64,000 bases of DNA from Clostridia bacterium. GTDB lineage: Bacteria > Bacillota > DSM-521 > Neomoorellales > SLTJ01. Below are positions 1-64,000 of the stretch, piece by piece. Each line of letters starts with the position of its first letter. The first letter of the stretch is position 1. The stretch spans positions 1 to 64,000 of the forward strand of contig SLTJ01000028.1 of assembly GCA_004347685.1 (NCBI GenBank). The letters run 5' to 3'. Both the position numbers and the translations under genes were made by a program. The notes beneath the pieces are model-generated. The model was not told the origin of the DNA and did no database searches. It worked only from the letters and a program-made list of their open reading frames with translations.

Positions 1-160
1 CAAGGCTTTCGGGCTACTGTTTACCTATGGACTGTCGAACTCGGGTTGAAGGTGCAGCGAAAAATGCTAAAAAATGGAGCGTGAGCCAGTAAGAACGAGA
101 AATTGCCCGATGGGCTACCAATTGGTTTGTCAAATTCATACAAGAGGCCAGTAATAAAAC

Positions 161-189
161 TTGACAATGTTATTGGCATGTTTTATGCT
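161..189 (+). promoter_or_regulatory. Sigma-A-type promoter of the heat-shock operon
   Basis: TTGACA at 161-166 and TATGCT at 184-189 are separated by 17 bp, 36 bp upstream of the hspR-like start. I see neither a CIRCE element nor a clear HAIR element (CTTGAGT-N7-ACTCAAG) nearby. Bases 1-160 contain no reading frame I can assign. Confidence 0.6.
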
Positions 190-224
190 GCGTATAGAGG
201 AAAGCAGGGGGAGAATAAAGAGCA

Positions 225-503
225 ATGCGAGTAGCCGATGATAAGCCTGTTTACAATATTAGTGTGGCTGCTGATTTAGTGGGCGTGCACCCACGTACTT
301 TGCGCATTTACGAAGAGGCGGGATTAGTGCATCCGACCCGCACGCCAGGCAATACCCGGCGCTATTCCCAGGCCGATATCGAGCGGCTGCTGCACGTCCG
401 CCGTTTGATTGAAGAAATTGGCGTCAACATTGCCGGCGTCAGGGTCATTCTAAGAATTGAGGAGCGTATCGGTGTTTCAGTGGAGGAGTGGTTAGAGGAT
501 TAA
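225..503 (+). CDS. hspR: MerR-family heat-shock regulator, HspR-like
   Basis: A 92-residue MerR-type DNA-binding protein. The helix-turn-helix lies at about residues 11-35 (VGVHPRTLRIYEEAGLV) with the wing NTRRYSQADIERLL after it; the short C-terminal part is a dimerisation helix rather than a ligand domain. HspR proteins have this size and sit at the head of hsp20/dnaJ/clpB operons, which they repress. The context here (hsp20, a dnaJ remnant, clpB downstream) supports the name; the family alone would only justify 'MerR regulator'. An AGGGGGAG Shine-Dalgarno lies 8-10 bases before the ATG. Confidence 0.75.
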   Translation: MRVADDKPVYNISVAADLVGVHPRTLRIYEEAGLVHPTRTPGNTRRYSQADIERLLHVRRLIEEIGVNIAGVRVILRIEERIGVSVEEWLED

Positions 504-530
504 ACACAATTTGTCCAGGGGGTGAGGTAA

Positions 531-679
531 ATGTTCGTGCCTTTCGTCCGGGATGACAAATTGTAGCAATCCGTGCTCCTGATGCCGTGAAGGCCACTTA
601 CAAAGATGGAGTGTTGCAGGTAGTGTTGCCCAAGGCAGAAGAAGTGAAGCCGAAGACCGTGCAAGTAAAAGTAATTTAA
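531..679 (+). pseudogene. Decayed small heat-shock protein (hsp20) copy
   Basis: A good Shine-Dalgarno (GGGGGTGAGG) precedes an ATG at 531 that opens an 11-codon peptide (MFVPFVRDDKL) stopping at 564-566. In another frame, 581-679 reads as a clear Hsp20 tail: KATYKDGVLQVVLPK, then VQVKVI and a stop. It aligns with KATFKNGVLEVTVPK and VQVKVE of the intact downstream copy. The central alpha-crystallin domain is missing. I read this as a second hsp20 gene that lost its middle by deletion with a frame change. Confidence 0.7.
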
Positions 680-693
680 GGAGGTGAGGGTGA

Positions 694-1143
694 ATGAGTC
701 TAGTACCATGGGAGCCGGTGCGCGAATTGGCGTCAGTGCGGGACGCCATGAACCGGATATTCGACGATGCCTTTAGTCGCTTTCCTTCGCTCGTTCCCCG
801 GCGGGAGGACGGGTGGTGGCAGCCCTCGGTGGATGTCATAGATCGGGACAAGGAGATTGTGGTGAAAGCCAACGTGCCCGGTATTGACCCCAAGGACGTA
901 GAAGTTACAGTAGCGGAGAATGCGATCAATATTAAGGGTCAGGTGGCTCAGGAAAAGGAGGACCAGGGGAACAATTACTACCGCCGGGAGCGCTACTACG
1001 GTGCGTTCCAGCGGTCCATCCCGCTGGATAGCAAGGTAGTGGCCGAACAGGCCAAGGCTACCTTTAAGAATGGCGTGTTGGAGGTCACCGTGCCTAAGGT
1101 GGAGGGCGCGGGAGGCAAGCAGGTGCAGGTAAAGGTAGAATAA
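694..1143 (+). CDS. hsp20: Hsp20 / alpha-crystallin small heat-shock protein
   Basis: A 149-residue ATP-independent holdase that binds unfolding proteins for later refolding by DnaK/ClpB. The alpha-crystallin domain covers about residues 45-140 (PSVDVIDRDKEIVVKANVPG near its start; FKNGVLEVTVPK near its end), and the C-terminus has the VQVKV anchoring motif. Length is normal. The ATG at 694 follows a near-perfect AAGGAGGTGA. It is cotranscribed with the HspR-like gene and probably with clpB, and is expected to be heat-induced. Confidence 0.93.
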   Translation: MSLVPWEPVRELASVRDAMNRIFDDAFSRFPSLVPRREDGWWQPSVDVIDRDKEIVVKANVPGIDPKDVEVTVAENAINIKGQVAQEKEDQGNNYYRRERYYGAFQRSIPLDSKVVAEQAKATFKNGVLEVTVPKVEGAGGKQVQVKVE

Positions 1144-1153
1144 GCTGTTAGCG

Positions 1154-1175
1154 AGCGGGAGGTTATCCTCCCGCT
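1154..1175 (+). terminator. Hairpin after hsp20
   Basis: A perfect 9-bp stem (AGCGGGAGG / CCTCCCGCT) with a TTAT loop. Only ATGTTT follows, not a proper T-run, so this may be a processing or partial-termination signal that sets the hsp20 to clpB ratio. Confidence 0.45.
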
Positions 1176-1195
1176 ATGTTTAGGGGGGAAGGCCC

Positions 1196-1276
1196 ATGGA
1201 ATTTAAGGACTATTACCAGATGCTCCGTGTGGACCGCAACGCCAGCCAGGAGGAAATTAGGAGGCGTTATTCCTGA
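1196..1276 (+). pseudogene. DnaJ/CbpA J-domain remnant
   Basis: A GGGGGGAAGG Shine-Dalgarno precedes an ATG opening 26 codons that read as J-domain helix I (MEFKDYYQMLRVDRNASQEE, then IRRRYS) and stop at TGA 1274-1276. The HPD motif and everything after it are absent. DnaJ/CbpA genes typically lie between hsp20 and clpB in HspR operons, so this is probably all that remains of that gene. Confidence 0.7.
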
Positions 1277-1309
1277 CTTGTGACCCCCATTTTTAGGAAG
1301 GTGAGCGAG

Positions 1310-3913
1310 ATGCGTCTGGATCGCCTGACAATTAAAGTCCAGGAAGCCCTGCAAGAGGCCGAACAAAAAGTAAGAGAACTGCGCCAGCAGCAGATCGAGC
1401 CGGAACACCTGCTGCTGACCATGATTGACCAACCGGAAGGCATGGCCCGCACGCTGCTGGCCAAGGTAGGGGCCAACGTGCCAGCCATCAGCCGCCAACT
1501 GGAAGAAGAGGTGCGTAAGCTGCCGGAGGTTTACGCCACGGCCGGGCAGATCTACCTCGACTCGCGGCTTAACGAGTGCCTGAATGCAGCCTGGCAAGAG
1601 GCTGGAAGGCTAAAAGACGAGTACTTGAGCGTCGAACACCTGCTCTTGGCCATGAGCGAAGCTAAGCAGGGAGCCGCGGGGCGGATCCTGCGGCAGGCTG
1701 GCGCCACCCGTCAGGCCTTGCTCGCGGCTTTAAAAGAAATCCGCGGCACCCAGCGGGTTACCGATCCTAACCCAGAGGAAAAGTACCAGGCCCTGGAACG
1801 TTACGGCCGGGACCTCACCGAATTGGCCCGCAGGGGCAAGCTGGACCCGGTGATCGGCCGGGATAACGAGATCCGGCGGGTGATCCAGGTCTTGAGCCGG
1901 CGGACTAAGAATAACCCGGTGCTCATCGGCGAGCCGGGGGTGGGTAAGACAGCCATTGTCGAAGGCCTGGCTCAGCGGATCGTGGCCGGCGACGTGCCCG
2001 AAGGCCTGAAGAATAAGAGGTTGATCGCCCTAGACTTGGGGAGCCTGGTAGCCGGCACCAAGTTCCGCGGGGAGTTTGAGGAGCGCTTGAAGGCCGTTTT
2101 AAAGGAAATCGAGGCGGCCCAGGGCGAGATCATCCTCTTCATTGATGAGTTGCACACCTTGGTGGGCACCGGTGCCGCGGAAGGGGCCATGGATGCCGGC
2201 AATATGCTGAAACCCGCCCTGGCGAGGGGCGAGTTGCGCTGCATCGGGGCCACCACCTTGAAGGAGTACCGGGAGCATGTAGAAAAGGATCCGGCCCTGG
2301 AGCGCCGTTTCCAGCCGGTTTACGTGGGCGAACCACCGGTAGAAGACAGTATTGCCATCCTGCGCGGCTTGAAAGAGAAATACGAGGTACACCACGGGGT
2401 GCGCATTCGGGATACCGCCCTGGTAGCCGCGGCTGTACTTTCGCACCGCTACATCAGCGGTCGTTTTCTGCCTGACAAGGCGGTGGACCTCATTGATGAG
2501 GCAGCTTCCCGGCTGCGGATGGAAATAGACAGCGTGCCCACGGAAATTGACACGGTGGAAAGGGAAATCCGGCAGCGGCAGATCGAACGCCAGGTATTGT
2601 CCAAAGAGACCGACCCGGCTTCGCGAGAGCGCCTGGCCAAGCTAGATGCCGAGTTGGCCAGACTCCAGGCCCAAGCCGGGGAATTGCGCGAGCGCTGGCA
2701 GCACGAGAAGGCCTTGATTGATAACCTCCGGGCCACCAAGGAGAGGATTGAAGGATTAAGACATGAGGAGCAGGTGGCCGAGCGTCGTGGAGACCTTACC
2801 CGGGCCGCAGAAATCCGCTACGGCAGCCTGCCGGACGCGGAAAAGTACCTGCAGCAACTGAACCAGGAACTGGCGGCGGTGCAACAGGGGCAGCAGATGC
2901 TCAACGAGGAAGTGACTGAAGACGACGTTGCCGAAGTGGTGGCGAGCTGGACCGGCATCCCGGTATCCCGGCTGCTGGAAGGCGAGATGCAGAAGCTGGT
3001 GCACATGGAGGAGCGCCTGCAGCGGCGGGTGGTGGGCCAGGACCAAGCTGTGCGCGCCGTAGCCGACGCGGTGCGGCGGGCCCGGGCCGGGCTTTCCGAC
3101 CCCAACCGGCCTATCGGCTCTTTTATCTTCCTTGGCCCTACTGGCGTCGGTAAAACAGAGCTGGCTCGCGGGCTGGCCGAGTTTCTCTTCGACGACGAAC
3201 GGGCCCTGGTGCGGCTGGACATGAGCGAGTACATGGAGAAGCATACGGTATCCCGGCTGATCGGCGCGCCACCGGGTTATGTAGGCTATGAGGAAGGCGG
3301 GCAACTCACCGAGGCCGTGCGGCGGCGGCCCTACGCGGTAATCCTGCTGGACGAAATCGAGAATGCCCACCCGGATGTGTTCAATATCTTGCTGCAACTG
3401 TTAGACGACGGCCGCCTTACCGACGGCCACGGGCGCACGGTGGACTTCCGCAACACCGTGATCATTATGACCTCCAACATCGGCAGCCATCTCATCCAGG
3501 AATTAGGTATGCGTGACCCGCAAGCAGCCCGGCAGCAGGTGATGGAAGCCCTGCGCCAGTCCTTACGGCCCGAGTTCCTCAACCGGGTAGACGAAATCCT
3601 CGTCTTCCATAACCTCACGCCGGAGCATATGCGGCGGATTACAGATATCCAGTTGGCTCGGATGACCGGCCGGCTGGCCGAAAAGCAGTTGGAACTGGTG
3701 GTAAGTGACGCGGCCAAGGACTTCCTGGCCCGCCAGGGATACGACCCGGCCTACGGTGCACGGCCCCTGAAGCGCACCATCCAGAAGTACCTGGAGAACC
3801 CGCTAGCCATGCGCTTGCTGCAAGGAGAATTTGTTCCTGGTGACCGGGTGTTGGTAGATGTGGCGCTAGGTGGGGAAGAGCTGACCTTCCGTCCCGCGCG
3901 GGAGGCCGCCTAA
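1310..3913 (+). CDS. clpB: ATP-dependent disaggregase ClpB
   Basis: An 867-residue Hsp100 protein that, with DnaK, pulls polypeptides out of aggregates. Order: Clp N domain (1-150), NBD1 with Walker [10 protein letters not shown] at about 207 and Walker [10 protein letters not shown] near 277, the long coiled-coil M domain (about 400-530) that distinguishes ClpB from ClpA/ClpX, and NBD2 with Walker [11 protein letters not shown] at about 609. Length is typical. I start at ATG 1310 ([14 protein letters not shown], the usual family start) behind AGGAAGGTGAG rather than at the GTG ten codons upstream. It is the last gene of the heat-shock operon. Confidence 0.97.
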
Positions 3914-4030
3914 GCCCCTGCCGGCCGGCCGGAGCTTTCCCTTAGGGGCTGAGATGTCCCCTGTGGCCGCCCTCCCAAGGGGCAACCACGGGGGGTGGCC
4001 CTTACGGCAACCTGGGCGGGAATTCAGGGG

Positions 4031-4464
<434 letters not shown>

Positions 4465-4465
<1 letters not shown>

Positions 4466-4567
4466 GTTTACCCCTCTCTTTTGTCCCTTCCGACCTGTGA
4501 CGGCACTTACAGAGGGCGAAGGCGTGCTGCCCCGTCGCGTTTACCTCTCTCTTTTGTTCCTTCCGAC
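4465..4567. repeat. Duplicated 30-bp block upstream of arsC
   Basis: Bases 4465-4494 and 4538-4567 are near-identical (28 of 30), each reading CGTTTACC...CTCTTTTGT...CCTTCCGAC on the plus strand, with a 73-bp period. On the minus strand each copy carries the AGAGAGGTAAACG Shine-Dalgarno region of arsC, so the start region of arsC appears to have been tandemly duplicated. Confidence 0.7.
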
Positions 4568-4786
4568 TCATGGCGCCGGTCCCCCACGTACTTGCTGCCG
4601 GGTTGCTGCTTGGCATATTTCTTCAGTTCGGCACATCTGCTGAAAGCTGGAAGCCGGTTTCAGCGGTGCCGGCGCGACTCCGGGTCGGATCTCGGTAACA
4701 GGAGTATAGCATATTTGGGCCGTTCTTTTGGTTAAGCTTAGGTAAAATTTTTGCCGGGGAATACCGGGGGGTGTCCAGCGGGAAAT
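4568..4786. other. Intergenic region between arsC and pst promoter
   Basis: No confident gene. Read on the minus strand from about 4645 down to 4540 there is an open stretch containing CAELKKYAKQQPGSKYV, which looks coding-like but has no recognisable start and ends within the duplicated block. It may be the tail of a lost gene; I cannot name it. Confidence 0.3.
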
Positions 4787-4840
4787 TTAACACTAAATTA
4801 ACCTAGAGATCATTTTATCTTAACATAGATGCGTTATAAT
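4787..4840 (+). promoter_or_regulatory. PhoP box and -10 of the pst operon
   Basis: TTAACA at 4787, TTAACC at 4798, a degenerate hexamer at 4809 and TTAACA at 4820 are spaced exactly 11 bp apart, the arrangement of Gram-positive PhoP-binding TT(A/T/C)A(C/T)A repeats. A perfect TATAAT follows at 4835-4840 with no proper -35, as expected for a PhoP-activated promoter. A leader of about 165 nt separates it from pstS. Confidence 0.7.
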
Positions 4841-5007
4841 AACCAAGGTACCGCCTGACGGAAGGGAGGGAATCATTCAGCTTTCCCGGCCTGCGGAGCC
4901 AAGATACGGATCGGCAGGCTGGCCGGGGTTACCGGATCGGGATCTATGGAGGCTGTAAGCGATCGGGCCGGCAGGCCCACACTAAGATTTTTGGGAGGTC
5001 AGGCAAA

Positions 5008-6138
5008 ATGCTTAAAGGCAAGACAGGGCGGATATTGCTCGTACTAGCGATGGCACTGGTTATGATGGTGGCCGCAGCCGCTTGTAGCAGCGGAGAGCAG
5101 GCCCCCCAGGGCGGGACAACGACAGAAGGCGCCGGTGGTGGCACGGGTCCGGCAGCCGGCACGCAGCCGGTATCGGTTCATGGCGCCGGGGCTACTTTTC
5201 CGTACCCGCTTTATTCCAAGTGGATGGACGAGTATCATAAGCTTAACCCCAATATCACCGTGAACTACGATTCCATTGGCAGCGGCGGTGGCATCAAGGG
5301 CATCACCGAGAAGACCGTGGACTTTGCCGGCAGCGACGCTCCCATGAGTGACAAGGAACTGGCTGCTGCCCCGGGTGAGATCATCCACATCCCCACGGTC
5401 ATGGGCGCGGTTGTGGTTACCTACAACCTGCCGGGCATCAGCTCCGGGATGAAGCTGGACGGCCAGGCGGTAAGCGACATTTTCATGGGCAAGATCAAGA
5501 AGTGGAACGATCCTAAGCTGAAGGAACTGAACCCGGACCTCAACCTGCCGGATAAGGACATTGCCGTAGTCCACCGCTCTGACGGCAGCGGTACTACCTA
5601 CACCTTCACCGACTACCTCACCAGCGTGAGCCAGGACTGGGCCAAAGGTCCCGGCAAGGGTAAGGAGGTACAGTGGCCGGTGGGTATCGGCGCCAAGGGC
5701 AACGAGGGCGTGTCCGGTCAGGTATCCCAGGTGGAAGGCGCCATCGGCTATGTGGAACTGGCTTATGCCATCCAGAACAACCTGCCCTATGCTTACCTCA
5801 AGAACCAGGCGGGCAAGTTTGTTGAGCCCAGCATCGCAACGACTACCGCGGCCGCGGCCGGGGCGGCGGCCAACATGCCCGAGGACATGCGGGTTTCCAT
5901 TGTCAATGCCCCGGGCGATGGCGCCTATCCCATTGCCACCTACACCTACCTGTTAATCTATCAAGAGCAGGACGATCAGGTTAAGGGCAAGGCGGTGGTG
6001 GACTTTGCCTGGTGGGCGGTCCACGATGGCGAAAAATTTGCGGCTGACCTGCTGTATGCCCCCTTACCGGATAACGTGGTGAAGATGGTGGAGACAAAGC
6101 TCCAGAGCGTCACTTACCAGGGGAAGCCGTTGCTGTAA
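5008..6138 (+). CDS. pstS: Phosphate ABC transporter substrate-binding lipoprotein PstS
   Basis: A 376-residue lipoprotein that captures phosphate outside the membrane for PstCAB. The signal peptide ends in a lipobox with Cys26 (VAAAAC), followed by a low-complexity linker. The domain begins HGAGATFPYPLYSKW, and phosphate-contacting motifs include GSGGGIKGI, GSDAPM and HRSDGSGTT. ATG 5008 follows GGGAGGT. It heads the pst operon behind the PhoP-type promoter and is followed by a hairpin that may reduce transcription into pstC. Confidence 0.96.
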   Translation: MLKGKTGRILLVLAMALVMMVAAAACSSGEQAPQGGTTTEGAGGGTGPAAGTQPVSVHGAGATFPYPLYSKWMDEYHKLNPNITVNYDSIGSGGGIKGITEKTVDFAGSDAPMSDKELAAAPGEIIHIPTVMGAVVVTYNLPGISSGMKLDGQAVSDIFMGKIKKWNDPKLKELNPDLNLPDKDIAVVHRSDGSGTTYTFTDYLTSVSQDWAKGPGKGKEVQWPVGIGAKGNEGVSGQVSQVEGAIGYVELAYAIQNNLPYAYLKNQAGKFVEPSIATTTAAAAGAAANMPEDMRVSIVNAPGDGAYPIATYTYLLIYQEQDDQVKGKAVVDFAWWAVHDGEKFAADLLYAPLPDNVVKMVETKLQSVTYQGKPLL

Positions 6139-6156
6139 CAGTTCCAGGAAACTGCG

Positions 6157-6189
6157 AAGGGGGCCCACTTGCGGGGCTCCCTTGTTTTT
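6157..6189 (+). terminator. Intra-operon terminator/attenuator after pstS
   Basis: AAGGGGGCCC at 6157-6166 pairs with GGGCTCCCTT at 6174-6183 (10 bp, one G-U) and is followed by GTTTTT. This probably allows partial read-through so that PstS exceeds the membrane components. Confidence 0.75.
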
Positions 6190-6316
6190 GGCTCCGGCCG
6201 GTTTTGCCTTTGCCGGCGAGCCGCGTTGCGGTTTTGCGCCGCTAGGAGGAATCCCGTAACCGGTGCAGAATTACTCTAACTGTGCCGATAGCTAGCGAGA
6301 AGAAGGGCTGGTCTTT

Positions 6317-7270
6317 TTGACTTTTGAGGACAGAAAGGGCAGGGGAAGGTACAGCAGCCGCAGCGATCGCCTGTTCACCGGTTTGACCCTGGTGATGGTG
6401 GTGGCCATCCTTTTCCTGGCGGGCTTAATGGTGCTGCAATTGCTGGTGGCCTCCATACCCGCCATGCAGGCCCTTGGCTGGCACTTTTTGGTAGGCATGG
6501 ACTGGGATCCGGTACACGAGCATTTCGGTGCCCTGCCTTTCATCTACGGCACCCTGGCTTCTTCCTTACTGGCCTTGATCCTGGCCGCGCCCCTGGGTAT
6601 CGGCGTGGCTATTTTTCTGGCCGAGCTGGCTCCGCCCTGGTTTCGGGCCCCGGTTTCTTTTATGGTGGAATTGCTGGCCGCCATTCCCAGCGTGGTCTAC
6701 GGCGTGTGGGGCCTGTTTGTTATGGCCCCCTGGCTGCGGAACATGGTGCAACCATGGCTTTCGGAACATCTCGGGTTCTTGCCTTTCTTTCAGGGGCCGG
6801 GCTTCGGCGTGGGCATCCTGGCTGCCGGCCTGATCCTGGCCATCATGGTAGTGCCCACCATTACCGCGGTTTCCCGGGATGTGCTTATGGCCGTGCCCAA
6901 CCACCAGCGGGAGGCCATGCTGGCCCTGGGGGCCACCAAATGGGAAACTACATGGAAGGCGGTTATTCCCTACGGCCGCTCGGGAATTGTCGGGGCCATC
7001 ATTTTGGCCCTAGGCCGGGCCCTGGGGGAAACCATGGCGGCCACCATGGTTATCGGCAATTCCCTGGATATCTCTATCTCCCTTTTTGCGCCGGCCAATA
7101 CCATGGCCAGCATCATCGCCAATTCTTACGCTGAGGCCACCTACGGGCTGCATGCCGCGGCCCTGATTGAAATTGCCCTCATCCTCTTTGTGATTACCCT
7201 GATCCTGAACATAGTGGCCCGCCTGCTGGTACGGCGGGTAGCCATCGGTCCGGTAAGGATGGAGGCCTGA
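6317..7270 (+). CDS. pstC: Phosphate ABC transporter permease PstC
   Basis: A 317-residue integral membrane protein, one of the two permease halves. About six hydrophobic segments are visible, with the PstC-type AIPSVVYGVWGLFVMAPWL and the cytoplasmic EAA-like loop REAMLALGATKWETTWKAVIP that docks on PstB. The start is TTG 6317 behind GAAGAAGGG; no ATG is better placed. It lies only 2 bp before pstA. Confidence 0.94.
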   Translation: MTFEDRKGRGRYSSRSDRLFTGLTLVMVVAILFLAGLMVLQLLVASIPAMQALGWHFLVGMDWDPVHEHFGALPFIYGTLASSLLALILAAPLGIGVAIFLAELAPPWFRAPVSFMVELLAAIPSVVYGVWGLFVMAPWLRNMVQPWLSEHLGFLPFFQGPGFGVGILAAGLILAIMVVPTITAVSRDVLMAVPNHQREAMLALGATKWETTWKAVIPYGRSGIVGAIILALGRALGETMAATMVIGNSLDISISLFAPANTMASIIANSYAEATYGLHAAALIEIALILFVITLILNIVARLLVRRVAIGPVRMEA

Positions 7271-7272
7271 GA

Positions 7273-8106
7273 ATGAGCCGGTTCCGGCGCCGCAAGCTGG
7301 TAAACTACGTGATGCTCGGCCTGGCCGGCGTCTGCACCGCCATTGTCCTGGTACCCCTGGTCAGCCTGCTGGCCCTAGTCATTTCTCGCGGGCTGGCCGG
7401 CCTGAATCTGGAGTTCTTCACCCAGTTGCCAAAACCGGTGGGCGAGCCGGGCGGGGGGATGGCCAACGCCATTGTCGGCACTCTCACCATGGTTACCATG
7501 GCTTGTATCCTCGGCCTGCCGGTGGGTATTCTGGCCGGCACATATCTCTCCGAGTTTGGCCGCGGGCCCTTGGCCGGCACGGTCAGGTTCATGAGTGACG
7601 TGCTCACCGGCGTGCCTTCCATCGTGGTGGGTATCTTTGTGAACGTGGTGGTGGTGATCCGGACGGGGCATTTTTCCGCCTACGCCGGGGCCCTGGCCCT
7701 GGCCATTATCATGATTCCCCTTGTTACCCGGACCACCGAGGAGATGCTGCGTATGGTCCCCAATTCCCTGCGGGAGGCTTCTCTAGCCTTAGGGGCCACC
7801 CGGGCCCGTACCGTGGGGAGTATCGTGTATCGCAGCGCCTCTGCCGGTCTGATCACCGGGTCGTTGCTGGCGGTGGCCCGCGTGGCCGGGGAGACGGCGC
7901 CGCTCTTGTTCACGGCCCTGAACAACCGCTTCTGGCATCATACCCTGAGTGAGCCCATTGCTTCGCTGCCGGTATATATCTACCGGTATGCCATCTCTCC
8001 TTACAAGGATTGGCAGCAGCAGGCCTGGACGGCGGCCCTGGTGCTGGTGTTGATGGTGCTGACCACCAGCGTGGCCGCCCGGATCGCCGTCAGCCTGCGC
8101 AAATAG
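7273..8106 (+). CDS. pstA: Phosphate ABC transporter permease PstA
   Basis: A 277-residue permease partner of PstC. Six hydrophobic segments are visible, with GVPSIVVGIFVN and the EAA-type loop REASLALGATRARTVGSIV. ATG 7273 begins 3 bases after the pstC stop and uses GGAGG at the pstC end. It is followed closely by two pstB genes. Confidence 0.94.
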   Translation: MSRFRRRKLVNYVMLGLAGVCTAIVLVPLVSLLALVISRGLAGLNLEFFTQLPKPVGEPGGGMANAIVGTLTMVTMACILGLPVGILAGTYLSEFGRGPLAGTVRFMSDVLTGVPSIVVGIFVNVVVVIRTGHFSAYAGALALAIIMIPLVTRTTEEMLRMVPNSLREASLALGATRARTVGSIVYRSASAGLITGSLLAVARVAGETAPLLFTALNNRFWHHTLSEPIASLPVYIYRYAISPYKDWQQQAWTAALVLVLMVLTTSVAARIAVSLRK

Positions 8107-8120
8107 GGGGGCGGAATGAG

Positions 8121-8876
8121 TTGGCCCTGGGCATGGAAATTCAAAACCTGCGCGCCTGGTACGGCAAGGTTAAGGCCCTGCAGGACATAAACCTGACCGT
8201 GGTCCCGGGAGCGGTTACAGCCATCATCGGTCCCTCCGGCTGCGGTAAGTCCACCTTCATCCGCTGCCTCAACCGCCTGCACGAGGTGGTGCGGGGGGCG
8301 CGGGCCAGCGGCCAGGTATGGCTCGGCGACCTGAATATCTACGGCCGGGGCGTGGACCCGGTGTTGGTGCGGCGGCGGATAGGGATGGTCTTTCAGAAGC
8401 CGAATCCCTTCCCGGCGATGAGCATCTTTGACAACGTGGCTGCCGGCCTGCACCTGGACGGCGTTCCCCGGCAGGAGATATACGGCCGGGTGGAAATGGC
8501 CCTGCGACTGGCCGGCCTCTGGGATGAGGTGCGTGATCGCCTGCAAGTTTCCGGGGCCAACCTTTCTGGGGGCCAGCAGCAGCGGCTATGCCTGGCCCGG
8601 GCCCTGGCCCTGGAGCCGGAGGTTCTGCTCCTGGACGAGCCGTGCTCGGCCCTGGACCCGGCTTCCACCATGCATATTGAGGCCGTGCTGCGGGATCTGA
8701 AGGGGCGGTATACGGTGGTCATCGTTACCCACAATATGCAGCAGGCGAGTCGGGTGGCTGACTACACCGCCTTTTTCCTCACCGGTGAGGTGGTGGAATA
8801 CGGGTCGACTGAAGATATTTTCACCCGGCCCCGGGATGAGCGGACGGAAAACTATATCACCGGCCGGTTCGGCTAA
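8121..8876 (+). CDS. pstB: Phosphate ABC transporter ATPase PstB (first copy)
   Basis: About 251 residues; drives phosphate import. Walker A GPSGCGKST, signature [15 protein letters not shown], Walker B VLLLDEPCSALDP and H-loop IVTHNMQQ are all present. The PstB motif reads NPFPAMSIFDNV with one extra Ala compared with FPMSIYDNV. I choose TTG 8121 because the GGGGGGCGG Shine-Dalgarno fits it; ATG 8133 is the alternative. It differs clearly from the second copy, so this is an old duplication rather than a recent repeat. Confidence 0.93.
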   Translation: MALGMEIQNLRAWYGKVKALQDINLTVVPGAVTAIIGPSGCGKSTFIRCLNRLHEVVRGARASGQVWLGDLNIYGRGVDPVLVRRRIGMVFQKPNPFPAMSIFDNVAAGLHLDGVPRQEIYGRVEMALRLAGLWDEVRDRLQVSGANLSGGQQQRLCLARALALEPEVLLLDEPCSALDPASTMHIEAVLRDLKGRYTVVIVTHNMQQASRVADYTAFFLTGEVVEYGSTEDIFTRPRDERTENYITGRFG

Positions 8877-8888
8877 ACGGAGGCCAGC

Positions 8889-9650
8889 ATGGATCAGGAG
8901 ATCAAGATCGAGGTAGACAACCTGAACCTGTATTACGGGAGCCTGCAGGCGCTCAAGGACGTGCGGATCCAGGTCAGCCGGAAGGCCATTACGGCTTTGA
9001 TTGGTCCCTCCGGTTGCGGGAAGACGACCTTTCTGCGCACCCTTAACCGCCTCAACGACCTCATTGACGGGGTGCAGATTTCGGGCCAGGTGCTGCTGGA
9101 CGGCGAGGATATTTACGGGAACGGCATGGATGTGGTACGGCTGCGTAAGCGGGTGGGGATGGTTTTCCAGAAGCCTAATCCCTTCCCTATGAGCGTTTAC
9201 GATAACGTGGCCTACGGCCCCCGCATCCACGGCACCCGCAAGCGCTCACGTCTGGACGAAATCGTGGAAAAGAGCCTGCGGGACGCGGCTCTCTGGGACG
9301 AGGTGAAGGACCGTCTCAAGGGCTCGGCCATGGGGCTCTCCGGCGGCCAGCAGCAGCGCTTATGTATCGCTCGGCTGCTGGCGGTGGAGCCGGAGGTAAT
9401 CTTAATGGACGAGCCGTCCAGCGCCTTGGACCCCATCTCCACCCTCCATATCGAGGAACTCATCCGCGAGCTCAAGGAGCGTTACACCATCGTCATCGTC
9501 ACCCACAACATGCAGCAGGCGGCCCGGGTTTCCGACAGCACGGCCTTTTTCCTCAACGGTCAGATCATCGAGTACGATGCCACGGAAGTGATTTTCACCC
9601 GGCCCCGGGACCAGCGCACCGAGGATTATATCACCGGGCGCTTCGGCTAG
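8889..9650 (+). CDS. pstB: Phosphate ABC transporter ATPase PstB (second copy)
   Basis: A 253-residue second PstB. Walker [10 protein letters not shown], canonical [17 protein letters not shown], signature [15 protein letters not shown], Walker [14 protein letters not shown] and H-loop IVTHNMQQ are intact. Both copies end in the PstB tail ENYITGRFG / [12 protein letters not shown] 8889 follows ACGGAGG. Tandem pstB genes occur in other Clostridia; whether the two ATPases form a heterodimer cannot be read from sequence. phoU is not here but at 28.3 kb. Confidence 0.94.
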
Positions 9651-9753
9651 GAGCTGGTGGCGCAATTCCTGGAGCCGCCCGGCCGTTCTTCTGGCGGCAG
9701 CAGGATTCTGGCAGCGGAGGTAGAATTTCTTCTTACTTGGCTACCCGAGTAGT

Positions 9754-9759
9754 TATAAT
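9754..9759 (+). promoter_or_regulatory. -10 element upstream of the SCIFF gene
   Basis: A perfect TATAAT lies 26 bp upstream of the GTG start of the SCIFF gene. No convincing -35 is seen at 16-18 bp upstream (the hexamer there is TCTTAC), so this promoter may be weak or need an activator. Confidence 0.4.
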
Positions 9760-9784
9760 ATTTGCAAGGGAGGTCGGAAGCTCA

Positions 9785-9979
9785 GTGGAACAGCAAGCCA
9801 AGAGGCATATCGTGACAGTGGTTAACCCCCGGCTGCACTGCACCCTGGAGAGCGGCGGCTGCGGCGCCTGCCAGGTGTCCTGCCAGTCGGCGTGTAAGAC
9901 TTCCTTGACTGTCGGCAACCAAACCTGCGTTTCGGGACGGGCTGCCGGGCAGGTTTTGTTTTCCGGGCGTGCCCGGTAA
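9785..9979 (+). CDS. scfA: SCIFF ranthipeptide precursor (atypical, C-terminally extended)
   Basis: A 64-residue peptide carrying the SCIFF core GGCGACQVSCQSACKTS followed by LTVGNQTC. SCIFF peptides (six cysteines in about 45 residues) receive a Cys-Thr thioether from the radical-SAM protein encoded next door. The GTG start follows GGGAGG at the right spacing. Two oddities: the cysteine normally after KTS is Leu41 (TTG codon), while an extra Cys19 lies upstream, keeping the count at six; and about 15 residues (SGRAAGQVLFSGRAR) extend beyond the usual end. The likely crosslink pair Cys37/Thr42 is retained. Confidence 0.82.
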   Translation: MEQQAKRHIVTVVNPRLHCTLESGGCGACQVSCQSACKTSLTVGNQTCVSGRAAGQVLFSGRAR

Positions 9980-10088
9980 AGCGGTCCGGGGAGGCCGCCC
10001 GGGAAAGGTGTACCGGCCGCTGGTCGGCGGTGGCGGGCCGGACAGACATGCATGCGTTCTGGCCGCCAACTTTGGCTACCTTTTCGAT

Positions 10089-11477
10089 GTGGAGGTACCC
10101 TGGGATACCGGGCCGGCCTGGCACCGGAATCTCCACGTGTTTAACTACCGCGGCCGGTATATCTTGGTGGATGTGAATAGCGGCGCTGTCCACCTTCTGG
10201 ACGAGGTAGCGGCGGCAGTGGTGGCCGCCCTGCGGCAGGCCGAGGGCGACGTGCGCCGGGCCTTTGCCCTTTGCGGCCAGGCAATGGGGACCGAGGCCTT
10301 CGCCGGCGTAGTGAAGGAACTGGCCGACCTGTACCGGGCCGGCTCCCTTCTCGCCCCTGACCCGGAGGCCCGCGCGGGACAGGCTCCTGCCCCCCTGCTC
10401 AAGGCCCTCTGCCTGCACGTGGCTCACGACTGTAATCTGCGCTGCCGCTACTGTTTTGCCGGCACCGGCCGCTTTGGCGGCCAGCGGCAGTTGATGGCGG
10501 CCGCTACCGGCAGGCTGGCCATAGACTTCCTGGTGCGGGCCAGCGGGGGGCAGCGCTTCCTGGAGATAGATTTTTTTGGCGGCGAGCCGCTCTTGAATTT
10601 CACCGTCGTCAAGGAACTCACTGCCTATGCCCGGACGCGGGCCGCGGAGGCCGGCAAAGAGATAAGCTTCACCCTGACCACCAACGGTCTGCTGCTGGAG
10701 CCGGAGGCTGAAGACTTCTTGAACCGGGAAGGGTTCCAGGTGGTGCTGAGCTTGGATGGCCGCGCGGAAGTACACGACCACATGCGGCCGCTGGCCGGCG
10801 GGGGAGGGAGCTATGCGGCGGTGCTGCCGCGGATGCAACGGCTGGTGCGTTCCCGCCGGGGCGAGAACTATTACATCCGGGGTACCTATACGGGCTGGAA
10901 CCAGGATTTCACCCGGGATGTCAGGGCTATCCTGGAGGCCGGCTTTCGCCGTCTTTCCCTGGAGCCGGTGGTGGCTCCAGCGGGGGTGCCGTATGCTCTC
11001 AAACCGGAGCTGGTCCAGACCCTCTGCCAGGAGTACGACCGCCTGGTGGACCTGTACCTGGAATACCGGCAGGGAGGTAACCCTTTCCTGTTCTTTCATT
11101 TTCAGGTGGATCTGACCCAGGGGCCATGCCTCGCCAAGCGCCTGGCCGGCTGCGGGGCCGGCCACCAGTATCTGGCGGTTACCCCGGCAGGCGATCTCTA
11201 CCCCTGCCACCAGCTTGTGCACGAACCGGAGTTTTACCTAGGCAGCGTTTCCCGGGGCATTTTGTTCCCCGAGCGGCAGGAGGCTTTCCGCCGGGTCAAC
11301 GTGCTGGAGCAGGAGCCCTGCCGGGAATGTTGGGCGCGCTTTTACTGCGGCGGCGGTTGCCGGGCCAATGCCTGGCATGTGACCGGCGAGATCGGCTGGC
11401 CGGACCCCCTGGGGTGCGAGCTGGAGAAGAAGCGGCTGGAATGCGCCATTTACCTGCAGGTTTGCGACCTTTTATGA
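10089..11477 (+). CDS. scfB: SCIFF peptide maturase, radical SAM / SPASM
   Basis: About 462 residues from GTG 10089; the frame is open back to GTG 9969, which overlaps the SCIFF gene. The family N-terminus LHVFNYRGRYILVDVNSGAV is a peptide-recognition region. The radical-SAM cluster motif CNLRCRYC (Cx3Cx2C) follows, and the C-terminal SPASM region holds auxiliary Fe-S cysteines (CGAGHQYL, YPCHQL, EPCRECWARFYCGGGC). It installs the thioether in the adjacent SCIFF peptide. I prefer the later start because residues before it have no family counterpart, though no strong Shine-Dalgarno supports it. Confidence 0.92.
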   Translation: MEVPWDTGPAWHRNLHVFNYRGRYILVDVNSGAVHLLDEVAAAVVAALRQAEGDVRRAFALCGQAMGTEAFAGVVKELADLYRAGSLLAPDPEARAGQAPAPLLKALCLHVAHDCNLRCRYCFAGTGRFGGQRQLMAAATGRLAIDFLVRASGGQRFLEIDFFGGEPLLNFTVVKELTAYARTRAAEAGKEISFTLTTNGLLLEPEAEDFLNREGFQVVLSLDGRAEVHDHMRPLAGGGGSYAAVLPRMQRLVRSRRGENYYIRGTYTGWNQDFTRDVRAILEAGFRRLSLEPVVAPAGVPYALKPELVQTLCQEYDRLVDLYLEYRQGGNPFLFFHFQVDLTQGPCLAKRLAGCGAGHQYLAVTPAGDLYPCHQLVHEPEFYLGSVSRGILFPERQEAFRRVNVLEQEPCRECWARFYCGGGCRANAWHVTGEIGWPDPLGCELEKKRLECAIYLQVCDLL

Positions 11478-11619
11478 CTCTGTGGCCTGTGGAGGGCAGG
11501 TAGCAAGTAGATGGAGAGCAAAACAGCACCGGCGGTGATTCCGCGCGTAGGCTTTAATTACGGGCAATAGGGGTAGAAGTGATAAGGGTTTAAGTGGATC
11601 AAGGAATAAGACGGAGCTT

Positions 11620-11656
11620 GTATTCGCTTGCGAATACGGGTCATTCATGGTAAAAT
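11620..11656 (+). promoter_or_regulatory. Promoter with overlapping palindromic operator
   Basis: GTATTCGC-TT-GCGAATAC at 11620-11637 is a perfect 8-bp inverted repeat. A -35-like TTGCGA (11628-11633) lies inside it and TAAAAT (11651-11656) follows with a 17-bp spacer. The layout suggests repression of the downstream M23 peptidase gene by an unidentified regulator. Confidence 0.5.
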
Positions 11657-11727
11657 AATGGCGGTTTTTTGGCAAACCTGGACAGGCCTTCCGCATATAT
11701 TCTTACCAGGAGAGAGGGGGAGGGGGA

Positions 11728-13290
11728 TTGGCGGACGGCAGCCACCACGAGCGGCCAAAGCAAGTGGCGGACCGGCTGATGCGGGCTGCGGCCGGGGAAG
11801 ACCCTCAGGGCAAGGCCCCGGGGGGCGGCAAAAAGGGCAGGTGGCCAGCGCCCGGGTGGGTGGTCAAGCTCCCGGCAGGCAGGGATGTGGCCGGGTGGGT
11901 GCGGCTGCGGGCCATCAGGTGGCACCTGGTGGCCGGAAGGACGGCCAAAAGGAAGATCATTTTCCCCGCGGTGCTGGCCGCGGGGCTGGCGATAACCGTG
12001 GGGGGAGCATATGTATACTTGTTGCCCCCACCGGCCTACGTGGTGATGGTAGACGGCCAACGGCTGGGAATAGTGGCCGATCCTGAAACGGTAAACCAAT
12101 TGCTGGCTCAGGCTTCCCAGAAGATAGGAGACGCCGGGTGGGAAAAGGCGAAAGCCGCAAAGGAAGTGAAATTCGTCCCCACCCGGGCCCGGGCCGGTGA
12201 ACTGACGCCGGCGGAGCGGCTCCAGCAGGCCTTGGGCGAAAAACTCGACTGGCAGGTGCAGAGCTATTCTCTGGTGGTGAACGGCAAGACGGTGGGCATC
12301 TTTCAGGATGAGGCCACGGCCACGGGCCTCCTGGCGGTGGTCAAGGATCATTACCTCCAAGGGAAACAGGGCCAGGTGCAGGCGGTGGCCTTTGTCGAAA
12401 AGGCGAAGGTGGTTCCACAATTGGTTTCGCCCTGGCAGGCTAGTGACCCGGAGGAGACCAAGGCCCTTCTTCTCTATGGCCGTAGCCGCAAGGAGACTTA
12501 TGTGGTCGCCGAGGGCGATTCCTTGTGGAGCATCGCCCGGGCCAACGGCCTCACGGTGGAGGAACTGCAGACAGCCAATCCCCAACTCGAGGCAGCGGAC
12601 CGCCTGGTCATCGGGCAGGAGATAAGCCTGGTCAAGCTGGACCCCCTGCTGCATGTGAAGATAACCAGGGAAGTGGAGAAGGCCGAGGCTATCCCCTATC
12701 CCACCCAGGTGAAGGACGACAGCAGCCTGTACCGGGGGCAGGAAAAGGTAAGACAGCAGGGAGTTGACGGTGAGAAGATCCTGCGCTACCGGCTGGTGGA
12801 GAATAATGGCGTGCCGGTGGAGAAACAATTGCTAGAAGAAAAGGTAGTCCGGGAGCCGGTCCCAAAGATTGTGGCCCGAGGTACGCGGGCCACCGTGACC
12901 CTCGCCTCCCGTGGCAGCGGCTCCGGGGTACTGGCCTGGCCGCTATCGGGCAGGATAAACTCCGGCTACGGGTACCGGGGCCGGGAGTTCCATACCGGCA
13001 TTGACATTGATGGGGCCCCGGGCGATCCGGTGCGGGCCGCCGGGGCCGGGACGGTCATCGTGGTCGCCTGGAACGGCGGCTATGGCCGGGAAATTATTGT
13101 TGATCACGGTAACGGGCTGGCCACCAGGTACGCCCACCTCTCAGCAGCCAAGGTAAGGGTAGGGGACAGCGTGGCTCGGGGGGAAGTCATCGGGGCGGTG
13201 GGTTCCACCGGGCGGACCACGGGACCACACCTGCATTTTGAGGTGCTGGTCAACGGCGGCCCGACCAATCCTTTTAACTACCTCCGCTAG
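11728..13290 (+). CDS. Membrane-anchored LysM / G5 / M23 peptidoglycan endopeptidase
   Basis: 520 residues. A basic cytoplasmic N-terminus is followed by one membrane segment (about 75-95), then a long extracytoplasmic region with a LysM domain (YVVAEGDSLWSIARANGLTV, about 252-300), a G5-like segment (about 305-380) and a C-terminal M23 domain. Zinc ligands are visible as HTGID (H-x3-D) and HLHFEV (H-x-H). It should cleave peptidoglycan cross-bridges, possibly in sporulation or cell separation. The TTG start at 11728 follows AGGGGGAGGGGG. Confidence 0.9.
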   Translation: MADGSHHERPKQVADRLMRAAAGEDPQGKAPGGGKKGRWPAPGWVVKLPAGRDVAGWVRLRAIRWHLVAGRTAKRKIIFPAVLAAGLAITVGGAYVYLLPPPAYVVMVDGQRLGIVADPETVNQLLAQASQKIGDAGWEKAKAAKEVKFVPTRARAGELTPAERLQQALGEKLDWQVQSYSLVVNGKTVGIFQDEATATGLLAVVKDHYLQGKQGQVQAVAFVEKAKVVPQLVSPWQASDPEETKALLLYGRSRKETYVVAEGDSLWSIARANGLTVEELQTANPQLEAADRLVIGQEISLVKLDPLLHVKITREVEKAEAIPYPTQVKDDSSLYRGQEKVRQQGVDGEKILRYRLVENNGVPVEKQLLEEKVVREPVPKIVARGTRATVTLASRGSGSGVLAWPLSGRINSGYGYRGREFHTGIDIDGAPGDPVRAAGAGTVIVVAWNGGYGREIIVDHGNGLATRYAHLSAAKVRVGDSVARGEVIGAVGSTGRTTGPHLHFEVLVNGGPTNPFNYLR

Positions 13291-13457
13291 GAGAGCGTTG
13301 CCGGATTCCTGGAGACGGTTCGCGTTTTGCCGGCCGGAAAGGCGGCCAAAAGGAGAAAGGTCCGACCTTAGTACTGCTTTTCGTAAATACGGTGCCTGCT
13401 GAGCCCTCCAATGAGCGAGTAGGCATCGCTCATAATGTACCTGAGCGCCGTTAGAAC

Positions 13458-13491
13458 ACGTCACCGTAATTATGTTTTTGGGTACTTAGCG
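13458..13491 (+). repeat. 34-bp repeat, first copy
   Basis: The block starting ACGTCACCGTAATTATG and ending CTTAGCG recurs at 60413-60446 with about 30 of 34 bases identical. Just upstream a perfect hairpin ATGAGCGA-N7-TCGCTCAT lies at 13411-13433. The second copy sits at a gene-fragment junction, so this may be an insertion-sequence end or other mobile scar; no transposase is present. Confidence 0.55.
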
Positions 13492-13513
13492 TGTAACTGA
13501 GGGGGTTTGTCTA

Positions 13514-14590
13514 GTGTATCGCATTGCTGTCATCCCCGGGGATGGTACCGGGCCGGAACAGGTGGGGGAAGCCCTCAAGGTGGTCCGGGCTGCGGCCGGG
13601 GTTTATGGGTTCAAGCTAGAAACGGTCACCTTTCCCTTCGGCGGCCAGCATTACCTCAATACCGGCGAAGTTTTGCCGGCAGGAGCCGTGGACGAGCTGC
13701 GCCAGTTTGATGCTATTCTCCTGGGGGCCATCGGCCACCCCGAGGTAAAGCCAGGCATCCTGGAACAGGGGATTCTGTTGCGCCTGCGCTTTGAGCTCGA
13801 CCTGTACGTCAACCTGCGGCCGGTGAAGCTATATCCGGGGGTGGAAACCCCCTTGAAGGACAAGGGGCCGGAGGACATTGACCTGGTGGTGGTGCGGGAG
13901 AATACCGAGGGGCTGTACGCCGGGACCGGTGGCTTCTTACGTAAAGGCACCCCGGACGAGGTGGCCGTCCAGGAGTCTATTAACACCCGCCAAGGGGTTG
14001 AGCGCTGTATCCGGTATGCCTTTGAGTACTGTCGCCGGCGTGACCGGAGGAAAAAGCTCACCCTGTGCGGTAAGACCAATGTCCTCACCTATGCCTTCGA
14101 CCTGTGGGAGCGGGTATTCCACGAGGTGGGGCGGGAATACCCCGACATTACCCGGGACTACGCTCACGTGGACGCCACCTGCATGTGGATGGTGAAAAAC
14201 CCGGAGTGGTTTGACGTAATCGTCACCGATAACATGTTCGGGGACATCATTACCGACCTGGGGGCCATGATCCAGGGCGGGATGGGCATCGCGGCCGGCG
14301 GGAATATCAACCCGGCAGGAGTATCCATGTTCGAGCCCATCGGCGGCTCGGCACCGAAATATGCCGGTCAGAACGTGATCAACCCCCTGGCGGCCATTCT
14401 GGCTGCGGGGATGATGCTGGACCACCTGGGCGAGGCCCAGGCTGCCGCTGGCATTGAGCAGGCCGTGATGCGCGCCTGCCGGGAGAACTTAAAGAGCATG
14501 GCCGCCGGGCGGATGGGGTATTCCACCAGCCAGGTGGGTGACCTGGTGGCTGGGTACGTGGCCTCCGGGGCCGGTCCGGACGCCGGGTAG
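13514..14590 (+). CDS. Isocitrate/isopropylmalate dehydrogenase family enzyme
   Basis: A 358-residue beta-decarboxylating NAD(P)-dependent dehydrogenase. It has the family start [13 protein letters not shown], the substrate loop [27 protein letters not shown], the catalytic-lysine region [13 protein letters not shown], the metal-binding aspartates in [15 protein letters not shown] and the cofactor motif [15 protein letters not shown]. The sequence is closest in style to LeuB-like enzymes, but no other leu genes are adjacent, so the substrate (isopropylmalate, isocitrate, tartrate or another 2-hydroxy acid) is undecided. GTG start behind GAGGGGG. Confidence 0.85.
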
Positions 14591-14679
14591 AAAGCTTCAG
14601 GCGACAGTTTCCTGTCCCGGGAATGGCCCCGGGGCCGGGAGGACCAGCCGGGTAAGTGGTGGCCCTACGTCTTGCCCCG

Positions 14680-14731
14680 AGCCGGAAAGCAGTCGGGTAT
14701 GCCGGTACCTAGGCTGCTTCCCGGCTTTTTT
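14680..14731 (+). terminator. Rho-independent terminator
   Basis: AGCCGGAAAGCAG (14680-14692) pairs with CTGCTTCCCGGCT (14714-14726) around a 21-nt loop and runs straight into TTTTTT. It ends the dehydrogenase transcript. Confidence 0.8.
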
Positions 14732-14764
14732 GCATTTTCCGACGCGGCTATCCCGGCCGCGCCG

Positions 14765-14876
14765 GTGACCTCTTTCCACGGCGATAAAAATCACACCGAA
14801 TCTATGCTTTACATCACAGCTTTGGTCCCCGAGGTGAGCTATATTTGCAGTAACAAACTGCGTGGAAAGAGGGTAC
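14765..14876 (+). promoter_or_regulatory. Structured leader sequestering the Shine-Dalgarno of the Fe-S gene
   Basis: CCTCTTTCCACG (14769-14780) is perfectly complementary to CGTGGAAAGAGG (14861-14872), and the helix extends three further pairs past one mismatch. The right arm contains the AAAGAGGG Shine-Dalgarno of the gene starting at 14882. The ~80-nt interior can form two more hairpins: AGCTTTGG-TCC-CCGAGG-TG-AGCT, and GCAGT-AACAA-ACTGC (14847-14861). Together this resembles a three-way junction that blocks translation initiation. It matches no riboswitch class I recognise. Confidence 0.55.
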
Positions 14877-14881
14877 GAAAC

Positions 14882-15796
14882 ATGAAACGTCTGGTTATCA
14901 ACATTGACGAGGACAAGTGCACTGGCTGCGGCATTTGCGTCCCGGGGTGTGCGGAATCTGCCCTGCAGATAGTGGACGGCAAGGCGCGCCTGGTGAGCGC
15001 GGCCTTGTGTGATGGCATGGGAGCCTGTATCGAGCAGTGCCCGGAGGGGGCGCTGACGGTAGAGGAAAGGGAAGCCGAGGAGTTTGACCCGGAAGCGGTG
15101 GAAGCCTGGCAACGCGCGCAGGAGGGACCGGCTGGCGTTGGGCTGGCGAGCGGGCTGGCCGGTCCTGAGGTCGCCGGGGATGCACGCCTTTATCCTCCGG
15201 GAACAGCCGGGGTCGCTGGCGAAGCCAGCGGAAGCGGACCGGCAGGCGCGCACGCGGAAGCCCGGGAGATTCCCCGCGGGCCTGAAGGGGGTGGGGTAGA
15301 TGCGACCGGGGCCGAGGTATTGCCCTGCGGTTGCCCGTCTGCCGCGGCCCGGGTCATCGAGCGGGAGCCGTTGCCGACCACCAGAGGACTTGATCCTGGC
15401 CACGGGCCGGCGGTTTCCCATCTCGCCCACTGGCCGGTGCAACTGGCCCTGGTTTCCCCCAAAGCCCCCTTTTTCCGGGGGGCGGAACTGCTGGTAGCCG
15501 CCGACTGCGTGCCCTTCGCCTGTGCTGACTTCCACCAGGCTTTGCTTCGGGGCCGGGCTCTGGTGGTGGGATGCCCCAAGCTGGACGACGCCGAGGCCTA
15601 CGTGGAAAAACTGGCCGGCATCATTGCCCTGAACGACCTGGCAGGGATCACCATCGCCCATATGGAAGTCGGCTGCTGCTACGGGCTGGAGCGGATTGTC
15701 CGGGCGGCAGTAGCCCGGGCCGGGGCAAAGCTGCCGGTGCGCTCCCTGGTGGTAACAGTAGATGGAATGGTGGAGGGAGAGGAAGCGGCCGGGTAA
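14882..15796 (+). CDS. 4Fe-4S ferredoxin-like protein with C-terminal domain
   Basis: 304 residues from ATG 14882. The N-terminal ferredoxin domain has CTGCGICVPGC (Cx2Cx2Cx3C) and a second set CDGMGACIEQCP, enough for one complete and probably a second Fe-S cluster. A Gly/Ala/Pro-rich linker (about 80-170) follows. The C-terminal domain contains adjacent cysteines in PFACADFHQ, GCPKLDD and EVGCCYGLERI that may bind another cluster. Proteins of this layout are common in strict anaerobes but have no settled function; a redox or sensing role is likely. Translation is probably gated by the leader stem. Confidence 0.8.
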   Translation: MKRLVINIDEDKCTGCGICVPGCAESALQIVDGKARLVSAALCDGMGACIEQCPEGALTVEEREAEEFDPEAVEAWQRAQEGPAGVGLASGLAGPEVAGDARLYPPGTAGVAGEASGSGPAGAHAEAREIPRGPEGGGVDATGAEVLPCGCPSAAARVIEREPLPTTRGLDPGHGPAVSHLAHWPVQLALVSPKAPFFRGAELLVAADCVPFACADFHQALLRGRALVVGCPKLDDAEAYVEKLAGIIALNDLAGITIAHMEVGCCYGLERIVRAAVARAGAKLPVRSLVVTVDGMVEGEEAAG

Positions 15797-15888
15797 TAGC
15801 TATGATCCGGCCCGCAAACTTCGTCTGGCTTTGGCCCGCTAGCCGTCCGGTGTGCATCCACCTATGCGGCCCGTGCCGGTTGTTAAAT

Positions 15889-15941
15889 AGCCTCCGGATA
15901 GACAGCATCATACGCCAAAGTATGGCCGGGAGGGCTTTTTC
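15889..15941 (+). terminator. Probable terminator after the Fe-S protein gene
   Basis: AGCCTCCGG (15889-15897) pairs with CCGGGAGGGCT (15927-15937, two bulges) followed by TTTTT. A second perfect stem, TGGCCGGGA / TCCCGGCCA (15923-15957), overlaps it and may serve the convergent minus-strand gene. Confidence 0.55.
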
Positions 15942-16011
15942 GGCCCAATCCCGGCCAGGGGGGAATCCGTGAGCTGCGCGAGCTGGGCCGCGGGTCTTGA
16001 CCGCCGCCCGT

Positions 16012-16542
16012 CTACTCCAGCTTCCGGGTTAGACCCTCGAGCACATCCATGGTAAGGAGCCCGGGATAGTAACCGGCGAGGTTCCCCCGGCTGTCAACCA
16101 AAAAGGTACTGGGGACCCCATTTACCCGGTAGGCCCGGGCCACTTCTCCCCCCGTATCGAGCAGCACCGGCAGAGAATAGCCGCCTTCGGCCATGAAGGC
16201 CTTGACTTTTTCGGCGGAATCCCCGATGTTAATTGTCAAGAGGGCGGTCTGTCCCCGGTATTTCTCATAAAATGCCTGCACCGCAGGCATCTCCTCCCGG
16301 CAGGTGGGTCACCCCGTATACCAGAAGTTCAGCACTACCGGCCGGCCGCGGAAATCGGCCAGGGAGACGGTCTTTCCCTCCAGGTCGGTAAGGGTAAAAT
16401 CCGCAGCCGCAGTTGGCCCCGAGCTATCCCCGGCCGGGCCCGGCCCCTCCGGTATCCCGTGCAGGTAGCGGCTGCTGGCCAGAAACACCACCAGCAAAAC
16501 GCCCGCTACTATGGCAATAGTAATAATAAGTTTCCTGCCCAT
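16012..16542 (-). CDS. Membrane-anchored thioredoxin-like selenoprotein (TlpA/ResA type, Sec-x-x-Cys)
   Basis: 176 residues if the in-frame TGA at 16311-16309 is read as selenocysteine. The N-terminus is a signal anchor ([18 protein letters not shown]), then an AhpC/TSA-Redoxin fold: [29 protein letters not shown]78-PTC81[14 protein letters not shown], and [20 protein letters not shown] with the cis-Pro. Homologues read FWATWCPPCREEMP here, so UGA falls exactly on the first catalytic Cys. Reading continues in the same frame to TAG. A perfect hairpin with GGU loop 18 nt after the UGA fits a bacterial SECIS. ATG 16542 follows ACGGGGGGAAATC. Likely an extracytoplasmic thiol reductant; role in cytochrome c maturation is possible. 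Confidence 0.88.
16272..16290 (-). promoter_or_regulatory. Bacterial SECIS element
   Basis: On the minus strand AUGCCUGC-GGU-GCAGGCAU is a perfect 8-bp stem with a GGU triloop. It begins 18 nt after the UGA, and the apical loop lies 26 nt downstream, inside the window in which SelB-binding bacterial SECIS loops are found. The loop Gs match the conserved feature of such elements. Confidence 0.8.
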
Positions 16543-16768
16543 GATTTCCCCCCGTAAGCTCAAGTTTTAACGGTATCATACCACGGCCAGCATCCGAAGA
16601 CAATAAATTCCCGGCCCGATCGCTGATTATACCATTCGTATCAGCGGACAGTGCCTCCCGGTATGGGAGACGCACCCCGCCAGTCGCGCCCGGTCCCCCG
16701 GGGACAAGAAAGGATTTCCGACCAGTTAAGCATAGAGGAATTAATAACGAAGGGGGTAGTCTACTTCC
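16543..16768. other. Divergent intergenic region
   Basis: Contains the upstream region of the minus-strand selenoprotein gene and of the small plus-strand reading frame at 16769. A short inverted repeat GCTGAT/ATCAGC lies near 16621-16645. No gene is recognised. Confidence 0.4.
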
Positions 16769-16930
16769 ATGCACCCGGTACAGTCGGCCCTTGTTTTCGC
16801 CGGCTTGGGAGCAGCCGTTGTCTTCCTGGTGTGCTGTTATCTGTATCTTTCCGGCGGCCGCGAGCGCCTGGCCCAGGTAATGCTGGACGCTATTCCTAAC
16901 CAGGCCTGCTATGTCGCCGGCGTCGTGTAG
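16769..16930 (+). pseudogene. Small membrane peptide, probable remnant of a TM-PAS sensor
   Basis: 53 codons from ATG 16769 behind AGGGGG. The product has one membrane segment (ALVFAGLGAAVVFLVCCYLYL) followed by RERLAQVMLDAIPNQACYV, which resembles the start of a PAS domain (LDAIPxxVYVVD). It then stops. Either a truncated sensor gene or a genuine small membrane protein; the PAS-like ending favours truncation. Confidence 0.45.
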
Positions 16931-16954
16931 GGCTACATTCGACCTCCGGCCGGG

Positions 16955-18169
16955 TTATGCCGGGCGGGGCGGCAGCAGCACGCCTTCATGGAGCCAGGTG
17001 TAGGCCGCGAAGGCCACGGCGGCCACGGTCAGGCTGGCCAGGGTAAAGAGGGGCAGGCGGCCGATGCTGGTGACCAGGCCGAAGGCCGGCGGCCCCAAGG
17101 CCACGCCGAAGAAGCGCATGGCACCGTACAGGCAGGTGATGAGGCCGCGCTCTCTGGTCGCAGCGGCTCCGGTGATGAGGGTGTTGACAGCCGGCAGGAT
17201 GGTGCCGGTGCCGGTTCCCATGACGCTGAGGGCCATAAGTAATAGGTAGATATTGGTTACCAGTCCGATAGCCATCAGGGACGCAGCCATGAGGATCAGC
17301 CCGATGAGGATGGCTTCTTTGAGGTGGTTTTCGTTTTCCTTCAGGTGATCGGCCGCCAGGTACGAAGTCAGGGCCATGAGCCCTACCGGGATGGCGATTA
17401 ACAGGCCGCTGGCGAATCCCGTTATGCCGTAGCGCAGCCGCAGGATGTCGGAAAGGTAGCTCAGGACGCCAAAAAGGATGAGCAGGGCGAACATTCCGGC
17501 CAGGAAGCAGGCGGCCAGGGCGCCGCCCCGGGCACTGAATATGTCTCCCACCGAGTGAAAATAGGCCCCTAGGTCCAGCCGGGCCTTTTCCTTTTCCTCC
17601 AGGTGCTCCGGTACCAGCCTGGCTACGGCCAGGGCGACAGGGATGGCCAGCAGGCCGTAGGCGAAGAAGGGGGCAAACCAGATAACGAGGGCCAGGGCCG
17701 AGCCGGCGATGGGACTTATCACCTTGCCCAGGCCGTTGGCGGTCTCCAGGAGGCCTAGGGCGCGGGTACGTTCTTGGGTGGTGAAAATATCCCCGGTAAG
17801 GGCCATGGCGAGCTGGTACGTGCCGCCGGCCCCCAGGCCCTGGATGACGCGGCCGGCCAGCATCCAGGAGTAGGGCTGGGCGAGGAGCCCGGCGGCAGAA
17901 CCGCTGACCAGGCCACCCAGGCCGTAGATTACCAAGGCCGGAACCATGATGGTCTTGCGGCCGTAATGGTCGGAGAGGACCCCGGCCACGGGGATAGTCG
18001 CCCCGGCTGGGACCGAGAAGGCGGTTATCAAAAGGCCTACCTGGGTGAGGGTCAGCCCGAGGTTAGCCTTGATCTCCGGCAGGATGGGGATGAGCATGGA
18101 GTTGCCCAGAACCATGATAAAGGGCACGGTACAGAGAACGGTGAAGGCCAGGCGCATCGAGCGCTGCAA
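16955..18169 (-). CDS. Major facilitator superfamily transporter
   Basis: A 404-residue 12-helix transporter. Motif A between helices 2 and 3 reads GVLSDHYGRKTIM, and the motif-C-like region near helix 5 reads GLLETANGLGKVISPIAGSA, which groups it with DHA1-type drug/proton antiporters. The substrate cannot be read from the sequence. The most likely start is TTG 18169 behind AGGAAAGCAGGT; an in-frame ATG lies four codons in. It is convergent with the small reading frame at 16.8 kb and divergent from comA. Confidence 0.87.
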   Translation of the reverse strand: MQRSMRLAFTVLCTVPFIMVLGNSMLIPILPEIKANLGLTLTQVGLLITAFSVPAGATIPVAGVLSDHYGRKTIMVPALVIYGLGGLVSGSAAGLLAQPYSWMLAGRVIQGLGAGGTYQLAMALTGDIFTTQERTRALGLLETANGLGKVISPIAGSALALVIWFAPFFAYGLLAIPVALAVARLVPEHLEEKEKARLDLGAYFHSVGDIFSARGGALAACFLAGMFALLILFGVLSYLSDILRLRYGITGFASGLLIAIPVGLMALTSYLAADHLKENENHLKEAILIGLILMAASLMAIGLVTNIYLLLMALSVMGTGTGTILPAVNTLITGAAATRERGLITCLYGAMRFFGVALGPPAFGLVTSIGRLPLFTLASLTVAAVAFAAYTWLHEGVLLPPRPA

Positions 18170-18403
18170 TGGGCATACCTGCTTTCCTGATAGGGATTAC
18201 CTTGACTATTATGCCGCCGGCTTTGCTTTCTATGCTTCGCTCCCGGTCCCGCTCCCGGTGGCCACGCTGGCCGGCATTTATGATGGTAGAATCTTCCGGC
18301 AGAAGGGCTGTGGCTGACCACCCCGCCCGCGCATAGATTAGACCAGTTAGTCGGCGGGCGGTGCTGGTACCGCCTGGATGATCATCGTGGGGAGGGGCAG
18401 TTG

Positions 18404-19237
18404 ATGGGCGAAACTACCGCGGGAAACGGGTGGGGAGAGGTACTGGACTTTCCCCTGACCGGGAGAAAGGAGAAGCCGCGTACTGAAGGGTTGACCATGG
18501 TCATTGATAAAGGCCTGGGCCTTAGCCAGACGGCGGAACTGCTGGAAGTGGCCGGTAGGTTCATAGACTTCATCAAGCTCGGCTTCGGCACATCGGCCCT
18601 ATACAGCCACGACCTTCTGGCCAGGAAAATTGAGCTGGTGACTTGCAGCGGCGCCGATATTCTCCCTGGGGGCACGTTCCTGGAGATTGCCTGGCTGCAG
18701 GGCAAGCTCAAGGAGTTCTTGCAGCAGGCCCGGGAAATGGGCTATACTGTCATTGAGGTATCAGACGGGACGGTAACCATGCCCCCGCAAGAAAGATCCC
18801 GGGCCATCCAGATGGCGCTGGATGGTGGATTTAAGGTGCTGACGGAAATTGGGAAGAAGCATCCGCAGGACCGGGTGGCCACCCTGAAGCTCCAGGAGCA
18901 GGTATGGCGCGACCTGGAAGACGGGGCCTTAAAGGTCATTGTCGAGGGACGGGAATCCGGGCAGGGAGTGGTCATCTACGACGACGCCGGGGCCATCAAG
19001 GTGGATGAACTGGAAGCCCTGGTGAGAAGTTTGTCCGACCCTAGAGTTTTGATCTGGGAGGCGCCTCGAAAAAGCCAGCAACTCGAACTCATCGTGCGGT
19101 TCGGGGCCAATGTCAACCTGGGTAATATCCAGCCGCCGGACGTGCTGGCCCTTGAGGCCCTGCGGCGGGGGCTGCGGAGTGACACCTTGCGGGAATGCCT
19201 CCCGCGGCGAGCAGCCGGGGTCGCTGCGGGCTCATAA
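18404..19237 (+). CDS. comA: Phosphosulfolactate synthase
   Basis: 277 residues. Adds sulfite to phosphoenolpyruvate to give (R)-2-phospho-3-sulfolactate, the first step of coenzyme M synthesis in methanogens and of sulfolactate formation in spores of some Bacillus. Family features are DFIKLGFGTSALY, the TIM-barrel motifs GGTFLEIAWLQGKL and GYTVIEVSDGTV, and RFGANVNLGNIQPPDVLALE near the C-terminus. ATG 18404 follows GGGGAGGGG. It precedes comB, and together they should make 3-sulfolactate; no comC-E genes are present. Confidence 0.9.
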   Translation: MGETTAGNGWGEVLDFPLTGRKEKPRTEGLTMVIDKGLGLSQTAELLEVAGRFIDFIKLGFGTSALYSHDLLARKIELVTCSGADILPGGTFLEIAWLQGKLKEFLQQAREMGYTVIEVSDGTVTMPPQERSRAIQMALDGGFKVLTEIGKKHPQDRVATLKLQEQVWRDLEDGALKVIVEGRESGQGVVIYDDAGAIKVDELEALVRSLSDPRVLIWEAPRKSQQLELIVRFGANVNLGNIQPPDVLALEALRRGLRSDTLRECLPRRAAGVAAGS

Positions 19238-19343
19238 TCCCGGACCGGCTGCGGGGCTCTTGACTAGACCGCGGGGCCGTTACTGGTCGCAAGACCCCGC
19301 CGGCTTACCGGCCGAGGCAGGTGGGCAGGGTGGCCGCGGAGGG

Positions 19344-19397
19344 ATGAATGTGGCCGGCTTTGTTCTGGCCGGAGGGAGTAGCGGCAGATGCGGTTAG
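19344..19397 (+). pseudogene. N-terminal fragment of a MobA-like nucleotidyltransferase
   Basis: ATG 19344 with GGAGGG just before it opens MNVAGFVLAGGSSGRCG and stops. MobA-family proteins begin like this (V-x-LAGG-x-S-x-R-MG), the LAGG segment binding the nucleotide. The frame then breaks and comB starts inside its last codons. I interpret it as the residue of a deleted gene between comA and comB. Confidence 0.5.
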
Positions 19398-20104
19398 AAG
19401 TCCTGCCCCTGGCAGGAAAAACCAGTACGGAAATCGCCGTGGTGATTGATGTGCTCCGGGCCACCAGCACCATGGTCACGGCCCTGGCCAACGGCTGCCC
19501 GGCGATAATCCCGGCCGCGGATCCCGACGAGGCGCGGGCTTTAGCTGTCGCGGGCGGTTATCTCCTGGGCGGGGAACGCGGGGGCCTGCCTCTGCCCGGC
19601 TTCGACCTGGGCAATTCCCCGAGGGAGTATACCCCGAAGACGGTGGCCGGGCGCAAGGTGGTGCTGACCACCACCAACGGCACCCGGGCTCTGCTCCTGG
19701 CGGCCAGTCCGGTGGTACTGGTAGCCAGTTTCCTGAACCTGCCGGCAGCGGCGGGGTGGCTGGCGCGGCGGAAAGGTGATGTTCTTATCTCCTGTGCCGG
19801 TACGGACGGCGGTTTTTCTTTGGAGGACTTTGCCTGCGCCGGCATGCTGCTGGACATGATAGCCAAAGCCGGCAATAGCCTGGAACTCGGAGATGGGGCC
19901 GTGGCGGCCCGGGCCGTATACCGCCAGTGGGAGGGGCGGATCCCCGACCTCCTGAAGTCCACCGGTCACGGCCGCCGCCTAGACCGGCTCGGCCTGGGAG
20001 CCGACCTGGAGTTTTGCGCCCGGGTGGGCCGGTACGCGGTGGTGCCCCAATTCAGCCACGGTGAAGTGGTGGCCGGCGACCCGGACGCCGGCGCGGGAAG
20101 GTAG
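19388..20104 (+). CDS. comB: 2-phosphosulfolactate phosphatase
   Basis: A 238-residue Mg-dependent phosphatase that converts 2-phosphosulfolactate to sulfolactate. Family motifs present: VVIDVLRATSTMVTALANG near the N-terminus, GGERGGLPLPGFDLGNSP, VLTTTNGTRAL and ISCAGTDGGFSLEDFACAG. Length is typical. ATG 19388 is preceded by GGAGGGAG at suitable spacing. It follows comA after 150 bp that carry a gene fragment. Confidence 0.92.
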   Translation: MRLEVLPLAGKTSTEIAVVIDVLRATSTMVTALANGCPAIIPAADPDEARALAVAGGYLLGGERGGLPLPGFDLGNSPREYTPKTVAGRKVVLTTTNGTRALLLAASPVVLVASFLNLPAAAGWLARRKGDVLISCAGTDGGFSLEDFACAGMLLDMIAKAGNSLELGDGAVAARAVYRQWEGRIPDLLKSTGHGRRLDRLGLGADLEFCARVGRYAVVPQFSHGEVVAGDPDAGAGR

Positions 20105-20113
20105 GGAGAGAGG

Positions 20114-21011
20114 GTGGCCGGAGACTACATACCGGCGGGTATTTTACAGCACCGGCAGTTCTGGGATCACTATGGGGGGCCGGGAACTGAAACGGGAGCG
20201 GGACCCGGAGATGCGGGTCTATACAGACCTGGTGCGGCGGGAAATAGAGAGGGTACTGCCGGCCATACCCGCCGGAGCGCCGGTCCTGGACGCCGGGGCC
20301 GGCCCGGGCCGGTATTCCTTGCCCCTGGCGGCCAGGGGGTACCGGGTGGTGCACCTGGACCTCTCCGAGACCATGCTCCAGGTGGGGCGCCGGCAGGCGG
20401 CCCGGGCCGGGATTGACGGGGTAGAGTTTGTCGCCGGCAGTGTGGACAACCTTTCCTTTGCTGACCGTTCCTTTGCCCTGGTCCTTTGTCTTGACGCCCC
20501 TATTTCCTACGTTCCGGATCCGCGGCGGGCCGTGGCCGAACTGGCCCGGGTGGCCAGGGGGAGAATCATCCTGTCGGTGGTAAGCCGGAGTGGGCAGTTA
20601 CCGGTGGGGGTTCGGGCCGAAGCCTGGCTCGGCTCGCACTTGCGTTACAGCCGGCGTTTCTGGCAGACAGGCTGCTGGGAGGTTCCGCCGGCCCTGGCCC
20701 GGGCGGCCCGGTGGGTTCCCGGTCTGACGGGGCGCCTCTTCCCGCCCGTGGTGGCCTTCACCCCGGGGGAAATTTCCGGCCTCCTGTCGGATACCGGCTG
20801 CCGGGTGGAGAAGACAATGGCCCCGGGCAGCCTGGCCCGGCTGGTGGGCCGGCGGGCCCTCAGGCGTATCCTGCGGCATCCGATCCTCCGGGAGGAATTC
20901 CTGGCCCTGGCGGCGGAATTTGACTGCCGCCCGGAAATTCTGGGCCTGGGGGCCCTGCGGGCCTCGGGCCTGCTGGTGGTGGCAATACCAGAAAGGGAGG
21001 TCATAGGCTAG
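20114..21011 (+). pseudogene. Class I SAM-dependent methyltransferase, apparent frameshift in a G6 tract
   Basis: The gene should start at GTG 20114, 10 bp after comB and behind GGGAAGGTAGGGAGAG. That frame gives DYIPAGILQHRQFWDHYGG and then fails. After the six-G run at 20174-20179 another frame continues GRELKRERDPEMRVYTDL and the full methyltransferase body: motif I VLDAGAGPGRYS, then HLDLSETMLQVGR and LVLCLDAPISYVPDP. Deleting one G joins both halves into a protein of about 298 residues. If the read is correct, translation could alternatively begin at ATG 20171. Substrate unknown. True mutation, slippage-based switching and sequencing error are all possible. Confidence 0.65.
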
Positions 21012-21155
21012 CCGCGGTGATCACGTGGCGCGCCACCAGACCGCCGAGACACACCCTGACCGGGCCTTGCGGTCTTGCTCTCCGACTTCTGACCCCCGAA
21101 ATGTTCTACCTGTCCCCTTTACGGCATATATTGGTAAAGCTGTGGGGGTGAACAT

Positions 21156-21617
21156 ATGCAGGCCGCTGACCTGCTCATGGCGTTAATTCTGGTCCTGGGC
21201 GTGCTGGCCAGGTCCATGGTCATAGTCGCGGCCGCGGCTTTCCTGCTACTGCTGGAGTTCCTTGACCTGCACGGGGTGGTGTTTCCCTGGCTGGAGAAGT
21301 GGGCCCTCCAGATCGGCCTTACTTTTTTGATGTTGGCTGTGCTGGTGCCCCTGGCCGAAGCCAAATCTTCCTGGCCGGACCTGGGCCGTTCTGTCTTCAG
21401 TCTGCCTGGAGCTATGGCCCTCATTGGCGGGCTGCTGGCCACCCGCCTCAACCTGGAGGGCCTGCAGATGCTTCAGGAGCAGCCGGGTCTGATGGTGGCC
21501 CTGGTCGGCGGCTGCCTGCTCGGCATTGTTTTGCTGGGAGGTATCCCGGTCGGCCCCCTGATGGCCGCCGGGGTGGCGGCCTTCCTCCTGTGGGTGCTTT
21601 CCCTGTTCGGCTTATAA
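21156..21617 (+). CDS. DUF441 family membrane protein
   Basis: A 153-residue very hydrophobic protein with about four membrane helices (LLMALILVLGVLA, MVIVAAAAFLLLLEFL, IGLTFLMLAVLVPLA, MVALVGGCLLGIVLL). The overall pattern, including LIGGLLATRLN and a C-terminal GGIPVGPLMAAGVAAFL, fits the DUF441/YeaL family of unknown function. ATG 21156 follows GTGGGGGTGA. Confidence 0.8.
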   Translation: MQAADLLMALILVLGVLARSMVIVAAAAFLLLLEFLDLHGVVFPWLEKWALQIGLTFLMLAVLVPLAEAKSSWPDLGRSVFSLPGAMALIGGLLATRLNLEGLQMLQEQPGLMVALVGGCLLGIVLLGGIPVGPLMAAGVAAFLLWVLSLFGL

Positions 21618-21644
21618 TCGGGCCGGGCCGGGGGCAAACTGAAA

Positions 21645-21660
21645 GAAGTTAGAGGTTAGG
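21645..21660 (+). repeat. Heptanucleotide repeat tract, site 1
   Basis: GAAGTTAGAGGTTAGG: two units of a 7-bp GARGTTR repeat in the gap after the DUF441 gene. See the longer tracts at 31.5 and 47.5 kb. Confidence 0.6.
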
Positions 21661-21702
21661 CAGGTGTCGTGAGCGTCTGCCAGTCCACCAGGAGAAAGGA
21701 GC

Positions 21703-21915
21703 ATGGCCGTGGTAGCCGAAATCCGCCCGGGTTATCCCGACGAGACCCCGCTGCCCAACGAGACCCCGCATCCGGAAATAGCCCCGCATGAAATCCCCGT
21801 CCGCGACCCCGAGCCCCGGGACCGACCCCGGGGATTTTTCTTGTCCGGGTTATCAGCAGGTAACCTGGCTCTATTTACCAAAAGGGTTTCTCTTTCCGGC
21901 GGCGAATTCTTGTAA
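21703..21915 (+). CDS. Possible small proline/acidic-rich protein
   Basis: 70 codons behind an excellent AGGAGAAAGGAG. The N-terminal half is patterned (YPDETPLPNETPHPEIAPHE), which looks like real protein. However, a terminator-like hairpin (21791-21839) lies inside the frame and the C-terminal half looks random, so the frame may be non-coding or frameshifted before its natural stop. Confidence 0.3.
   Translation: MAVVAEIRPGYPDETPLPNETPHPEIAPHEIPVRDPEPRDRPRGFFLSGLSAGNLALFTKRVSLSGGEFL
21791..21839 (+). terminator. Terminator-like hairpin
   Basis: AAATCCCCG (21791-21799) pairs with CGGGGATTT (21829-21837), followed by TTTTC; an inner CCCCGGG palindrome is also present. It would end the transcript from the DUF441 region and insulate the next gene. 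Confidence 0.65.
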
Positions 21916-21943
21916 TAAAGTCAAGAAATGGAGGGACATGCCT

Positions 21944-22771
21944 GTGGTGAGGATACGCTGGATTGCCGCCGTAGTACTGGTAGCCCTGTTGGTCACCGGC
22001 CTGGCCCTGCCGGCCCGGGCGCAGACCCTGACCTTTCACTACCGCATTTACTGGCAGGACGGCGTGATGAAGGTTGAACTCCTGGAAGGCCCGTCGGGGA
22101 CGGTGGAGCCCCAGGAGCAGCCCGTAACTGACACCGGGGTTTTGCGCTACGGCAGTTACGGGCAGCAGGTGGCGGTACTGGAGCAGAAGCTTAAGGACCT
22201 GGGTTACAATCCGGGTGTGGTGGACAAGATCTTTACCTATCAAACCCAGGCAGCGGTAATGGCCTTTCAGAAGGATAACCACCTTAAGACGACTGGAGTC
22301 GCCGACGCGGCTACCCTGAAGGCGTTGGATCAGGCCTACGCCGGGAGGCCGCAGGTAACGCAGGAAAGCCGGCCGGAGGGCGCGGCCCTGACGGCTGACG
22401 AGGCACAAATGCTGGCGTTGATCAACCAGGAGCGGGCGAAAAACGGGCTGCCGGCCCTGCAGGTTGATCCCAGGTTGGTGGAAACCGCCCGTCTCAAGAG
22501 CCGGGACATGATTGCGGCCGGTTATTTTGGGCACAATTCGCCTACATACGGTTCGCCCTTTGACATGATGCGGGTCGCTGGGGTAAAGTACCGCTACGCC
22601 GGGGAAAACCTGGCCGGGGCCAGCACGGTGGAGCGGGCGCACCAGGCCCTGATGGCCAGCCCTGGCCACCGGGCCAACATCCTCAGCCCCAGGTTTACCC
22701 GGGTGGGGATAGGCATCGTGGACGGTGGCCCCTACGGGAAGATGTTCACCCAGCACTTTATCGGCGACTGA
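21944..22771 (+). CDS. Secreted CAP-domain protein with peptidoglycan-binding domain
   Basis: About 275 residues. Signal peptide IAAVVLVALLVTGLALPARAQ, then a PG_binding_1 domain at about 60-120 (LRYGSYGQQVAVLEQKLKDL, TTGVADAATLKAL) and a C-terminal CAP/SCP domain (LALINQERAKNGLPAL, YFGHNSPTYGSPFDM, GENLAG, MASPGHRANIL, GIGIVDG). Both acidic/histidine surface positions of CAP proteins are kept. YkwD-like proteins of this type are common in spore formers. The GGAGGG Shine-Dalgarno is only 2 nt from ATG 21938 but 8 nt from GTG 21944, so I prefer the GTG. Confidence 0.88.
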   Translation: MVRIRWIAAVVLVALLVTGLALPARAQTLTFHYRIYWQDGVMKVELLEGPSGTVEPQEQPVTDTGVLRYGSYGQQVAVLEQKLKDLGYNPGVVDKIFTYQTQAAVMAFQKDNHLKTTGVADAATLKALDQAYAGRPQVTQESRPEGAALTADEAQMLALINQERAKNGLPALQVDPRLVETARLKSRDMIAAGYFGHNSPTYGSPFDMMRVAGVKYRYAGENLAGASTVERAHQALMASPGHRANILSPRFTRVGIGIVDGGPYGKMFTQHFIGD

Positions 22772-22959
22772 GTACGGGTGCCATTGCCGGGCAGAGATTG
22801 AGAAAAAGAGGTTGGCTGTGGGCCGTGAAGAAAAAGCGGCCCACCTCGGGTACGTGAGTGACCTGCCGGCTGTCCCAACAAAGCCGGGCGAAGTTTGCCG
22901 GCAGCCTCCCAGGAACGGATACTTCCTTCCCGGCATATCATAGGCCGGGGGGGATAAGG

Positions 22960-23319
22960 ATGGAGGGAATGCTTTATTTCATTCTTGGGGTTTTGGCCCT
23001 GTGGGCCGGCGTGCTGACGTACGGCGTATACCGCCGGGTGGGGTTCACCGAGGAAGGCTGGCGCCAGATCCGGGCCATTGTGTTCCGGGCCGTAGACCGG
23101 GGGGTAGAACTATACCGGAGCAGCCAGATGGGGCTGGATGAAGTGGTGGATGTGGTGGTGGGGATCATCTATGAGGAAATCCAGGCCAGTCCTATTCCGG
23201 TGGAGGATAAGCGTTTCTGGAGCAAGGAGCGCATCCGGGCCATGGTGAGGCCGGTTTTGGAAGGACTGCTGGCAAAAATTGGTACGGAGCGGCAGCCGCA
23301 AACCAAGGTGAGCGAGTAA
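22960..23319 (+). CDS. Small membrane protein, holin-like (phage LL-H type?)
   Basis: 119 residues: one N-terminal membrane helix (MLYFILGVLALWAGVLTYGVY), then an amphipathic helical region (EEGWRQIRAIVFRAVDRGVELY, split by charged residues) and a basic tail. This helix-plus-long-amphipathic layout resembles LL-H family holins, but no lysis or phage genes are adjacent, so a housekeeping membrane role is equally possible. ATG 22960 follows GGGGGGATAAGG. Confidence 0.5.
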   Translation: MEGMLYFILGVLALWAGVLTYGVYRRVGFTEEGWRQIRAIVFRAVDRGVELYRSSQMGLDEVVDVVVGIIYEEIQASPIPVEDKRFWSKERIRAMVRPVLEGLLAKIGTERQPQTKVSE

Positions 23320-23326
23320 GAGTTGC

Positions 23327-23440
23327 ATAATCCGAGCCCTTTATTTTTTGCTGCACGAGGTGCCAGGGCACAACGGCCAGCCCGAACCCGGTCGTGATGA
23401 GGCCGATGGTGATAAAAGCGATATCGGGAGCAGGTTGTCC
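23327..23440 (-). pseudogene. Possible LysR-type regulator C-terminal remnant
   Basis: The minus strand reads PDIAFITIGLITTGFGLAVV then PWHLVQQKIKGSDY. LysR effector domains typically contain xxGLVAAGxGVALxP-x-x-L at this point. Sequence further upstream is in other frames (RLAVKDNLLP), so the reading frame is broken. No start or DNA-binding domain remains. The resemblance is short and could be accidental. Confidence 0.3.
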
Positions 23441-23611
23441 TTTACAGCAAGACGGACGGGCGCCGGGTGGTGATCCCCCAGATGCGGGCCGGTGTTTGTC
23501 GGCAGGACCCGCTGAAGCAGCGTGCCGAGGATTGCCACGTCTGCCATGACGCTTCTCCCAACCGCCAGGCACCGGCCCGGCCTACACCGTAAAACGCCGG
23601 TACGTGTCAAG

Positions 23612-23992
23612 TCATTTAGGGGCTTCTCTTATTTTATCCAAATATTGAAAAATGGTTTTGGCCATTTCCACCACCACACGAATATCTTCTGTGGGGCGGT
23701 CATTGGTCAGGGAAAGGAGCTCTTTTTGCCAGAAGTTGGCGGACGGGGCGGTGGCATAGCGAGCTTCTTCTTCAAAGAAGTAATGGAGATCAACGTTCAG
23801 TGCGGCGGCCAGCTTTTTCAGGGAGCGCAGGGACGGCATCTTATCGCCACGTTCTACTTGGCCGATGTAGCTGTAATGCAGTTCGGCCCTCTCTCCCAAC
23901 TGCTCCTGGGTGAGCCCCAACTGCTGGCGCAAACTACGGATGCGGGTCCCGACTGATCCTGAAGGATCTTGTCTTGTTTTATATACTGGCAT
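23612..23992 (-). CDS. XRE-family transcriptional regulator
   Basis: 126 residues from ATG 23992 behind GGGGGAGGG. Helix-turn-helix at about 20-75: IRSLRQQLGLTQEQLGERAE, YSYIGQVERGDKMPSLRSL, KKLAAALNV. The C-terminal 45 residues (ELLSLTNDRPTEDIRVVVEM) probably dimerise. It is a small SinR/Xre-type repressor. A perfect palindrome upstream (24044-24062) is a candidate autoregulatory site. Its regulon is unknown; the divergent neighbour is the SPOCS-LysM gene. Confidence 0.88.
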   Translation of the reverse strand: MPVYKTRQDPSGSVGTRIRSLRQQLGLTQEQLGERAELHYSYIGQVERGDKMPSLRSLKKLAAALNVDLHYFFEEEARYATAPSANFWQKELLSLTNDRPTEDIRVVVEMAKTIFQYLDKIREAPK

Positions 23993-24043
23993 AGTATCCC
24001 TCCCCCAATATAGTGATGGCCCGGCGTAAGCCTGTAAAGAAAC

Positions 24044-24062
24044 TATCGGCCTTATGCCGATA
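24044..24062. promoter_or_regulatory. Palindromic operator between XRE gene and SPOCS-LysM gene
   Basis: TATCGGC-CTTAT-GCCGATA is a perfect 7-bp inverted repeat. On the minus strand it lies just upstream of a TTTACA (-35-like) and CACTAT (-10-like, 17-bp spacer). A candidate binding site of the XRE protein. Confidence 0.45.
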
Positions 24063-24155
24063 ATGCTCCGGGTATCCTCCATAATTTACCTGAGGGTGGG
24101 CGTCAACAACTGACCTGCTCCCTCATAAGATTGTTGTATAGAGGGGGGGATTTCT

Positions 24156-25787
24156 TTGGCAGGCCAGATCGAAGTTACCAGAAGGCGTTTGAAAGCCGAG
24201 CATGTTGTGGGGGAGGACACTGTTCAGGCCACCGTGGTCAGCGATATAACTTTTCCAGTCCGGGCCCGCAAGGTGGCGGACGCTGATGCCTCCGTGCGCG
24301 TGACCGATACGCGCATCATTGATGACAAGATTATCGTCGAGGGCACGCTGCATAAACAGGTGTACTGGGTAGCCGCCGAGACGGACACGGTGGGCGGGAT
24401 CCTGTATCAGGAAGATGCCGTCTACGAGATGGGGGTTGACGAACCCTTTTCCCAGTTCGTAGACATACCCGGAGCTAGACCCGGGATGAACGTAGACGTG
24501 CAGGTGCGGGTAGAGTACCTGGCCCATGACCCGCTGGCGGACAACAACTGGCGGCAAACGGTGGTGCTGGAGGTCTTCGTCAAGGTCACAGAGACGGTGC
24601 AGTTGGAGGTAGTCACTGACGTTAAGGCCCCTGGGATGGAGCTAAAGGTAGTGAAGGAGAAGCTGCGGGTACAGACGGTGGTGGGGGAGGATAGCGAACA
24701 GGTTTCCCTGGTCGGCGACATAACCTTCCCGCGCCAGGTGAGGAAGATCAAGGACGCTACCGCCCGGGTGATGGATGTTGCCAGCGAGATTATCCCCGGC
24801 AAGGTGATGATTGAAGGCAGCCTGCACAAACAAATATTTTATGTGGAGGAACCCACTGGAGCGGTTTACGAGCTCAGCCACGACGAGCCCTTCCGCGTCT
24901 TCGTGGAGATCCCCGGCGCGGAACCGAACATGCACGTGCAGGTGCGGGTGCAGGTGGAGACGGTGGAACACGATCTCCTGGGGGATACGTCGGCCCGGCA
25001 AACGGCGGTGCTGCAGGTCACGGCCAAGGTCACCCAGGAAACCGAGCTGGAAATCGTGACCGAGGTGCAGGGCCCCGGCATTGAGGTAGACAAGGAACTA
25101 ATCAAGGTCGCCAACGTGGTGGGAGAGGCCACCAGGCAGGTTAACCTGAAACAGTCCGTGACCTTTGATCGGCCGGTAAAGAAGATTGCCGACGTTGATA
25201 CCCGGGTGGAGATTAACCGCAGCAAGACGGAAATCCTCACCGACAAGATCATGGTAGAGGGCACGGTGGTCAAGCAGGTTTATTATGTCGGTCTTTGCGA
25301 CGACGCTGTTTACGAGGAGAGCCTCACCGAGCCCTTCACCGTATTCGTGGAAGTAGCCGGGGCGCGCAAGCGGATGAGCCTCGATATTACCGGGAGAGTA
25401 GAAAACGTAGATTTCCGGGGCCCGACCTATCCAGAGAATATCTGCGCCATCTTTGCCGGTGAGGTACCGGGCGAGGAATTCAATCCCGAGCTTTTCCCCT
25501 GGCAGCAGGTAGCGATTCTGGCCGTGCGGGTGGTGGTAACCGAGAGCCGGCAACTGCGGGTGGTTACTGACGTGCGGGTAGCCGGGGCTGCGCCGACCCC
25601 ACCGGCTCCTGAGCCGAGCCTGCGCTATTACGTAATCCAGCGCGGCGATACCCTGTGGAAGATAGCCCAGCGTTACTGCACCACGGTAGAGAGGCTGCAG
25701 CAGTTGAACCCGGGCCTTGATCCAGAGAACCTGCAGGTGGGGCAGAAGATCAAAATCCCGGTGGGCGATCCGCGCGGGGCAAAATAA
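24156..25787 (+). CDS. SPOCS (DUF3794) x3 and LysM protein, spore-envelope type
   Basis: 543 residues: three DUF3794/SPOCS repeats of about 150 residues, each containing V-V-GE-D/A, V-EG-x-x-x-KQ-x-Y/F and EPF-x-x-FV-x-x-x-GA motifs, then a proline hinge and a C-terminal LysM (YYVIQRGDTLWKIAQRYCTT, LQVGQKIKIP). The family includes clostridial SipL, which tethers SpoIVA at the spore coat. A forespore-envelope role is likely. TTG 24156 follows GAGGGGGGGA. A terminator follows, so it is probably monocistronic. Confidence 0.88.
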   Translation: MAGQIEVTRRRLKAEHVVGEDTVQATVVSDITFPVRARKVADADASVRVTDTRIIDDKIIVEGTLHKQVYWVAAETDTVGGILYQEDAVYEMGVDEPFSQFVDIPGARPGMNVDVQVRVEYLAHDPLADNNWRQTVVLEVFVKVTETVQLEVVTDVKAPGMELKVVKEKLRVQTVVGEDSEQVSLVGDITFPRQVRKIKDATARVMDVASEIIPGKVMIEGSLHKQIFYVEEPTGAVYELSHDEPFRVFVEIPGAEPNMHVQVRVQVETVEHDLLGDTSARQTAVLQVTAKVTQETELEIVTEVQGPGIEVDKELIKVANVVGEATRQVNLKQSVTFDRPVKKIADVDTRVEINRSKTEILTDKIMVEGTVVKQVYYVGLCDDAVYEESLTEPFTVFVEVAGARKRMSLDITGRVENVDFRGPTYPENICAIFAGEVPGEEFNPELFPWQQVAILAVRVVVTESRQLRVVTDVRVAGAAPTPPAPEPSLRYYVIQRGDTLWKIAQRYCTTVERLQQLNPGLDPENLQVGQKIKIPVGDPRGAK

Positions 25788-25798
25788 CCTGTTTCGAG

Positions 25799-25826
25799 GC
25801 GTGTCTCCCCGGGGACGCGCTTTTTT
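25799..25826 (+). terminator. Terminator of the SPOCS-LysM gene
   Basis: GCGTGTCTCC pairs with GGGGACGCGC (tight loop, G-U pairs) and is followed by TTTTTT. Confidence 0.75.
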
Positions 25827-26113
25827 GTTGCTTCCAGGACCATGTGTTTCATTCCAGAAAGGCCGATTTTCGCGCCCGACATACAGCAGCCTAGGAAAAA
25901 GCCGAATTTTAGCAGGAAAACGTCTCCAAATGGCGAATCATAAACCCTCTGGGAGGCAAAAAGCACCAAGCTGGGATTTGGGGGGTGGAGGTGGGCTTGC
26001 ATGCCGGCCTTGCGCCGCAGCCGCCATTTCCCGTCTTTGCTGGTGTCGCCGCCGGCAAGGTGGCGTTTGTGGCCACATGGAAGTCCTAATTCTCTCAGGC
26101 GGGTGGTTGCTGT
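25827..26113 (+). other. Leader region of the HD-GYP gene
   Basis: No gene seen. AGCAGGAAAACGTCTCC followed by AAATGGCGAATCA includes TGGCGAA at 25931-25937, one mismatch from a Spo0A box (TGTCGAA). No convincing sigma-A promoter and no recognisable c-di-GMP riboswitch was found. Confidence 0.3.
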
Positions 26114-28249
26114 TTGGGTTACGACGGGGAAGAGCGGGATCAAGAGAGGGAAGCCTCGTGGAAGCGTTGCGTTGCGGCCGGGGTGGATCCCGAGGCGGGC
26201 CGGCGCTGTTGTTTGGGTGCCGAGGCCCTGGCCGGGCGCCGGGCGCGGGCTGGCGGCCTTCTGGAGGAAGTCCATGCGGTATGGGAGATGCTGGCCGGCA
26301 ATAGCGGCCCGTCCAGGCCGGCTGCCTGGCTGGTGGCGGATGCCGAGGGTTATCTCTTGGACGGCTGGACGACCGGAGACTTCAGCCGGAGTGATTCCCT
26401 GCCGTTATCGCCCGGCAACTGCTGGCGCGAAGAATACCTGGGTACCAACGGCCTGGGCACCAGCCTGGTTCTCGGGCGCCCTTTCACCGTCCGTGGTGAC
26501 GGGCACTATTGCCGGTTCCTGCAGCCGTGGTGCAGCGTTGGCGTGCCGGTGCGGGTAGGGCCGGACGGCCGGGAAGTAGCCGGCGTGGTGGGGTTACTCC
26601 TACCCCTCCAGCCTTGGGAGGACCTGATTCTATCCCAGTGGCTGGCCTTGGTCTGGGCCCGGGCCGTGGCCGGCGGCCTCAACCGGCGCTCCCAGGAGGA
26701 ACTGGTGCGTACCAATGAGCTCATCCTGGAAACTACGGCCAACGGCGTGATAACCGTGGACCGCGATGGCAGGATCGTATCTGTCAACCGGGCCGCCTGC
26801 GAGCTTTTTAACTTGCGACCGGAAGATGTCCTGGGCAAGAGCCACGTGGACATTTTCCACCAGGGCCATGTCTACACCTCCGGCGGAGACTATTGGTGCA
26901 AGCTGGAGGAGGTTCTGCGGACCGGCAAGGCCTTTACGCGCCTGGAGAGGACCTACCCGCACCTGACCGGGGACCGGGTCTTTTCCTGTGACTTCCTCCC
27001 CTTTTTTGATGACAAGGGGCAGGTGGTAGGGGCCATGAGCCTGTACCGGGAGGTCACTGAAGAGGTGCGCCTCCGGCAGCAGCTGGCTCGTGCCAAGGAA
27101 CAACTGGAGGCTATGGTTATCACCGACCAGGTAACCGGGCTGTACAACCACCGTTTTTTTCAGCAGCGCCTGCAGGAGGAACTGGAGCGGGCCGGCCACT
27201 ACCATACCTCGGCTTCGCTGCTGAGAATTGATATCGATTCCTTCCAGAATTTCAACGAACTGTTCGGGTCCCAGGCCGGGGATGCCCTGCTGGAACATGT
27301 GGGGAGAACCGTGCGCTCCCTGGTACGGCCCATGGACGTGGTCGCCAGGCTCAATGCCGACGAATTTGCCGTACTGCTGCTGGATATGCAGGCCTCCGAC
27401 GCCATGGAAGTGGCCGACAATGTCCGCCAGGCGGTTAAGTCCATCCGCGTGCCCAGGGGTGAAAGTAATGGCCGGGGGTGGAATGTTACTGTATCCGCGG
27501 GGGTGGCCACCTATCCGGTAAACAGCACGGACGCGGCCAGCCTTTTCCGGCAGGCCGGGGCGGCCATGGACCAAGCCAAGGATACCGGCGGGGACAATGT
27601 GGAGCTGTATTTTAAGCTGCTGGATGATGTTTCCTTGGTGGGTAAGGGAGCACAGCCCGAGACTTTCAACACCATTAAGACCCTCATTACCGTAATCAAT
27701 GCCAAGGACCGCTACACCTACGGCCATACCGAGCGGGTCGTACGGTATGCCGACCTGTTGGGCCGCCATCTGGGCCTTTCCGCCGAAGACATGAGCTGGC
27801 TGCGCTACGGCGCCTTCCTGCACGATATCGGCAAGATTGAAGTCAGCCGGGAACTGCTGAACAAAAAGGGGGCACTGGCCGCCCCGGAATGGGACATTCT
27901 CAAGAAGCACCCGGTTTGGGGAGCCGAAATTGTCCGTTCGGTAAACTTATTAGTCCCGGCGGCCCCGATAGTGCTCTACCATCACGAGCGTTACGACGGC
28001 CGGGGGTACCCAGCCGGCCTGTCCGTAGACGACATTCCCTGGCTGGCCAGGATCCTGGCCGTCGTGGACAGTTTCGATGCCATGACCACTACCCGCCCGT
28101 ATAAAAAAGCTAGAACCCTGGTTGAAGCCATAGCTGAAATACGGGCCTGTGCCGGCAGCCAGTTTGACCCGGCGGTGGCCGAGCCTTTTTGCCAGCTTTT
28201 GGAGGAAATGCAGGACCAGGGGTTGCTGTATCTCGGGAGCGGATTCTAG
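26114..28249 (+). CDS. GAF-PAS-GGDEF-HD-GYP signalling protein
   Basis: 711 residues. An N-terminal AcoR-like segment SWKRCVAAGVDPEAG and a GAF-like domain (to ~190), then PAS (ILETTANGVITVDRDGRIVS, about 205-320), GGDEF (about 335-490) and HD-GYP (about 510-700). The GGDEF signature is degenerate (RLNADEFAVLL instead of GGDEF) while the upstream RPMD inhibitory-site motif is kept, so it probably binds but does not make c-di-GMP. HD-GYP motifs are intact (HDIGK, HHERYDGRGYPAGL), predicting phosphodiesterase activity. TTG 26114 has a weak Shine-Dalgarno. Confidence 0.9.
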   Translation: MGYDGEERDQEREASWKRCVAAGVDPEAGRRCCLGAEALAGRRARAGGLLEEVHAVWEMLAGNSGPSRPAAWLVADAEGYLLDGWTTGDFSRSDSLPLSPGNCWREEYLGTNGLGTSLVLGRPFTVRGDGHYCRFLQPWCSVGVPVRVGPDGREVAGVVGLLLPLQPWEDLILSQWLALVWARAVAGGLNRRSQEELVRTNELILETTANGVITVDRDGRIVSVNRAACELFNLRPEDVLGKSHVDIFHQGHVYTSGGDYWCKLEEVLRTGKAFTRLERTYPHLTGDRVFSCDFLPFFDDKGQVVGAMSLYREVTEEVRLRQQLARAKEQLEAMVITDQVTGLYNHRFFQQRLQEELERAGHYHTSASLLRIDIDSFQNFNELFGSQAGDALLEHVGRTVRSLVRPMDVVARLNADEFAVLLLDMQASDAMEVADNVRQAVKSIRVPRGESNGRGWNVTVSAGVATYPVNSTDAASLFRQAGAAMDQAKDTGGDNVELYFKLLDDVSLVGKGAQPETFNTIKTLITVINAKDRYTYGHTERVVRYADLLGRHLGLSAEDMSWLRYGAFLHDIGKIEVSRELLNKKGALAAPEWDILKKHPVWGAEIVRSVNLLVPAAPIVLYHHERYDGRGYPAGLSVDDIPWLARILAVVDSFDAMTTTRPYKKARTLVEAIAEIRACAGSQFDPAVAEPFCQLLEEMQDQGLLYLGSGF

Positions 28250-28299
28250 GAAGTGGGCCTTGTTTTTTGCGCCAGCAGGATGCCTTTTCCCGCCCGTTG

Positions 28300-28308
28300 T
28301 GATATAAT
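28300..28308 (+). promoter_or_regulatory. Extended -10 promoter of phoU
   Basis: TGA-TATAAT at 28300-28308 is a TGnTATAAT extended -10, 24 bp upstream of the phoU ATG; no strong -35 is seen, as usual for extended -10 promoters. Confidence 0.6.
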
Positions 28309-28332
28309 GCTCCTAGAAACGAGGTGAACGGT

Positions 28333-28998
28333 ATGAGCGGTAATCCAAGGCAAACCTTTGAGAATGCCCTGACCGAACTGCAGCAGGACATTCTCCGGAT
28401 GGGGAGTCTGGTGGAGCAGGCCATCGCCACCAGCCTGACGGCCCTGGTGCGCCAGGACGAGGAGCTGGCGCAGAAGGTTGTAGATAATGACCAGGTTATT
28501 GACAAGTTGGAGCTGCAGATTGAGGATCGCTGCATTAAGCTCCTGGCTACCCAGCAGCCCATGGCCAAGGACCTGCGCAAGATAAGCGCCGGGTTCAAGA
28601 TAATCAGCGACCTGGAGCGCATGGGCGACCATGCCTGCGACATCGCTAAGACAGTGCACCGGATCGGGAAGAAGCCTTTTATCAAGCCGCTGATTGATCT
28701 CCCCCGCATGGGCGAACTGGCCCAGAGGATGGTCAAGGAAAGCCTGGACGCCTATGTGGAAGAAAGCGTGGACCTGGCTTACAGCATGAGCCGGGACGAT
28801 GACCTGGTAGATCACTTGCACGCGCAAATCTTTCGGGAACTCCTCACCTACATGATGGAAGACCCGCGCACCATCGAGCAAGCTACCCATCTCCTCTTTG
28901 TCAGTCGCTACCTGGAGCGAATTGCTGATCATGCCACCAATATCGGTGAACGGGTTATTTACCTGGTCACCGGCGAGCTGCATGAGCTGAACGATTGA
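28333..28998 (+). CDS. phoU: Phosphate signalling protein PhoU
   Basis: 221 residues, two PhoU repeats of three helices each. Conserved metal-contacting motifs are DLERMGDHACDIAKT in the first repeat and YLERIADHATNIGE in the second. PhoU links the Pst transporter to the PhoR sensor. The ATG at 28333 is correctly spaced from GAGGTG. It stands about 19 kb from the pst operon with its own promoter, and is followed by ispE. Confidence 0.95.
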   Translation: MSGNPRQTFENALTELQQDILRMGSLVEQAIATSLTALVRQDEELAQKVVDNDQVIDKLELQIEDRCIKLLATQQPMAKDLRKISAGFKIISDLERMGDHACDIAKTVHRIGKKPFIKPLIDLPRMGELAQRMVKESLDAYVEESVDLAYSMSRDDDLVDHLHAQIFRELLTYMMEDPRTIEQATHLLFVSRYLERIADHATNIGERVIYLVTGELHELND

Positions 28999-29084
28999 CG
29001 GTATAGGCTGACAAGAGAGGGGAAGTAATATCCCATCAGGTGAGAGGCGGCCGGCAAAACTTTACCGGGCGGGGAAGTGGCAGA

Positions 29085-29990
29085 TTGCGGCTTGAGCTGC
29101 CTGCTTACGGGAAAATAAACTTCACCCTGGAGGTCTACGGCCGGCGCGCTGACGGCTTTCACGAGATCAGTACCGTGCTGCAGGGCATCAGCCTGGCCGA
29201 CCGGGTAGAGGTCGAGCTGGGAGGGGATGGCACCCGACTGGCGGTATCCGGGAGCGGCGTCCCATCCGGCCCGGGAAACCTGGCCTGGCGCGCCGTAGAA
29301 GCTTTGCGGGAGCGCACCGGTTTCCGGGGCGGGGTGCAGGTGCACCTGGTGAAGAACATCCCCGTGGCCAGCGGCTTGGGGGGCGGTTCCAGCGACGCCG
29401 CGGCGGTGCTGGTAGGGCTCAATGCCCTCGCCGGCGTGGGCCTGACGCCGGGTGGGCTTTTGGAGATAGCCGCCGGGCTGGGCAGTGATGTTCCCTTTGC
29501 GGTGATGGCGGCTACCGCTCTGGCCGGAGGCCGGGGCGAGGAGCTTGTCTGGCTCCCGCCCCCGCCGCCAATGTGGCTGGTGCTGGCCATGCCAGCCCTG
29601 CAGATACCGGCCGCGACCGCCTACCGGCTCTGGGATGAGACCGGGAAGGTCACCTGCGGGGCCAGCGCCAGGGTGGCCAGGGGCCTGCGCAACGGGCGGA
29701 AGGAGGGCGTGCTGGCCAATCTCCGCAACTCCCTGGAAGGGCCGGTAATGCAGGCGTATCCCCAGGTGGGGGAGTTAAAGAGCCGGATGGAGGGACTCGG
29801 CCTGGTGGCGCTGATGTCCGGCAGCGGGCCGTGTGTTTATGGGGTGGCTCCCGGCCGGGAGGAAGCCCGCCGGGCCGCGGAGGCCTTGCGGCCCTGGTAT
29901 CCCTGGGTGGACATGGCCTGCACCCTGGGGGGGCAGGCGGCCGTGCCGCTTCCGGCGCCGGCGGCTTCGGGACGAAAACCTTGCCAATGA
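29085..29990 (+). CDS. ispE: 4-diphosphocytidyl-2-C-methyl-D-erythritol kinase
   Basis: About 301 residues; phosphorylates CDP-ME in the MEP isoprenoid pathway. GHMP-kinase motifs: AYGKINFTLEVYGRRADGFH at the N-terminus, the ATP-binding PVASGLGGGSSDAAA, and LMSGSGPCVYGV near the C-terminus. TTG 29085 gives the usual family start and sits 8 nt after GGGGAAG; the frame is open back to GTG 29040. The C-terminus is slightly extended (PAPAASGRKPCQ). It runs close to the GntR gene, an arrangement seen in other Clostridia. Confidence 0.93.
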   Translation: MRLELPAYGKINFTLEVYGRRADGFHEISTVLQGISLADRVEVELGGDGTRLAVSGSGVPSGPGNLAWRAVEALRERTGFRGGVQVHLVKNIPVASGLGGGSSDAAAVLVGLNALAGVGLTPGGLLEIAAGLGSDVPFAVMAATALAGGRGEELVWLPPPPPMWLVLAMPALQIPAATAYRLWDETGKVTCGASARVARGLRNGRKEGVLANLRNSLEGPVMQAYPQVGELKSRMEGLGLVALMSGSGPCVYGVAPGREEARRAAEALRPWYPWVDMACTLGGQAAVPLPAPAASGRKPCQ

Positions 29991-30002
29991 CTGGAGGGGC
30001 GT

Positions 30003-30689
30003 ATGGAAAGGCGCTTTTCGCCTATTGAAATTGAAAACTACCGGCCCCTGCGGGAGATCGTCTTTGAGACCCTGCGGGAGGCCATCATCGCCGGCCGCCT
30101 GAAGCCGGGGGAGAGGCTGATGGAGGTGCAATTGGCTGAGGAACTGGGAGTCAGCCGCACCCCGGTACGGGAGGCGATCCGCAAGCTGGAGTTGGAGGGT
30201 TTTGTGGTCATGGTGCCCCGCAAGGGGGCGTATGTGGCCGACATTTCCACCAAGGACATTGCTGACGTCTTTGAGATCCGCGAGGCGCTGGAGTCCCTGG
30301 CCGCGGGGCTGGCAGCGGAAAGGATCACCGACGAGGAATTGGAGCAACTGGAGCGCCGGCTGCACCGGGTGGCGGCAGCGGTGCAGCAGCAGGACCTGGA
30401 GGGCCTGGTTCAGGCCGACACCGAGTTCCACGACATCGTTTATAAGGCGAGCCGTAATCAGAGGCTGGTGCAGATAATCTCCAACCTCCGGGAACAGATC
30501 CAGCGTTTTCGCTATCAGTCTCTGGCTCACCCCGGCCGCATGGAGCGTACCCTCCAGGAACATACCCAGATCGTGGAGGCCATTGCCGAGCGAAACGTAG
30601 CCGTGGCCCAGCAACTGGCGGCGGAGCACATCGAGAACGCCGAGCACCAGATCCTCAGCCTGCTGCAAGGGGACCTCACGGGTGCTTAG
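30003..30689 (+). CDS. GntR-family regulator, FadR/FCD subfamily
   Basis: 228 residues. The winged helix at about 12-80 includes LREAIIAGRLKPGERLME and LGVSRTPVREAIRKLELEGF; the C-terminal FCD domain (about 90-215) has EIREALESLAA and metal-ligand positions DTEFHDIVY and EHTQIVEAI. FCD regulators sense carboxylate metabolites. The effector and targets are not evident; cotranscription with ispE and glmU may be incidental. ATG 30003 follows GGAGGGGC. Confidence 0.9.
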   Translation: MERRFSPIEIENYRPLREIVFETLREAIIAGRLKPGERLMEVQLAEELGVSRTPVREAIRKLELEGFVVMVPRKGAYVADISTKDIADVFEIREALESLAAGLAAERITDEELEQLERRLHRVAAAVQQQDLEGLVQADTEFHDIVYKASRNQRLVQIISNLREQIQRFRYQSLAHPGRMERTLQEHTQIVEAIAERNVAVAQQLAAEHIENAEHQILSLLQGDLTGA

Positions 30690-30727
30690 GAGCAGAGACA
30701 GGCAGGGGCAGACAGGAGCGAATTGGC

Positions 30728-31492
30728 GTGAAGGTTGAGGCCTTAATTCTGGCCGGCGGGCAGGCGAAGATCCCGGGGTACGAGATGGAGGAAGCCCTCA
30801 TTCCCCTGGCCGGACAGCCCATGATAGAGTATGTGCTGCAGGCAGTGCAGGGCGCCGCCGGCGTGGGGCGGGTATGCCTGGTGGGCCCGGAGAGCCTCCG
30901 CTCTCTCTACCGGGACCGGGAGGGCCTTATCCTGGCTCCGGCTGGCAACGACGTGCTGGAAAGCCTGGCCAACGGCCTGCAGGCCCTCGCCCCCCGGGAG
31001 TGGATGCTGGTGGTCACCGGCGATATCCCCATGGTGACGTCGGTCATGATCGAAGACTTTCTGGCCCGCTGCCAGGAAAAGCCGGCCGACTTTTATTACG
31101 CCATCCTGCGGCGGGAAACTAACGAGGCCAGGTTTCCGGGCACCAGGCGCACCTACATCCGCCTGAAGGAAGGGGTGGTCTGCGGCGGGAATCTCTTTCT
31201 CGTGCGGCCGGAGGTGGTGGCTGAAGCTTGCCGGCGGGGGGCCGCTATCATTGCCCTGCGGAAGAACCCCCTGGGGCTGGCCCGGCTTATCGGCTTGGGC
31301 TTCATCCTCAGGCTGCTTTTTCACCGGTTATCCCTGGTCGAAGCCGAGGCGAGATTCTCGCACGTGCTGGGTCTGAGAGGGGTGACGGTCATTTCCCCCT
31401 ATGCCGAGGTGGGGGTGGACGTAGACAAGCCGGAGGATCTGGCCCTGGCGGAGGCGGCTTTGAAAAGACAGAGGTCGGAAGTTGGAGGTTAG
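30728..31492 (+). CDS. MobA-like nucleotidyltransferase
   Basis: 254 residues. N-terminal nucleotide-binding LILAGGQAKIPGYEMEEALI, then DIPMVTSVMIEDF (a D-x-P metal-binding site in GT-A folds) and GVDVDKPEDLALAE near the end. This is the NTP_transf_3 class, distinct from GlmU and IspD; in Clostridia it commonly lies just before glmU. Donor and acceptor are unknown. GTG 30728 follows AGGAG. Its last codons (RSEVGG) lie in a heptanucleotide repeat tract. Confidence 0.85.
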   Translation: MKVEALILAGGQAKIPGYEMEEALIPLAGQPMIEYVLQAVQGAAGVGRVCLVGPESLRSLYRDREGLILAPAGNDVLESLANGLQALAPREWMLVVTGDIPMVTSVMIEDFLARCQEKPADFYYAILRRETNEARFPGTRRTYIRLKEGVVCGGNLFLVRPEVVAEACRRGAAIIALRKNPLGLARLIGLGFILRLLFHRLSLVEAEARFSHVLGLRGVTVISPYAEVGVDVDKPEDLALAEAALKRQRSEVGG

Positions 31493-31498
31493 AGGTTG
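31471..31498 (+). repeat. Heptanucleotide repeat tract, site 2
   Basis: Four 7-bp units: GAGGTCG GAAGTTG, then GAGGTTA GAGGTTG. The tract overlaps the end of the upstream nucleotidyltransferase gene, so repeat units have been built into its C-terminal codons, and ends 12 bp before glmU. Confidence 0.75.
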
Positions 31499-31510
31499 GT
31501 GGGGGGTCGT

Positions 31511-32908
31511 ATGGCGCGCCTGCAGGCAGTAGTGCTGGCGGCGGGCAGGGGTACCCGGATGCATTCCAGCCAGCCCAAAGTGCTGCATCAGGTGGCCGGC
31601 AAGCCCATGCTGGCATATATTCTCGCGGCCGTCGAGAAAGCTGGGCTTTCCGATATCGCGGTGGTAGTCGGACACCGGGCGGACCTGGTGGCCAGAAGCC
31701 TAGGGGAGAGGTATACTTACATCCACCAGGAGCCCCAGCGGGGTACGGGGGACGCGGTGCGGCTGGCCCTGGAAGCTATGCCGGCAGAGGTAGACGATAT
31801 CCTGGTACTGCCCGGGGATACCCCGCTGGTAACCGCAGCTACCCTCCAGGGGCTGGTGGCCAGGCACCATGAGGCGGGCGGCGCGGCCACCCTGGTCCTG
31901 GCCCGGCCGGAAAGCCCGGGTGGCTACGGCCGCGTCCGTCGCGGCGCGGATGGCCGCATCCTGGGCATTGTGGAAGAAAAGGACGCCGGGCCGGACGAAC
32001 TGGCCATCAGGGAGGTGAATGCCGGCATGTATTGCTTCCGGCGCGCGCCCCTGGCCGAAGCCCTGGCTCACCTTTCCCCGGCCAATGCCCAGGGGGAATA
32101 TTACTTGACCGACGTCATCGCCTTGCTGGCGGCCCGGGGCCTGCCCGTGGTAGCGGTGGAGGCCGGGGCCGAGGAAGTGCTGGGCGTCAACAGTCGCAGT
32201 GACCTGGCCCGGGCGGAAAAGATCGTCCGGCGGCAGATCAACCAGGCCCTGATGGCGGCCGGGGTGACCATGGTGGACCCTGAGAATACCTATGTTGACG
32301 CCGGCGTAAGCGTGGGCGCGGATACTATTATCTATCCCCTCTGTTTCTTGGAAGGGGCCACCCGGGTGGGGCGGGAGAGCCGGATCGGGCCGGGCGTGAC
32401 CCTGCGCGACAGCGTGGTAGGAGACAACGTCACTATCATGCATGCCGTTGTCCTCTCCAGTCGGGTAGGGGATGGAAGTCAGGTGGGTCCTTTTGCCTAC
32501 CTGCGGCCGGGAACAGTGCTGGCTGCCGGGGCCAAGGTGGGGGATTTCGTTGAGCTGAAGAGTACCTTTGTCGGCCCGGGCAGCAAAGTCCCCCATCTGT
32601 CTTACTTGGGTGACGCTCAAATCGGAGCCGGGGTCAACGTCGGAGCCGGCACGATCACCTGCAACTACGATGGGCAGGACAAGTGGCCGACCATTATCGA
32701 GGATGAGGCCTTCATCGGCAGCAACGCCAACCTGGTGGCCCCGGTGCGCGTGGGACGGGGCGCGGTGGTCGGGGCCGGCTCTACCATTACCAGGGATGTT
32801 CCGGCCGAGGCCTTGGGGCTGGGTCGGGAGCGCCAGGTCAATATCGGCGGATGGAAGGAGCGGCAAGAGAAAAAGAAACAACAGCAGAAAAACTCTGGCG
32901 GCGGCTGA
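31511..32908 (+). CDS. glmU: Bifunctional UDP-GlcNAc pyrophosphorylase / GlcN-1-P acetyltransferase
   Basis: 465 residues, catalysing the last two steps to UDP-GlcNAc. The pyrophosphorylase domain starts VVLAAGRGTRMHSSQPKVLH and contains LPGDTPLV and EVNAGMYCF. From about residue 250 the left-handed beta-helix shows hexapeptide repeats, including VGDFVELKSTFVG, HLSYLGDAQIGAGVNVGAG and CNYDG (acetyltransferase site). ATG 31511 follows GGGGGG. prs follows. Confidence 0.96.
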   Translation: MARLQAVVLAAGRGTRMHSSQPKVLHQVAGKPMLAYILAAVEKAGLSDIAVVVGHRADLVARSLGERYTYIHQEPQRGTGDAVRLALEAMPAEVDDILVLPGDTPLVTAATLQGLVARHHEAGGAATLVLARPESPGGYGRVRRGADGRILGIVEEKDAGPDELAIREVNAGMYCFRRAPLAEALAHLSPANAQGEYYLTDVIALLAARGLPVVAVEAGAEEVLGVNSRSDLARAEKIVRRQINQALMAAGVTMVDPENTYVDAGVSVGADTIIYPLCFLEGATRVGRESRIGPGVTLRDSVVGDNVTIMHAVVLSSRVGDGSQVGPFAYLRPGTVLAAGAKVGDFVELKSTFVGPGSKVPHLSYLGDAQIGAGVNVGAGTITCNYDGQDKWPTIIEDEAFIGSNANLVAPVRVGRGAVVGAGSTITRDVPAEALGLGRERQVNIGGWKERQEKKKQQQKNSGGG

Positions 32909-33032
32909 AGGCCCGGCAAGGGTATGGCCCGGTTTTTGGTGCAGGGGTTGCCCGGCCGTTCCGTGGGGTCCGTTCCTGCCATTCAGTGTGAAGGAGCGCT
33001 TCTGACTTCCAACATCCAAGCTGGGGGTGCAT

Positions 33033-33974
33033 TTGGTGGATGAGAAATTGAAGATTTTTACCGGCAACGCCAACCCGGATTTAGCCGGGGAGATTTGTGG
33101 GTATATCGGCATGCCCCTGGGCCAGGCCGAGGTGAGACGGTTTAGTGACGGGGAAATAAATGTGATGATCGAGGAGAACGTCCGGGGAGCTGATGTCTTT
33201 GTCATCCAGCCTACCTGCTATCCGGTGAATGACAACCTGATGGAGCTCCTGATAATGATTGACGGTCTGCGTCGGGCTTCGGCCAGGCGGATTACGGCCG
33301 TGACGCCGTACTACGGTTACGCCCGCCAGGAACGCAAGACCAGGGGGCGGGAACCCATTTCCGCCAAGCTGGTGGCTAACCTTATCACTGTGGCCGGGGC
33401 CCACCGGGTGGTGACCATGGACCTCCATGCCGGCGCCATTCAGGGATTCTTTGATCTGCCAGTGGATCACCTCCCGGGGGTACCGATCCTGGCGCAGTAC
33501 TTTCTAGGCAAGCAGTTGCAGAACACGGTTGTGGTTTCACCAGACGTGGGTGGGGTGCCCCGGGCCAGGAACCTGGCCGAGCGCATTGGCGCCGGCATTG
33601 CCATCATTGACAAGCGGCGTCCGGCTCCCAATGTCGCCGAGATTATGAATATAGTCGGCGAGGTTCAGGGTAAAGTAGCCATATTGATTGACGATATAAT
33701 TGACACCGCTGGGACCATCACCCAGGCAGTCGGCACATTGCTGGAGCGGGGGGTGACGAAGATTTACGCCTGCTGTACCCACCCGGTGCTTTCCGGGCCC
33801 GCGGTAGAAAGGCTGAGGTCGGCGCCCATCGAAGAGGTGGTGGTTACCAATACTATTCCCGTTCCGGAGGGCAGGCTTTACCCTGGACTAAAGGTACTTT
33901 CCGTAGCCCCCTTGCTGGGGGAAGCCATAATTCGCATTCACCAGGATTTGTCGGTAAGCAAGCTGTTTGACTAG
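33033..33974 (+). CDS. prs: Ribose-phosphate pyrophosphokinase
   Basis: About 313 residues; makes PRPP from ribose-5-phosphate and ATP. Motifs: [72 protein letters not shown] and the PRPP-binding [10 protein letters not shown]. Several starts are possible (GTG 33027, TTG 33033, GTG 33036); GGGGG at 33022-33026 best fits 33033 or 33036. It overlaps the region before the L25 gene by very little, and both probably share a transcript with glmU. Confidence 0.95.
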
Positions 33975-33990
33975 CGAGGAAGGTGATGGA

Positions 33991-34605
33991 GTGGCTGAAT
34001 TAGTGCTAGCGGCCAAGGAGCGCGGAGAGACAGGCAAGGGGGCCGCCTCCCGGCTGCGGCGGGCTGGTTTCCTACCAGCGGTTGTTTACGGCAAAGCGCT
34101 GGGCAACCTACCCGTGCAAGTGGAGACCAAAGAGGTGGAGAAAATACTGGCCCGGGCGGGGGAGAAGTCCCTTATCCGTCTGCGGATCCAGGACGGACAG
34201 GCTCGCGAGTACTCCACGCTGATACGGGAGATTCAGCGGCATCCCGTCAAGCGGGATTTGGTCCATATTGACTTCTACCAGATCTCCCTTGAGGAAGATT
34301 TGGTCACCGAGGTCCCGGTACTGCTGGAAGGGGAACCGCCGGGAGTTAAGGCCGGCGGCGTACTCCAGCATAGCGCCCGCACGGTGGAGGTGGAATGCCG
34401 GCCGGCCGATTTACCGGCGGAGTTGATTCTGGATATAAGCTCCCTGGGGCTGGGGGAAGTGGCCAGGGTGGCCGACCTGCCGGTGCCACCGGGGGTCAGG
34501 GTGCGAACCGATCCGGATATGGTGCTGGCTTCCATTGTCGTGCCGCGGGGCGTGACCGGGGAGGAAGCGCCTCCAGCGGAGGGAGGGCCGGCGGAAGAAA
34601 AGTAG
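33991..34605 (+). CDS. rplY: Ribosomal protein L25, CTC (general stress) form
   Basis: 204 residues: an N-terminal 5S-rRNA-binding L25 domain (LAAKERGETGKGAASRLRRA, FLPAVVYG) and the C-terminal TL5/CTC beta domain (about 95-190), then an acidic tail. The gene follows prs by 16 bp, a typical Firmicute arrangement. GTG 33991 follows GGAAGGTG at proper spacing. Confidence 0.92.
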   Translation: MAELVLAAKERGETGKGAASRLRRAGFLPAVVYGKALGNLPVQVETKEVEKILARAGEKSLIRLRIQDGQAREYSTLIREIQRHPVKRDLVHIDFYQISLEEDLVTEVPVLLEGEPPGVKAGGVLQHSARTVEVECRPADLPAELILDISSLGLGEVARVADLPVPPGVRVRTDPDMVLASIVVPRGVTGEEAPPAEGGPAEEK

Positions 34606-34615
34606 CCGCCTTACC

Positions 34616-34643
34616 AAGTCCAACCTCCAACTTCTAACCTCTA
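34616..34643 (-). repeat. Heptanucleotide repeat tract, site 3
   Basis: On the plus strand AAGTCCA ACCTCCA, then ACTTCTA ACCTCTA: four inverted-orientation 7-bp units directly after the L25 gene. Confidence 0.7.
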
Positions 34644-34665
34644 TTTTCAGGCAGCCTTCTGGGTT

Positions 34666-34696
34666 TGCATAAGCTGCTTCCGGGGGAGACATAACT
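34666..34696 (+). promoter_or_regulatory. Possible sigma-G/F promoter of the gerA operon
   Basis: TGCATA (34666-34671) and CATAACT (34690-34696) are 18 bp apart, close to forespore sigma-G consensus (TGMATA-N17/18-CATACTA). gerA-type operons are sigma-G dependent in Bacillus. The -10 match is only partial. A perfect 9-bp hairpin CCCGGGCCA/TGGCCCGGG (34777-34802) sits just before the gerAA Shine-Dalgarno. Confidence 0.35.
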
Positions 34697-34819
34697 AGTG
34701 GGGGAGCGACGCGGTCGCGTCCGGCACCGAACGGTGCCCCGGGGCTATAGGTCGCTTTATAGCGAGGTCATACTTTCCCGGGCCAAAACCTCCTGGCCCG
34801 GGCCCTGCGGAGGCCGCTG

Positions 34820-36406
34820 ATGAGTTCACGTCGTGTGCCAAAAAAACCCCTGCCGCTGCGCCCGGCCGACCCCGGTGGGCAAACAAAAAAGGAAGAACCG
34901 CCGCCTGTCCTGACCCGGGATCTGGCGCGCAACCTGGAGATTCTAAAACAAGCCCTGGCCGAATCCAGCGACGTGGTTTTTCGTGAGTTTGCTGTGGGCA
35001 GCCGTTACCTGCCGGCTGCCGTGGTCTTTGTTGACGGCCTGGTAGACAAGCAGATGCTTGACCGGGACCTCTTGGAGGCCCTGATGCTGGAACTGGCCCT
35101 GGTGGAGAGGGCCGGGGCCGGCTGCCTGGAACCCGAAGCGGCGATGGCCTGCCTGAAGCAAAGGGCGGTTACGGCCGGCGAGGTGCGGGAGAGCCGGGAC
35201 CTGGAGGACCTCATCACTTTCATCCTTTCGGGGGATACGGCCTTCCTGGTGCAGGGCGCAGGCTATGCCCTGGTCGTCAATACCCGGGGCTGGAAAATGC
35301 GCGGCCTGGAGGAGCCGGTCAACGAGCCCACCATCCGCGGCCCCAAGGAAGGGTTCAGCGAGACGGTGCGGGTGAACACCGCCCTGGTGCGCCGGCTTGT
35401 CCGGGATCCCCGCCTTAAGATAGAAGGCATGCGCCTGGGCCGGCGCTCCCGGACAGACTGTGCCGTGGCTTTCATCGAGGGCGTGGTTAATCCTGACCTG
35501 GTGGCCGAGGTCCGCCGCCGGCTCGCGACCATTGATATTGACTTCATCATGGAAACCGGTGACATCGAACAGATGCTCGAGGACAGCGTCCTTTCCCCCT
35601 TCCCCCAGATGCAGCATACCGAGCGGCCGGACAAGGCGGCCGCGGCCCTCATGGAGGGCCGGGTAGCCATCCTGGTGGACGGCACGCCCTTTGCCCTCCT
35701 GGCTCCGGCCACCTTCAGCCAGTTCTTCCAGAGCCCGGAAGACTACTACCAGCGGTGGGAACTGGCGTCCTTCCTGCGCCTGTTGCGGGTCTTCGCCTCT
35801 TACGTGGCCACCTTTACCCCGGCCATATACGTGGCCCTGGTTTCCTACCATCCGGGACTGCTGCCCACGCCCCTGGCCCTGTCCATCGCCGCTTCCCGCG
35901 AAGGCATGCCTCTGCCCATCATGCTGGAAGCCCTGGCCATGGAATTCTTCTTCGAGGTCTTCCGCGAGGCCGGCACCCGCCTGCCTCGGGCTGTGGGCCA
36001 GACGGTGGGGATTGTCGGTGGCCTGATCATCGGCCAGGCGGCGGTGATGGCCCGCTTGGTCAGCCCGGCCACGGTGATCGTGGTCGCCCTTACGGCCATG
36101 GCCTCCTTCGTCATCCCGGCCTACGACATGGCCATCGCCTTCCGCCTGCTGCGCTTCCCGCTCCTGTTCGCGGCCGGTATTTTAGGGTTGTTCGGGGTAA
36201 TGCTGGGCTTCATTATCATCAACATTCACATGGTGGCCTTGAACACGTTCGGCACCGTATACCTTTCCACCTTTGTCCCCTACCAGCCTCGCGCCTGGAA
36301 GGATCTCCTTATCCGTGGCCCGGCGCGCACCCTCCGGCACCGCCCGGAGATGCTCCATCCTCAGGATGAAGTCCGCCAGGCCAGCCGCAAGGAAAGCGGG
36401 TGGTAG
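34820..36406 (+). CDS. gerAA: Spore germination receptor subunit A
   Basis: 528 residues. A soluble N-terminal part (about 1-290) contains the GerA motifs FREFAVG, VFVDGLVDK and VNEPTIRGPKEGFSETVRVN; five or so membrane helices follow (FTPAIYVALVSYHPGLLPT, GIVGGLIIGQAAV, LLFAAGILGLFGVMLGFII). Together with GerAB and GerAC it forms an inner-membrane nutrient receptor/channel that triggers germination. ATG 34820 follows CGGAGG. Its 3' end overlaps gerAB by 7 bp. Confidence 0.95.
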   Translation: MSSRRVPKKPLPLRPADPGGQTKKEEPPPVLTRDLARNLEILKQALAESSDVVFREFAVGSRYLPAAVVFVDGLVDKQMLDRDLLEALMLELALVERAGAGCLEPEAAMACLKQRAVTAGEVRESRDLEDLITFILSGDTAFLVQGAGYALVVNTRGWKMRGLEEPVNEPTIRGPKEGFSETVRVNTALVRRLVRDPRLKIEGMRLGRRSRTDCAVAFIEGVVNPDLVAEVRRRLATIDIDFIMETGDIEQMLEDSVLSPFPQMQHTERPDKAAAALMEGRVAILVDGTPFALLAPATFSQFFQSPEDYYQRWELASFLRLLRVFASYVATFTPAIYVALVSYHPGLLPTPLALSIAASREGMPLPIMLEALAMEFFFEVFREAGTRLPRAVGQTVGIVGGLIIGQAAVMARLVSPATVIVVALTAMASFVIPAYDMAIAFRLLRFPLLFAAGILGLFGVMLGFIIINIHMVALNTFGTVYLSTFVPYQPRAWKDLLIRGPARTLRHRPEMLHPQDEVRQASRKESGW

Positions 36407-37491
36407 CAGTGGTGCAGGACCGGATCGCCTCGATCCAGCTTACCCTCCTGGTGGCCATGACCGCCATCGGCACCCATTACCTAGCCATGCCCGGGTTTGT
36501 GGCCCGCGCTGCCGGCCGCGACGGCTGGCTTTCCCTGCTGGCCGGGGCCGCGGTGGCAGGCCTGGGGGTCTGGGCAGTCGCGAGCATCAGCCGGCGCTTC
36601 CCGGATAAGACGGTGGTGCAGTACAACCCCGCTCTTTTCGGCCGGATACCCGGCGTTTTCCTCAATATCTGGCTGCTGGCCCACTTCACCCTGGCCGCGG
36701 CCTTCGGCCTGCGCTTTTTCGGCGACGTCCTCAAGCTCTTTCTCTTTGACCGTACGCCCCTGGAGGTCATCATGATCGCCATGCTCCTTACGGCGGCCTA
36801 CGCCGTCCGCCACGGGGTGAACGTGCTGGCCCGCCTGGCCGAGGTTTTCTTCCCCGTCGTCATCCCGTTCTGGGGGATAACCATGTTTTTTCTCCAGATG
36901 CAGGTAGATTACGCCAACCTGCTGCCGGTCATGGACCAGGGGCTGAAACCGGTGGCAAGAGGCATTTTCCCCGGGTATATGGTTTTCCAGGGATACGGCC
37001 TGATGCTCTTTATCACGCCGTTGCTGCAGGATTCCAGCCAGGCCATGCGCGCGGCCCTGGGGGGGATCGCCATCACCCTGTTCATTTACCTAGTGACCTT
37101 TACCGGGGCGGTAGGCATCTTCGGCGCGCAACACCTGACCCTGCTGATTTACCCGGTGGTGGACCTGGTCCGCGCCCTGACGCTGCCGGAAATGATTATT
37201 GAACGTCAGGAAATCCTCCTCCTCAGCGTCTGGATCCTGGTGAGTTTCCTGGCCCTGGCGGTGGCCTTTTACCTGGTCAGTTTCGGCGCCAGCCAGGTGT
37301 TGGGTCTGAAAGAGTTTTCCCCCATGGTTTACCTGGTTTTGCCCCTAGTCTACCTGGCAGCCATTCTCCCGCCCAACGCGGCCCAGGTGATTGCCCTCAG
37401 CCGGATGCTGGGCGGGAGTTTCGTCTTGCTTTCCGCCATATATATCCTGCGAGCCGGCCTCCTCGGGCTCTGGCCGGCACGGCGGGCCTGA
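36400..37491 (+). CDS. gerAB: Spore germination receptor subunit B
   Basis: 363 residues, about ten membrane helices of the APC-like GerAB fold, proposed to bind the germinant amino acid or sugar. Visible features: ISSIQLT-like start (RIASIQLTLLVAMTAIGTHY), FPDKTVVQYNPALFGRIPG and EMIIERQEILLLSVWILVSF. GTG 36400 overlaps the gerAA stop, implying translational coupling; GTG 36409 or 36412 are alternatives. Confidence 0.94.
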   Translation: MVAVVQDRIASIQLTLLVAMTAIGTHYLAMPGFVARAAGRDGWLSLLAGAAVAGLGVWAVASISRRFPDKTVVQYNPALFGRIPGVFLNIWLLAHFTLAAAFGLRFFGDVLKLFLFDRTPLEVIMIAMLLTAAYAVRHGVNVLARLAEVFFPVVIPFWGITMFFLQMQVDYANLLPVMDQGLKPVARGIFPGYMVFQGYGLMLFITPLLQDSSQAMRAALGGIAITLFIYLVTFTGAVGIFGAQHLTLLIYPVVDLVRALTLPEMIIERQEILLLSVWILVSFLALAVAFYLVSFGASQVLGLKEFSPMVYLVLPLVYLAAILPPNAAQVIALSRMLGGSFVLLSAIYILRAGLLGLWPARRA

Positions 37492-37494
37492 ACT

Positions 37495-37516
37495 GGAGGT
37501 TGGAAGTTGGAGGTCA
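37495..37516 (+). repeat. Heptanucleotide repeat tract, site 4
   Basis: GGAGGTTGGAAGTTGGAGGT: three 7-bp units. The first supplies the GGAGG Shine-Dalgarno and the second the TTG start codon of gerAC. Confidence 0.7.
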
Positions 37517-38775
37517 GCGGCCGGGGGAACCGGCTGAAAACGCCGGGACGAAAAAGCGGTAGCTCAGGTTTTTACCTTTTGGCGGGCGCGGGCAAGCCGT
37601 CCCTGGTGGCCTGCCTGGCGGCCCTCCTCCTTTTTCTGGCTTCCGGGTGCTGGGACCGGGTAGAGATAGAGGACCGGGCCTTTGTCCTGGCCAGCGGTCT
37701 GGATTGGGCCGCGCCCAGCCCGGCCCGGGAAAGCCTGGAGCCGGCCGGCTACGTGGGCGACCGGCAGTACCGCCTTACTATCCAGGTGGTGGAGCCGGCC
37801 AAGATGATCGGCGGCCAGGCGGGTGGCGGAGGGGGCGGGGGCACCACCCAGGAGGCCCCCTTCTGGAATGTGAGCACCATTTCCGGCAGCATCTTTGCGG
37901 CCATCAGGAATCTGGCTACGCGGGTCGAGCGCGTTCCGGATTTTTCCCACATGGCGGTGATTGTCGTCGGGGAGGAGCTGGCCCGGCGGGGCATGGGCGA
38001 CGCCCTGGATGTCTTCACCCGCGACAATGAGGTCCGCCGCCATGCCAGTATCTACGTGGCCAAAGGGGAGACCACGGATGTACTCAAGGTGAAGCCGAAG
38101 CTGGCCAGTGTGAACGCCAGCTACCTGCACGAGCTTTTCACCAACAGCTTCAAGACTTCCCGCTTCCCGCCCCGGGCCGACATGGACTATGTTGAGAGCT
38201 CCATGGTAACCGGCCGTTCCTTTGTGCTGCCGCGGGTGGTGGCTGGGAAGCAGGATGTCAAGCTGGCCGGCGGGGCGGTCTTTAAAGGGGGCCGGATGGT
38301 GGGCTGGCTCGGGGAAACCGAGGTGGCCGGCTATAACTGGCTGGCCAACTTGGTGAAGGGCGGCGAGCTGGTCGTCCCCTGCCCCTGGGGGTCGGCGGTG
38401 GAAGTATACGAGATAAACACGGCCAAAACCCGCCTCCTGCCCCTGGTGGAAGACGGCCAGGTCACCTTCATCCTGGTGGTCAAGACCGAGGGTACCTTTG
38501 CCGAACACCAGGACGCCCACGATGCCCTCAGCCCACAGTATCTGAGGGATTTTGAGGCCGCGACCGGGGCGGCCGTCAACGAGCACGTACAGGCGGCCTT
38601 GAGGAGGTTGCAGGGCTTGCGGGCTGACGCCACCGGCCTGGGCCAGGCCCTGGAGCGGCGGTACCCCGGGTACTGGAGCCAGGTCAAGGAACGCTGGGAG
38701 GATGAGATTTTTCCCACGGTGGAGTTGAGGGTGGAGCCGCACATCTACGTGCGGCGCGTGGGGACGCAGAGGTAG
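37507..38775 (+). CDS. gerAC: Spore germination receptor lipoprotein subunit C
   Basis: 422 residues. The lipobox is LLFLASGC, followed by the GerAC hallmark WDRVEIEDRAFVLASGLDW. The rest is extracytoplasmic, with PDFSHMAVIVVGEELARRGM and the C-terminal domain ending VKVRW-like (LGQALERRYPGYWSQVKERW). A 35-residue N-terminal extension precedes the signal peptide if TTG 37507 is used, and the Shine-Dalgarno lies within a heptanucleotide repeat. Last gene of the receptor operon. Confidence 0.94.
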   Translation: MEVSGRGNRLKTPGRKSGSSGFYLLAGAGKPSLVACLAALLLFLASGCWDRVEIEDRAFVLASGLDWAAPSPARESLEPAGYVGDRQYRLTIQVVEPAKMIGGQAGGGGGGGTTQEAPFWNVSTISGSIFAAIRNLATRVERVPDFSHMAVIVVGEELARRGMGDALDVFTRDNEVRRHASIYVAKGETTDVLKVKPKLASVNASYLHELFTNSFKTSRFPPRADMDYVESSMVTGRSFVLPRVVAGKQDVKLAGGAVFKGGRMVGWLGETEVAGYNWLANLVKGGELVVPCPWGSAVEVYEINTAKTRLLPLVEDGQVTFILVVKTEGTFAEHQDAHDALSPQYLRDFEAATGAAVNEHVQAALRRLQGLRADATGLGQALERRYPGYWSQVKERWEDEIFPTVELRVEPHIYVRRVGTQR

Positions 38776-38912
38776 AGTCGCGCAGACGCTCCTGGGAGGG
38801 CAGTCACTGCGCTTTTCGCCCTCTGCTGGTTCCACCTAGGGGGCAAGAATGCCTGGGTGGAGGGGCCGGGCGTTGGGATGTCGGGGGTCCCGGTTGAAAA
38901 AAGGGGGTGGTC

Positions 38913-39146
38913 GTGGCTATGTGGTGGAACATCCTGGTTTGGGCCGGGGATGTTTTTGACGCCCCGCTGCTGATCGTGATGCTGCTCTGCGGGCTGTGGT
39001 CCTTCTGGATGGTGCGTCCGGCCATGGCCGAGAAGGACCTGCAGCGGGAAAGCCGGGTGGCGGCCGCCGGCGGATTTTTTTACCTGACGGTGGCGGTGGT
39101 GATGTTTGTCGCTCTGCGGGTAGCCAGGATTTTCCTTCCCCTGTAA
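38913..39146 (+). CDS. Small two-helix membrane protein, CLC_0170-like
   Basis: 77 residues from GTG 38913 (Shine-Dalgarno GGGGG). Two membrane helices (APLLIVMLLCGLWSFWMV and GGFFYLTVAVVMFVALRVA) are joined by a charged loop (RPAMAEKDLQRESRVA). This layout resembles the CLC_0170 family found near germination genes in Clostridia. Function unknown; the position just after gerAC suggests a spore role. Confidence 0.6.
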   Translation: MAMWWNILVWAGDVFDAPLLIVMLLCGLWSFWMVRPAMAEKDLQRESRVAAAGGFFYLTVAVVMFVALRVARIFLPL

Positions 39147-39181
39147 TCCGGGCCGTGGTAGGAACGGTAAAGAAATAGATG

Positions 39182-39210
39182 TTGACGGTAACCCCAACTG
39201 GTATTACTAT
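39182..39210 (+). promoter_or_regulatory. Promoter of the tat genes
   Basis: TTGACG (39182-39187) and TACTAT (39205-39210) with a 17-bp spacer, 19 bp before the first tatA start. Confidence 0.6.
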
Positions 39211-39228
39211 ATAGGGGGGGTGAAGTAT

Positions 39229-39423
39229 ATGCCGTTCAATATTGGTCTTCCTGAACTGCTTATTATCCTGGTGATCGCGCTGGTCATTTTCGGTGCCGGC
39301 AAGCTCCCGGGAGTGGGCCGGGCCCTGGGCCAGAGCATCCGCGAGTTCAAGGAGGCTTCCGAGGGCAAGAGCCAGGCTGTTCAGACCAGCGAGCACAAGG
39401 AGGAGCCCAAGGCTCAGGCCTGA
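39229..39423 (+). CDS. tatA: Twin-arginine translocase subunit TatA (first copy)
   Basis: 64 residues: one membrane helix (LPELLIILVIALVIF), the hinge GAGKLPGVGRALGQSI and an amphipathic helix, then a charged tail. TatA oligomers form the pore for folded protein export. ATG 39229 is 8 nt after GGGGGGG. A mobile repeat separates it from the second tatA-like gene. Confidence 0.92.
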   Translation: MPFNIGLPELLIILVIALVIFGAGKLPGVGRALGQSIREFKEASEGKSQAVQTSEHKEEPKAQA

Positions 39424-39478
39424 GGAAGATCCAGCCGCAACTGGCCGACGGGATAAGGAGACAGATTGTTATTGCGGG

Positions 39479-39613
39479 GTAACTACTCAGCCTCCATGCC
39501 GGTCGGAGGTCGGGCGGCGAACGACTGAAGACGCTAGCCGGGTTATCAGGCTTCGCGAAAGTGACGGCGAGGCCGCTGACAGCGGCTGTGATAGCGGTGG
39601 CCTGAGCAGTTAC
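39479..39613 (+). mobile_element. MITE-like repeat, copy A, with 8-bp target duplication
   Basis: A 135-bp element with terminal inverted repeats GTAACTACTCAG / CTGAGCAGTTAC (11 of 12). The perfect direct repeat ATTGCGGG flanks it on both sides (39471-39478 and 39614-39621). Copies B and C share the ~115-bp core. GTAA ends with an 8-bp duplication recall IS66-family elements, but no transposase is in the window. The core is rich in self-complementary stretches (CCTCC/GGAGG; GCCGCT-GAC-AGCGGC). Confidence 0.8.
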
Positions 39614-39642
39614 ATTGCGGGTTTGATGCCGGGTGGCTGGGG

Positions 39643-39849
39643 GTGCATGCCAGGGTGAATATCAATGGCTCCGAACTGCTGATCATCCTTATTGTGGCTA
39701 TGATTGTGCTCGGCCCCAGGGAACTGCCGAAGATGGGGCGGACGCTGGGGAACGCCGTGCGGGAATTTCGCAAAGCCTCCAGCGGGATCACTGCGGAACT
39801 CGGCCTGGACAAACTGCTGGAAGAGGAGAAGCCCAAGGAACAGGGCTAA
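39643..39849 (+). CDS. tatA: TatA/TatB-like translocase protein (second copy)
   Basis: 68 residues: one helix (ELLIILIVAMIVLG) followed by PRELPKMGRTLGNAVREFRK and a short charged tail. GPRELPKMGR resembles TatB as much as TatA, so this may be the TatB-type partner in a two-TatA system. The start is uncertain: GTG 39643 or GTG 39655. A mobile repeat lies immediately upstream and another downstream. Confidence 0.85.
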   Translation: MHARVNINGSELLIILIVAMIVLGPRELPKMGRTLGNAVREFRKASSGITAELGLDKLLEEEKPKEQG

Positions 39850-39857
39850 TGATTAGA

Positions 39858-39973
39858 CAGCCTCCAGGCCGGTCGGAGGTCGGGCGGCGAACGACTGAAG
39901 ACGCTAGCCGGGATATCAGGCTTCGCGGAAGTGACGGTGAGGCCGCCGACATGGCTGGGATAGGCGGTGGCCT
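39858..39973 (+). mobile_element. MITE-like repeat, copy B (ends degraded)
   Basis: The core from CAGCCTCCAGGCCGG to GGCGGTGGCCT is about 90% identical to copy A, but the terminal inverted repeats are lost (GATTAGA on the left, TTAGTAG on the right). No target duplication is seen. It begins 9 bp after the second tatA stop. From 39974 to 40135 no gene is recognised. Confidence 0.75.
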
Positions 39974-40135
39974 TTAGTAGACGCCCATGCCACTGGACAG
40001 TGGCACCAACGAAGGATGAAAATGGCAGCGAGCGCCTGGTTTTTGTAGTTACAGGCTAATAACGGCTTGCACCATTGGATCGGCGAACGGCCGTCTGCCT
40101 CCGTCGGCTCTTGGCCTTGATGTGGGGGTGAGGGT

Positions 40136-40900
40136 TTGGCTACGGCGGAGAAAGAAATGACCTTGATGGAGCACTTGGAGGATCTGCGCCGGGTGCTGGT
40201 TATTTGTGCCGTAACCCTGGCCATAACCACGGGTATCGTTTATGGTTTCTTCCGCCGGGAACTCTACGACTGGGTGACTTCGCCGCTACAGCAGTACCAT
40301 GTACCCCTGGTGTTTATCGGCCTCGGTGAGGCCTTCATGACCCAGATCAAGCTGGCTTTTTTTGCGGGCTTTATTCTGGCCTTGCCGGTGATTTTGTGGC
40401 AAGTGTGGGGGTTTATCGTCCCGGCCCTCCAGCCGGAGGAACGGCGCAAGGTCAGGCTGATTGTGCCCCTCTCAGTAGTGCTGTTTCTGGCCGGAGCGGC
40501 CTTTGCCTACTTTGCCGTCTTTCGCTTCGCGGCCCGCTTTCTCATCCTTGTTGCCGGACCGGACCTGCAGCCCATGATCAGCATCGGGCAATACGTTTCC
40601 TTCCTGATTTCCTTTCTGCTCCCCTTCGGGCTGGCTTTTGAATTGCCCCTGATCATATATTTTCTCGCCCACTGGGGCGTGGTGTCAGGGGATTGGCTGG
40701 CCAAGAACCGCAAGTTCGCCATCTTAATTATCTTTGTCGCGGCCGCGGCCCTCACCCCGGGGCCGGATGTGATCTCGCAACTCCTGATGGCCGGGCCGCT
40801 CCTGCTCCTCTATGAGGTGAGTATTTGGGCCGCCAGGGCGGCGGGGAAGGGGCGAGAGGCGGCCCAGGCCGGCCCGGGAAAGGCGGAGGTTAGAAGTTAG
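40136..40900 (+). CDS. tatC: Twin-arginine translocase subunit TatC
   Basis: 254 residues, six membrane helices. TatC recognises the twin-arginine signal. Diagnostic motifs: MEHLEDLRRVLV at the cytoplasmic N-terminus, the FMTQIKLAFFAGFILALPV loop and FALEL-like LPFGLAFELPLIIYFLAHWG. TTG 40136 follows GGGGGTGAGGG. The tail runs into a heptanucleotide repeat that encodes the last codons. Confidence 0.95.
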   Translation: MATAEKEMTLMEHLEDLRRVLVICAVTLAITTGIVYGFFRRELYDWVTSPLQQYHVPLVFIGLGEAFMTQIKLAFFAGFILALPVILWQVWGFIVPALQPEERRKVRLIVPLSVVLFLAGAAFAYFAVFRFAARFLILVAGPDLQPMISIGQYVSFLISFLLPFGLAFELPLIIYFLAHWGVVSGDWLAKNRKFAILIIFVAAAALTPGPDVISQLLMAGPLLLLYEVSIWAARAAGKGREAAQAGPGKAEVRS

Positions 40901-40911
40901 AGGTTGGAGTG
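40885..40911 (+). repeat. Heptanucleotide repeat tract, site 5
   Basis: GAGGTTA GAAGTTA, then GAGGTTG GAGTGAG: about four 7-bp units overlapping the tatC stop codon and running up to the riboswitch. Confidence 0.75.
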
Positions 40912-40925
40912 AGTAATTACAACCA

Positions 40926-41046
40926 CATAACGTTCTCCGAGCTTGGAGGCCTGCGGGAGAAATCCTATGGCCTTCAGGCCTGAACCCGGGTCGGGTTCAC
41001 AGGGCAAGGCTGGAAACGGCGTTGCCTCCCTTGTCAGGAAAGGAGA
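40926..41046 (+). promoter_or_regulatory. Molybdenum cofactor (Moco) riboswitch aptamer
   Basis: CTCCGAGC near the 5' side, a variable hairpin (GGCCTTCAGGCC), AACCCGGGTCGGGTT, and the strongly conserved 3' block TTGCCTCCC-TTGTC-AGGAAAGGAG are the features of the Moco/Tuco RNA family known upstream of moa and mod genes. It precedes modABC, the expected regulon. GAAAGGAG (41038-41045) is complementary to the loop of the following terminator. Confidence 0.85.
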
Positions 41047-41060
41047 AATCTTGAGCAATG

Positions 41061-41095
41061 AGGCTCTGTGCTCCTTTCGCGCAGAGCCTTTATTT
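41061..41095 (+). terminator. Riboswitch-controlled terminator before modA
   Basis: AGGCTCTGTGC (41061-41071) pairs with GCGCAGAGCCT (41079-41089), followed by TTTATTT. CTCCTTTC in its loop (41071-41078) can pair exactly with GAAAGGAG of the aptamer, giving a mutually exclusive antiterminator. Confidence 0.8.
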
Positions 41096-41221
41096 GTGGT
41101 GGCGGCCCGCCTCGCCACCGCTTCCACCTCGCTGCCGGAGACGCCACCGGCGGCGGTCCTGCCGCTATTTTGCGCTGTTTGAGGGAGTATGCGGCGTCAT
41201 GTGGCCCTGGAGGAGGATCCA

Positions 41222-42061
41222 TTGAAGAAGCAACTTCGGAACCTCGTTTTTCTGCCAGTTATCCTGTTGCTCGCCCTATTTCTCCCCGGCGGCTGCGGCC
41301 AGAGAGACGCCGGGGCGGAAAACAGGGTGGTGGTTTTTGCCGCCTCCTCCCTGACCGACGTTTTTCAGGAGCTGGGCCAGGCCTTTTCTCGGAAACACCC
41401 GGAGATTGAGGTGCAATTTAACCTGGCCGGAACCCAGACCCTGGTGAACCAGTTACGGCAGGGGGCAGAGGCCGATCTGCTGGCTTCGGCCGACACCGCC
41501 TACGTGGACGAGATCGCCGCCGCGGGGATGGTAGCGGCCTCCAGGGCCATGGCCTATAACCGGCTGGTACTGGCTGTCTACCCGGACGCGGCCGGCCGCA
41601 TCCGGGGTGGAGAAGATCTTTCCGGGCCGGTGCGCCTGGTGCTGGCCGCAGAGCAGGTGCCGGCGGGGCGGTACACCCGCCAGGCCCTAGAACAGATAGA
41701 GGCGGTGGAGGGGCCGGGGTTTGCCGCCCGGGTGCTGGCCAAGGCGGTGTCGCAGGAGCTTAACGTGCGCCAGGTTCTCAGCAAGGTAACCCTGGGGGAA
41801 GCCGACGCGGGCTTTGTATACTATACCGACGCCGTGGCGGCGGGGGATAAGGTGGTCATCAGGGAACTGCCGCCGGCAGGGCAGGTGCGGGCCACCTACG
41901 TCCTGGCCCGACTGCGGCCGGCCCCTAACCCCGGCGGCGGCCAGGCCTTTTACGACTTCGTCCTGTCGCCGGCGGGGCAGGAGATTCTTGCCCGGCGGGG
42001 GTTCATGCCCAATAACTACTCAGCCTCCAGGCCGGTCGGAGGTCGGACGGCGAACGACTGA
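41222..42061 (+). CDS. modA: Molybdate ABC transporter substrate-binding lipoprotein ModA
   Basis: 279 residues. TTG 41222 follows GGAGGAGG and gives a lipoprotein signal (LLLALFLPGGC). Oxyanion-binding motifs: VFAASSLTDVFQELG, NLAGTQTLVNQLRQGAEADL, and VTLGEADAGFVYYTDAV. It binds molybdate or tungstate outside the membrane. The last 11 codons (NYSASRPVGGRTAND) derive from the inserted repeat copy C, which replaced the original stop; the natural end is probably near GFMPN. Confidence 0.94.
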   Translation: MKKQLRNLVFLPVILLLALFLPGGCGQRDAGAENRVVVFAASSLTDVFQELGQAFSRKHPEIEVQFNLAGTQTLVNQLRQGAEADLLASADTAYVDEIAAAGMVAASRAMAYNRLVLAVYPDAAGRIRGGEDLSGPVRLVLAAEQVPAGRYTRQALEQIEAVEGPGFAARVLAKAVSQELNVRQVLSKVTLGEADAGFVYYTDAVAAGDKVVIRELPPAGQVRATYVLARLRPAPNPGGGQAFYDFVLSPAGQEILARRGFMPNNYSASRPVGGRTAND

Positions 42062-42147
42062 AGACGCCGGCCGGGTTATCAAGCTTCGCGAAAGTAACGG
42101 CGAGGCCGCTGACAACGCTACTGATAGGCGGTGGCCTGAGCAGTTAC
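42012..42147 (+). mobile_element. MITE-like repeat, copy C, overlapping modA
   Basis: 136 bp with ends ATAACTACTCAG / CTGAGCAGTTAC and a core about 90% identical to copy A. It starts inside the modA reading frame and supplies the modA stop codon. The flanks (CATGCCCA left, GTTTTCCA right) show no target duplication, so the insertion is old or one flank was rearranged. Confidence 0.8.
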
Positions 42148-42179
42148 GTTTTCCAGGCATTAGGGGAGGGTCTTGCGCG

Positions 42180-42953
42180 TTGCCGGAGCTAAACAGGTGG
42201 GTTTTCTGGCCGGCCCTGGTGGGGGCCATATTTATTATCCTTCCCGTAGCCTCGCTTTTTACCGGCCTGTCCCTGGAGGCGGTGGTGGGCAGCCTTAAGG
42301 CTCCTCTAGTCCTCCAGGCTCTGCGCCTAAGCGGCCTCACCTCCCTGGTCAGTACCGGGCTGATTATCCTGTTCGGGTTGCCCCTGGCCTATTTGCTGGC
42401 CAGAGGCGAATTCAAGGGCCGGCAGTGGTTTGATACCCTGGTGGACCTGCCTATGGTCCTGCCCCCGGCCGTTGCCGGGGTGGCCTTGCTGATGGCCTTC
42501 GGCCGGCGGGGCTGGCTGGGGGTGATTTTCGGGCTGAGTTTTTCCTTCAGCGCGACGGCTGTCATTCTGGCCCAGTGCTTTGTGGCCGGGCCATTTTTCG
42601 TGCGGGCCGCCAGGAGCGGCTTCCAGGCCGTTGACCCCGTACTGGAAAAGGCCTCCCTCACCTTGGGCCGGTCGCCGGCCGCCACCTTCCTTAAGATAAC
42701 TCTCCCCCTGGCCCGCCCGGCCCTGGTCAGCGGCGCGGTGATGGCCTGGGCCCGGGCCCTGGGTGAATTCGGCGCTACCCTCATGTTTGCCGGCAACATG
42801 CCCGGCCGCACGCAGACCATGCCGCTGGCCATCTACACAGCCATGGAGACCAACCTGGATGCCGCCCTGGTGCTGGCGGCCTTGCTGGTGGTGGTGTCTC
42901 TGGCCGTACTCCTGGCCGTGCGCTATCTGGGGCCGGGATGGGAGGGTAGGTAG
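42180..42953 (+). CDS. modB: Molybdate ABC transporter permease ModB
   Basis: 257 residues, about five to six membrane helices. The permease loop reads EKASLTLGRSPAATFLKITL, preceded by FVRAARSGFQAVDP; MVLPPAVAGVALLMAFGRRG is typical of ModB/CysT. TTG 42180 is about 10 nt after GGGGAGGG. A repeat copy occupies most of the modA-modB gap. Confidence 0.93.
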   Translation: MPELNRWVFWPALVGAIFIILPVASLFTGLSLEAVVGSLKAPLVLQALRLSGLTSLVSTGLIILFGLPLAYLLARGEFKGRQWFDTLVDLPMVLPPAVAGVALLMAFGRRGWLGVIFGLSFSFSATAVILAQCFVAGPFFVRAARSGFQAVDPVLEKASLTLGRSPAATFLKITLPLARPALVSGAVMAWARALGEFGATLMFAGNMPGRTQTMPLAIYTAMETNLDAALVLAALLVVVSLAVLLAVRYLGPGWEGR

Positions 42954-43005
42954 AAAGAAAAACTCTTGGAGGGTTCTCAGCACCTCCTCAGGGGAGTTAG
43001 GTGGC

Positions 43006-44256
43006 TTGTCATTACAGGTCAGGGTACAAAAACGCCGGGATGGCCTCGTCCTGGACGTTGACCTGGGAATTGGTTCCGGTATCACCGCCTTGCTGGGCCC
43101 CAGCGGGGCCGGCAAGAGCACGCTGCTGAACCTAGTGGCCGGGCTGGAAAAGCCGGATTCCGGGCGGATCGTGGCTGGTGGGCAGGTGTTCTTTGATTCC
43201 CATGCCCGGCCCCCGGTGGACCTCCCGCCCCACCGCCGCCGGGTAGGGTACGTCTTCCAGCAGCCGGCTCTCTTCCCGCACCTGGACGTATGGGCCAATA
43301 TTACCTACGGTGCCAACGGTCGGGCCTACATGGCCACTCGGGTGCCCGAACTGCTGCGACTGCTGCGCCTGGAGGGGCTGGAGCACCGCCGGGTAAGGGA
43401 ACTCTCGGGCGGCCAGCAGCAGCGGGTAGCCCTGGCCCGCACCCTGATGGCCAATCCGCGGCTTCTTCTTATGGACGAGCCTTTCAGCGCCCTGGATAAC
43501 CTGATCCGGCAGCGATTGCGGCGGGATCTTTTGGCGGTGAGAGAGGTTTTTTCCGCCCCCACGCTATTCGTCACCCATGACCTGGAGGAAGCCTTCAGCC
43601 TGGGGGAGAGGGTGGCGGTCATGGACCAGGGCCGCATCCTGCAGTACGGGCCCCGGGAAGAGGTTTACTATCGCCCGGCCTGCCGGCGGGTGGCCCGGTT
43701 TGTGGGCATGCGCAATATTTTTGACGCCAGGGTGGTGGCTGCCGACAGCCACGGCCTGCGCCTGCAGGGGCCGAAAATAGACGTGCTGGTGACCCCGGGG
43801 GAAGGGGTTGTACCCGCAGCAGGCCTGGCGGAGGGTGCCGGGCGCGGAGAGACAGTTACCGAGGAATCCGGTCCCGGGCCTGGAGGTGCCGCAAATCCCG
43901 TTTCTCGTGCCAGCCAGGTAGGGCCGCAGGGGGGCCGGCGGGCGGGGGAAGGACCCGGTGCTTGGCCGCGAAGCCCGCAAAGGATCTTCCCGGTGGGAAC
44001 AAACGTGGCCGTGGCCGTCCGGCCGGAGGAAATCACGCTCGCCGGTGGCCGCCAGGGGCCGAATATGATCGCGGGGGTAATCGTGCAGGTCATCCTCGAG
44101 GGCGCCATGCACCGCCTGCTGGTACGCTTTACCCATGATGCCTACGACCTGGAAGTGCTCCTGCCCTTCCGCACCTGCCTGGAAAATGGCCTGGCCGTCG
44201 GCTCCCGGGCCGCCTTTTACCTGGACCCCAGAGCCCTGCATATACTGTCTGAATAG
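43006..44256 (+). CDS. modC: Molybdate ABC transporter ATPase ModC, with long linker
   Basis: 416 residues from TTG 43006 (GGGGAG Shine-Dalgarno). ATPase: Walker A GPSGAGKST, signature [15 protein letters not shown], Walker B LLLMDEPFSALD, H-loop FVTHDLEEAF. The C-terminal TOBE/MOP part begins FVGMRNIFDARVV and resumes VGTNVAVAVRPEEITLAGG. Between them sits a ~60-residue Gly/Ala/Pro/Arg-rich insertion (EGAGRGETVTEESGPGPGGA and on) that makes the protein longer than the usual ~350 residues. It is low-complexity and probably a flexible loop. Confidence 0.92.
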   Translation: MSLQVRVQKRRDGLVLDVDLGIGSGITALLGPSGAGKSTLLNLVAGLEKPDSGRIVAGGQVFFDSHARPPVDLPPHRRRVGYVFQQPALFPHLDVWANITYGANGRAYMATRVPELLRLLRLEGLEHRRVRELSGGQQQRVALARTLMANPRLLLMDEPFSALDNLIRQRLRRDLLAVREVFSAPTLFVTHDLEEAFSLGERVAVMDQGRILQYGPREEVYYRPACRRVARFVGMRNIFDARVVAADSHGLRLQGPKIDVLVTPGEGVVPAAGLAEGAGRGETVTEESGPGPGGAANPVSRASQVGPQGGRRAGEGPGAWPRSPQRIFPVGTNVAVAVRPEEITLAGGRQGPNMIAGVIVQVILEGAMHRLLVRFTHDAYDLEVLLPFRTCLENGLAVGSRAAFYLDPRALHILSE

Positions 44257-44534
44257 GTGCCCGCGCTACCCCTCATGATTCGGGCTGAGATCAATATCTG
44301 CGCTTGGGAGTTGGTGGCCAGGAGCAAAATGGATAGTACGGAGATGATGCCCGGAGAGGTTACCGGGGGGGGCTCGCGGACCTGGAGACGTCCTCTTGTA
44401 TGTGCTGCCTGGTGATGGTAGAATGGTGGTGACAAGATAGGATGGACGGAGTGGGCGCCGGGTGCCGCTAGAGGAAATCGTCGCCTGGCATGGCTTCTGA
44501 TGGCGATTTCGGGCCTCTTCCCGGAAAACGTATT
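44257..44534. other. Intergenic region after modC
   Basis: About 280 bp with no recognisable gene, tRNA or repeat. It contains short purine-rich stretches (ACCGGGGGGGGCTCG) and possible promoter-like AT patches too weak to call. Confidence 0.4.
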
Positions 44535-44567
44535 AAGGCGGAGCCTGATGGGCCCCGCCTTGGTTTT
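44535..44567. terminator. Terminator between convergent modC and sleB-like genes
   Basis: AAGGCGG (44535-44541) pairs with CCGCCTT (44555-44561), followed by GGTTTTCT on the plus strand. Convergent gene order supports a shared terminator. Confidence 0.55.
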
Positions 44568-44578
44568 CTACGTGGCTT

Positions 44579-45349
44579 TTACGTGGCGAAATTGTGGTTG
44601 CCGATGGTGCGAATGACCGAGCGACTGTGGATCCAGTTGCTCCGGGAGACACTCCGGGGATTATAGAAATACAAGGAGCCACCGGTGGGATCGTAGCCGC
44701 TCATGGCTATTCTGGCTGCCGTATAAGCGCTTGTCGGGGGATTCCGGTAGACGGCCCCGTTTCTGACGCTCTCAAATTGGTTGGGTTGAAAGATCACCTC
44801 GTATACCGTATTGGGGAAGCGATCGCTTTCCACCCGGTTCAGAACCACGGCGCCCACGGCTACCTGGCCTAGCAGGGTTTCCCCCCTGGCTTCGGCGGCG
44901 ATAATCCTGGCCAGCCATTCTAGGGCTTTGTCCTGTGCTGGAACAAGCTCCGCCACCTTTGGTAGGTAGAGGATTTGCCCGGGGTAGATAGTGTTGGCCT
45001 CCAGACCATTACGTTCTCTGAGGGCCTGGACCGACACCCCATGCCGCTGGGCAATGCTCCACAGCGAGTCGCCGGTGGTGACCCGGTAAGTTTCAGGTTC
45101 CTCGGCGGCGGAATTAATAACCAGCCGCTGGCCCGGGAAGATTAGATCTGATTCCAGGCCGTTGGCAGATTTTAACTCCCCTACCGTGGTGGAGAACGTC
45201 TGGGCAATTTGCCACAATGACTCCCCTTTCTGGACGGTGTAGGTCTGGACCAGCGGTGCGGCTAGCGCGACCGAGCTGAACCAGATAACTGCCAGGGCCG
45301 CCACGGCCAGAGAAACCCTCAGGTTTTTTAACATACGGGAGAGAACCAA
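44579..45349 (-). CDS. LysM cell-wall hydrolase, SleB/CwlJ type
   Basis: 256 residues. Signal peptide (VAALAVIWFSSVALA), two LysM domains (YTVQKGESLWQIAQTFSTTV; YRVTTGDSLWSIAQRHGVSV), then a Hydrolase_2 domain: LARIIAAEARGETLLGQVAV with the catalytic Glu, VLNRVESDRFPNTVYEV, and GSLYFYNPRSV near the end. Spore-cortex lytic transglycosylases of this class degrade cortex at germination. TTG 45349 follows GGAAGG closely. Confidence 0.9.
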   Translation of the reverse strand: MVLSRMLKNLRVSLAVAALAVIWFSSVALAAPLVQTYTVQKGESLWQIAQTFSTTVGELKSANGLESDLIFPGQRLVINSAAEEPETYRVTTGDSLWSIAQRHGVSVQALRERNGLEANTIYPGQILYLPKVAELVPAQDKALEWLARIIAAEARGETLLGQVAVGAVVLNRVESDRFPNTVYEVIFQPNQFESVRNGAVYRNPPTSAYTAARIAMSGYDPTGGSLYFYNPRSVSRSNWIHSRSVIRTIGNHNFAT

Positions 45350-45434
45350 TCACCTTCCTCAAATATGGGTATACAATTATGCTTTCCAGTATTTCCTAAA
45401 TCTATACATGCGGGAAGAATAACGGGAAAGAATG

Positions 45435-45492
45435 TTGACTGGAAGGTGATCAGCCGTTACAATGGAGATGTAATCGGTACCCGGGTAGGGTA
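45435..45492 (+). promoter_or_regulatory. Promoter and possible copper-responsive operator of the HMA gene
   Basis: TTGACT (45435-45440) and TACAAT (45458-45463), 17-bp spacer, form a strong promoter. Downstream, TACCC-GGGTA-GGGTA (45478-45492) is an inverted repeat reminiscent of CsoR operators (TACCC...GGGTA), which fits a copper chaperone gene. Confidence 0.5.
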
Positions 45493-45513
45493 TAGAAGGG
45501 AGGTGCACTAGCG

Positions 45514-45720
45514 TTGGCTCAAGCTACGCTCCACATCGAAGGCATGTCTTGCCACCACTGTCAGATGGCGGTGGAAAAAGCCCTGCGTTCCCTGCCGGGA
45601 GTGAGTCAGGCCGAGGTAAACCTGGAGGCGGAGGCCGCCACGGTGGTCTACGACCCCGGGGTGGCGACCATCGAGGCCATGCGGGAGGCGGTTGATAAGG
45701 CCGGGTATAAGGTGGTCTAG
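45514..45720 (+). CDS. copZ: Heavy-metal-binding (HMA) protein, CopZ-like
   Basis: 68 residues, a single ferredoxin-fold HMA domain with the metal-binding GMSCHHCQMAVEKAL. It shuttles Cu(I), usually to a CopA ATPase, which is not in this window. TTG 45514 follows GAAGGGAGGTG. A role in supplying copper to the nearby cytochrome/respiratory genes is possible but not shown. Confidence 0.85.
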   Translation: MAQATLHIEGMSCHHCQMAVEKALRSLPGVSQAEVNLEAEAATVVYDPGVATIEAMREAVDKAGYKVV

Positions 45721-45934
45721 TCCGCCACTAAGGCCTCAGGTACCAGCCCGGTGGCGGGTTTGGAAGCGAGGGGCGATGTGGGTATGGGAACAGGTTTGCC
45801 GCCGGTCTCTCTTCCTCCTTCTCCTTCGCTTCTTTCGCCTATTTTTTCCGTAGCCTTTTTCATCGCCCCAGCAGGAATCCTGTGCAGTAAAGAGAAACAT
45901 GTAAGGGATTTTTACAACCGATTGGAGGTTGACA
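45721..45934 (+). other. Leader of the ccm cluster
   Basis: 214 bp with a long polypyrimidine tract (CTCTCTTCCTCCTTCTCC and on) and GGAGG before the next ATG. No gene and no confident promoter seen. Confidence 0.35.
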
Positions 45935-46984
45935 ATGAAAAAGCTGCGGGTTATGGTGGGCATCATCCTGGTGCTGGCCGGATTGCTGGCCGGCGTGCCG
46001 GAGGTCGCGGGGGCGCAGGCGCCTTTGCTGCCCATGAAACAGTTAGATGTATCCATATGGCCGGAATACGATAAGCCGCAAGTACTGGTAGTTTATAATG
46101 GGCTTTTGGAGAATAATACCGGCCAGCCCTTTACGGGGGAGGTTCGCTATCGCCTGCCCCAGGGAGCGCAGGTGAACATGGTTTGTGAGCTGGAAAAAGG
46201 TATGCTTTGCCAGCCATATGATACGGTCAAGCGGGATGACGGGACGCTGGAAGTGGTGTGGAAACCCTCCCGCACCCTTCAGCCCGGAGAAACCTTTCCG
46301 GTGATGTTTGAGTACTACTTTCAGCCGGTGAGCGGTGCCGGTGCGCGCGATTTGCAGGTGGCCTACCATGAGGCCTTTGATGTCCAGTCCCTGCAGGTGA
46401 GCGTGCAACAGCCCTTACGGGCGGAGAATTTTAAGGTAGAACCCGGGGCTGATTTTGTCTCCCAGGAGGAAGTTAACGGTACCCAGTTTACCAACCATAA
46501 TTACCGGCTAGGCCAGGTCCCGGCTGGGAAAGAACTGAACTTCGCCATTAGCTACAGCAAACCGGACGACAAGCCGTCGGTAACCGCTGCGGCCGGCAAC
46601 GGTGGCTCGGCAGCTCCGGCCGGCGGCGCGGCTGAAGCTGCCGCTTCGCCTTCGTCGTTCAACACCACCGTAATCATTGTTTTGGTGGCCTTTGTGGTTG
46701 TACTTGCGTTTTTTATCCTTTACGGTCGCCAGCAAACCTGGCAAAATCAGGACCGCCGGGGCCAGAAACAGAGTCCGGCCTATGCTGCCGGTGGTTCCCC
46801 CAAGGGGAGCAAGAAAGCCAGCGGAACTTCTGGTCCCGGACCAAAGGCGGCCAAAGGCGGTGGGGCGGTGAGCGGTACCATCCAGGAAGAGAAAAAGAAG
46901 ATTCGCCGGATGCTGCTGGATGGCAAGATAAGCGAGGATACCTACAAGAAGCTTCTCCAGCAGTTGGAAGAGGAAGGGCGCTGA
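45935..46984 (+). CDS. Secreted/membrane protein associated with cytochrome c maturation
   Basis: 349 residues. Signal peptide ending VAGAQA, an extracytoplasmic beta-rich domain (about 30-195; LLENNTGQPFTGEVRYRLPQ, LQPGETFPVMFEYYF), a Gly/Ala/Ser linker, one membrane helix (TTVIIVLVAFVVVLAFFILY) and a basic cytoplasmic tail ending in a SHOCT-like motif MLLDGKISEDTYKKLLQQLE. I do not recognise the family. It resembles the product at 50511 in architecture and sits at the head of the ccm operon, so a cofactor or apocytochrome-handling role is inferred. ATG 45935 follows GGAGG. Confidence 0.6.
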   Translation: MKKLRVMVGIILVLAGLLAGVPEVAGAQAPLLPMKQLDVSIWPEYDKPQVLVVYNGLLENNTGQPFTGEVRYRLPQGAQVNMVCELEKGMLCQPYDTVKRDDGTLEVVWKPSRTLQPGETFPVMFEYYFQPVSGAGARDLQVAYHEAFDVQSLQVSVQQPLRAENFKVEPGADFVSQEEVNGTQFTNHNYRLGQVPAGKELNFAISYSKPDDKPSVTAAAGNGGSAAPAGGAAEAAASPSSFNTTVIIVLVAFVVVLAFFILYGRQQTWQNQDRRGQKQSPAYAAGGSPKGSKKASGTSGPGPKAAKGGGAVSGTIQEEKKKIRRMLLDGKISEDTYKKLLQQLEEEGR

Positions 46985-47012
46985 AGCTAGGGGGTTCGAA
47001 GGGGGTACCGGA

Positions 47013-47432
47013 ATGAAATCAAGACAGAAAGTGACCATCGGCGTACTGGTGGTGGCGGCTGCGGTCGCCTATCTGATGATTACCGGGTTCAGCACGGCCA
47101 GCCAGCAGGTGAGCATCAAGGACATGCTGGCGCGCGGTCAGGAACTGGGAGGGCAATACCTGCTCACGGAAGGGACGTTGCTCCAGGATACGGTGCAGTG
47201 GGACAGCCAGAAGATCGAGTTGCGTTTTTCCCTGGCTGATTTTGAGGAACCGGACAAGCTGCTGCCGGTGGTATATGAGGGGATAAAACCGGACAACTTT
47301 TCTCAAGGAACCCAGGCCGTGGTCGAGGGGTATTATGACCCACAGGCCGGCGTTTTCAAGGCGGAGAAGCTGACCACCAAATGTCCCAGCAAGTACGAAG
47401 CCGCGACCGGGGGAGGGACCCCGGCAAAATAG
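47013..47432 (+). CDS. ccmE: Cytochrome c maturation haem chaperone CcmE, cysteine type
   Basis: 139 residues: an N-terminal anchor (VTIGVLVVAAAVAYLMI) and the OB-fold domain (GGQYLLTEGTLL, LPVVYEGIKPDNF, AVVEGYYDPQAGVFKAEKLT). The haem-binding site reads C124-PSK-Y128 (Cx3Y), the cysteine variant known from archaea and sulfate reducers (system I*), not the Hx3Y of proteobacteria. ATG 47013 follows GGGGGTACC weakly. It receives haem from CcmC and delivers it through CcmF. Confidence 0.92.
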   Translation: MKSRQKVTIGVLVVAAAVAYLMITGFSTASQQVSIKDMLARGQELGGQYLLTEGTLLQDTVQWDSQKIELRFSLADFEEPDKLLPVVYEGIKPDNFSQGTQAVVEGYYDPQAGVFKAEKLTTKCPSKYEAATGGGTPAK

Positions 47433-47484
47433 GTGAAGGTGACGGCGGGGTGGCGGGACGGTGGTTTTCTTGAAACCGCGTGAT

Positions 47485-47531
47485 CTAACCCCCAACCCCC
47501 AACCCCCAACTTCTAATTTCTAACTTCCAAT
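47485..47531 (-). repeat. Heptanucleotide repeat tract, site 6 (longest)
   Basis: On the plus strand TAACCCC CAACCCC, CAACCCC CAACTTC, TAATTTC TAACTTC, CAATCGC: about seven 7-bp units in the gap between ccmE and ccmF, opposite in orientation to sites 2, 4 and 5. Confidence 0.75.
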
Positions 47532-47546
47532 CGCAGGAGGTAGGGT

Positions 47547-49568
47547 ATGGTAGACGTAGGTTATCTGGCGATACTGCTCGGGCTATGCGTCAGCGTTTAT
47601 GCGGCGGTGGCCACCGTTACGGGTGCCCGCCAGGGTAACGAACGTATACTCAGGAGCGCCCGGGGAGGAGCGGCATCGGCAGCTATCCTGGCCAGCGTCG
47701 CCGGGGTAATTCTGGTATACTTTTTGGTCACCAGCAACTTCCGCATTCTTTACGTATGGCAATACACTTCCTCCGATCTACCGGCTTTTTACAAGTTTTC
47801 CGCGCTGTGGGCCGGCAATGCCGGGTCTTTACTCTTGTGGGTGTGGGTGTTGAGCATTTACTGGGCCATCGTGGCCAACTCCAGGCGTTTCCAGGAGCGC
47901 TTGGCCATTCCCTATGTTTCGGCCATCCTGGCGATTAACAGCGTCTTCTTCTTTTTCCTGCTGGCCTTTGTCGAGAACCCCTTTGCCCTGGTGCCCGGCG
48001 GGGTAACGCCGGCCGAAGGCAACGGCCTGAACCCGCTTCTGCAGAACCCGGGGATGGTTTTCCATCCGGTCACGCTCTACCTGGGCTATGTGGGCTTTGC
48101 CATCCCTTATGCCTATGCCATGGGCGCCCTTATCACTCGCCAGGTAGACGACCTGTGGATCAAGGTCACCCGGCGCTGGACGATAATCGCCTGGCTCTTT
48201 TTGACCTTGGGGAACCTGTACGGCGCCCAGTGGGCTTACGTGGAGCTTGGCTGGGGAGGATACTGGGGCTGGGATCCGGTAGAAAATGCCTCTTTTATCC
48301 CCTGGCTGACGGGCACAGCCTTTCTCCACTCCGTAATGGTGCAGGAGCGTAAGGATATGCTGAAGACCTGGAACATGCTGCTGATCATCATTACCTACGC
48401 CCTGACCATTTTTGGCACCTTCCTGGTACGCAGCGGGGTGGTGACCTCGGTACATGCCTTCGCCGGTTCGGCGTTAGGGCCCTATCTCCTCGGGTTCATG
48501 GGCCTGATGCTGATCTTCTCCCTGTATCTCTTGGTGGACAGGTTGAAGCTTTTGCAGGAAGGGCGCGAATTCGAGTCCTATCTGTCCAAGGAAGCGAGCT
48601 TCCTGGTAAACAATCTGCTCTTGGTGGGGGCGGCCTTTGCCACCTTTTGGGGCACCATCTTCCCCCTGATCTCAGAGGCTGTCCGCGGGGTCAAGGTTAC
48701 GGTGGGACCGCCCTACTTCGAGCAGGTGGACGGGCCCATCCTCCTGGCCATGCTGTTTGTGCTGGGGGTATGTCCGCTTATCGCTTGGCAGAAGGCCAAC
48801 TGGAAGAACCTGCGGGAGAGCTTTTCCCTCCCCCTGGCTTCAGCCGTGGTCTTTGCCATCATCCTGGTTTTTGCTGTGCCGGGGGCGGACTGGCGGGCCG
48901 TCAGCGGCTTTGCGGTGGCCTTCTTCGTGCTGGCCACTATTTTTCTCGAGTTTTTCCGTGGGGTGCGGGTCCGCGCCCGCATGACCGGGGAGCGGGCACT
49001 GACGGCCCTTGGCCGCCTGGTCTGGCGGAACCGGCGTCGCTACGGCGGGTATATGGTGCACCTCGGGGTGGTAATGATTGCCTTTGCCGTAGTGGGGTCC
49101 ACCTTTTTTATGCACGAAGTGACGCGGACAGTTAATGCCGGGGAAGTCATTACAGTCGGCGACTATGCCCTGACCTACCAGGGGATGGATTACCGCCAGG
49201 AAGGGCGAAACACCGTCTATTTCGCTAATCTCGCGGTAAAGAAGGGGACCCGGGACTTGGGCGTGGTGCGGCCGGAAAAGGTGGAGTACGCCAACTGGCC
49301 GGAAATGTCATCCGAGGTGGCCATTATGGGCAGCCTCAAGGAAGACCTCTACGTTATCCTTTCCGGTTGGGGAAATTACGGGCGGGAGGCCACCATCGAA
49401 GTCCACGTCAACCCGCTGGTGAGCTGGCTTTGGATCGGTGGTTACGTCCTGGTTCTGGGCACCATCCTGGCTGTCTGGCCGGGTCGCGATCGCACCCTGG
49501 GTGTGCGCTATGCCAGTGCCAGTACCCCCAGAGGGTGGATAAGTGAGGAAAATGATAGAGGCGTCTAG
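47547..49568 (+). CDS. ccmF: Cytochrome c haem lyase CcmF
   Basis: 673 residues, about 15 membrane helices. The WWD domain binding haem reads WGGYWGWDPVENASFIPWLT; conserved periplasmic histidines appear in NPGMVFHPVTLYLGYVGFAIPY and LHSVMVQERKDMLKTWN. It attaches haem from CcmE to CxxCH apocytochromes. ATG 47547 follows AGGAGGTAGGG. The C-terminal extracytoplasmic domain (about 530-645) is typical of CcmF. Confidence 0.95.
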   Translation: MVDVGYLAILLGLCVSVYAAVATVTGARQGNERILRSARGGAASAAILASVAGVILVYFLVTSNFRILYVWQYTSSDLPAFYKFSALWAGNAGSLLLWVWVLSIYWAIVANSRRFQERLAIPYVSAILAINSVFFFFLLAFVENPFALVPGGVTPAEGNGLNPLLQNPGMVFHPVTLYLGYVGFAIPYAYAMGALITRQVDDLWIKVTRRWTIIAWLFLTLGNLYGAQWAYVELGWGGYWGWDPVENASFIPWLTGTAFLHSVMVQERKDMLKTWNMLLIIITYALTIFGTFLVRSGVVTSVHAFAGSALGPYLLGFMGLMLIFSLYLLVDRLKLLQEGREFESYLSKEASFLVNNLLLVGAAFATFWGTIFPLISEAVRGVKVTVGPPYFEQVDGPILLAMLFVLGVCPLIAWQKANWKNLRESFSLPLASAVVFAIILVFAVPGADWRAVSGFAVAFFVLATIFLEFFRGVRVRARMTGERALTALGRLVWRNRRRYGGYMVHLGVVMIAFAVVGSTFFMHEVTRTVNAGEVITVGDYALTYQGMDYRQEGRNTVYFANLAVKKGTRDLGVVRPEKVEYANWPEMSSEVAIMGSLKEDLYVILSGWGNYGREATIEVHVNPLVSWLWIGGYVLVLGTILAVWPGRDRTLGVRYASASTPRGWISEENDRGV

Positions 49569-49582
49569 GAGGTGGAGAACAG

Positions 49583-50095
49583 GTGCGTAACCGAGGGTGG
49601 CAGCGGGCGGCAATCGCGGCGTTGGCGGGAGTGGTGTTGGCGGTTATCCTGGCCGGGTCCGGCGCAGGGCGCAGCTACGCCGCCCAGGGGGTTGATGAGA
49701 CCCTTTTTAAGAAAATAGAGGCCAACCTGATGTGTACCGATGGGTGTGGCATGCCGTTAGCCACTTGTGACAACGCCACCGCCCAGAACATGCGCCAGCA
49801 GATTCGCGAGCAGTTGGCGGCGGGGCTTACGGAACAGGAGATCTATTCCTATATGGTCGGGATTTACGGGGAAGAGGTCATGGCCGCTCCGCCCCCTCAC
49901 GTGCCTTTTAACCTTGTCGCCTGGGTAATGCCCTTTCTGGCCATCCTGGCCGGGGCCTTGATTATTTATCTGGCTCTGGATCGCTGGGTTTTTGACCGCC
50001 GCCAGGCTGCTCACCGGGAGCCTGACGCGGCCGAAGAAGCCGATCTTGAGGCCTATGAAGGCGTGTTGCAGCGGGAGATGAAGAAGTACTTGTAG
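49583..50095 (+). CDS. ccmH: Cytochrome c maturation thiol protein CcmH/NrfF-like
   Basis: 170 residues: signal peptide, a small helical domain with cysteines C51, C55 and C62 (LMCTDGCGMPLATCD), IREQLAAGLTEQEIYSYMVG and a C-terminal membrane helix. The usual LRCxxC motif is changed to a Cx3C plus a third cysteine, as in other non-proteobacterial versions. It should keep apocytochrome CxxCH thiols reduced. GTG 49583 follows GGAGGTG. Confidence 0.85.
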   Translation: MRNRGWQRAAIAALAGVVLAVILAGSGAGRSYAAQGVDETLFKKIEANLMCTDGCGMPLATCDNATAQNMRQQIREQLAAGLTEQEIYSYMVGIYGEEVMAAPPPHVPFNLVAWVMPFLAILAGALIIYLALDRWVFDRRQAAHREPDAAEEADLEAYEGVLQREMKKYL

Positions 50096-50112
50096 TTAGA
50101 AGGAGGGTTGGC

Positions 50113-50499
50113 ATGGACCCCTTGACGCTGGTGGTAGGCCTGGCGCTGGTCGTGGTGGTTGCTTATCTGGTGGGGGCTCCGCTGCTGCGGGCCGAGCCGG
50201 AGTCTCCCGACCTGGAGCCGGAGTGGCGAGAAGAGGAAGAACTGGAAACGCGGCGTGAGGCTGTTTTTACCACCCTGGGAGAGATAGAGTTTGACTACCA
50301 GATGGGCAAGCTTTCGCAGGGTGACTACGAATCCCTTAGCCGGGAATATAAGCGCCAGGCCGTGCAAGTCCTGCAGGAAGAAGAAAAAGAAATGGAGGGC
50401 CCGGTGGCCCCTGGTGGCTCCATAGAAGCTGAAATAGAAAAGGAAATTGAGGCGGAGATAGCCCGGGAACTGGCCCAGATCCGGCAGCAAAAGGGATGA
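50113..50499 (+). CDS. Small CcmI-like membrane protein
   Basis: 128 residues: an N-terminal membrane helix (LTLVVGLALVVVVAYLVG), then a charged coiled region with TLGEIEFDYQMGKLSQGDYE and SLSREYKRQAV, a pattern found at the N-terminal end of CcmI/CycH. No TPR domain follows. It ends in a Glu-rich coil. Probably a scaffold in the haem lyase complex. ATG 50113 follows AGGAGGG. Confidence 0.7.
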   Translation: MDPLTLVVGLALVVVVAYLVGAPLLRAEPESPDLEPEWREEEELETRREAVFTTLGEIEFDYQMGKLSQGDYESLSREYKRQAVQVLQEEEKEMEGPVAPGGSIEAEIEKEIEAEIARELAQIRQQKG

Positions 50500-50510
50500 G
50501 GGGGAAGAAT

Positions 50511-51491
50511 ATGCGGTGGTGGGTATGGAGGTGGACGGCGGCCGCCCGGCTGCTGATAGCCCTGGTCGTCCTGCTGCAGGTGCCGGCAGTGGCCAGGGCG
50601 GAAACACAGGTATCCCCCGGGGTGCAGGTGGGGATGTATCACCTGATCCTGGGCGAGACCCAGGATCACAAACTGACGGTGCAAGAAAACGTCATTCTGG
50701 ACAATGCGAGGACGGAAGCCATCTCCCTGAAGGAGCCCTTGCGTCTGTACTTGCCAGCCGGTGCCGCCGGCCCGCAGGTCAAGAGCAGTCTCCAGACGGC
50801 CATTAATAACGGGGTTGTGGAGATCAGCGGGGAACTGCCTCCCGGAAATAGCGCCGTGGCTTACAGTTACGAACTCACGTCGGATACCCCCCATTTTGAC
50901 CTCTCCCGGCAGGTGGGTCTGGATGTGGGGCAGATTTATCTGTTCACGCCCGGTAACGGCGGCTTCAGCATTTTCGGGGACCAGGTCGCTGATCTGGGCC
51001 TGGCTCAGGTTAACGGCCAGGAGTACCATGTTTTTGCCACCGGGAAGGTAACTGCCGGGAGCCAGGTACAGATGCTGGCCACTGCCGGAGCCGGTGGCGG
51101 GAGTTCTAGCGCACCGGGCGGGCCGGTACCGGAGAGTTCCCCCAAGTTTCACAACCAGTCCCATATCCGCTTCTGGAACCAGTCACCTTTTGCCGGAATC
51201 AACGCGCACCTTTTCCTGGCAATAGTGATAGCCGTCCCGGTGGCCATTCTCGTTTATTACCTGCGCAGCCGCCGCCGGCAGGCTCCAGGGGGGGCTGCCG
51301 GGACGGCGGACGACGAGCAGGTATTTCAGCGCCTCCGGGCTCGGGAAAAGGTTCTTTTGGAGCACCTGGCCGAGCTAGAGGACAAGCTCAGCCGGCAGGA
51401 ACTTGACCAGGTTGAATACGAACGGCTGCGGGAAATATATAGGAAGAAACTGGTGGAGGTAAAGCTGCACCTGCGTCAATTCGCCGGGTAG
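50511..51491 (+). CDS. Second ccm-associated membrane protein of unknown family
   Basis: 326 residues from ATG 50511 (GGGGGAAG). Signal peptide, extracytoplasmic domain (about 35-225, LSRQVGLDVGQIYLFTPG), a membrane helix (LFLAIVIAVPVAILVYYL) and a cytoplasmic coiled segment (LLEHLAELEDKLSRQELDQV, EYERLREIYRKKLVEVK). Same architecture as the protein at 45935, and the tail resembles that of the CcmI-like protein. I do not recognise the family; being inside the ccm operon suggests an assembly role. Confidence 0.6.
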   Translation: MRWWVWRWTAAARLLIALVVLLQVPAVARAETQVSPGVQVGMYHLILGETQDHKLTVQENVILDNARTEAISLKEPLRLYLPAGAAGPQVKSSLQTAINNGVVEISGELPPGNSAVAYSYELTSDTPHFDLSRQVGLDVGQIYLFTPGNGGFSIFGDQVADLGLAQVNGQEYHVFATGKVTAGSQVQMLATAGAGGGSSSAPGGPVPESSPKFHNQSHIRFWNQSPFAGINAHLFLAIVIAVPVAILVYYLRSRRRQAPGGAAGTADDEQVFQRLRAREKVLLEHLAELEDKLSRQELDQVEYERLREIYRKKLVEVKLHLRQFAG

Positions 51492-51522
51492 GGGGCCAGT
51501 TGCAATAATTGAAGCCATTGGC

Positions 51523-52203
51523 GTGACCAAGAAAATCGGGGATAAGGCCATCTTACAGGACGTAACCCTACAGGTTCCTACCGGGGGATTTGTGGCTGTA
51601 CTGGGTCCTAACGGGGCCGGAAAAACAACCCTGTTAAAGATTCTTTCCCTTTTGCTGCCGCCCAGCGCCGGCCAGGTTAAGATCGCCGGCCGCCCCGCCG
51701 AGGCTGCGGATCCCTCTCTGCGGCGGCAGATCGGCGTCATCTCTCACAGTACCCTCCTGTACAGCCACCTGAGCGCGGCCGAAAACCTTTATTTCTACGG
51801 CCGGCTCTACGACGTCGGCAATTTGCCCCTGCGGATCGAGTCCGTGCTGGAGGAAGTCGGTTTGCGGTACTACTTCCATGACCCGGTACGGACCTTTTCG
51901 CGCGGGATGCAGCAGCGCCTGGCCATTGCCAGGGCCATTCTCCACGAGCCGGCCTTGCTTTTCTTCGACGAGCCATATACCGGCCTGGACCAGCACGCCA
52001 TTGAAATTCTCAACGGGGTCCTGCGCCGGCTGCGGGACGAGCGGCGCACCATCTTCCTGATCACCCACAATTTTGAGCAGGGGCTGGATCTGGCCGATAG
52101 GGTAGTGATTTTGCGCCGGGGGCGGGTGGTCTTCAATGAGGAAACAGCCTCCCTCCGGGGCGCGGACTTCAAGAAACTGTACCTGCAAAAGGTGGAAGGC
52201 TAA
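51523..52203 (+). CDS. ccmA: Haem exporter ATPase CcmA
   Basis: 226 residues from GTG 51523. Walker A GPNGAGKTT, signature FSRGMQQRLAIARAI, Walker B LLFFDEPYTGLD, H-loop LITHNFEQG. With CcmB and CcmC it releases holo-CcmE. The conserved family start (MIEAxGVTKK) begins six codons upstream at ATA 51505 / ATT 51508, which is also where the GGGGG Shine-Dalgarno (51491-51495) points; no ATG, GTG or TTG is in frame there. A rare AUA/AUU start is therefore possible. Confidence 0.92.
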   Translation: MTKKIGDKAILQDVTLQVPTGGFVAVLGPNGAGKTTLLKILSLLLPPSAGQVKIAGRPAEAADPSLRRQIGVISHSTLLYSHLSAAENLYFYGRLYDVGNLPLRIESVLEEVGLRYYFHDPVRTFSRGMQQRLAIARAILHEPALLFFDEPYTGLDQHAIEILNGVLRRLRDERRTIFLITHNFEQGLDLADRVVILRRGRVVFNEETASLRGADFKKLYLQKVEG

Positions 52204-52208
52204 ACATC

Positions 52209-52883
52209 ATGTTCTGGCGCAAAGTAGGGGTACTGGTCTGGAAAGACCTGCTCCTTGAATTTCGCAGCAAACAAATGATAAGTTCGATGTTGATTTTTTC
52301 CTTCCTGGTGATTGTCATTTTTGCCTTCGCCTTTAACCCGGTACAGCGCACTACCCAGGAGGTGTTGCCGGGCATTATCTGGGTGGCCTTCACCTTCGCC
52401 GGAGTACTGGGGTTGAACCGGGCCTTTGCCGTGGAGAGGGATAATGACTGCCTGCTGGGGCTGATGCTGGCCCCGGTAGACCGCACGGCCATCTACGTGG
52501 CCAAGGTAACCAGCAATTTCATCTTTACCGGGCTGACGGAGATAGTTTCCTTTCCCTTGTTTCTGGTGTTTTTCAATTATCACCTGCAGGCCTCCCTGGG
52601 TTGGCTGGTACTGACTATTTTTCTCGGCACTTTGGGGTTTGTGGCCGTAGGCACCTTCCTAGCCGCCTTGGCTAGCAATACACGCATGAGTGAGATCCTG
52701 CTCCCCCTGATGGTTTTCCCGGTTATGGTACCGGTTTTGATCGCCGCGGTAGAAGCCACTTCTACCCTTATGAGCGGCGGCCAGTGGCAGGCCGTAGCTT
52801 CCTGGTTGCGGTTGCTGGGGGTTTACGATATAATCTTTTTAGCCGTGGCCTATGTCTTGTTCGATTACTGCCTGGAGGTGTAG
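52209..52883 (+). CDS. ccmB: Haem exporter permease CcmB
   Basis: 224 residues, six membrane helices. Begins VWKDLLLEFRSKQMISSMLI, the CcmB signature region, with GIIWVAFTFAGVLGLNRAFA and SEILLPLMVFPVMVPVLIAA. ATG 52209 lies 5 bp after ccmA, suggesting coupling. Confidence 0.94.
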   Translation: MFWRKVGVLVWKDLLLEFRSKQMISSMLIFSFLVIVIFAFAFNPVQRTTQEVLPGIIWVAFTFAGVLGLNRAFAVERDNDCLLGLMLAPVDRTAIYVAKVTSNFIFTGLTEIVSFPLFLVFFNYHLQASLGWLVLTIFLGTLGFVAVGTFLAALASNTRMSEILLPLMVFPVMVPVLIAAVEATSTLMSGGQWQAVASWLRLLGVYDIIFLAVAYVLFDYCLEV

Positions 52884-52885
52884 AA

Positions 52886-53563
52886 GTGAACGATAAATGG
52901 GATCGGCCCCTGGCGGGGATAACTCTGATCCTGATGCTGGTGGCCATCTATGCCATTTTCATTTATGCCCCGGTGGAAAAGACCCTCCTGGAGGTCCAGA
53001 AGATTTTTTACGTCCACGTGGGGACGGCCTGGAACGCCTTTCTCGCCTTCTTTGTCGTTTTCGTGGCCAGCGTGGCCTATCTCCGCACCCGGGAGGCGCG
53101 CTGGGACCGCCTGGGCAGCGCCTCTGCGGAGATAGGGGTGATGTTTACCACCCTGGTGCTGATCACCGGTCCTATCTGGGCCCGCTCTTCCTGGAACATG
53201 TGGTGGACGTGGGAGCCCCGCCTCACCACTACCTTGATTCTCTGGTTTATCTACGTGGCCTATCTCCTGATCCGGGCCACGGCGGGGGACGAGCGCCGCG
53301 GTATACTCGCCGCCGTTTTTGGCATTATCGGTTTCGTGGATGTACCCATTGTGTACTTGTCGGTACAATGGTGGGGCAGCCACCCGATAGTACTTGGGTC
53401 AAGCGGTGGGGGGCTTCCGGCCTCAATGCTCACCGCCCTTATTTTAAGTGTGCTGGCCTTTACCGCCCTGTATTTGTACTTGTTGCGTAAGAACCTGGGC
53501 ATACAGGCCGTGGAGGAGGAGCTAAAGCAGCTAAAAGAAGAACTGCGGCAGGAATACGATTAG
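52886..53563 (+). CDS. ccmC: Haem delivery protein CcmC
   Basis: 225 residues, six membrane helices with the WWD motif WNMWWTWEPRLTTTLILW and flanking haem-ligand histidines in VHVGTAWNAF and QWWGSHPIVLG. It loads haem on CcmE. GTG 52886 follows GGAGG at the ccmB stop. The charged coiled tail (EEELKQLKEELRQEYD) is longer than usual. Confidence 0.94.
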   Translation: MNDKWDRPLAGITLILMLVAIYAIFIYAPVEKTLLEVQKIFYVHVGTAWNAFLAFFVVFVASVAYLRTREARWDRLGSASAEIGVMFTTLVLITGPIWARSSWNMWWTWEPRLTTTLILWFIYVAYLLIRATAGDERRGILAAVFGIIGFVDVPIVYLSVQWWGSHPIVLGSSGGGLPASMLTALILSVLAFTALYLYLLRKNLGIQAVEEELKQLKEELRQEYD

Positions 53564-53596
53564 GTGGGCCGTTGAGTAACAAAGGGGGAATCAGAA

Positions 53597-53737
53597 ATGG
53601 AATATGTTTGGGCTGCCTACAGTGTCACCTGGATATTTATTTTTGCTTACACGCTGGTTCTTGGCCGGCGGCAAGCGAGGCTGCTACGGGAGCTGGCAGC
53701 TTTGCGGGAAGCTATCGGGAAAGAGAGTGCTGGTTGA
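53597..53737 (+). CDS. ccmD: Small ccm protein CcmD
   Basis: 46 residues: EYVWAAYSVTWIFIFAYTLV forms one membrane helix, followed by a basic/coiled tail (GRRQARLLRELAALREA). The YVWxAY start is typical of CcmD, which stabilises CcmC-CcmE. ATG 53597 follows AAAGGGGGAA. The stop overlaps the -35 of the tuf promoter. Confidence 0.85.
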   Translation: MEYVWAAYSVTWIFIFAYTLVLGRRQARLLRELAALREAIGKESAG

Positions 53738-53762
53738 CTTGGCTAAGGAAATACGCTAGAAT
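53734..53762 (+). promoter_or_regulatory. Promoter of tuf
   Basis: TTGACT (53734-53739) and TAGAAT (53757-53762) with a 17-bp spacer; the -35 overlaps the ccmD stop codon. Confidence 0.75.
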
Positions 53763-53809
53763 AGAGCCGGTTCTATTGGGAAAACCTGGCTTGAAGGAGG
53801 ATTACGTCC

Positions 53810-55012
53810 ATGGGCAAGCAAAGATTCGAGCGGACGAAGCCGCACGTAAACGTAGGGACCATCGGGCACGTAGACCATGGGAAGACCACCTTAACCGCGG
53901 CGATCACCTATATTCTAGCCAAGCAAGGGAAAGCGAAAGCCACGGCGTTTGAGGAAATAGACAAGGCGCCGGAGGAGCGGGAGCGGGGCATCACCATCGC
54001 CACGGCGCACGTGGAGTACGAGACCGACAAGCGGCACTATGCGCATGTAGACTGTCCGGGGCACGCCGACTACGTGAAGAACATGATTACCGGGGCGGCA
54101 CAGATGGACGGGGCGATCCTGGTGGTATCGGCGGCGGACGGGCCGATGCCGCAGACGCGGGAGCATATCGTACTGGCGCGGCAGGTAGGGGTGCCGTATA
54201 TCGTGGTTTTCTTGAACAAGGCGGACATGGTAGACGACGAAGAACTGATGGAACTGGTAGAGATGGAAGTCAGGGAACTGTTGAGCCAGTATGAGTTTCC
54301 TGGGGATGACCTGCCGATAATCGCGGGGTCGGCGCTGAAGGCGCTGGAGTGCGCGTGTGGGCAAAGGGAATGTCAGTGGTGTGGGAAAGTGCTGGAGCTT
54401 TTGGACGCGGTAGACGAGTATATTCCGACGCCACAGCGGGATAAAGACAAACCGTTCCTGATGCCGATAGAAGACGTATTCACGATCACGGGGCGGGGGA
54501 CAGTAGCGACCGGGAGAGTAGAGAGAGGGACGATAAAAGTAGGGGAAGAAGTGCAGATAGTAGGGTTAAGTGACGAGCCGCGCAAGACGGTAGCGACGGG
54601 AGTAGAGATGTTCCGGAAGACGCTGGATGTAGCCGAAGCGGGTGACAATATCGGGGTACTGCTACGGGGAGTAGACCGGAAAGAAATAGAGAGAGGGCAG
54701 GTACTGGCGAAGCCGGGGTCAATCAAGCCGCACACCGGTTTTGACGCGGAAGTATACGTATTGACGAAGGAAGAAGGCGGGAGGCACACGCCGTTTTTCA
54801 ACGGCTACCGGCCGCAGTTCTACTTTCGGACGACAGACGTGACCGGGACGATCACGCTGCCGGAAGGGGTAGAGATGGTGATGCCGGGAGATAACGTGCG
54901 GATGGGGATCAAGCTGATAACGCCGATAGCGATAGAAGAAGGGCTGCGGTTCGCCATTCGCGAGGGAGGCCGCACGGTTGGGGCCGGCGTTGTCACCGCC
55001 ATTAAGGAGTAA
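53810..55012 (+). CDS. tuf: Elongation factor Tu with a four-cysteine insertion
   Basis: 400 residues. G1 [13 protein letters not shown] (G3) and NKAD (G4) are intact. At 181-191, in the loop before [11 protein letters not shown], the sequence reads [11 protein letters not shown] (CxC-x4-CxxC) where most EF-Tu have GDPEW-like residues; this could bind zinc or another metal. Codons in the middle of the gene (about 54240-54900) favour GTA, ATA and AGA more than the neighbours. ATG 53810 follows AAGGAGGA. Confidence 0.98.
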
Positions 55013-55041
55013 TTGACAAATCCATTGTGGCGTGGTAAAGT
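55013..55041 (+). promoter_or_regulatory. Promoter of rpmG-secE-nusG
   Basis: TTGACA (55013-55018) directly after the tuf stop and TAAAGT (55036-55041) with a 17-bp spacer. Confidence 0.6.
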
Positions 55042-55095
55042 AAGGGGCGCAAATCTGGCGGCCCGGGGATGGGTCGGACCTGGGGGGAGTGAAAG

Positions 55096-55245
55096 ATGCG
55101 GATCAATATTACCCTGGCCTGCAGCGAGTGCAAAGAACGCAACTATATTACCAGCAAGAACAAGAAGAATGATCCTGACCGGATAGAGCTGAAAAAGTAC
55201 TGCCCCCGTTGCGGTGCCCATACTGTACACCGGGAGACCAAGTAA
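55096..55245 (+). CDS. rpmG: Ribosomal protein L33
   Basis: 49 residues of the zinc-binding form: [13 protein letters not shown] and [16 protein letters not shown] hold the four cysteines. ATG 55096 follows GGGGGGAGTG. It lies between tuf and secE as usual. Confidence 0.95.
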
Positions 55246-55249
55246 TATA

Positions 55250-55474
55250 ATGGCTACAACTACCAGTAAAGCGCTGGCTAAGCAAGAGAATATCGTCACC
55301 CGCGCGCGGCGCTTCCTGCGCGGTTCATGGGTTGAGCTGAAGAAGGTGCACTGGCCCACGCGGGAAGAACTTTTCACTTATACGGTAGTGGTTATTATTA
55401 TGGTGCTTGTTTTTATGGGGGCCATTTGGTTACTCGATTCTCTTTTCAGTTACCTTGTGGGGTTGGTGCTGTAA
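55250..55474 (+). CDS. secE: Preprotein translocase subunit SecE
   Basis: 74 residues: conserved amphipathic motif RGSWVELKKVHWPTREELFT, then one membrane helix (VVVIIMVLVFMGAIWLL). ATG 55250 starts 4 bp after rpmG. Confidence 0.95.
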   Translation: MATTTSKALAKQENIVTRARRFLRGSWVELKKVHWPTREELFTYTVVVIIMVLVFMGAIWLLDSLFSYLVGLVL

Positions 55475-55480
55475 GGCCGT

Positions 55481-56005
55481 ATGGAAAAGAACTGGTATGT
55501 CATTCATACCTACGCTGGATACGAGAACAAGGTCAAAGCCAACCTGGAGAAGCGCCTGGCTACCATGAATATGGGGGAAAAGATTTTCCAGGTTGTCGTG
55601 CCCATGGAAGACGAGTGGGAGATCAAGGACGGGAAGAAAAGGCTGGCCAAGCGCAAGATCTATCCCGGCTACGTCTTGGTGCAGATGATCCTGACCGACG
55701 ATTCGTGGTACGTGGTGCGCAACACCCCAGGCGTAACCGGCTTTGTGGGGGCCGGCTCCAAACCAGTCCCTTTGCACCCCGCGGAAGTGGAGCAGATAAG
55801 GCGCCAGATGGGCGCTGAGCAGCCGCGCGTGCGCGTAAATTTTGCGGTGGGAGAAAATGTACGCGTCATCACCGGTCCCTTTGAAAATTTTATCGGTACC
55901 GTAGAGGAAGTTCAACCCGAGCGCGGCAAGCTGAAGGTACTGGTTTCCATGTTTGGGCGGGAAACCCCGGTGGAACTGGATTTTACCCAGGTGGATAAGG
56001 TTTAG
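55481..56005 (+). CDS. nusG: Transcription elongation/antitermination factor NusG
   Basis: 174 residues: NGN domain (NWYVIHTYAGYENKVKANLE, IYPGYVLVQM, NTPGVTGFVG) and C-terminal KOW domain (VRVITGPFENFIGTVEEVQP). ATG 55481 is 6 bp after secE. Confidence 0.97.
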   Translation: MEKNWYVIHTYAGYENKVKANLEKRLATMNMGEKIFQVVVPMEDEWEIKDGKKRLAKRKIYPGYVLVQMILTDDSWYVVRNTPGVTGFVGAGSKPVPLHPAEVEQIRRQMGAEQPRVRVNFAVGENVRVITGPFENFIGTVEEVQPERGKLKVLVSMFGRETPVELDFTQVDKV

Positions 56006-56023
56006 CAGGCTGGAGGTGAAAAT

Positions 56024-56455
56024 ATGGCCAAGAAAAAGGTGGTTGGGATGGTCAAACTCCAAGTAACCGCCGGCAAAGCGACTCCAGCTCCGCCGGTGGG
56101 GCCGGCCCTGGGGCAGCACGGAGTTAATATTATGGCCTTTTGCAAGGAATTCAACGAGCGGACGGCCGACCAGGAGGGCTTGATCATCCCAGTGGAGATA
56201 ACCGTCTACGATGATCGTTCCTTTACCTTTGTTACCAAGACGCCGCCCGCGGCCGTGCTCCTCAAGCGGGCCGCCGGTTTGGAGAAGGCTTCCGGGGAGC
56301 CGAACCGGCGCAAGGTGGCGCGGTTACCCAGGTCCACGGTGGTTGAGATCGCCCAGTTGAAGATGCCAGATCTAAATGCCTGTGACCTGGAAGCGGCGGT
56401 GCGCATGGTGGAAGGGACAGCCCGGAGCATGGGCATAGAAATAGCCGAGGCGTAG
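56024..56455 (+). CDS. rplK: Ribosomal protein L11
   Basis: 143 residues, standard length: [55 protein letters not shown] 56024 follows GGAGGTGA. Confidence 0.98.
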
Positions 56456-56508
56456 AAAAAAGTGTGGGAGGAAAAGCAATTTCCGTTAGGACCACAGGAG
56501 GTATTATG

Positions 56509-57204
56509 ATGGCCAGGCATGGCAAGAAATATCAAGAAGCGGCCAAACTGCTAGATCGCCAGAAGGCCTACGATCCCCTTGAGGCGCTGGACTTGGTGAA
56601 GAAAACCGCTACCGCCAGATTCGACGAAACGGTCGAGGTGGCGGTAAAGCTCGGGGTGGATCCCCGGCATGCGGACCAGCAGGTGCGTGGGGCGGTGGTG
56701 CTGCCCCATGGTACCGGTAAGGAGCGCAAAGTGCTGGTCTTTGCCAAGGGCGATGCGGCCAAGGACGCGGAGGAGGCCGGGGCCGATTACGTGGGAGCCG
56801 AAGATCTGGTGGAAAAGATTCAGGGTGGCTGGCTGGACTTTGACGTGGCCATTGCCAGCCCGGAGGTTATGGGGATGGTGGGTCGGCTGGGCCGTATCCT
56901 CGGGCCCCGGGGATTGATGCCCAACCCGAAGAGCGGTACGGTCACCCCAGAAGTTGGCAGGGCGGTAAGGGAAGCCAAGGCCGGCAAGATTGAGTACCGG
57001 GTAGACCGGGCCGGGATAGTGCACTCCCCCATCGGGAGAGTGAGTTTTGAGCCGGCCAGGCTGTTGGAAAACCTGCAGGTTCTGATTGACGCCCTGGTCA
57101 AGGCCAAGCCGGCCGCGGCCAAGGGGCAGTACATGCGTGGCGTCGCCCTGGCCACCACCATGGGCCCCGGGATCAAGGTTAACGTGCAGAAGCTGCTCCG
57201 ATAG
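56509..57204 (+). CDS. rplA: Ribosomal protein L1
   Basis: 231 residues. [20 protein letters not shown] start, [20 protein letters not shown]-like segment and [21 protein letters not shown] prefer the second of two adjacent ATGs (56509) for spacing from AGGAGG. Normally autoregulatory through its mRNA. Confidence 0.97.
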
Positions 57205-57216
57205 AATAATATACAG

Positions 57217-57262
57217 CCGCAGACAGCAGGTGCGCAGAGCTTAAATTTTGCCTGCCGAGGCT
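57217..57262 (+). promoter_or_regulatory. Ribosomal protein L10 leader
   Basis: The core GCAGACAGCAGGTGCGCAG followed by AGCTTAAATTTTGCCTGCC matches the Firmicute L10(L12)4-binding leader, whose AGCAGGTG...CTGCC stem and kink-turn bind excess L10. It is followed 100 nt on by a strong terminator. Confidence 0.85.
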
Positions 57263-57358
57263 AGGGATGGTCCGGTGTGGTTTTCGGGTACGGCCTGACG
57301 GCAATGCTGGCCGCAGGTCGGGGAGGCCGCTGGATCTTAATCCGCTCCCGATATGGGA

Positions 57359-57395
57359 AGCCCTCGCCTGGCTTGCGCGCTTGCGAGGGCTTTTT
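57359..57395 (+). terminator. L10 leader attenuator terminator
   Basis: AGCCCTCGC (57359-57367) pairs with GCGAGGGCT (57383-57391), followed by TTTTT. Located between the L10 leader and rplJ, it should respond to L10 binding. Confidence 0.85.
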
Positions 57396-57422
57396 GCGTA
57401 TACGCAGAGAGGAGGTGAGCGG

Positions 57423-57956
57423 ATGAGTAAGAGCCGGGCTCGGAAAGAGCAAGAGGTGGCCAAACTGCAAGACCGGATGGAACGGTCACAGGCGATAATC
57501 CTCGCGGACTACCGCGGGCTGAAGGTAGCCGAAATAACCCGACTGCGCCGCCAGCTCCAGAATGCCGGCGCTGATCTCCAGGTGGTAAAGAACACCCTGG
57601 CCTGGCGCGCGGCTCAGGATATGGGATGGGAGGATCTCGCGCCATACCTGGAGGGGCCGACAGCCATGGCCTTTGCTCCCCGGGATGAAACGCAGATCGC
57701 TAAGATTCTGGTGGAGTTTGCCAGGGAGCACAAGGTAATGGGACTTAAAGGCGCGGTTCTGGCCGGGAGAGTTTTTTCTGGGGAAGGGGTCAAGGCCCTG
57801 GCCGAGCTCCCGTCCCGGGAGGAGCTGCTGGCCAGGGTGGCCGGCGGGATGGCGGCTCCCTTAAGTGGCCTGGCCGGGTGCCTGCAGGGCTTGTTACGGA
57901 ACCTGGTATATGTGTTAGAGGCAGTGCGCGAGCAGCAAGAGGCGCAAAGCGCGTAA
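57423..57956 (+). CDS. rplJ: Ribosomal protein L10
   Basis: 177 residues; N-terminal rRNA-binding domain (ERSQAIILADYRGLKVAEIT, LQVVKNTLAWRAA) and the C-terminal helix carrying L7/L12 dimers (GLLRNLVYVLEAVREQQEA). ATG 57423 follows GAGGAGG. Confidence 0.97.
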   Translation: MSKSRARKEQEVAKLQDRMERSQAIILADYRGLKVAEITRLRRQLQNAGADLQVVKNTLAWRAAQDMGWEDLAPYLEGPTAMAFAPRDETQIAKILVEFAREHKVMGLKGAVLAGRVFSGEGVKALAELPSREELLARVAGGMAAPLSGLAGCLQGLLRNLVYVLEAVREQQEAQSA

Positions 57957-58021
57957 TGATAAGAGCGGAGCTGGGCCATCGCTCAATCGCTAATTATAAC
58001 CTTTAGAGGAGGTAAGACGTA

Positions 58022-58411
58022 ATGCCAACCAAGGTAGAGGAGATTATTGAGGCCGTCAAAGGGCTTACGGTGCTGGAACTGTCACAACTGATCAAGGCCT
58101 TTGAAGAGGAGTTTGGCGTCAGTGCTGCGGCTCCCAAGGCGGTAATGGCCGCCCCGGCAGCCGGAGGTGCGGCTGCGCCAGCCGAAGCTGAAGAGGAGCA
58201 GACCGAGTTTGATGTTATCCTCACTGGCGCCGGCGACAAGAAAATCAACGTTATTAAGGTGGTCCGTGAGTTGACCAACCTGGGTCTGAAAGAAGCCAAA
58301 GCCCTGGTGGATGAAGCGCCCAAGCCGGTAAGGGAGAAGGTCAGCCGGGAAGAGGCAGAGCAGGTAAAGGACAAACTGGTTGAGGCCGGGGCCTCGGTAG
58401 AGATAAAGTAG
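58022..58411 (+). CDS. rplL: Ribosomal protein L7/L12
   Basis: 129 residues: N-terminal dimerisation helices ([20 protein letters not shown]), Ala-rich hinge, and the factor-binding domain ([37 protein letters not shown]). ATG 58022 follows AGAGGAGGTAAG. rpoB, normally next, is displaced by 4.6 kb. Confidence 0.98.
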
Positions 58412-58877
58412 TTACTCGGATTGGAGCCGAAACCGCAAGTATACCTGCGCCCGGAGGTGTTGCCTGCACCGAAGGGCGCATTTTCATCATTACCACTGCA
58501 GCTTGCGACAATATCAGTATCCAGTTTTGCTCTGCTTCTTAGCCACCCTCAGCAAGCGCCAGCACCCTTAGGATTTCTTTGGGCACCCTTTCGGCATAGC
58601 CTAGGGCCCGGCGGGCTATCACCGGGGCCGCCGCCTGGTGGGTGACAAGCCGTACAGTGAAAAAATTTCGCAGGCTTGATTCTTCGAAGCGCAGTCCTGA
58701 ACCACCAGAACGGCGGCCCCAAAACCAAGTTGGCCGTCCCCTAATGCTGCTGAACGGGCGGGCCTGAATGACTGTCTGTCCCTCCCCACCTGGCAGGACT
58801 TCCCTTCATTGATGGCGAATTCCTCGATATTATTGCGGAAGGCCTTTGCCAATTGACGACACACGAGGGGGCGGTGA
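58412..58877. other. Non-coding/decayed sequence after rplL
   Basis: 466 bp without an intact gene on either strand. No clear terminator follows rplL. Coding-like fragments occur on the minus strand (see 58539-58640, and LAKAFRNNIEEFAINEGKSC near 58790-58850 in another frame). I read this as the left edge of foreign, decaying DNA. Confidence 0.5.
58539..58640 (-). pseudogene. Unrecognised C-terminal gene remnant
   Basis: The minus strand reads PVIARRALGYAERVPKEILR then VLALAEGG and a TAA. Composition and amphipathic pattern look like a real protein end. A second piece in a different frame upstream (on the minus strand) contains QLAKAFRNNIEEFAINEG. I cannot assign the family. Confidence 0.35.
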
Positions 58878-60390
58878 ATGCTGGTGGCCATAGAAGCGGG
58901 CGCCGTAGTCAGCGGTTCGATTTTTCCCGAACCGGTCAAGGTGCTGGTGGTGAGGCCTGTTGGCTCCTCACGGATCAAGATTGAGGCGGTAGGGCTGAAC
59001 TCCCGGCGGTACTATGACCCGGTCCTCAGCTATGATGAGCTGGCCGGCCTGGTAAGGTCCCGCGAACATGCCCTGGAGTTTACGGGTAACCCCGAGCACG
59101 TTTTTCTTTTTTTAGAGGGCATGCGCATCCGCAATGCCTTCCAGTTTGACCCCCTTTACGGTATAAGCGTTTCCCGGGTGGACCCCCTGCCGCACCAGAT
59201 CGAGGCGGTGTACCACCATATCCTCAAAAACCCCACCATCCGTTTTCTGCTGGCCGACGACCCTGGCGCCGGCAAGACCATCATGGCCGGCCTGCTGCTA
59301 AAAGAGCTGAAGTACCGGGGGCTGGTAGGCCGGGTCCTCATCATCACCCCCGGCCACCTGAAGGACCAGTGGCTGCGGGAAATGAAGGAGCGCTTCCAGG
59401 AAAACTTCCTGGTGGTGGACCGGGGCGTGATGAACGCCAGTTGGGGGCAGAACGTCTGGACCGAGCACCACCAGGTCATCACCTCCCTGGATTTCGCCAA
59501 GCAGGACGACGTGATGTTCGCCCTGAAGGATTCCTCCTGGGACCTGGTGATCGTGGACGAGGCCCACAAGATGGCCGCCTACCGCTACGGGGAGAAGGTC
59601 ACCAAGACCGCCCGTTACCAGTTCGGCGAGCTTATCTCCCGGATCACCAAGTATTTGCTTTTTCTCACCGCCACGCCCCACCGCGGGGACCGGAGACCCT
59701 GGAGGAGCTGGGGGAGGAGATCGAGAAGCTGGCGGAACTGGTGCTCCTGGCGCGCGAGGTGGAAAGAAAAGAGATTGAAACCAAGCTCAACCGCCTGCGG
59801 GAGGTTATCGAGGACGAAAACCTGCGCCAGACCGGCACCAAGCTGCTCATCTTCACCGAATCCCGGGACACCTTGGAGTACGAGGCCATCCGCCGGGTGA
59901 GGGAGGCCACCCTGGAGGCCCTGGCCACCCGGCACATTGATTTGTCCCGGGTCCTGGGTGAGCAGAGGCAGGCCCGGGAAAACCGGCTGGTGCCTGAGTA
60001 CGTGGAAAAATTCTTCTTGCGGGCTGCGGCCAGGCTGGGGCTGAAGGTGGAAAGGCGCCGGGACGGCTTCTGGCGGGTGGAGGCGGTTCCCTTTGAGGTG
60101 CGCAACCAGCCGTACGCCTTAAAGGCCAGGTTAGGGGAAGTCCACCGAGAGTACCTGAAGGTGGCCTTCGACAAGGACGCGGCCTTCAGGGGGCAGGCCG
60201 AGCTGGTGACGATGGGGCACCCGCTGATGGAGGCGGTGCTGGAGACCGTGTTCCAGCGTTACCGCGAGGAGGCCTCCCACGGCGCCGTGTTTACCGACCC
60301 CGATGGCCGGAAGGACGGCTTCCTCTGGTTTTTGGCCGGGGAGGTCAAGGACGGCCGGGGCGAAGTGGCGGGGCGCCGACAAAGGAACTC
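58878..60390 (+). pseudogene. SNF2/HepA-type helicase with internal deletions and frameshift
   Basis: From ATG 58878 the protein reads as a superfamily-2 helicase: LPHQIEAVYHHILKNP, Walker A ADDPGAGKTIMAG, motif Ia IITPGHLKDQW, DEAH box IVDEAHKMAAYRYG and motif III LFLTATPHRGD at about 59690. Here the frame changes and a large part is missing; the other frame resumes TLEELGEEIEKLAELVLLAR and runs to LLIFTESRDTLEY (about 59885). A second deletion removes motifs IV-VI; then EALATRHIDLSRVLGEQRQA to AGEVKDGRGEV follows. Intact relatives are about twice as long. Not functional as a helicase. Confidence 0.8.
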
Positions 60391-60412
60391 ATTAGAACAG
60401 CTTGTTAAAAAT

Positions 60413-60446
60413 ACGTCACCGTAATTATGTTTTTAACCACTTAGCG
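60413..60446 (+). repeat. 34-bp repeat, second copy
   Basis: Begins ACGTCACCGTAATTATG and ends ACTTAGCG, about 30 of 34 bases identical to 13458-13491. It lies precisely between the helicase remnant and the methylase remnant, as expected for a scar of insertion and deletion. Confidence 0.55.
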
Positions 60447-60705
60447 ATGGCGGTGGATAGGTTGGTTGATCAATCAAGTGTTCTTGTCCCGTGGATTACT
60501 CAATTGGAGGCTGTTGCTCATACTTTTAACAGACAAGCGTTGGCAATGGTATGGGATTACGTGGAGGCTTCACCCTTCATTTACTACCCCAGTGCAGTTG
60601 ATTGGGAAGAGAGAGTCTTGTCCCATCTCTCCCAAATACCGAACATCGAAACGCAAATCCCAACTGTCGCCCAGGCGAGCGGGGCGGCGTTGAAGGAGGC
60701 AAGAG
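60447..60705 (+). pseudogene. DUF1156 DNA methylase fragment
   Basis: Reads SSVLVPWITQLEAVAHTFNR, QALAMVWDYVEASPF and VLSHLSQIPN...TVAQASGAAL. DUF1156 adenine methylases contain RQALPMxWDFAExNPF and then TQASATALPY just before the catalytic DPPY. The fragment ends before DPPY, so it lacks the active site. It fuses directly to a DUF499 fragment. Confidence 0.65.
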
Positions 60706-61638
60706 GTATTTCGAGGAGAAAATCGCCCGGGCCTTCAGGGAAATCTACCCCAGGGGCCGGGCAGCGACGTGCCAGCCGAGGTACGGGAGCCAGCCTACCG
60801 GGAGAAGATCGAGCGGGCCTATCCATTTCACCCGGAGCTCATTGACGTCCTCCATGAGCGCTGGGGCTCCTTCCCCACCTTCCAGCGCACCCGAGGAGTC
60901 CTGCGGCTTTTGGCCCAGGCGGTGGCCGGGCTGTACAAAACCCGGCGCTTAAAGCTCGCGCTCCTGGACCCTGACTTGAAGTACGGCGACCAGGAAACCG
61001 ACCGGCTGGCCAAAGAACTGGTGCAAAACGCGGGCTCCACCTTCCGCATTTACCGCAACACCGTCTTTATCCTGGCCCTGGACGCCGGCACCTTCCAGGG
61101 CCTGGAAAAGCAGTTCCGGCGCTTCCTGGCCCTGAAGGACATTGCGGGCGATGCCGGGATAGCGCTCACAGCAGCGGCCCGGGAGGAGGTACAGAAGAGG
61201 CTGGAGCAGGCCGAAAAAGACCTGCCCTTTGTTATCCCGGCCGCCTACCGGCACCTGGCCTGCGAGCAGGGTACGGCCGGCGGCGAACGTCCCGCCATGG
61301 GCGGCGGGTACACATACCCCGGGGAGACCCCGGGCGGAACCGGCGTCATGCAAGGTAGGGAGCAGCAGGTAGCTCCAGTTAGCGGCGGCCGCCCAGCCCA
61401 GCCTTCTGCGGCCGTGGTGAAGCGGGTGGCCATCAGGGCCGCGGTGCCCCGGGACAAGCTCTCCCAGATCGTGGGCGGTGTCATCCGGCCCCTGAAGGTC
61501 CTGGGCGCCGAACCCGAAATTACCATAGAGATCAAGGCCGAGGCCGAGGGCGGCTTTGACCGAACCACCCTGGACAGTAAGGTCAAGGAGACCCTGCTGC
61601 AACTCGGGGCAAACATAGCCGAGTGGAAAGAAGAATGA
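60706..61638 (+). pseudogene. DUF499 protein fragment (anti-phage island type)
   Basis: The beginning (YFEEKIARAFREIYPRG) is one frame off; after about 60770 the frame MPAEVREPAYREKIERAYPF, HPELIDVLHERWGSFPTFQR and TRGVLRLLAQAV continues to the end (LGANIAEWKEE). This is the middle-to-C-terminal part of DUF499, an ATPase-like protein encoded with DUF1156 methylases and helicases in defence islands. The N-terminal ATPase portion is missing. Confidence 0.7.
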
Positions 61639-61710
61639 TCGGGCTGCGGATTGAAGTGGCTTCTCCTCTCCGAAAAATATTTTTGAACAGGTAGTTGTAT
61701 TTTAGGCTAA

Positions 61711-61728
61711 CTTATAATATCTTATAAG
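61711..61728. promoter_or_regulatory. Palindrome over the -10 of the toxin-antitoxin-like pair
   Basis: CTTATAA-TATC-TTATAAG is a perfect 7-bp inverted repeat that contains TATAAT (61713-61718). It lies 17 bp before the first gene and would let the HTH protein repress its own promoter. Confidence 0.55.
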
Positions 61729-61744
61729 AGGAGGAGAGGGGAGA

Positions 61745-62065
61745 ATGACCCCCTGGATAGTCATCCTCCGGAAGGCGGCAAAAGACCGGTCTTATATTAT
61801 TTCCAAACATGCCCACCAGAGGATGGGCGAACGGGACATTGCCGAACAAGACGTGGCCCGGTGCGCGGCCAGGGGTGAGGTGCTTGAGATTCAGGATCAC
61901 GGCCGGGACGTGAAGGTACTGGTCCGGGGGGTGGATAGCGAGGGCCGGGAATTTTACGTGGTAGCAGCCCTAAGATTTCCAGACCCGCCTGTCATAGTTA
62001 CCGTGGCCCGCTTCCGGGAGGAAGCGTGGAACGATTTGGGCCCCTTCAAGAAAAGGCGGAGGTGA
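61745..62065 (+). CDS. DUF4258-type protein, putative toxin
   Basis: 106 residues. SKHAHQRMGERDIAEQDVAR near residues 20-40 and ...VLVRGVDSEGREFYVVAALR match the DUF4258 fold, distantly related to RelE/MqsR-type ribonuclease toxins. ATG 61745 follows GGAGGAGAGGGG. It is translated just before, and 6 bp from, the zinc-finger/HTH gene, the toxin-antitoxin order of MqsRA. Toxicity is inferred from context. Confidence 0.7.
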   Translation: MTPWIVILRKAAKDRSYIISKHAHQRMGERDIAEQDVARCAARGEVLEIQDHGRDVKVLVRGVDSEGREFYVVAALRFPDPPVIVTVARFREEAWNDLGPFKKRRR

Positions 62066-62071
62066 TCAGCC

Positions 62072-62536
62072 GTGCAGTGCTATATCTGTGACGGCGAGAT
62101 GGAAAAGGTCAAGAAGGACGTGGAAACTACCTGGAAAGGGCGTACCATCGTCTTCCGGGGGATGGACGCCTGGGTATGCTCTTCCTGCGGAGAGGAAGCT
62201 TACGAGCCGGACGACGTTCGCCTGATGCAGGGTTTGATCCAGGGCACCCTGAACAAGCCTGAGTACCCGGAGGTCATGAATGTAGAAGAGGTGGCTGACC
62301 TCTTACGCGTCAGCAACCAGACGGTCTACAACCTGGTCAAAAGCGGCCGGCTGCCGGCCACCAAGATCGGCCGGGAGTGGCGGTTCTCCCGGGCTAGGAT
62401 CCAGGAGATGATAGCCGGTAGAACATCCGGGGAAGAAGCCGCGGGCCTAGCCGCCCGGCTGGACGAGGGCGACGAGATCTCCGCCAGTGACCGCGAGATA
62501 ATCGCCAGACACCTGGCCGAAATGGGCCAGGGTTAA
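62072..62536 (+). CDS. YgiT-type zinc finger fused to excisionase-type HTH, putative antitoxin
   Basis: 154 residues. The N-terminal YgiT/MqsA zinc finger has CYICDGEM and WVCSSCGEEAYEPDD (Cx2C...Cx2C). Residues about 70-115 are a MerR/excisionase helix-turn-helix (MNVEEVADLLRVSNQTVYNL, SGRLPATKIGREWRFSR). MqsA normally carries an XRE-type HTH, so the fusion is unusual. The acidic C-terminus may contact the toxin. GTG 62072 follows GGAGGTGA. Confidence 0.75.
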   Translation: MQCYICDGEMEKVKKDVETTWKGRTIVFRGMDAWVCSSCGEEAYEPDDVRLMQGLIQGTLNKPEYPEVMNVEEVADLLRVSNQTVYNLVKSGRLPATKIGREWRFSRARIQEMIAGRTSGEEAAGLAARLDEGDEISASDREIIARHLAEMGQG

Positions 62537-62810
62537 GGGGGTAAGGAATGTTCCACGGGCAAAATCCTTTCCAGCAAATACTGTCTGACAAACTCATTAT
62601 ACCACGGGTTATACCACGGGCAGAAGGCAGGGGAAAGAAAAAAGTCCATGTTGACCAGTACTGACGCACGTTCAGAGCGGCCAAACCGTTTAGGCATCTG
62701 GGTTTTGCATGGCTCGCAGTGCGACAGAAATATTTTTCGCGGTCCTTAGAAGGCTTGAGATAGCTAGAGGATAAAAGTCATGCGTCAGCACTGAAATCCG
62801 CATATTATGC
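62537..62810. other. Intergenic region between toxin-antitoxin pair and rpoB promoter
   Basis: No gene found. A short direct repeat TTATACCACGGG occurs twice in tandem at about 62597-62620, with a related TTCCACGGGC at 62552. Otherwise nothing recognisable. Confidence 0.4.
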
Positions 62811-62839
62811 TTGACATGCCAGTATGGGTATGGTATCAT
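62811..62839 (+). promoter_or_regulatory. Promoter of rpoB
   Basis: TTGACA (62811-62816) and TATCAT (62834-62839), 17-bp spacer. The gene is separated from rplL here and therefore needs its own promoter. Confidence 0.8.
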
Positions 62840-62917
62840 AACGAATTGGCATCAGTGTGATGAATAAATGGTGGCCTATGCAGGTAATAATAGGTAGATA
62901 AGGGGCCAGGTTGTCAT

Positions 62918-62954
62918 AGAGCAAAGCAAGGCACCGTAGCTTTGCTCTTGCCTT
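62918..62954 (+). promoter_or_regulatory. Leader hairpin of rpoB
   Basis: AGAGCAAAGC (62918-62927) and GCTTTGCTCT (62939-62948) form a perfect 10-bp stem. The loop segment AAGGCA could instead pair with TGCCTT just after the stem, a mutually exclusive structure. Only TTTCTC follows, so a strong terminator is not evident; an attenuator or mRNA-stability role is possible. Confidence 0.5.
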
Positions 62955-62991
62955 TCTCAAAAACTCTTATTCTCTTGGGGGGAATGGGTTA

Positions 62992-64000
62992 GTGAGCTAT
63001 CCTTACCCGGTCAAGACCGGCAAGAGGGAACGCTACAGTTTCGCCCGCATTGAGGAAGTTCTTGAGATCCCTAACCTGATTGAGGTGCAGAAGAAGTCTT
63101 ACCAGTGGTTTATTGAGACCGGATTGCGGGAAACCTTCCGGGATATCTCCCCTATTCAGGATTTCACCGGCAGCCTGCTTCTGGAGTTTGTTGACTACAA
63201 TCTCGGCGAACCCAAGTATACCGTCGAAGCCTGCAAGGAAAGAGACATGACCTATGCCGCCCCCCTAAGAGTGAAAGTACGCCTGATAAACCGTGATACC
63301 GGCGAAGTCAAGGAACAAGAGGTCTTTATGGGAGATTTTCCCTTAATGACCGAAGAAGGTACTTTTGTCATTAATGGCGCCGAGCGGGTAGTGGTCAGCC
63401 AGTTGGTGCGCTCACCCGGCGTATACTTCAGTACCAGTGTTGACCCTTCTGGGGCCAAAATTTACGGCGCCACCATCATTCCCAACCGGGGCGCCTGGCT
63501 TGAGTTTGAGACCGATGCCAATGGCAGCATCTCCGTCCGGGTGGACCGCACCCGGAAGATCCCGATGCCGGTGCTCCTGCGCGCTACTGGCTACAGCTCC
63601 ACCCTCACTATCACCGAACTCTTTAATGAAGATAGTCGCATCCAGTTGTCCCTGGAGAAAGACACCACCGATTCCACGGACGAGGCTCTGATTGAAATAT
63701 ATAAACGGCTGCGGCCCGGAGAACCTCCCACGGTGGAAAGCGCCCGTTCGTTACTGGATAGTTTATTCTTTGACCCCAAGCGCTATGACCTGGGGAACGT
63801 GGGGCGTTACAAGCTGCACAAGAAGTTGCAACACGGCGTCCTCTACGAGGAGGTCAACGGCCGGCAGCAGTTCATCCGCATCCTGGTGAAGGAAGATATT
63901 GTGGCCACCATTGCGCATATGCTCAAGCTCATGGATGGGGAGGTGGCTCCCGACGACATTGATCACCTGGGTAACCGGCGGCTGCGGTCGGTGGGGGAAC
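62992..64000 (+). CDS. rpoB: RNA polymerase beta subunit (5' part, runs off the window)
   Basis: 336 codons visible from GTG 62992, behind [66 protein letters not shown], and [17 protein letters not shown] are all highly conserved beta-subunit N-terminal motifs. The gene continues past the window end. It is normally cotranscribed with rplJL but here is separated from rplL by about 4.6 kb. Confidence 0.97.

What the first reader, a model, noticed from the sequence alone, without database searches (positions are those of the whole stretch)
39471..42147. Three copies of a ~135-bp structured mobile repeat, one with a perfect 8-bp target duplication
Copies at 39479, 39858 and 42012 share a ~115-bp core. 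Copy A has 12-bp terminal inverted repeats and ATTGCGGG on both sides; copy C rewrote the end of modA. GTAA termini and 8-bp duplication point to an IS66-type transposase acting in trans. The core is strongly self-complementary and more conserved than a passive MITE needs, so an RNA function is conceivable.
Basis: partly seen in the sequence, partly recalled or inferred. Interest (0 to 1): 0.62.

Follow-up and report, generated by a model that had tools for sequence, protein, structure and literature searches.

The report
IS66-driven MITE with nested mini-IS110
The three repeats are copies of a short mobile DNA element, present about 40 times in this bacterium, that borrows the cutting enzyme of an IS66-type jumping gene; one copy has itself been hit by a second, 68-base element derived from the IS110 family, whose enzymes find their targets with a guide RNA and which here repeatedly lands in the ends of the first element.

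Summary
Observation confirmed. Copies A and C, and a decayed copy B, belong to a ~135-bp family with about 40 blastn places in the 3.1-Mb genome. Eight of 22 copies tested have exact 8-bp target duplications (0.35 expected; none at 7 or 9 bp). The IS66 guess holds. The ends (GTAACTRCTCAGSC) match IS66-family elements (TnpC plus DruA) in relatives and published ISBst12-group ISDge4. The driver is missing from the draft assembly only because it was collapsed: 18 contig ends stop inside its two termini, and 7 pairs of them share exactly 8-bp flanks. Other cores with the same ends exist here and in a relative, so these are MITEs cross-mobilised by an ISBst12-group IS66 element. An RNA role is not supported: covariation equals shuffles. 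That insert is the two ends of a bridge-RNA IS110 element fused together (autonomous versions found in the same family, elsewhere in the phylum and on an Alicyclobacillus plasmid). It is found in 23 of 41 genomes searched and repeatedly sits at this TIR position. A good case of nested parasitism; the driver IS110 was not found in this genome.

The parts
39471..39478 (.). left 8-bp target duplication of copy A (ATTGCGGG)
39479..39613 (+). MITE copy A, 135 bp, TIRs GTAACTACTCAG / CTGAGCAGTTAC
39614..39621 (.). right 8-bp target duplication of copy A (ATTGCGGG)
39843..39850 (.). left target duplication of copy B (GGGCTAAT)
39851..39980 (+). MITE copy B, main part (decayed left TIR; right TIR up to ...TTTAGTAG)
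39981..40048 (+). nested mini-IS110 (element 2): ACGCCCATGCC-hairpin-GGCACC...TTTTTGTAG, inserted at GTAG|TTAC of copy B's right TIR (a 4-base GTAG repeat makes the boundary ambiguous by up to 4 bp)
40049..40052 (+). last four bases (TTAC) of copy B's right TIR, beyond the insert
40053..40060 (.). right target duplication of copy B (AGGCTAAT, 7/8 match)
42012..42147 (+). MITE copy C, 136 bp, no target duplication; supplies the C-terminal codons of the modA frame
41189..42061 (+). modA-type ORF (290 aa frame) ending inside copy C (...GFMPNNYSASRPVGGRTAND*)
   Evidence: name from the finding and the neighbouring molybdenum riboswitch; not tested by HMM

Best explanation
The repeats are MITEs: non-autonomous elements of ~135 bp. 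They consist of the terminal inverted repeats of an IS66-family (ISBst12-group-like) insertion sequence around a non-coding core, moved in trans by that element's DDE transposase with 8-bp target duplications. In copy B a second non-autonomous element lies inside the right TIR. It is 68 bp long and made of the left and right ends of an IS110-group element, most likely inserted by an IS110 recombinase whose bridge RNA reads the ...GTAG target in the TIR. Shown: family, ends, 8-bp duplications, presence of the IS66 driver's ends in the genome, identity of the insert's two ends with those of autonomous IS110 elements, and repeated insertion at the same TIR position. Inferred: trans-mobilisation in both cases, and bridge-RNA guidance in this particular host.
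For: About 40 own-genome places. Exact 8-bp duplications in 8 of 22 copies, 0.35 expected. Driver ends: own contigs stop 37-60 bases into two sequences E1 and E2; E1 is 48/52 identical to the tnpC-side end of the G130 element, and E2 55/60 to the G094 and 48/60 to the G130 and G014 druA-side ends. Seven of nine E1 ends pair with an E2 end through exactly 8-bp reverse-complementary flanks. G130 element: PF03050 transposase, DUF6444, zf-IS66, plus DruA PF14236, with duplication ATTGATTT. Published ISBst12-group ISDge4 has TIRs GTGACTACTCAGCA/GTAACTGCTCAGCA and an 8-bp repeat (PMC12898284). Other cores share the same TIRs and 8-bp duplications here and in G019. Insert: head and tail equal the first ~46 and last ~20 bp of IS110 elements in A. 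dauci, G024 and G001. It occurs in 23 of 41 genomes, 47 hits in the own genome. About 9 of 37 own copies sit in the same GYAG|TTAC TIR site and 18 follow another copy's tail. Guide sequences in the IS110 leader agree with each element's left flank (mean 6.25 bases against 2.7 for other elements' guides; 1 of 120 label permutations, the true one) and with its own right end (8 bases against 2-3).
Against: No IS66 transposase gene was found in the assembled own genome; its presence rests on contig-end sequences. No autonomous IS110 with these ends was found in the ~0.8 Mb of own genome read; one distant IS110 transposase (47% identity) is there. Y1 transposase, the rival driver for the insert, is absent from the own assembly and from the two other genomes rich in it that I checked, G011 and G022, so it does not compete. 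The set of 37 own insert copies was not a random sample.
Confidence: 0.93

Rival explanations
1. The core is a functional structured RNA or cis-regulator that has been spread or kept by selection, and mobility is secondary.
For: Copies A and C fold better than shuffles (z -3.1 and -2.7). The core is about as conserved as the TIRs.
Against: 41-pair consensus structure: 91.5% of cells paired against 91.3% in shuffles; covariation score 0.095 against 0.093. Copy B does not fold better than shuffles. No Rfam match. The core was not found outside this species, and other cores with the same ends exist.
Confidence: 0.04
2. The insert in copy B is a REP/IS200-605-type (HUH) element: GTAG tetranucleotide plus hairpin.
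For: GTAG next to a covarying hairpin resembles REPs listed in PMC2817692.
Against: No Y1_Tnp in the own assembly, in G011 (complete, 42 copies) or in G022 (32 copies). Both ends equal those of IS110 elements with DEDD transposases.
Confidence: 0.03
3. The MITE is a segmental duplication or recombination repeat, not a transposed element.
For: Some copies, including C, lack target duplications.
Against: Eight exact 8-bp duplications and none of other lengths; TIRs shared with an IS.
Confidence: 0.01

Closest known systems
ISDge4 and the ISBst12 group of the IS66 family (PMC12898284)
   Same: TIR GTAACTGCTCAGC / GTGACTACTCAGC; 8-bp target duplication; zf-IS66 + DDE_Tnp_IS66 transposase
   Different: ISDge4 has a single ORF; the elements found here carry a second, DruA-domain ORF, and the MITE carries no ORF
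Bacterial MITEs
   Same: Short, non-coding, TIR-bounded, many copies, target duplication of the driver's length
   Different: No IS66-linked MITE family was found in the paper library with the terms tried; several unrelated cores share one TIR type
IS110 elements and bridge RNAs / seekRNA (PMC11208160, PMC11187229)
   Same: DEDD transposase (PF01548 + PF02371), guide-bearing leader upstream of the transposase, guides matching left target and donor end, no TIRs
   Different: The insert keeps only ~46 + ~22 bp of the ends and no guide RNA or gene
IS4321/IS5075 (target the TIRs of Tn21-family transposons; Partridge & Hall 2003, cited in PMC11187229) and IS621 (targets REP elements; PMC11208160)
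   Same: IS110/IS1111-type insertion at a fixed position in another mobile repeat
   Different: Here the inserting element is a miniature derivative and the target is an IS66-type TIR

Membership tests
MITE of an IS66-family (ISBst12-group) element | TIRs match those of the driver | tested here: met
   GTAACTRCTCAGSC in the MITE, in own contig-end sequences and in G014/G130/G094 IS66 elements
MITE of an IS66-family (ISBst12-group) element | 8-bp target duplication | tested here: met
   8/22 exact, only at 8 bp; 7 collapsed driver copies also 8 bp
MITE of an IS66-family (ISBst12-group) element | No coding capacity, multi-copy | tested here: met
   about 135 bp, about 40 places
MITE of an IS66-family (ISBst12-group) element | Driver transposase gene in the same genome | tested here: inconclusive
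   PF03050 absent from the assembly, but its two termini are at 18 contig ends
MITE of an IS66-family (ISBst12-group) element | Mobilisation in trans shown | not testable with these tools
   needs a transposition assay
IS66 family (driver, as seen in G130) | TnpC-type DDE transposase with zf-IS66 | tested here: met
   PF03050 2e-52, zf-IS66 2.2e-7
IS110 group (insert in copy B) | Ends identical in kind to those of elements with a DEDD transposase | tested here: met
   A. dauci, G024, G001
IS110 group (insert in copy B) | Own transposase and bridge RNA | tested here: not met
   The insert is 68 bp; hence a derivative, not an IS110 element itself
IS110 group (insert in copy B) | Target and donor guides in the leader match flank and end (autonomous relatives) | tested here: met
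REP / IS200-605 | Y1 (PF01797) transposase available | tested here: not met

The most novel reading that the evidence does not exclude
A ~70-bp class of miniature IS110 elements, spread through many Bacillota genomes, is moved by RNA-guided IS110 recombinases in trans. In this lineage its guide target is the TIR of IS66-type elements, so one selfish element disarms another by RNA-guided insertion at a fixed base.
Probability: 0.6. Interest if true: 0.7.

Novelty: new variant of a known kind. Interest (0 to 1): 0.5.

Why it matters
It settles a many-copy repeat as IS66-driven and shows that a collapsed IS can be recovered from contig ends by its 8-bp duplications, which also tells which contigs adjoin. 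The nested insert matters more. It gives many natural sites of miniature IS110 elements, including a mini-copy beside an autonomous copy whose guide matches both target sites (8 and 7 bases). It suggests that the bridge-RNA system moves very short donors in nature, as the published 22-bp trans-donor experiment (PMC11208160) would allow. It also adds an IS66-type TIR to the list of mobile-element ends that IS110-type enzymes target.

Tried and rejected
RNA function of the MITE core: covariation and Rfam negative. IS66 in the assembled own genome: none. Insert as REP/IS200-605: rejected by absence of Y1 transposase. Insert in Rfam: none. Insert in viral contigs and phages: none. MITE in plasmids: none. 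Own IS110 with guide RNA: not found in 0.8 Mb of own genome or in the other loci. Papers on IS66 MITEs: none with the terms tried.

Full report
Observation. The window holds three related ~135-bp repeats between and behind a tatA-tatA-tatC cluster and at the end of a modA-type gene. The whole genome (54 contigs, 3.12 Mb) holds 40 blastn places. For 22 copies with recognisable ends I compared the flanks: 8 have identical 8-mers on both sides, 0.35 are expected by re-pairing, and no copy has an exact duplication of 5-7 or 9-12 bases. Several more have 8-mers with one mismatch. These are transposed elements with an 8-bp target duplication. Copy A is intact. Copy C has intact or nearly intact ends but no duplication. 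Copy B was read as a partial copy and is in fact complete (below).

The driver. The TIR GTAACTRYTCAG occurs exactly 69 times in the genome, and the reversed control 0 times. Many sites lie 36-60 bases from contig ends, in two recurrent sequences, E1 and E2. In a relative (G014:C56) and in a more distant genome (G130) complete elements of ~2.4 kb are bounded by the same two ends. The G130 element encodes an IS66 transposase (PF03050, zf-IS66, DUF6444) and a DruA-domain protein, and has an 8-bp duplication, ATTGATTT. In the own genome, 7 of 9 E1 contig ends match one E2 contig end each through exactly eight reverse-complementary bases. So at least seven full copies of this IS exist but were collapsed by the short-read assembly; that explains why PF03050 finds nothing in the assembly. 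Literature agrees: ISDge4 of the ISBst12 group has the same TIR and an 8-bp repeat (PMC12898284), and ISPpa5a/ISPpa7 of IS66 also make 8-bp repeats (PMC3281130).

Other cores. Elements with the same TIRs, 8-bp duplications (exact or with one mismatch) and different cores occur in the own genome (C10:52843, C31:14144, C1:135270, C12:21342). One with ~125 bp and again a different core is in tens of copies in G019. The core is therefore a passenger. Its conservation (0.90) is not above that of the TIRs (0.92), and covariation on 25 copies equals shuffles.

The nested element. Copy B's right TIR reads ...CCTTTAGTAG, then 68 bases, then TTAC. After those come AGGCTAAT, against GGGCTAAT before the left end. 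The same kind of insert splits the same TIR position in other MITE copies (C27:3817, whose target duplication also reappears beyond the insert; C6:121579; C18:13223; C20:34113; C10:68827; C15:13793). The insert has a conserved head ACSCYCATGCC-hairpin-GGCACCA-CAGAGGATGAAAATGG and tail TATTTTCAGGGTAG. A covariance model of the head finds 47 own hits and hits in 23 of 41 genomes (126 in G019, 42 in G011, 32 in G022). The hairpin covaries (0 of 500 shuffles reach the score).

What the insert is. A plasmid search returned an Alicyclobacillus dauci sequence 95.7% identical to the head, ~250 bp upstream of an IS110-family transposase (Pfam PF01548 and PF02371). That element begins with the head and ends with the tail (CAATTATTTTCAGGATAG). 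Elements with both ends and a 61-71% identical transposase lie in G024 and in G001, a member of the window's own family. Between head and gene lies a conserved leader with two variable spots. One ends in the same bases as the element's left flank (5-8 bases, mean 6.25, against 2.7 for other elements' guides; only the true assignment of 120 reaches the sum). The other ends in the same 8 bases as the element's own right end. This is the logic of a bridge RNA with target and donor guides (PMC11208160; PMC11187229). In G024 a mini-copy lies next to the autonomous copy, and its target matches that copy's guide over 8 bases. The 68-bp insert is therefore the two ends of such an element joined. Movement in trans is plausible because a 22-bp donor suffices for IS621 when the bridge RNA is supplied separately (PMC11208160).

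Target preference. Of 37 own copies read, 18 stand behind the tail of another copy. About nine stand in IS66-type TIRs, at CTGAGYAG|TTAC or close variants, whereas such 8-mers make up 0.2% of AG-ending sites in the window (the 37 are not a random sample). G019 shows the same TIR position hit (L110, L352, L426). This parallels IS4321/IS5075 in Tn21 TIRs and IS621 in REPs. The insertion leaves four bases of the TIR outside, which should disable that MITE end (inference).

What is not shown. I did not find an autonomous IS110 of this type in the own genome, so the guide that would read GAGTAG here is a prediction. No transposition was tested. Novelty is judged against the papers and collections available here only.

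Noticed in passing
window 40924-41061: Molybdenum/tungsten-cofactor (Moco) riboswitch, 88.8 bits, upstream of the modA-type gene.
   Followed up: no
own contigs C1/C19, C4/C26, C18/C13, C23/C3, C45/C37, C35/C46, C10/C3: These contig-end pairs share 8-bp reverse-complementary flanks at collapsed IS66 copies, which predicts adjacency in the finished genome.
   Followed up: partly
L096:1635-3098 (G000:C31): The 3' end of a miaB-type gene (487 aa) appears to run into a remnant of a second MITE core with the same TIR, as modA does in copy C.
   Followed up: no
L269, L268, L283: IS66-type elements carrying a DruA-domain ORF; DruA relatives occur in 41 of 399 phylum genomes, also away from these ends. 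Its role in transposition is unknown.
   Followed up: partly
L327, L102, L389 (G000 C40, C48, C7): Long forms of the mini-IS110 with an extra hairpin and CTCACCTCT repeats before the TTTTCAGGGCAG tail, some in tandem 132 bp apart.
   Followed up: partly
MITE family 1 alignment, columns 101-108: Two alternative blocks (TGACAGCGG or GCTCAAAGG) segregate among copies, suggesting recombination between copies or two master lineages.
   Followed up: no
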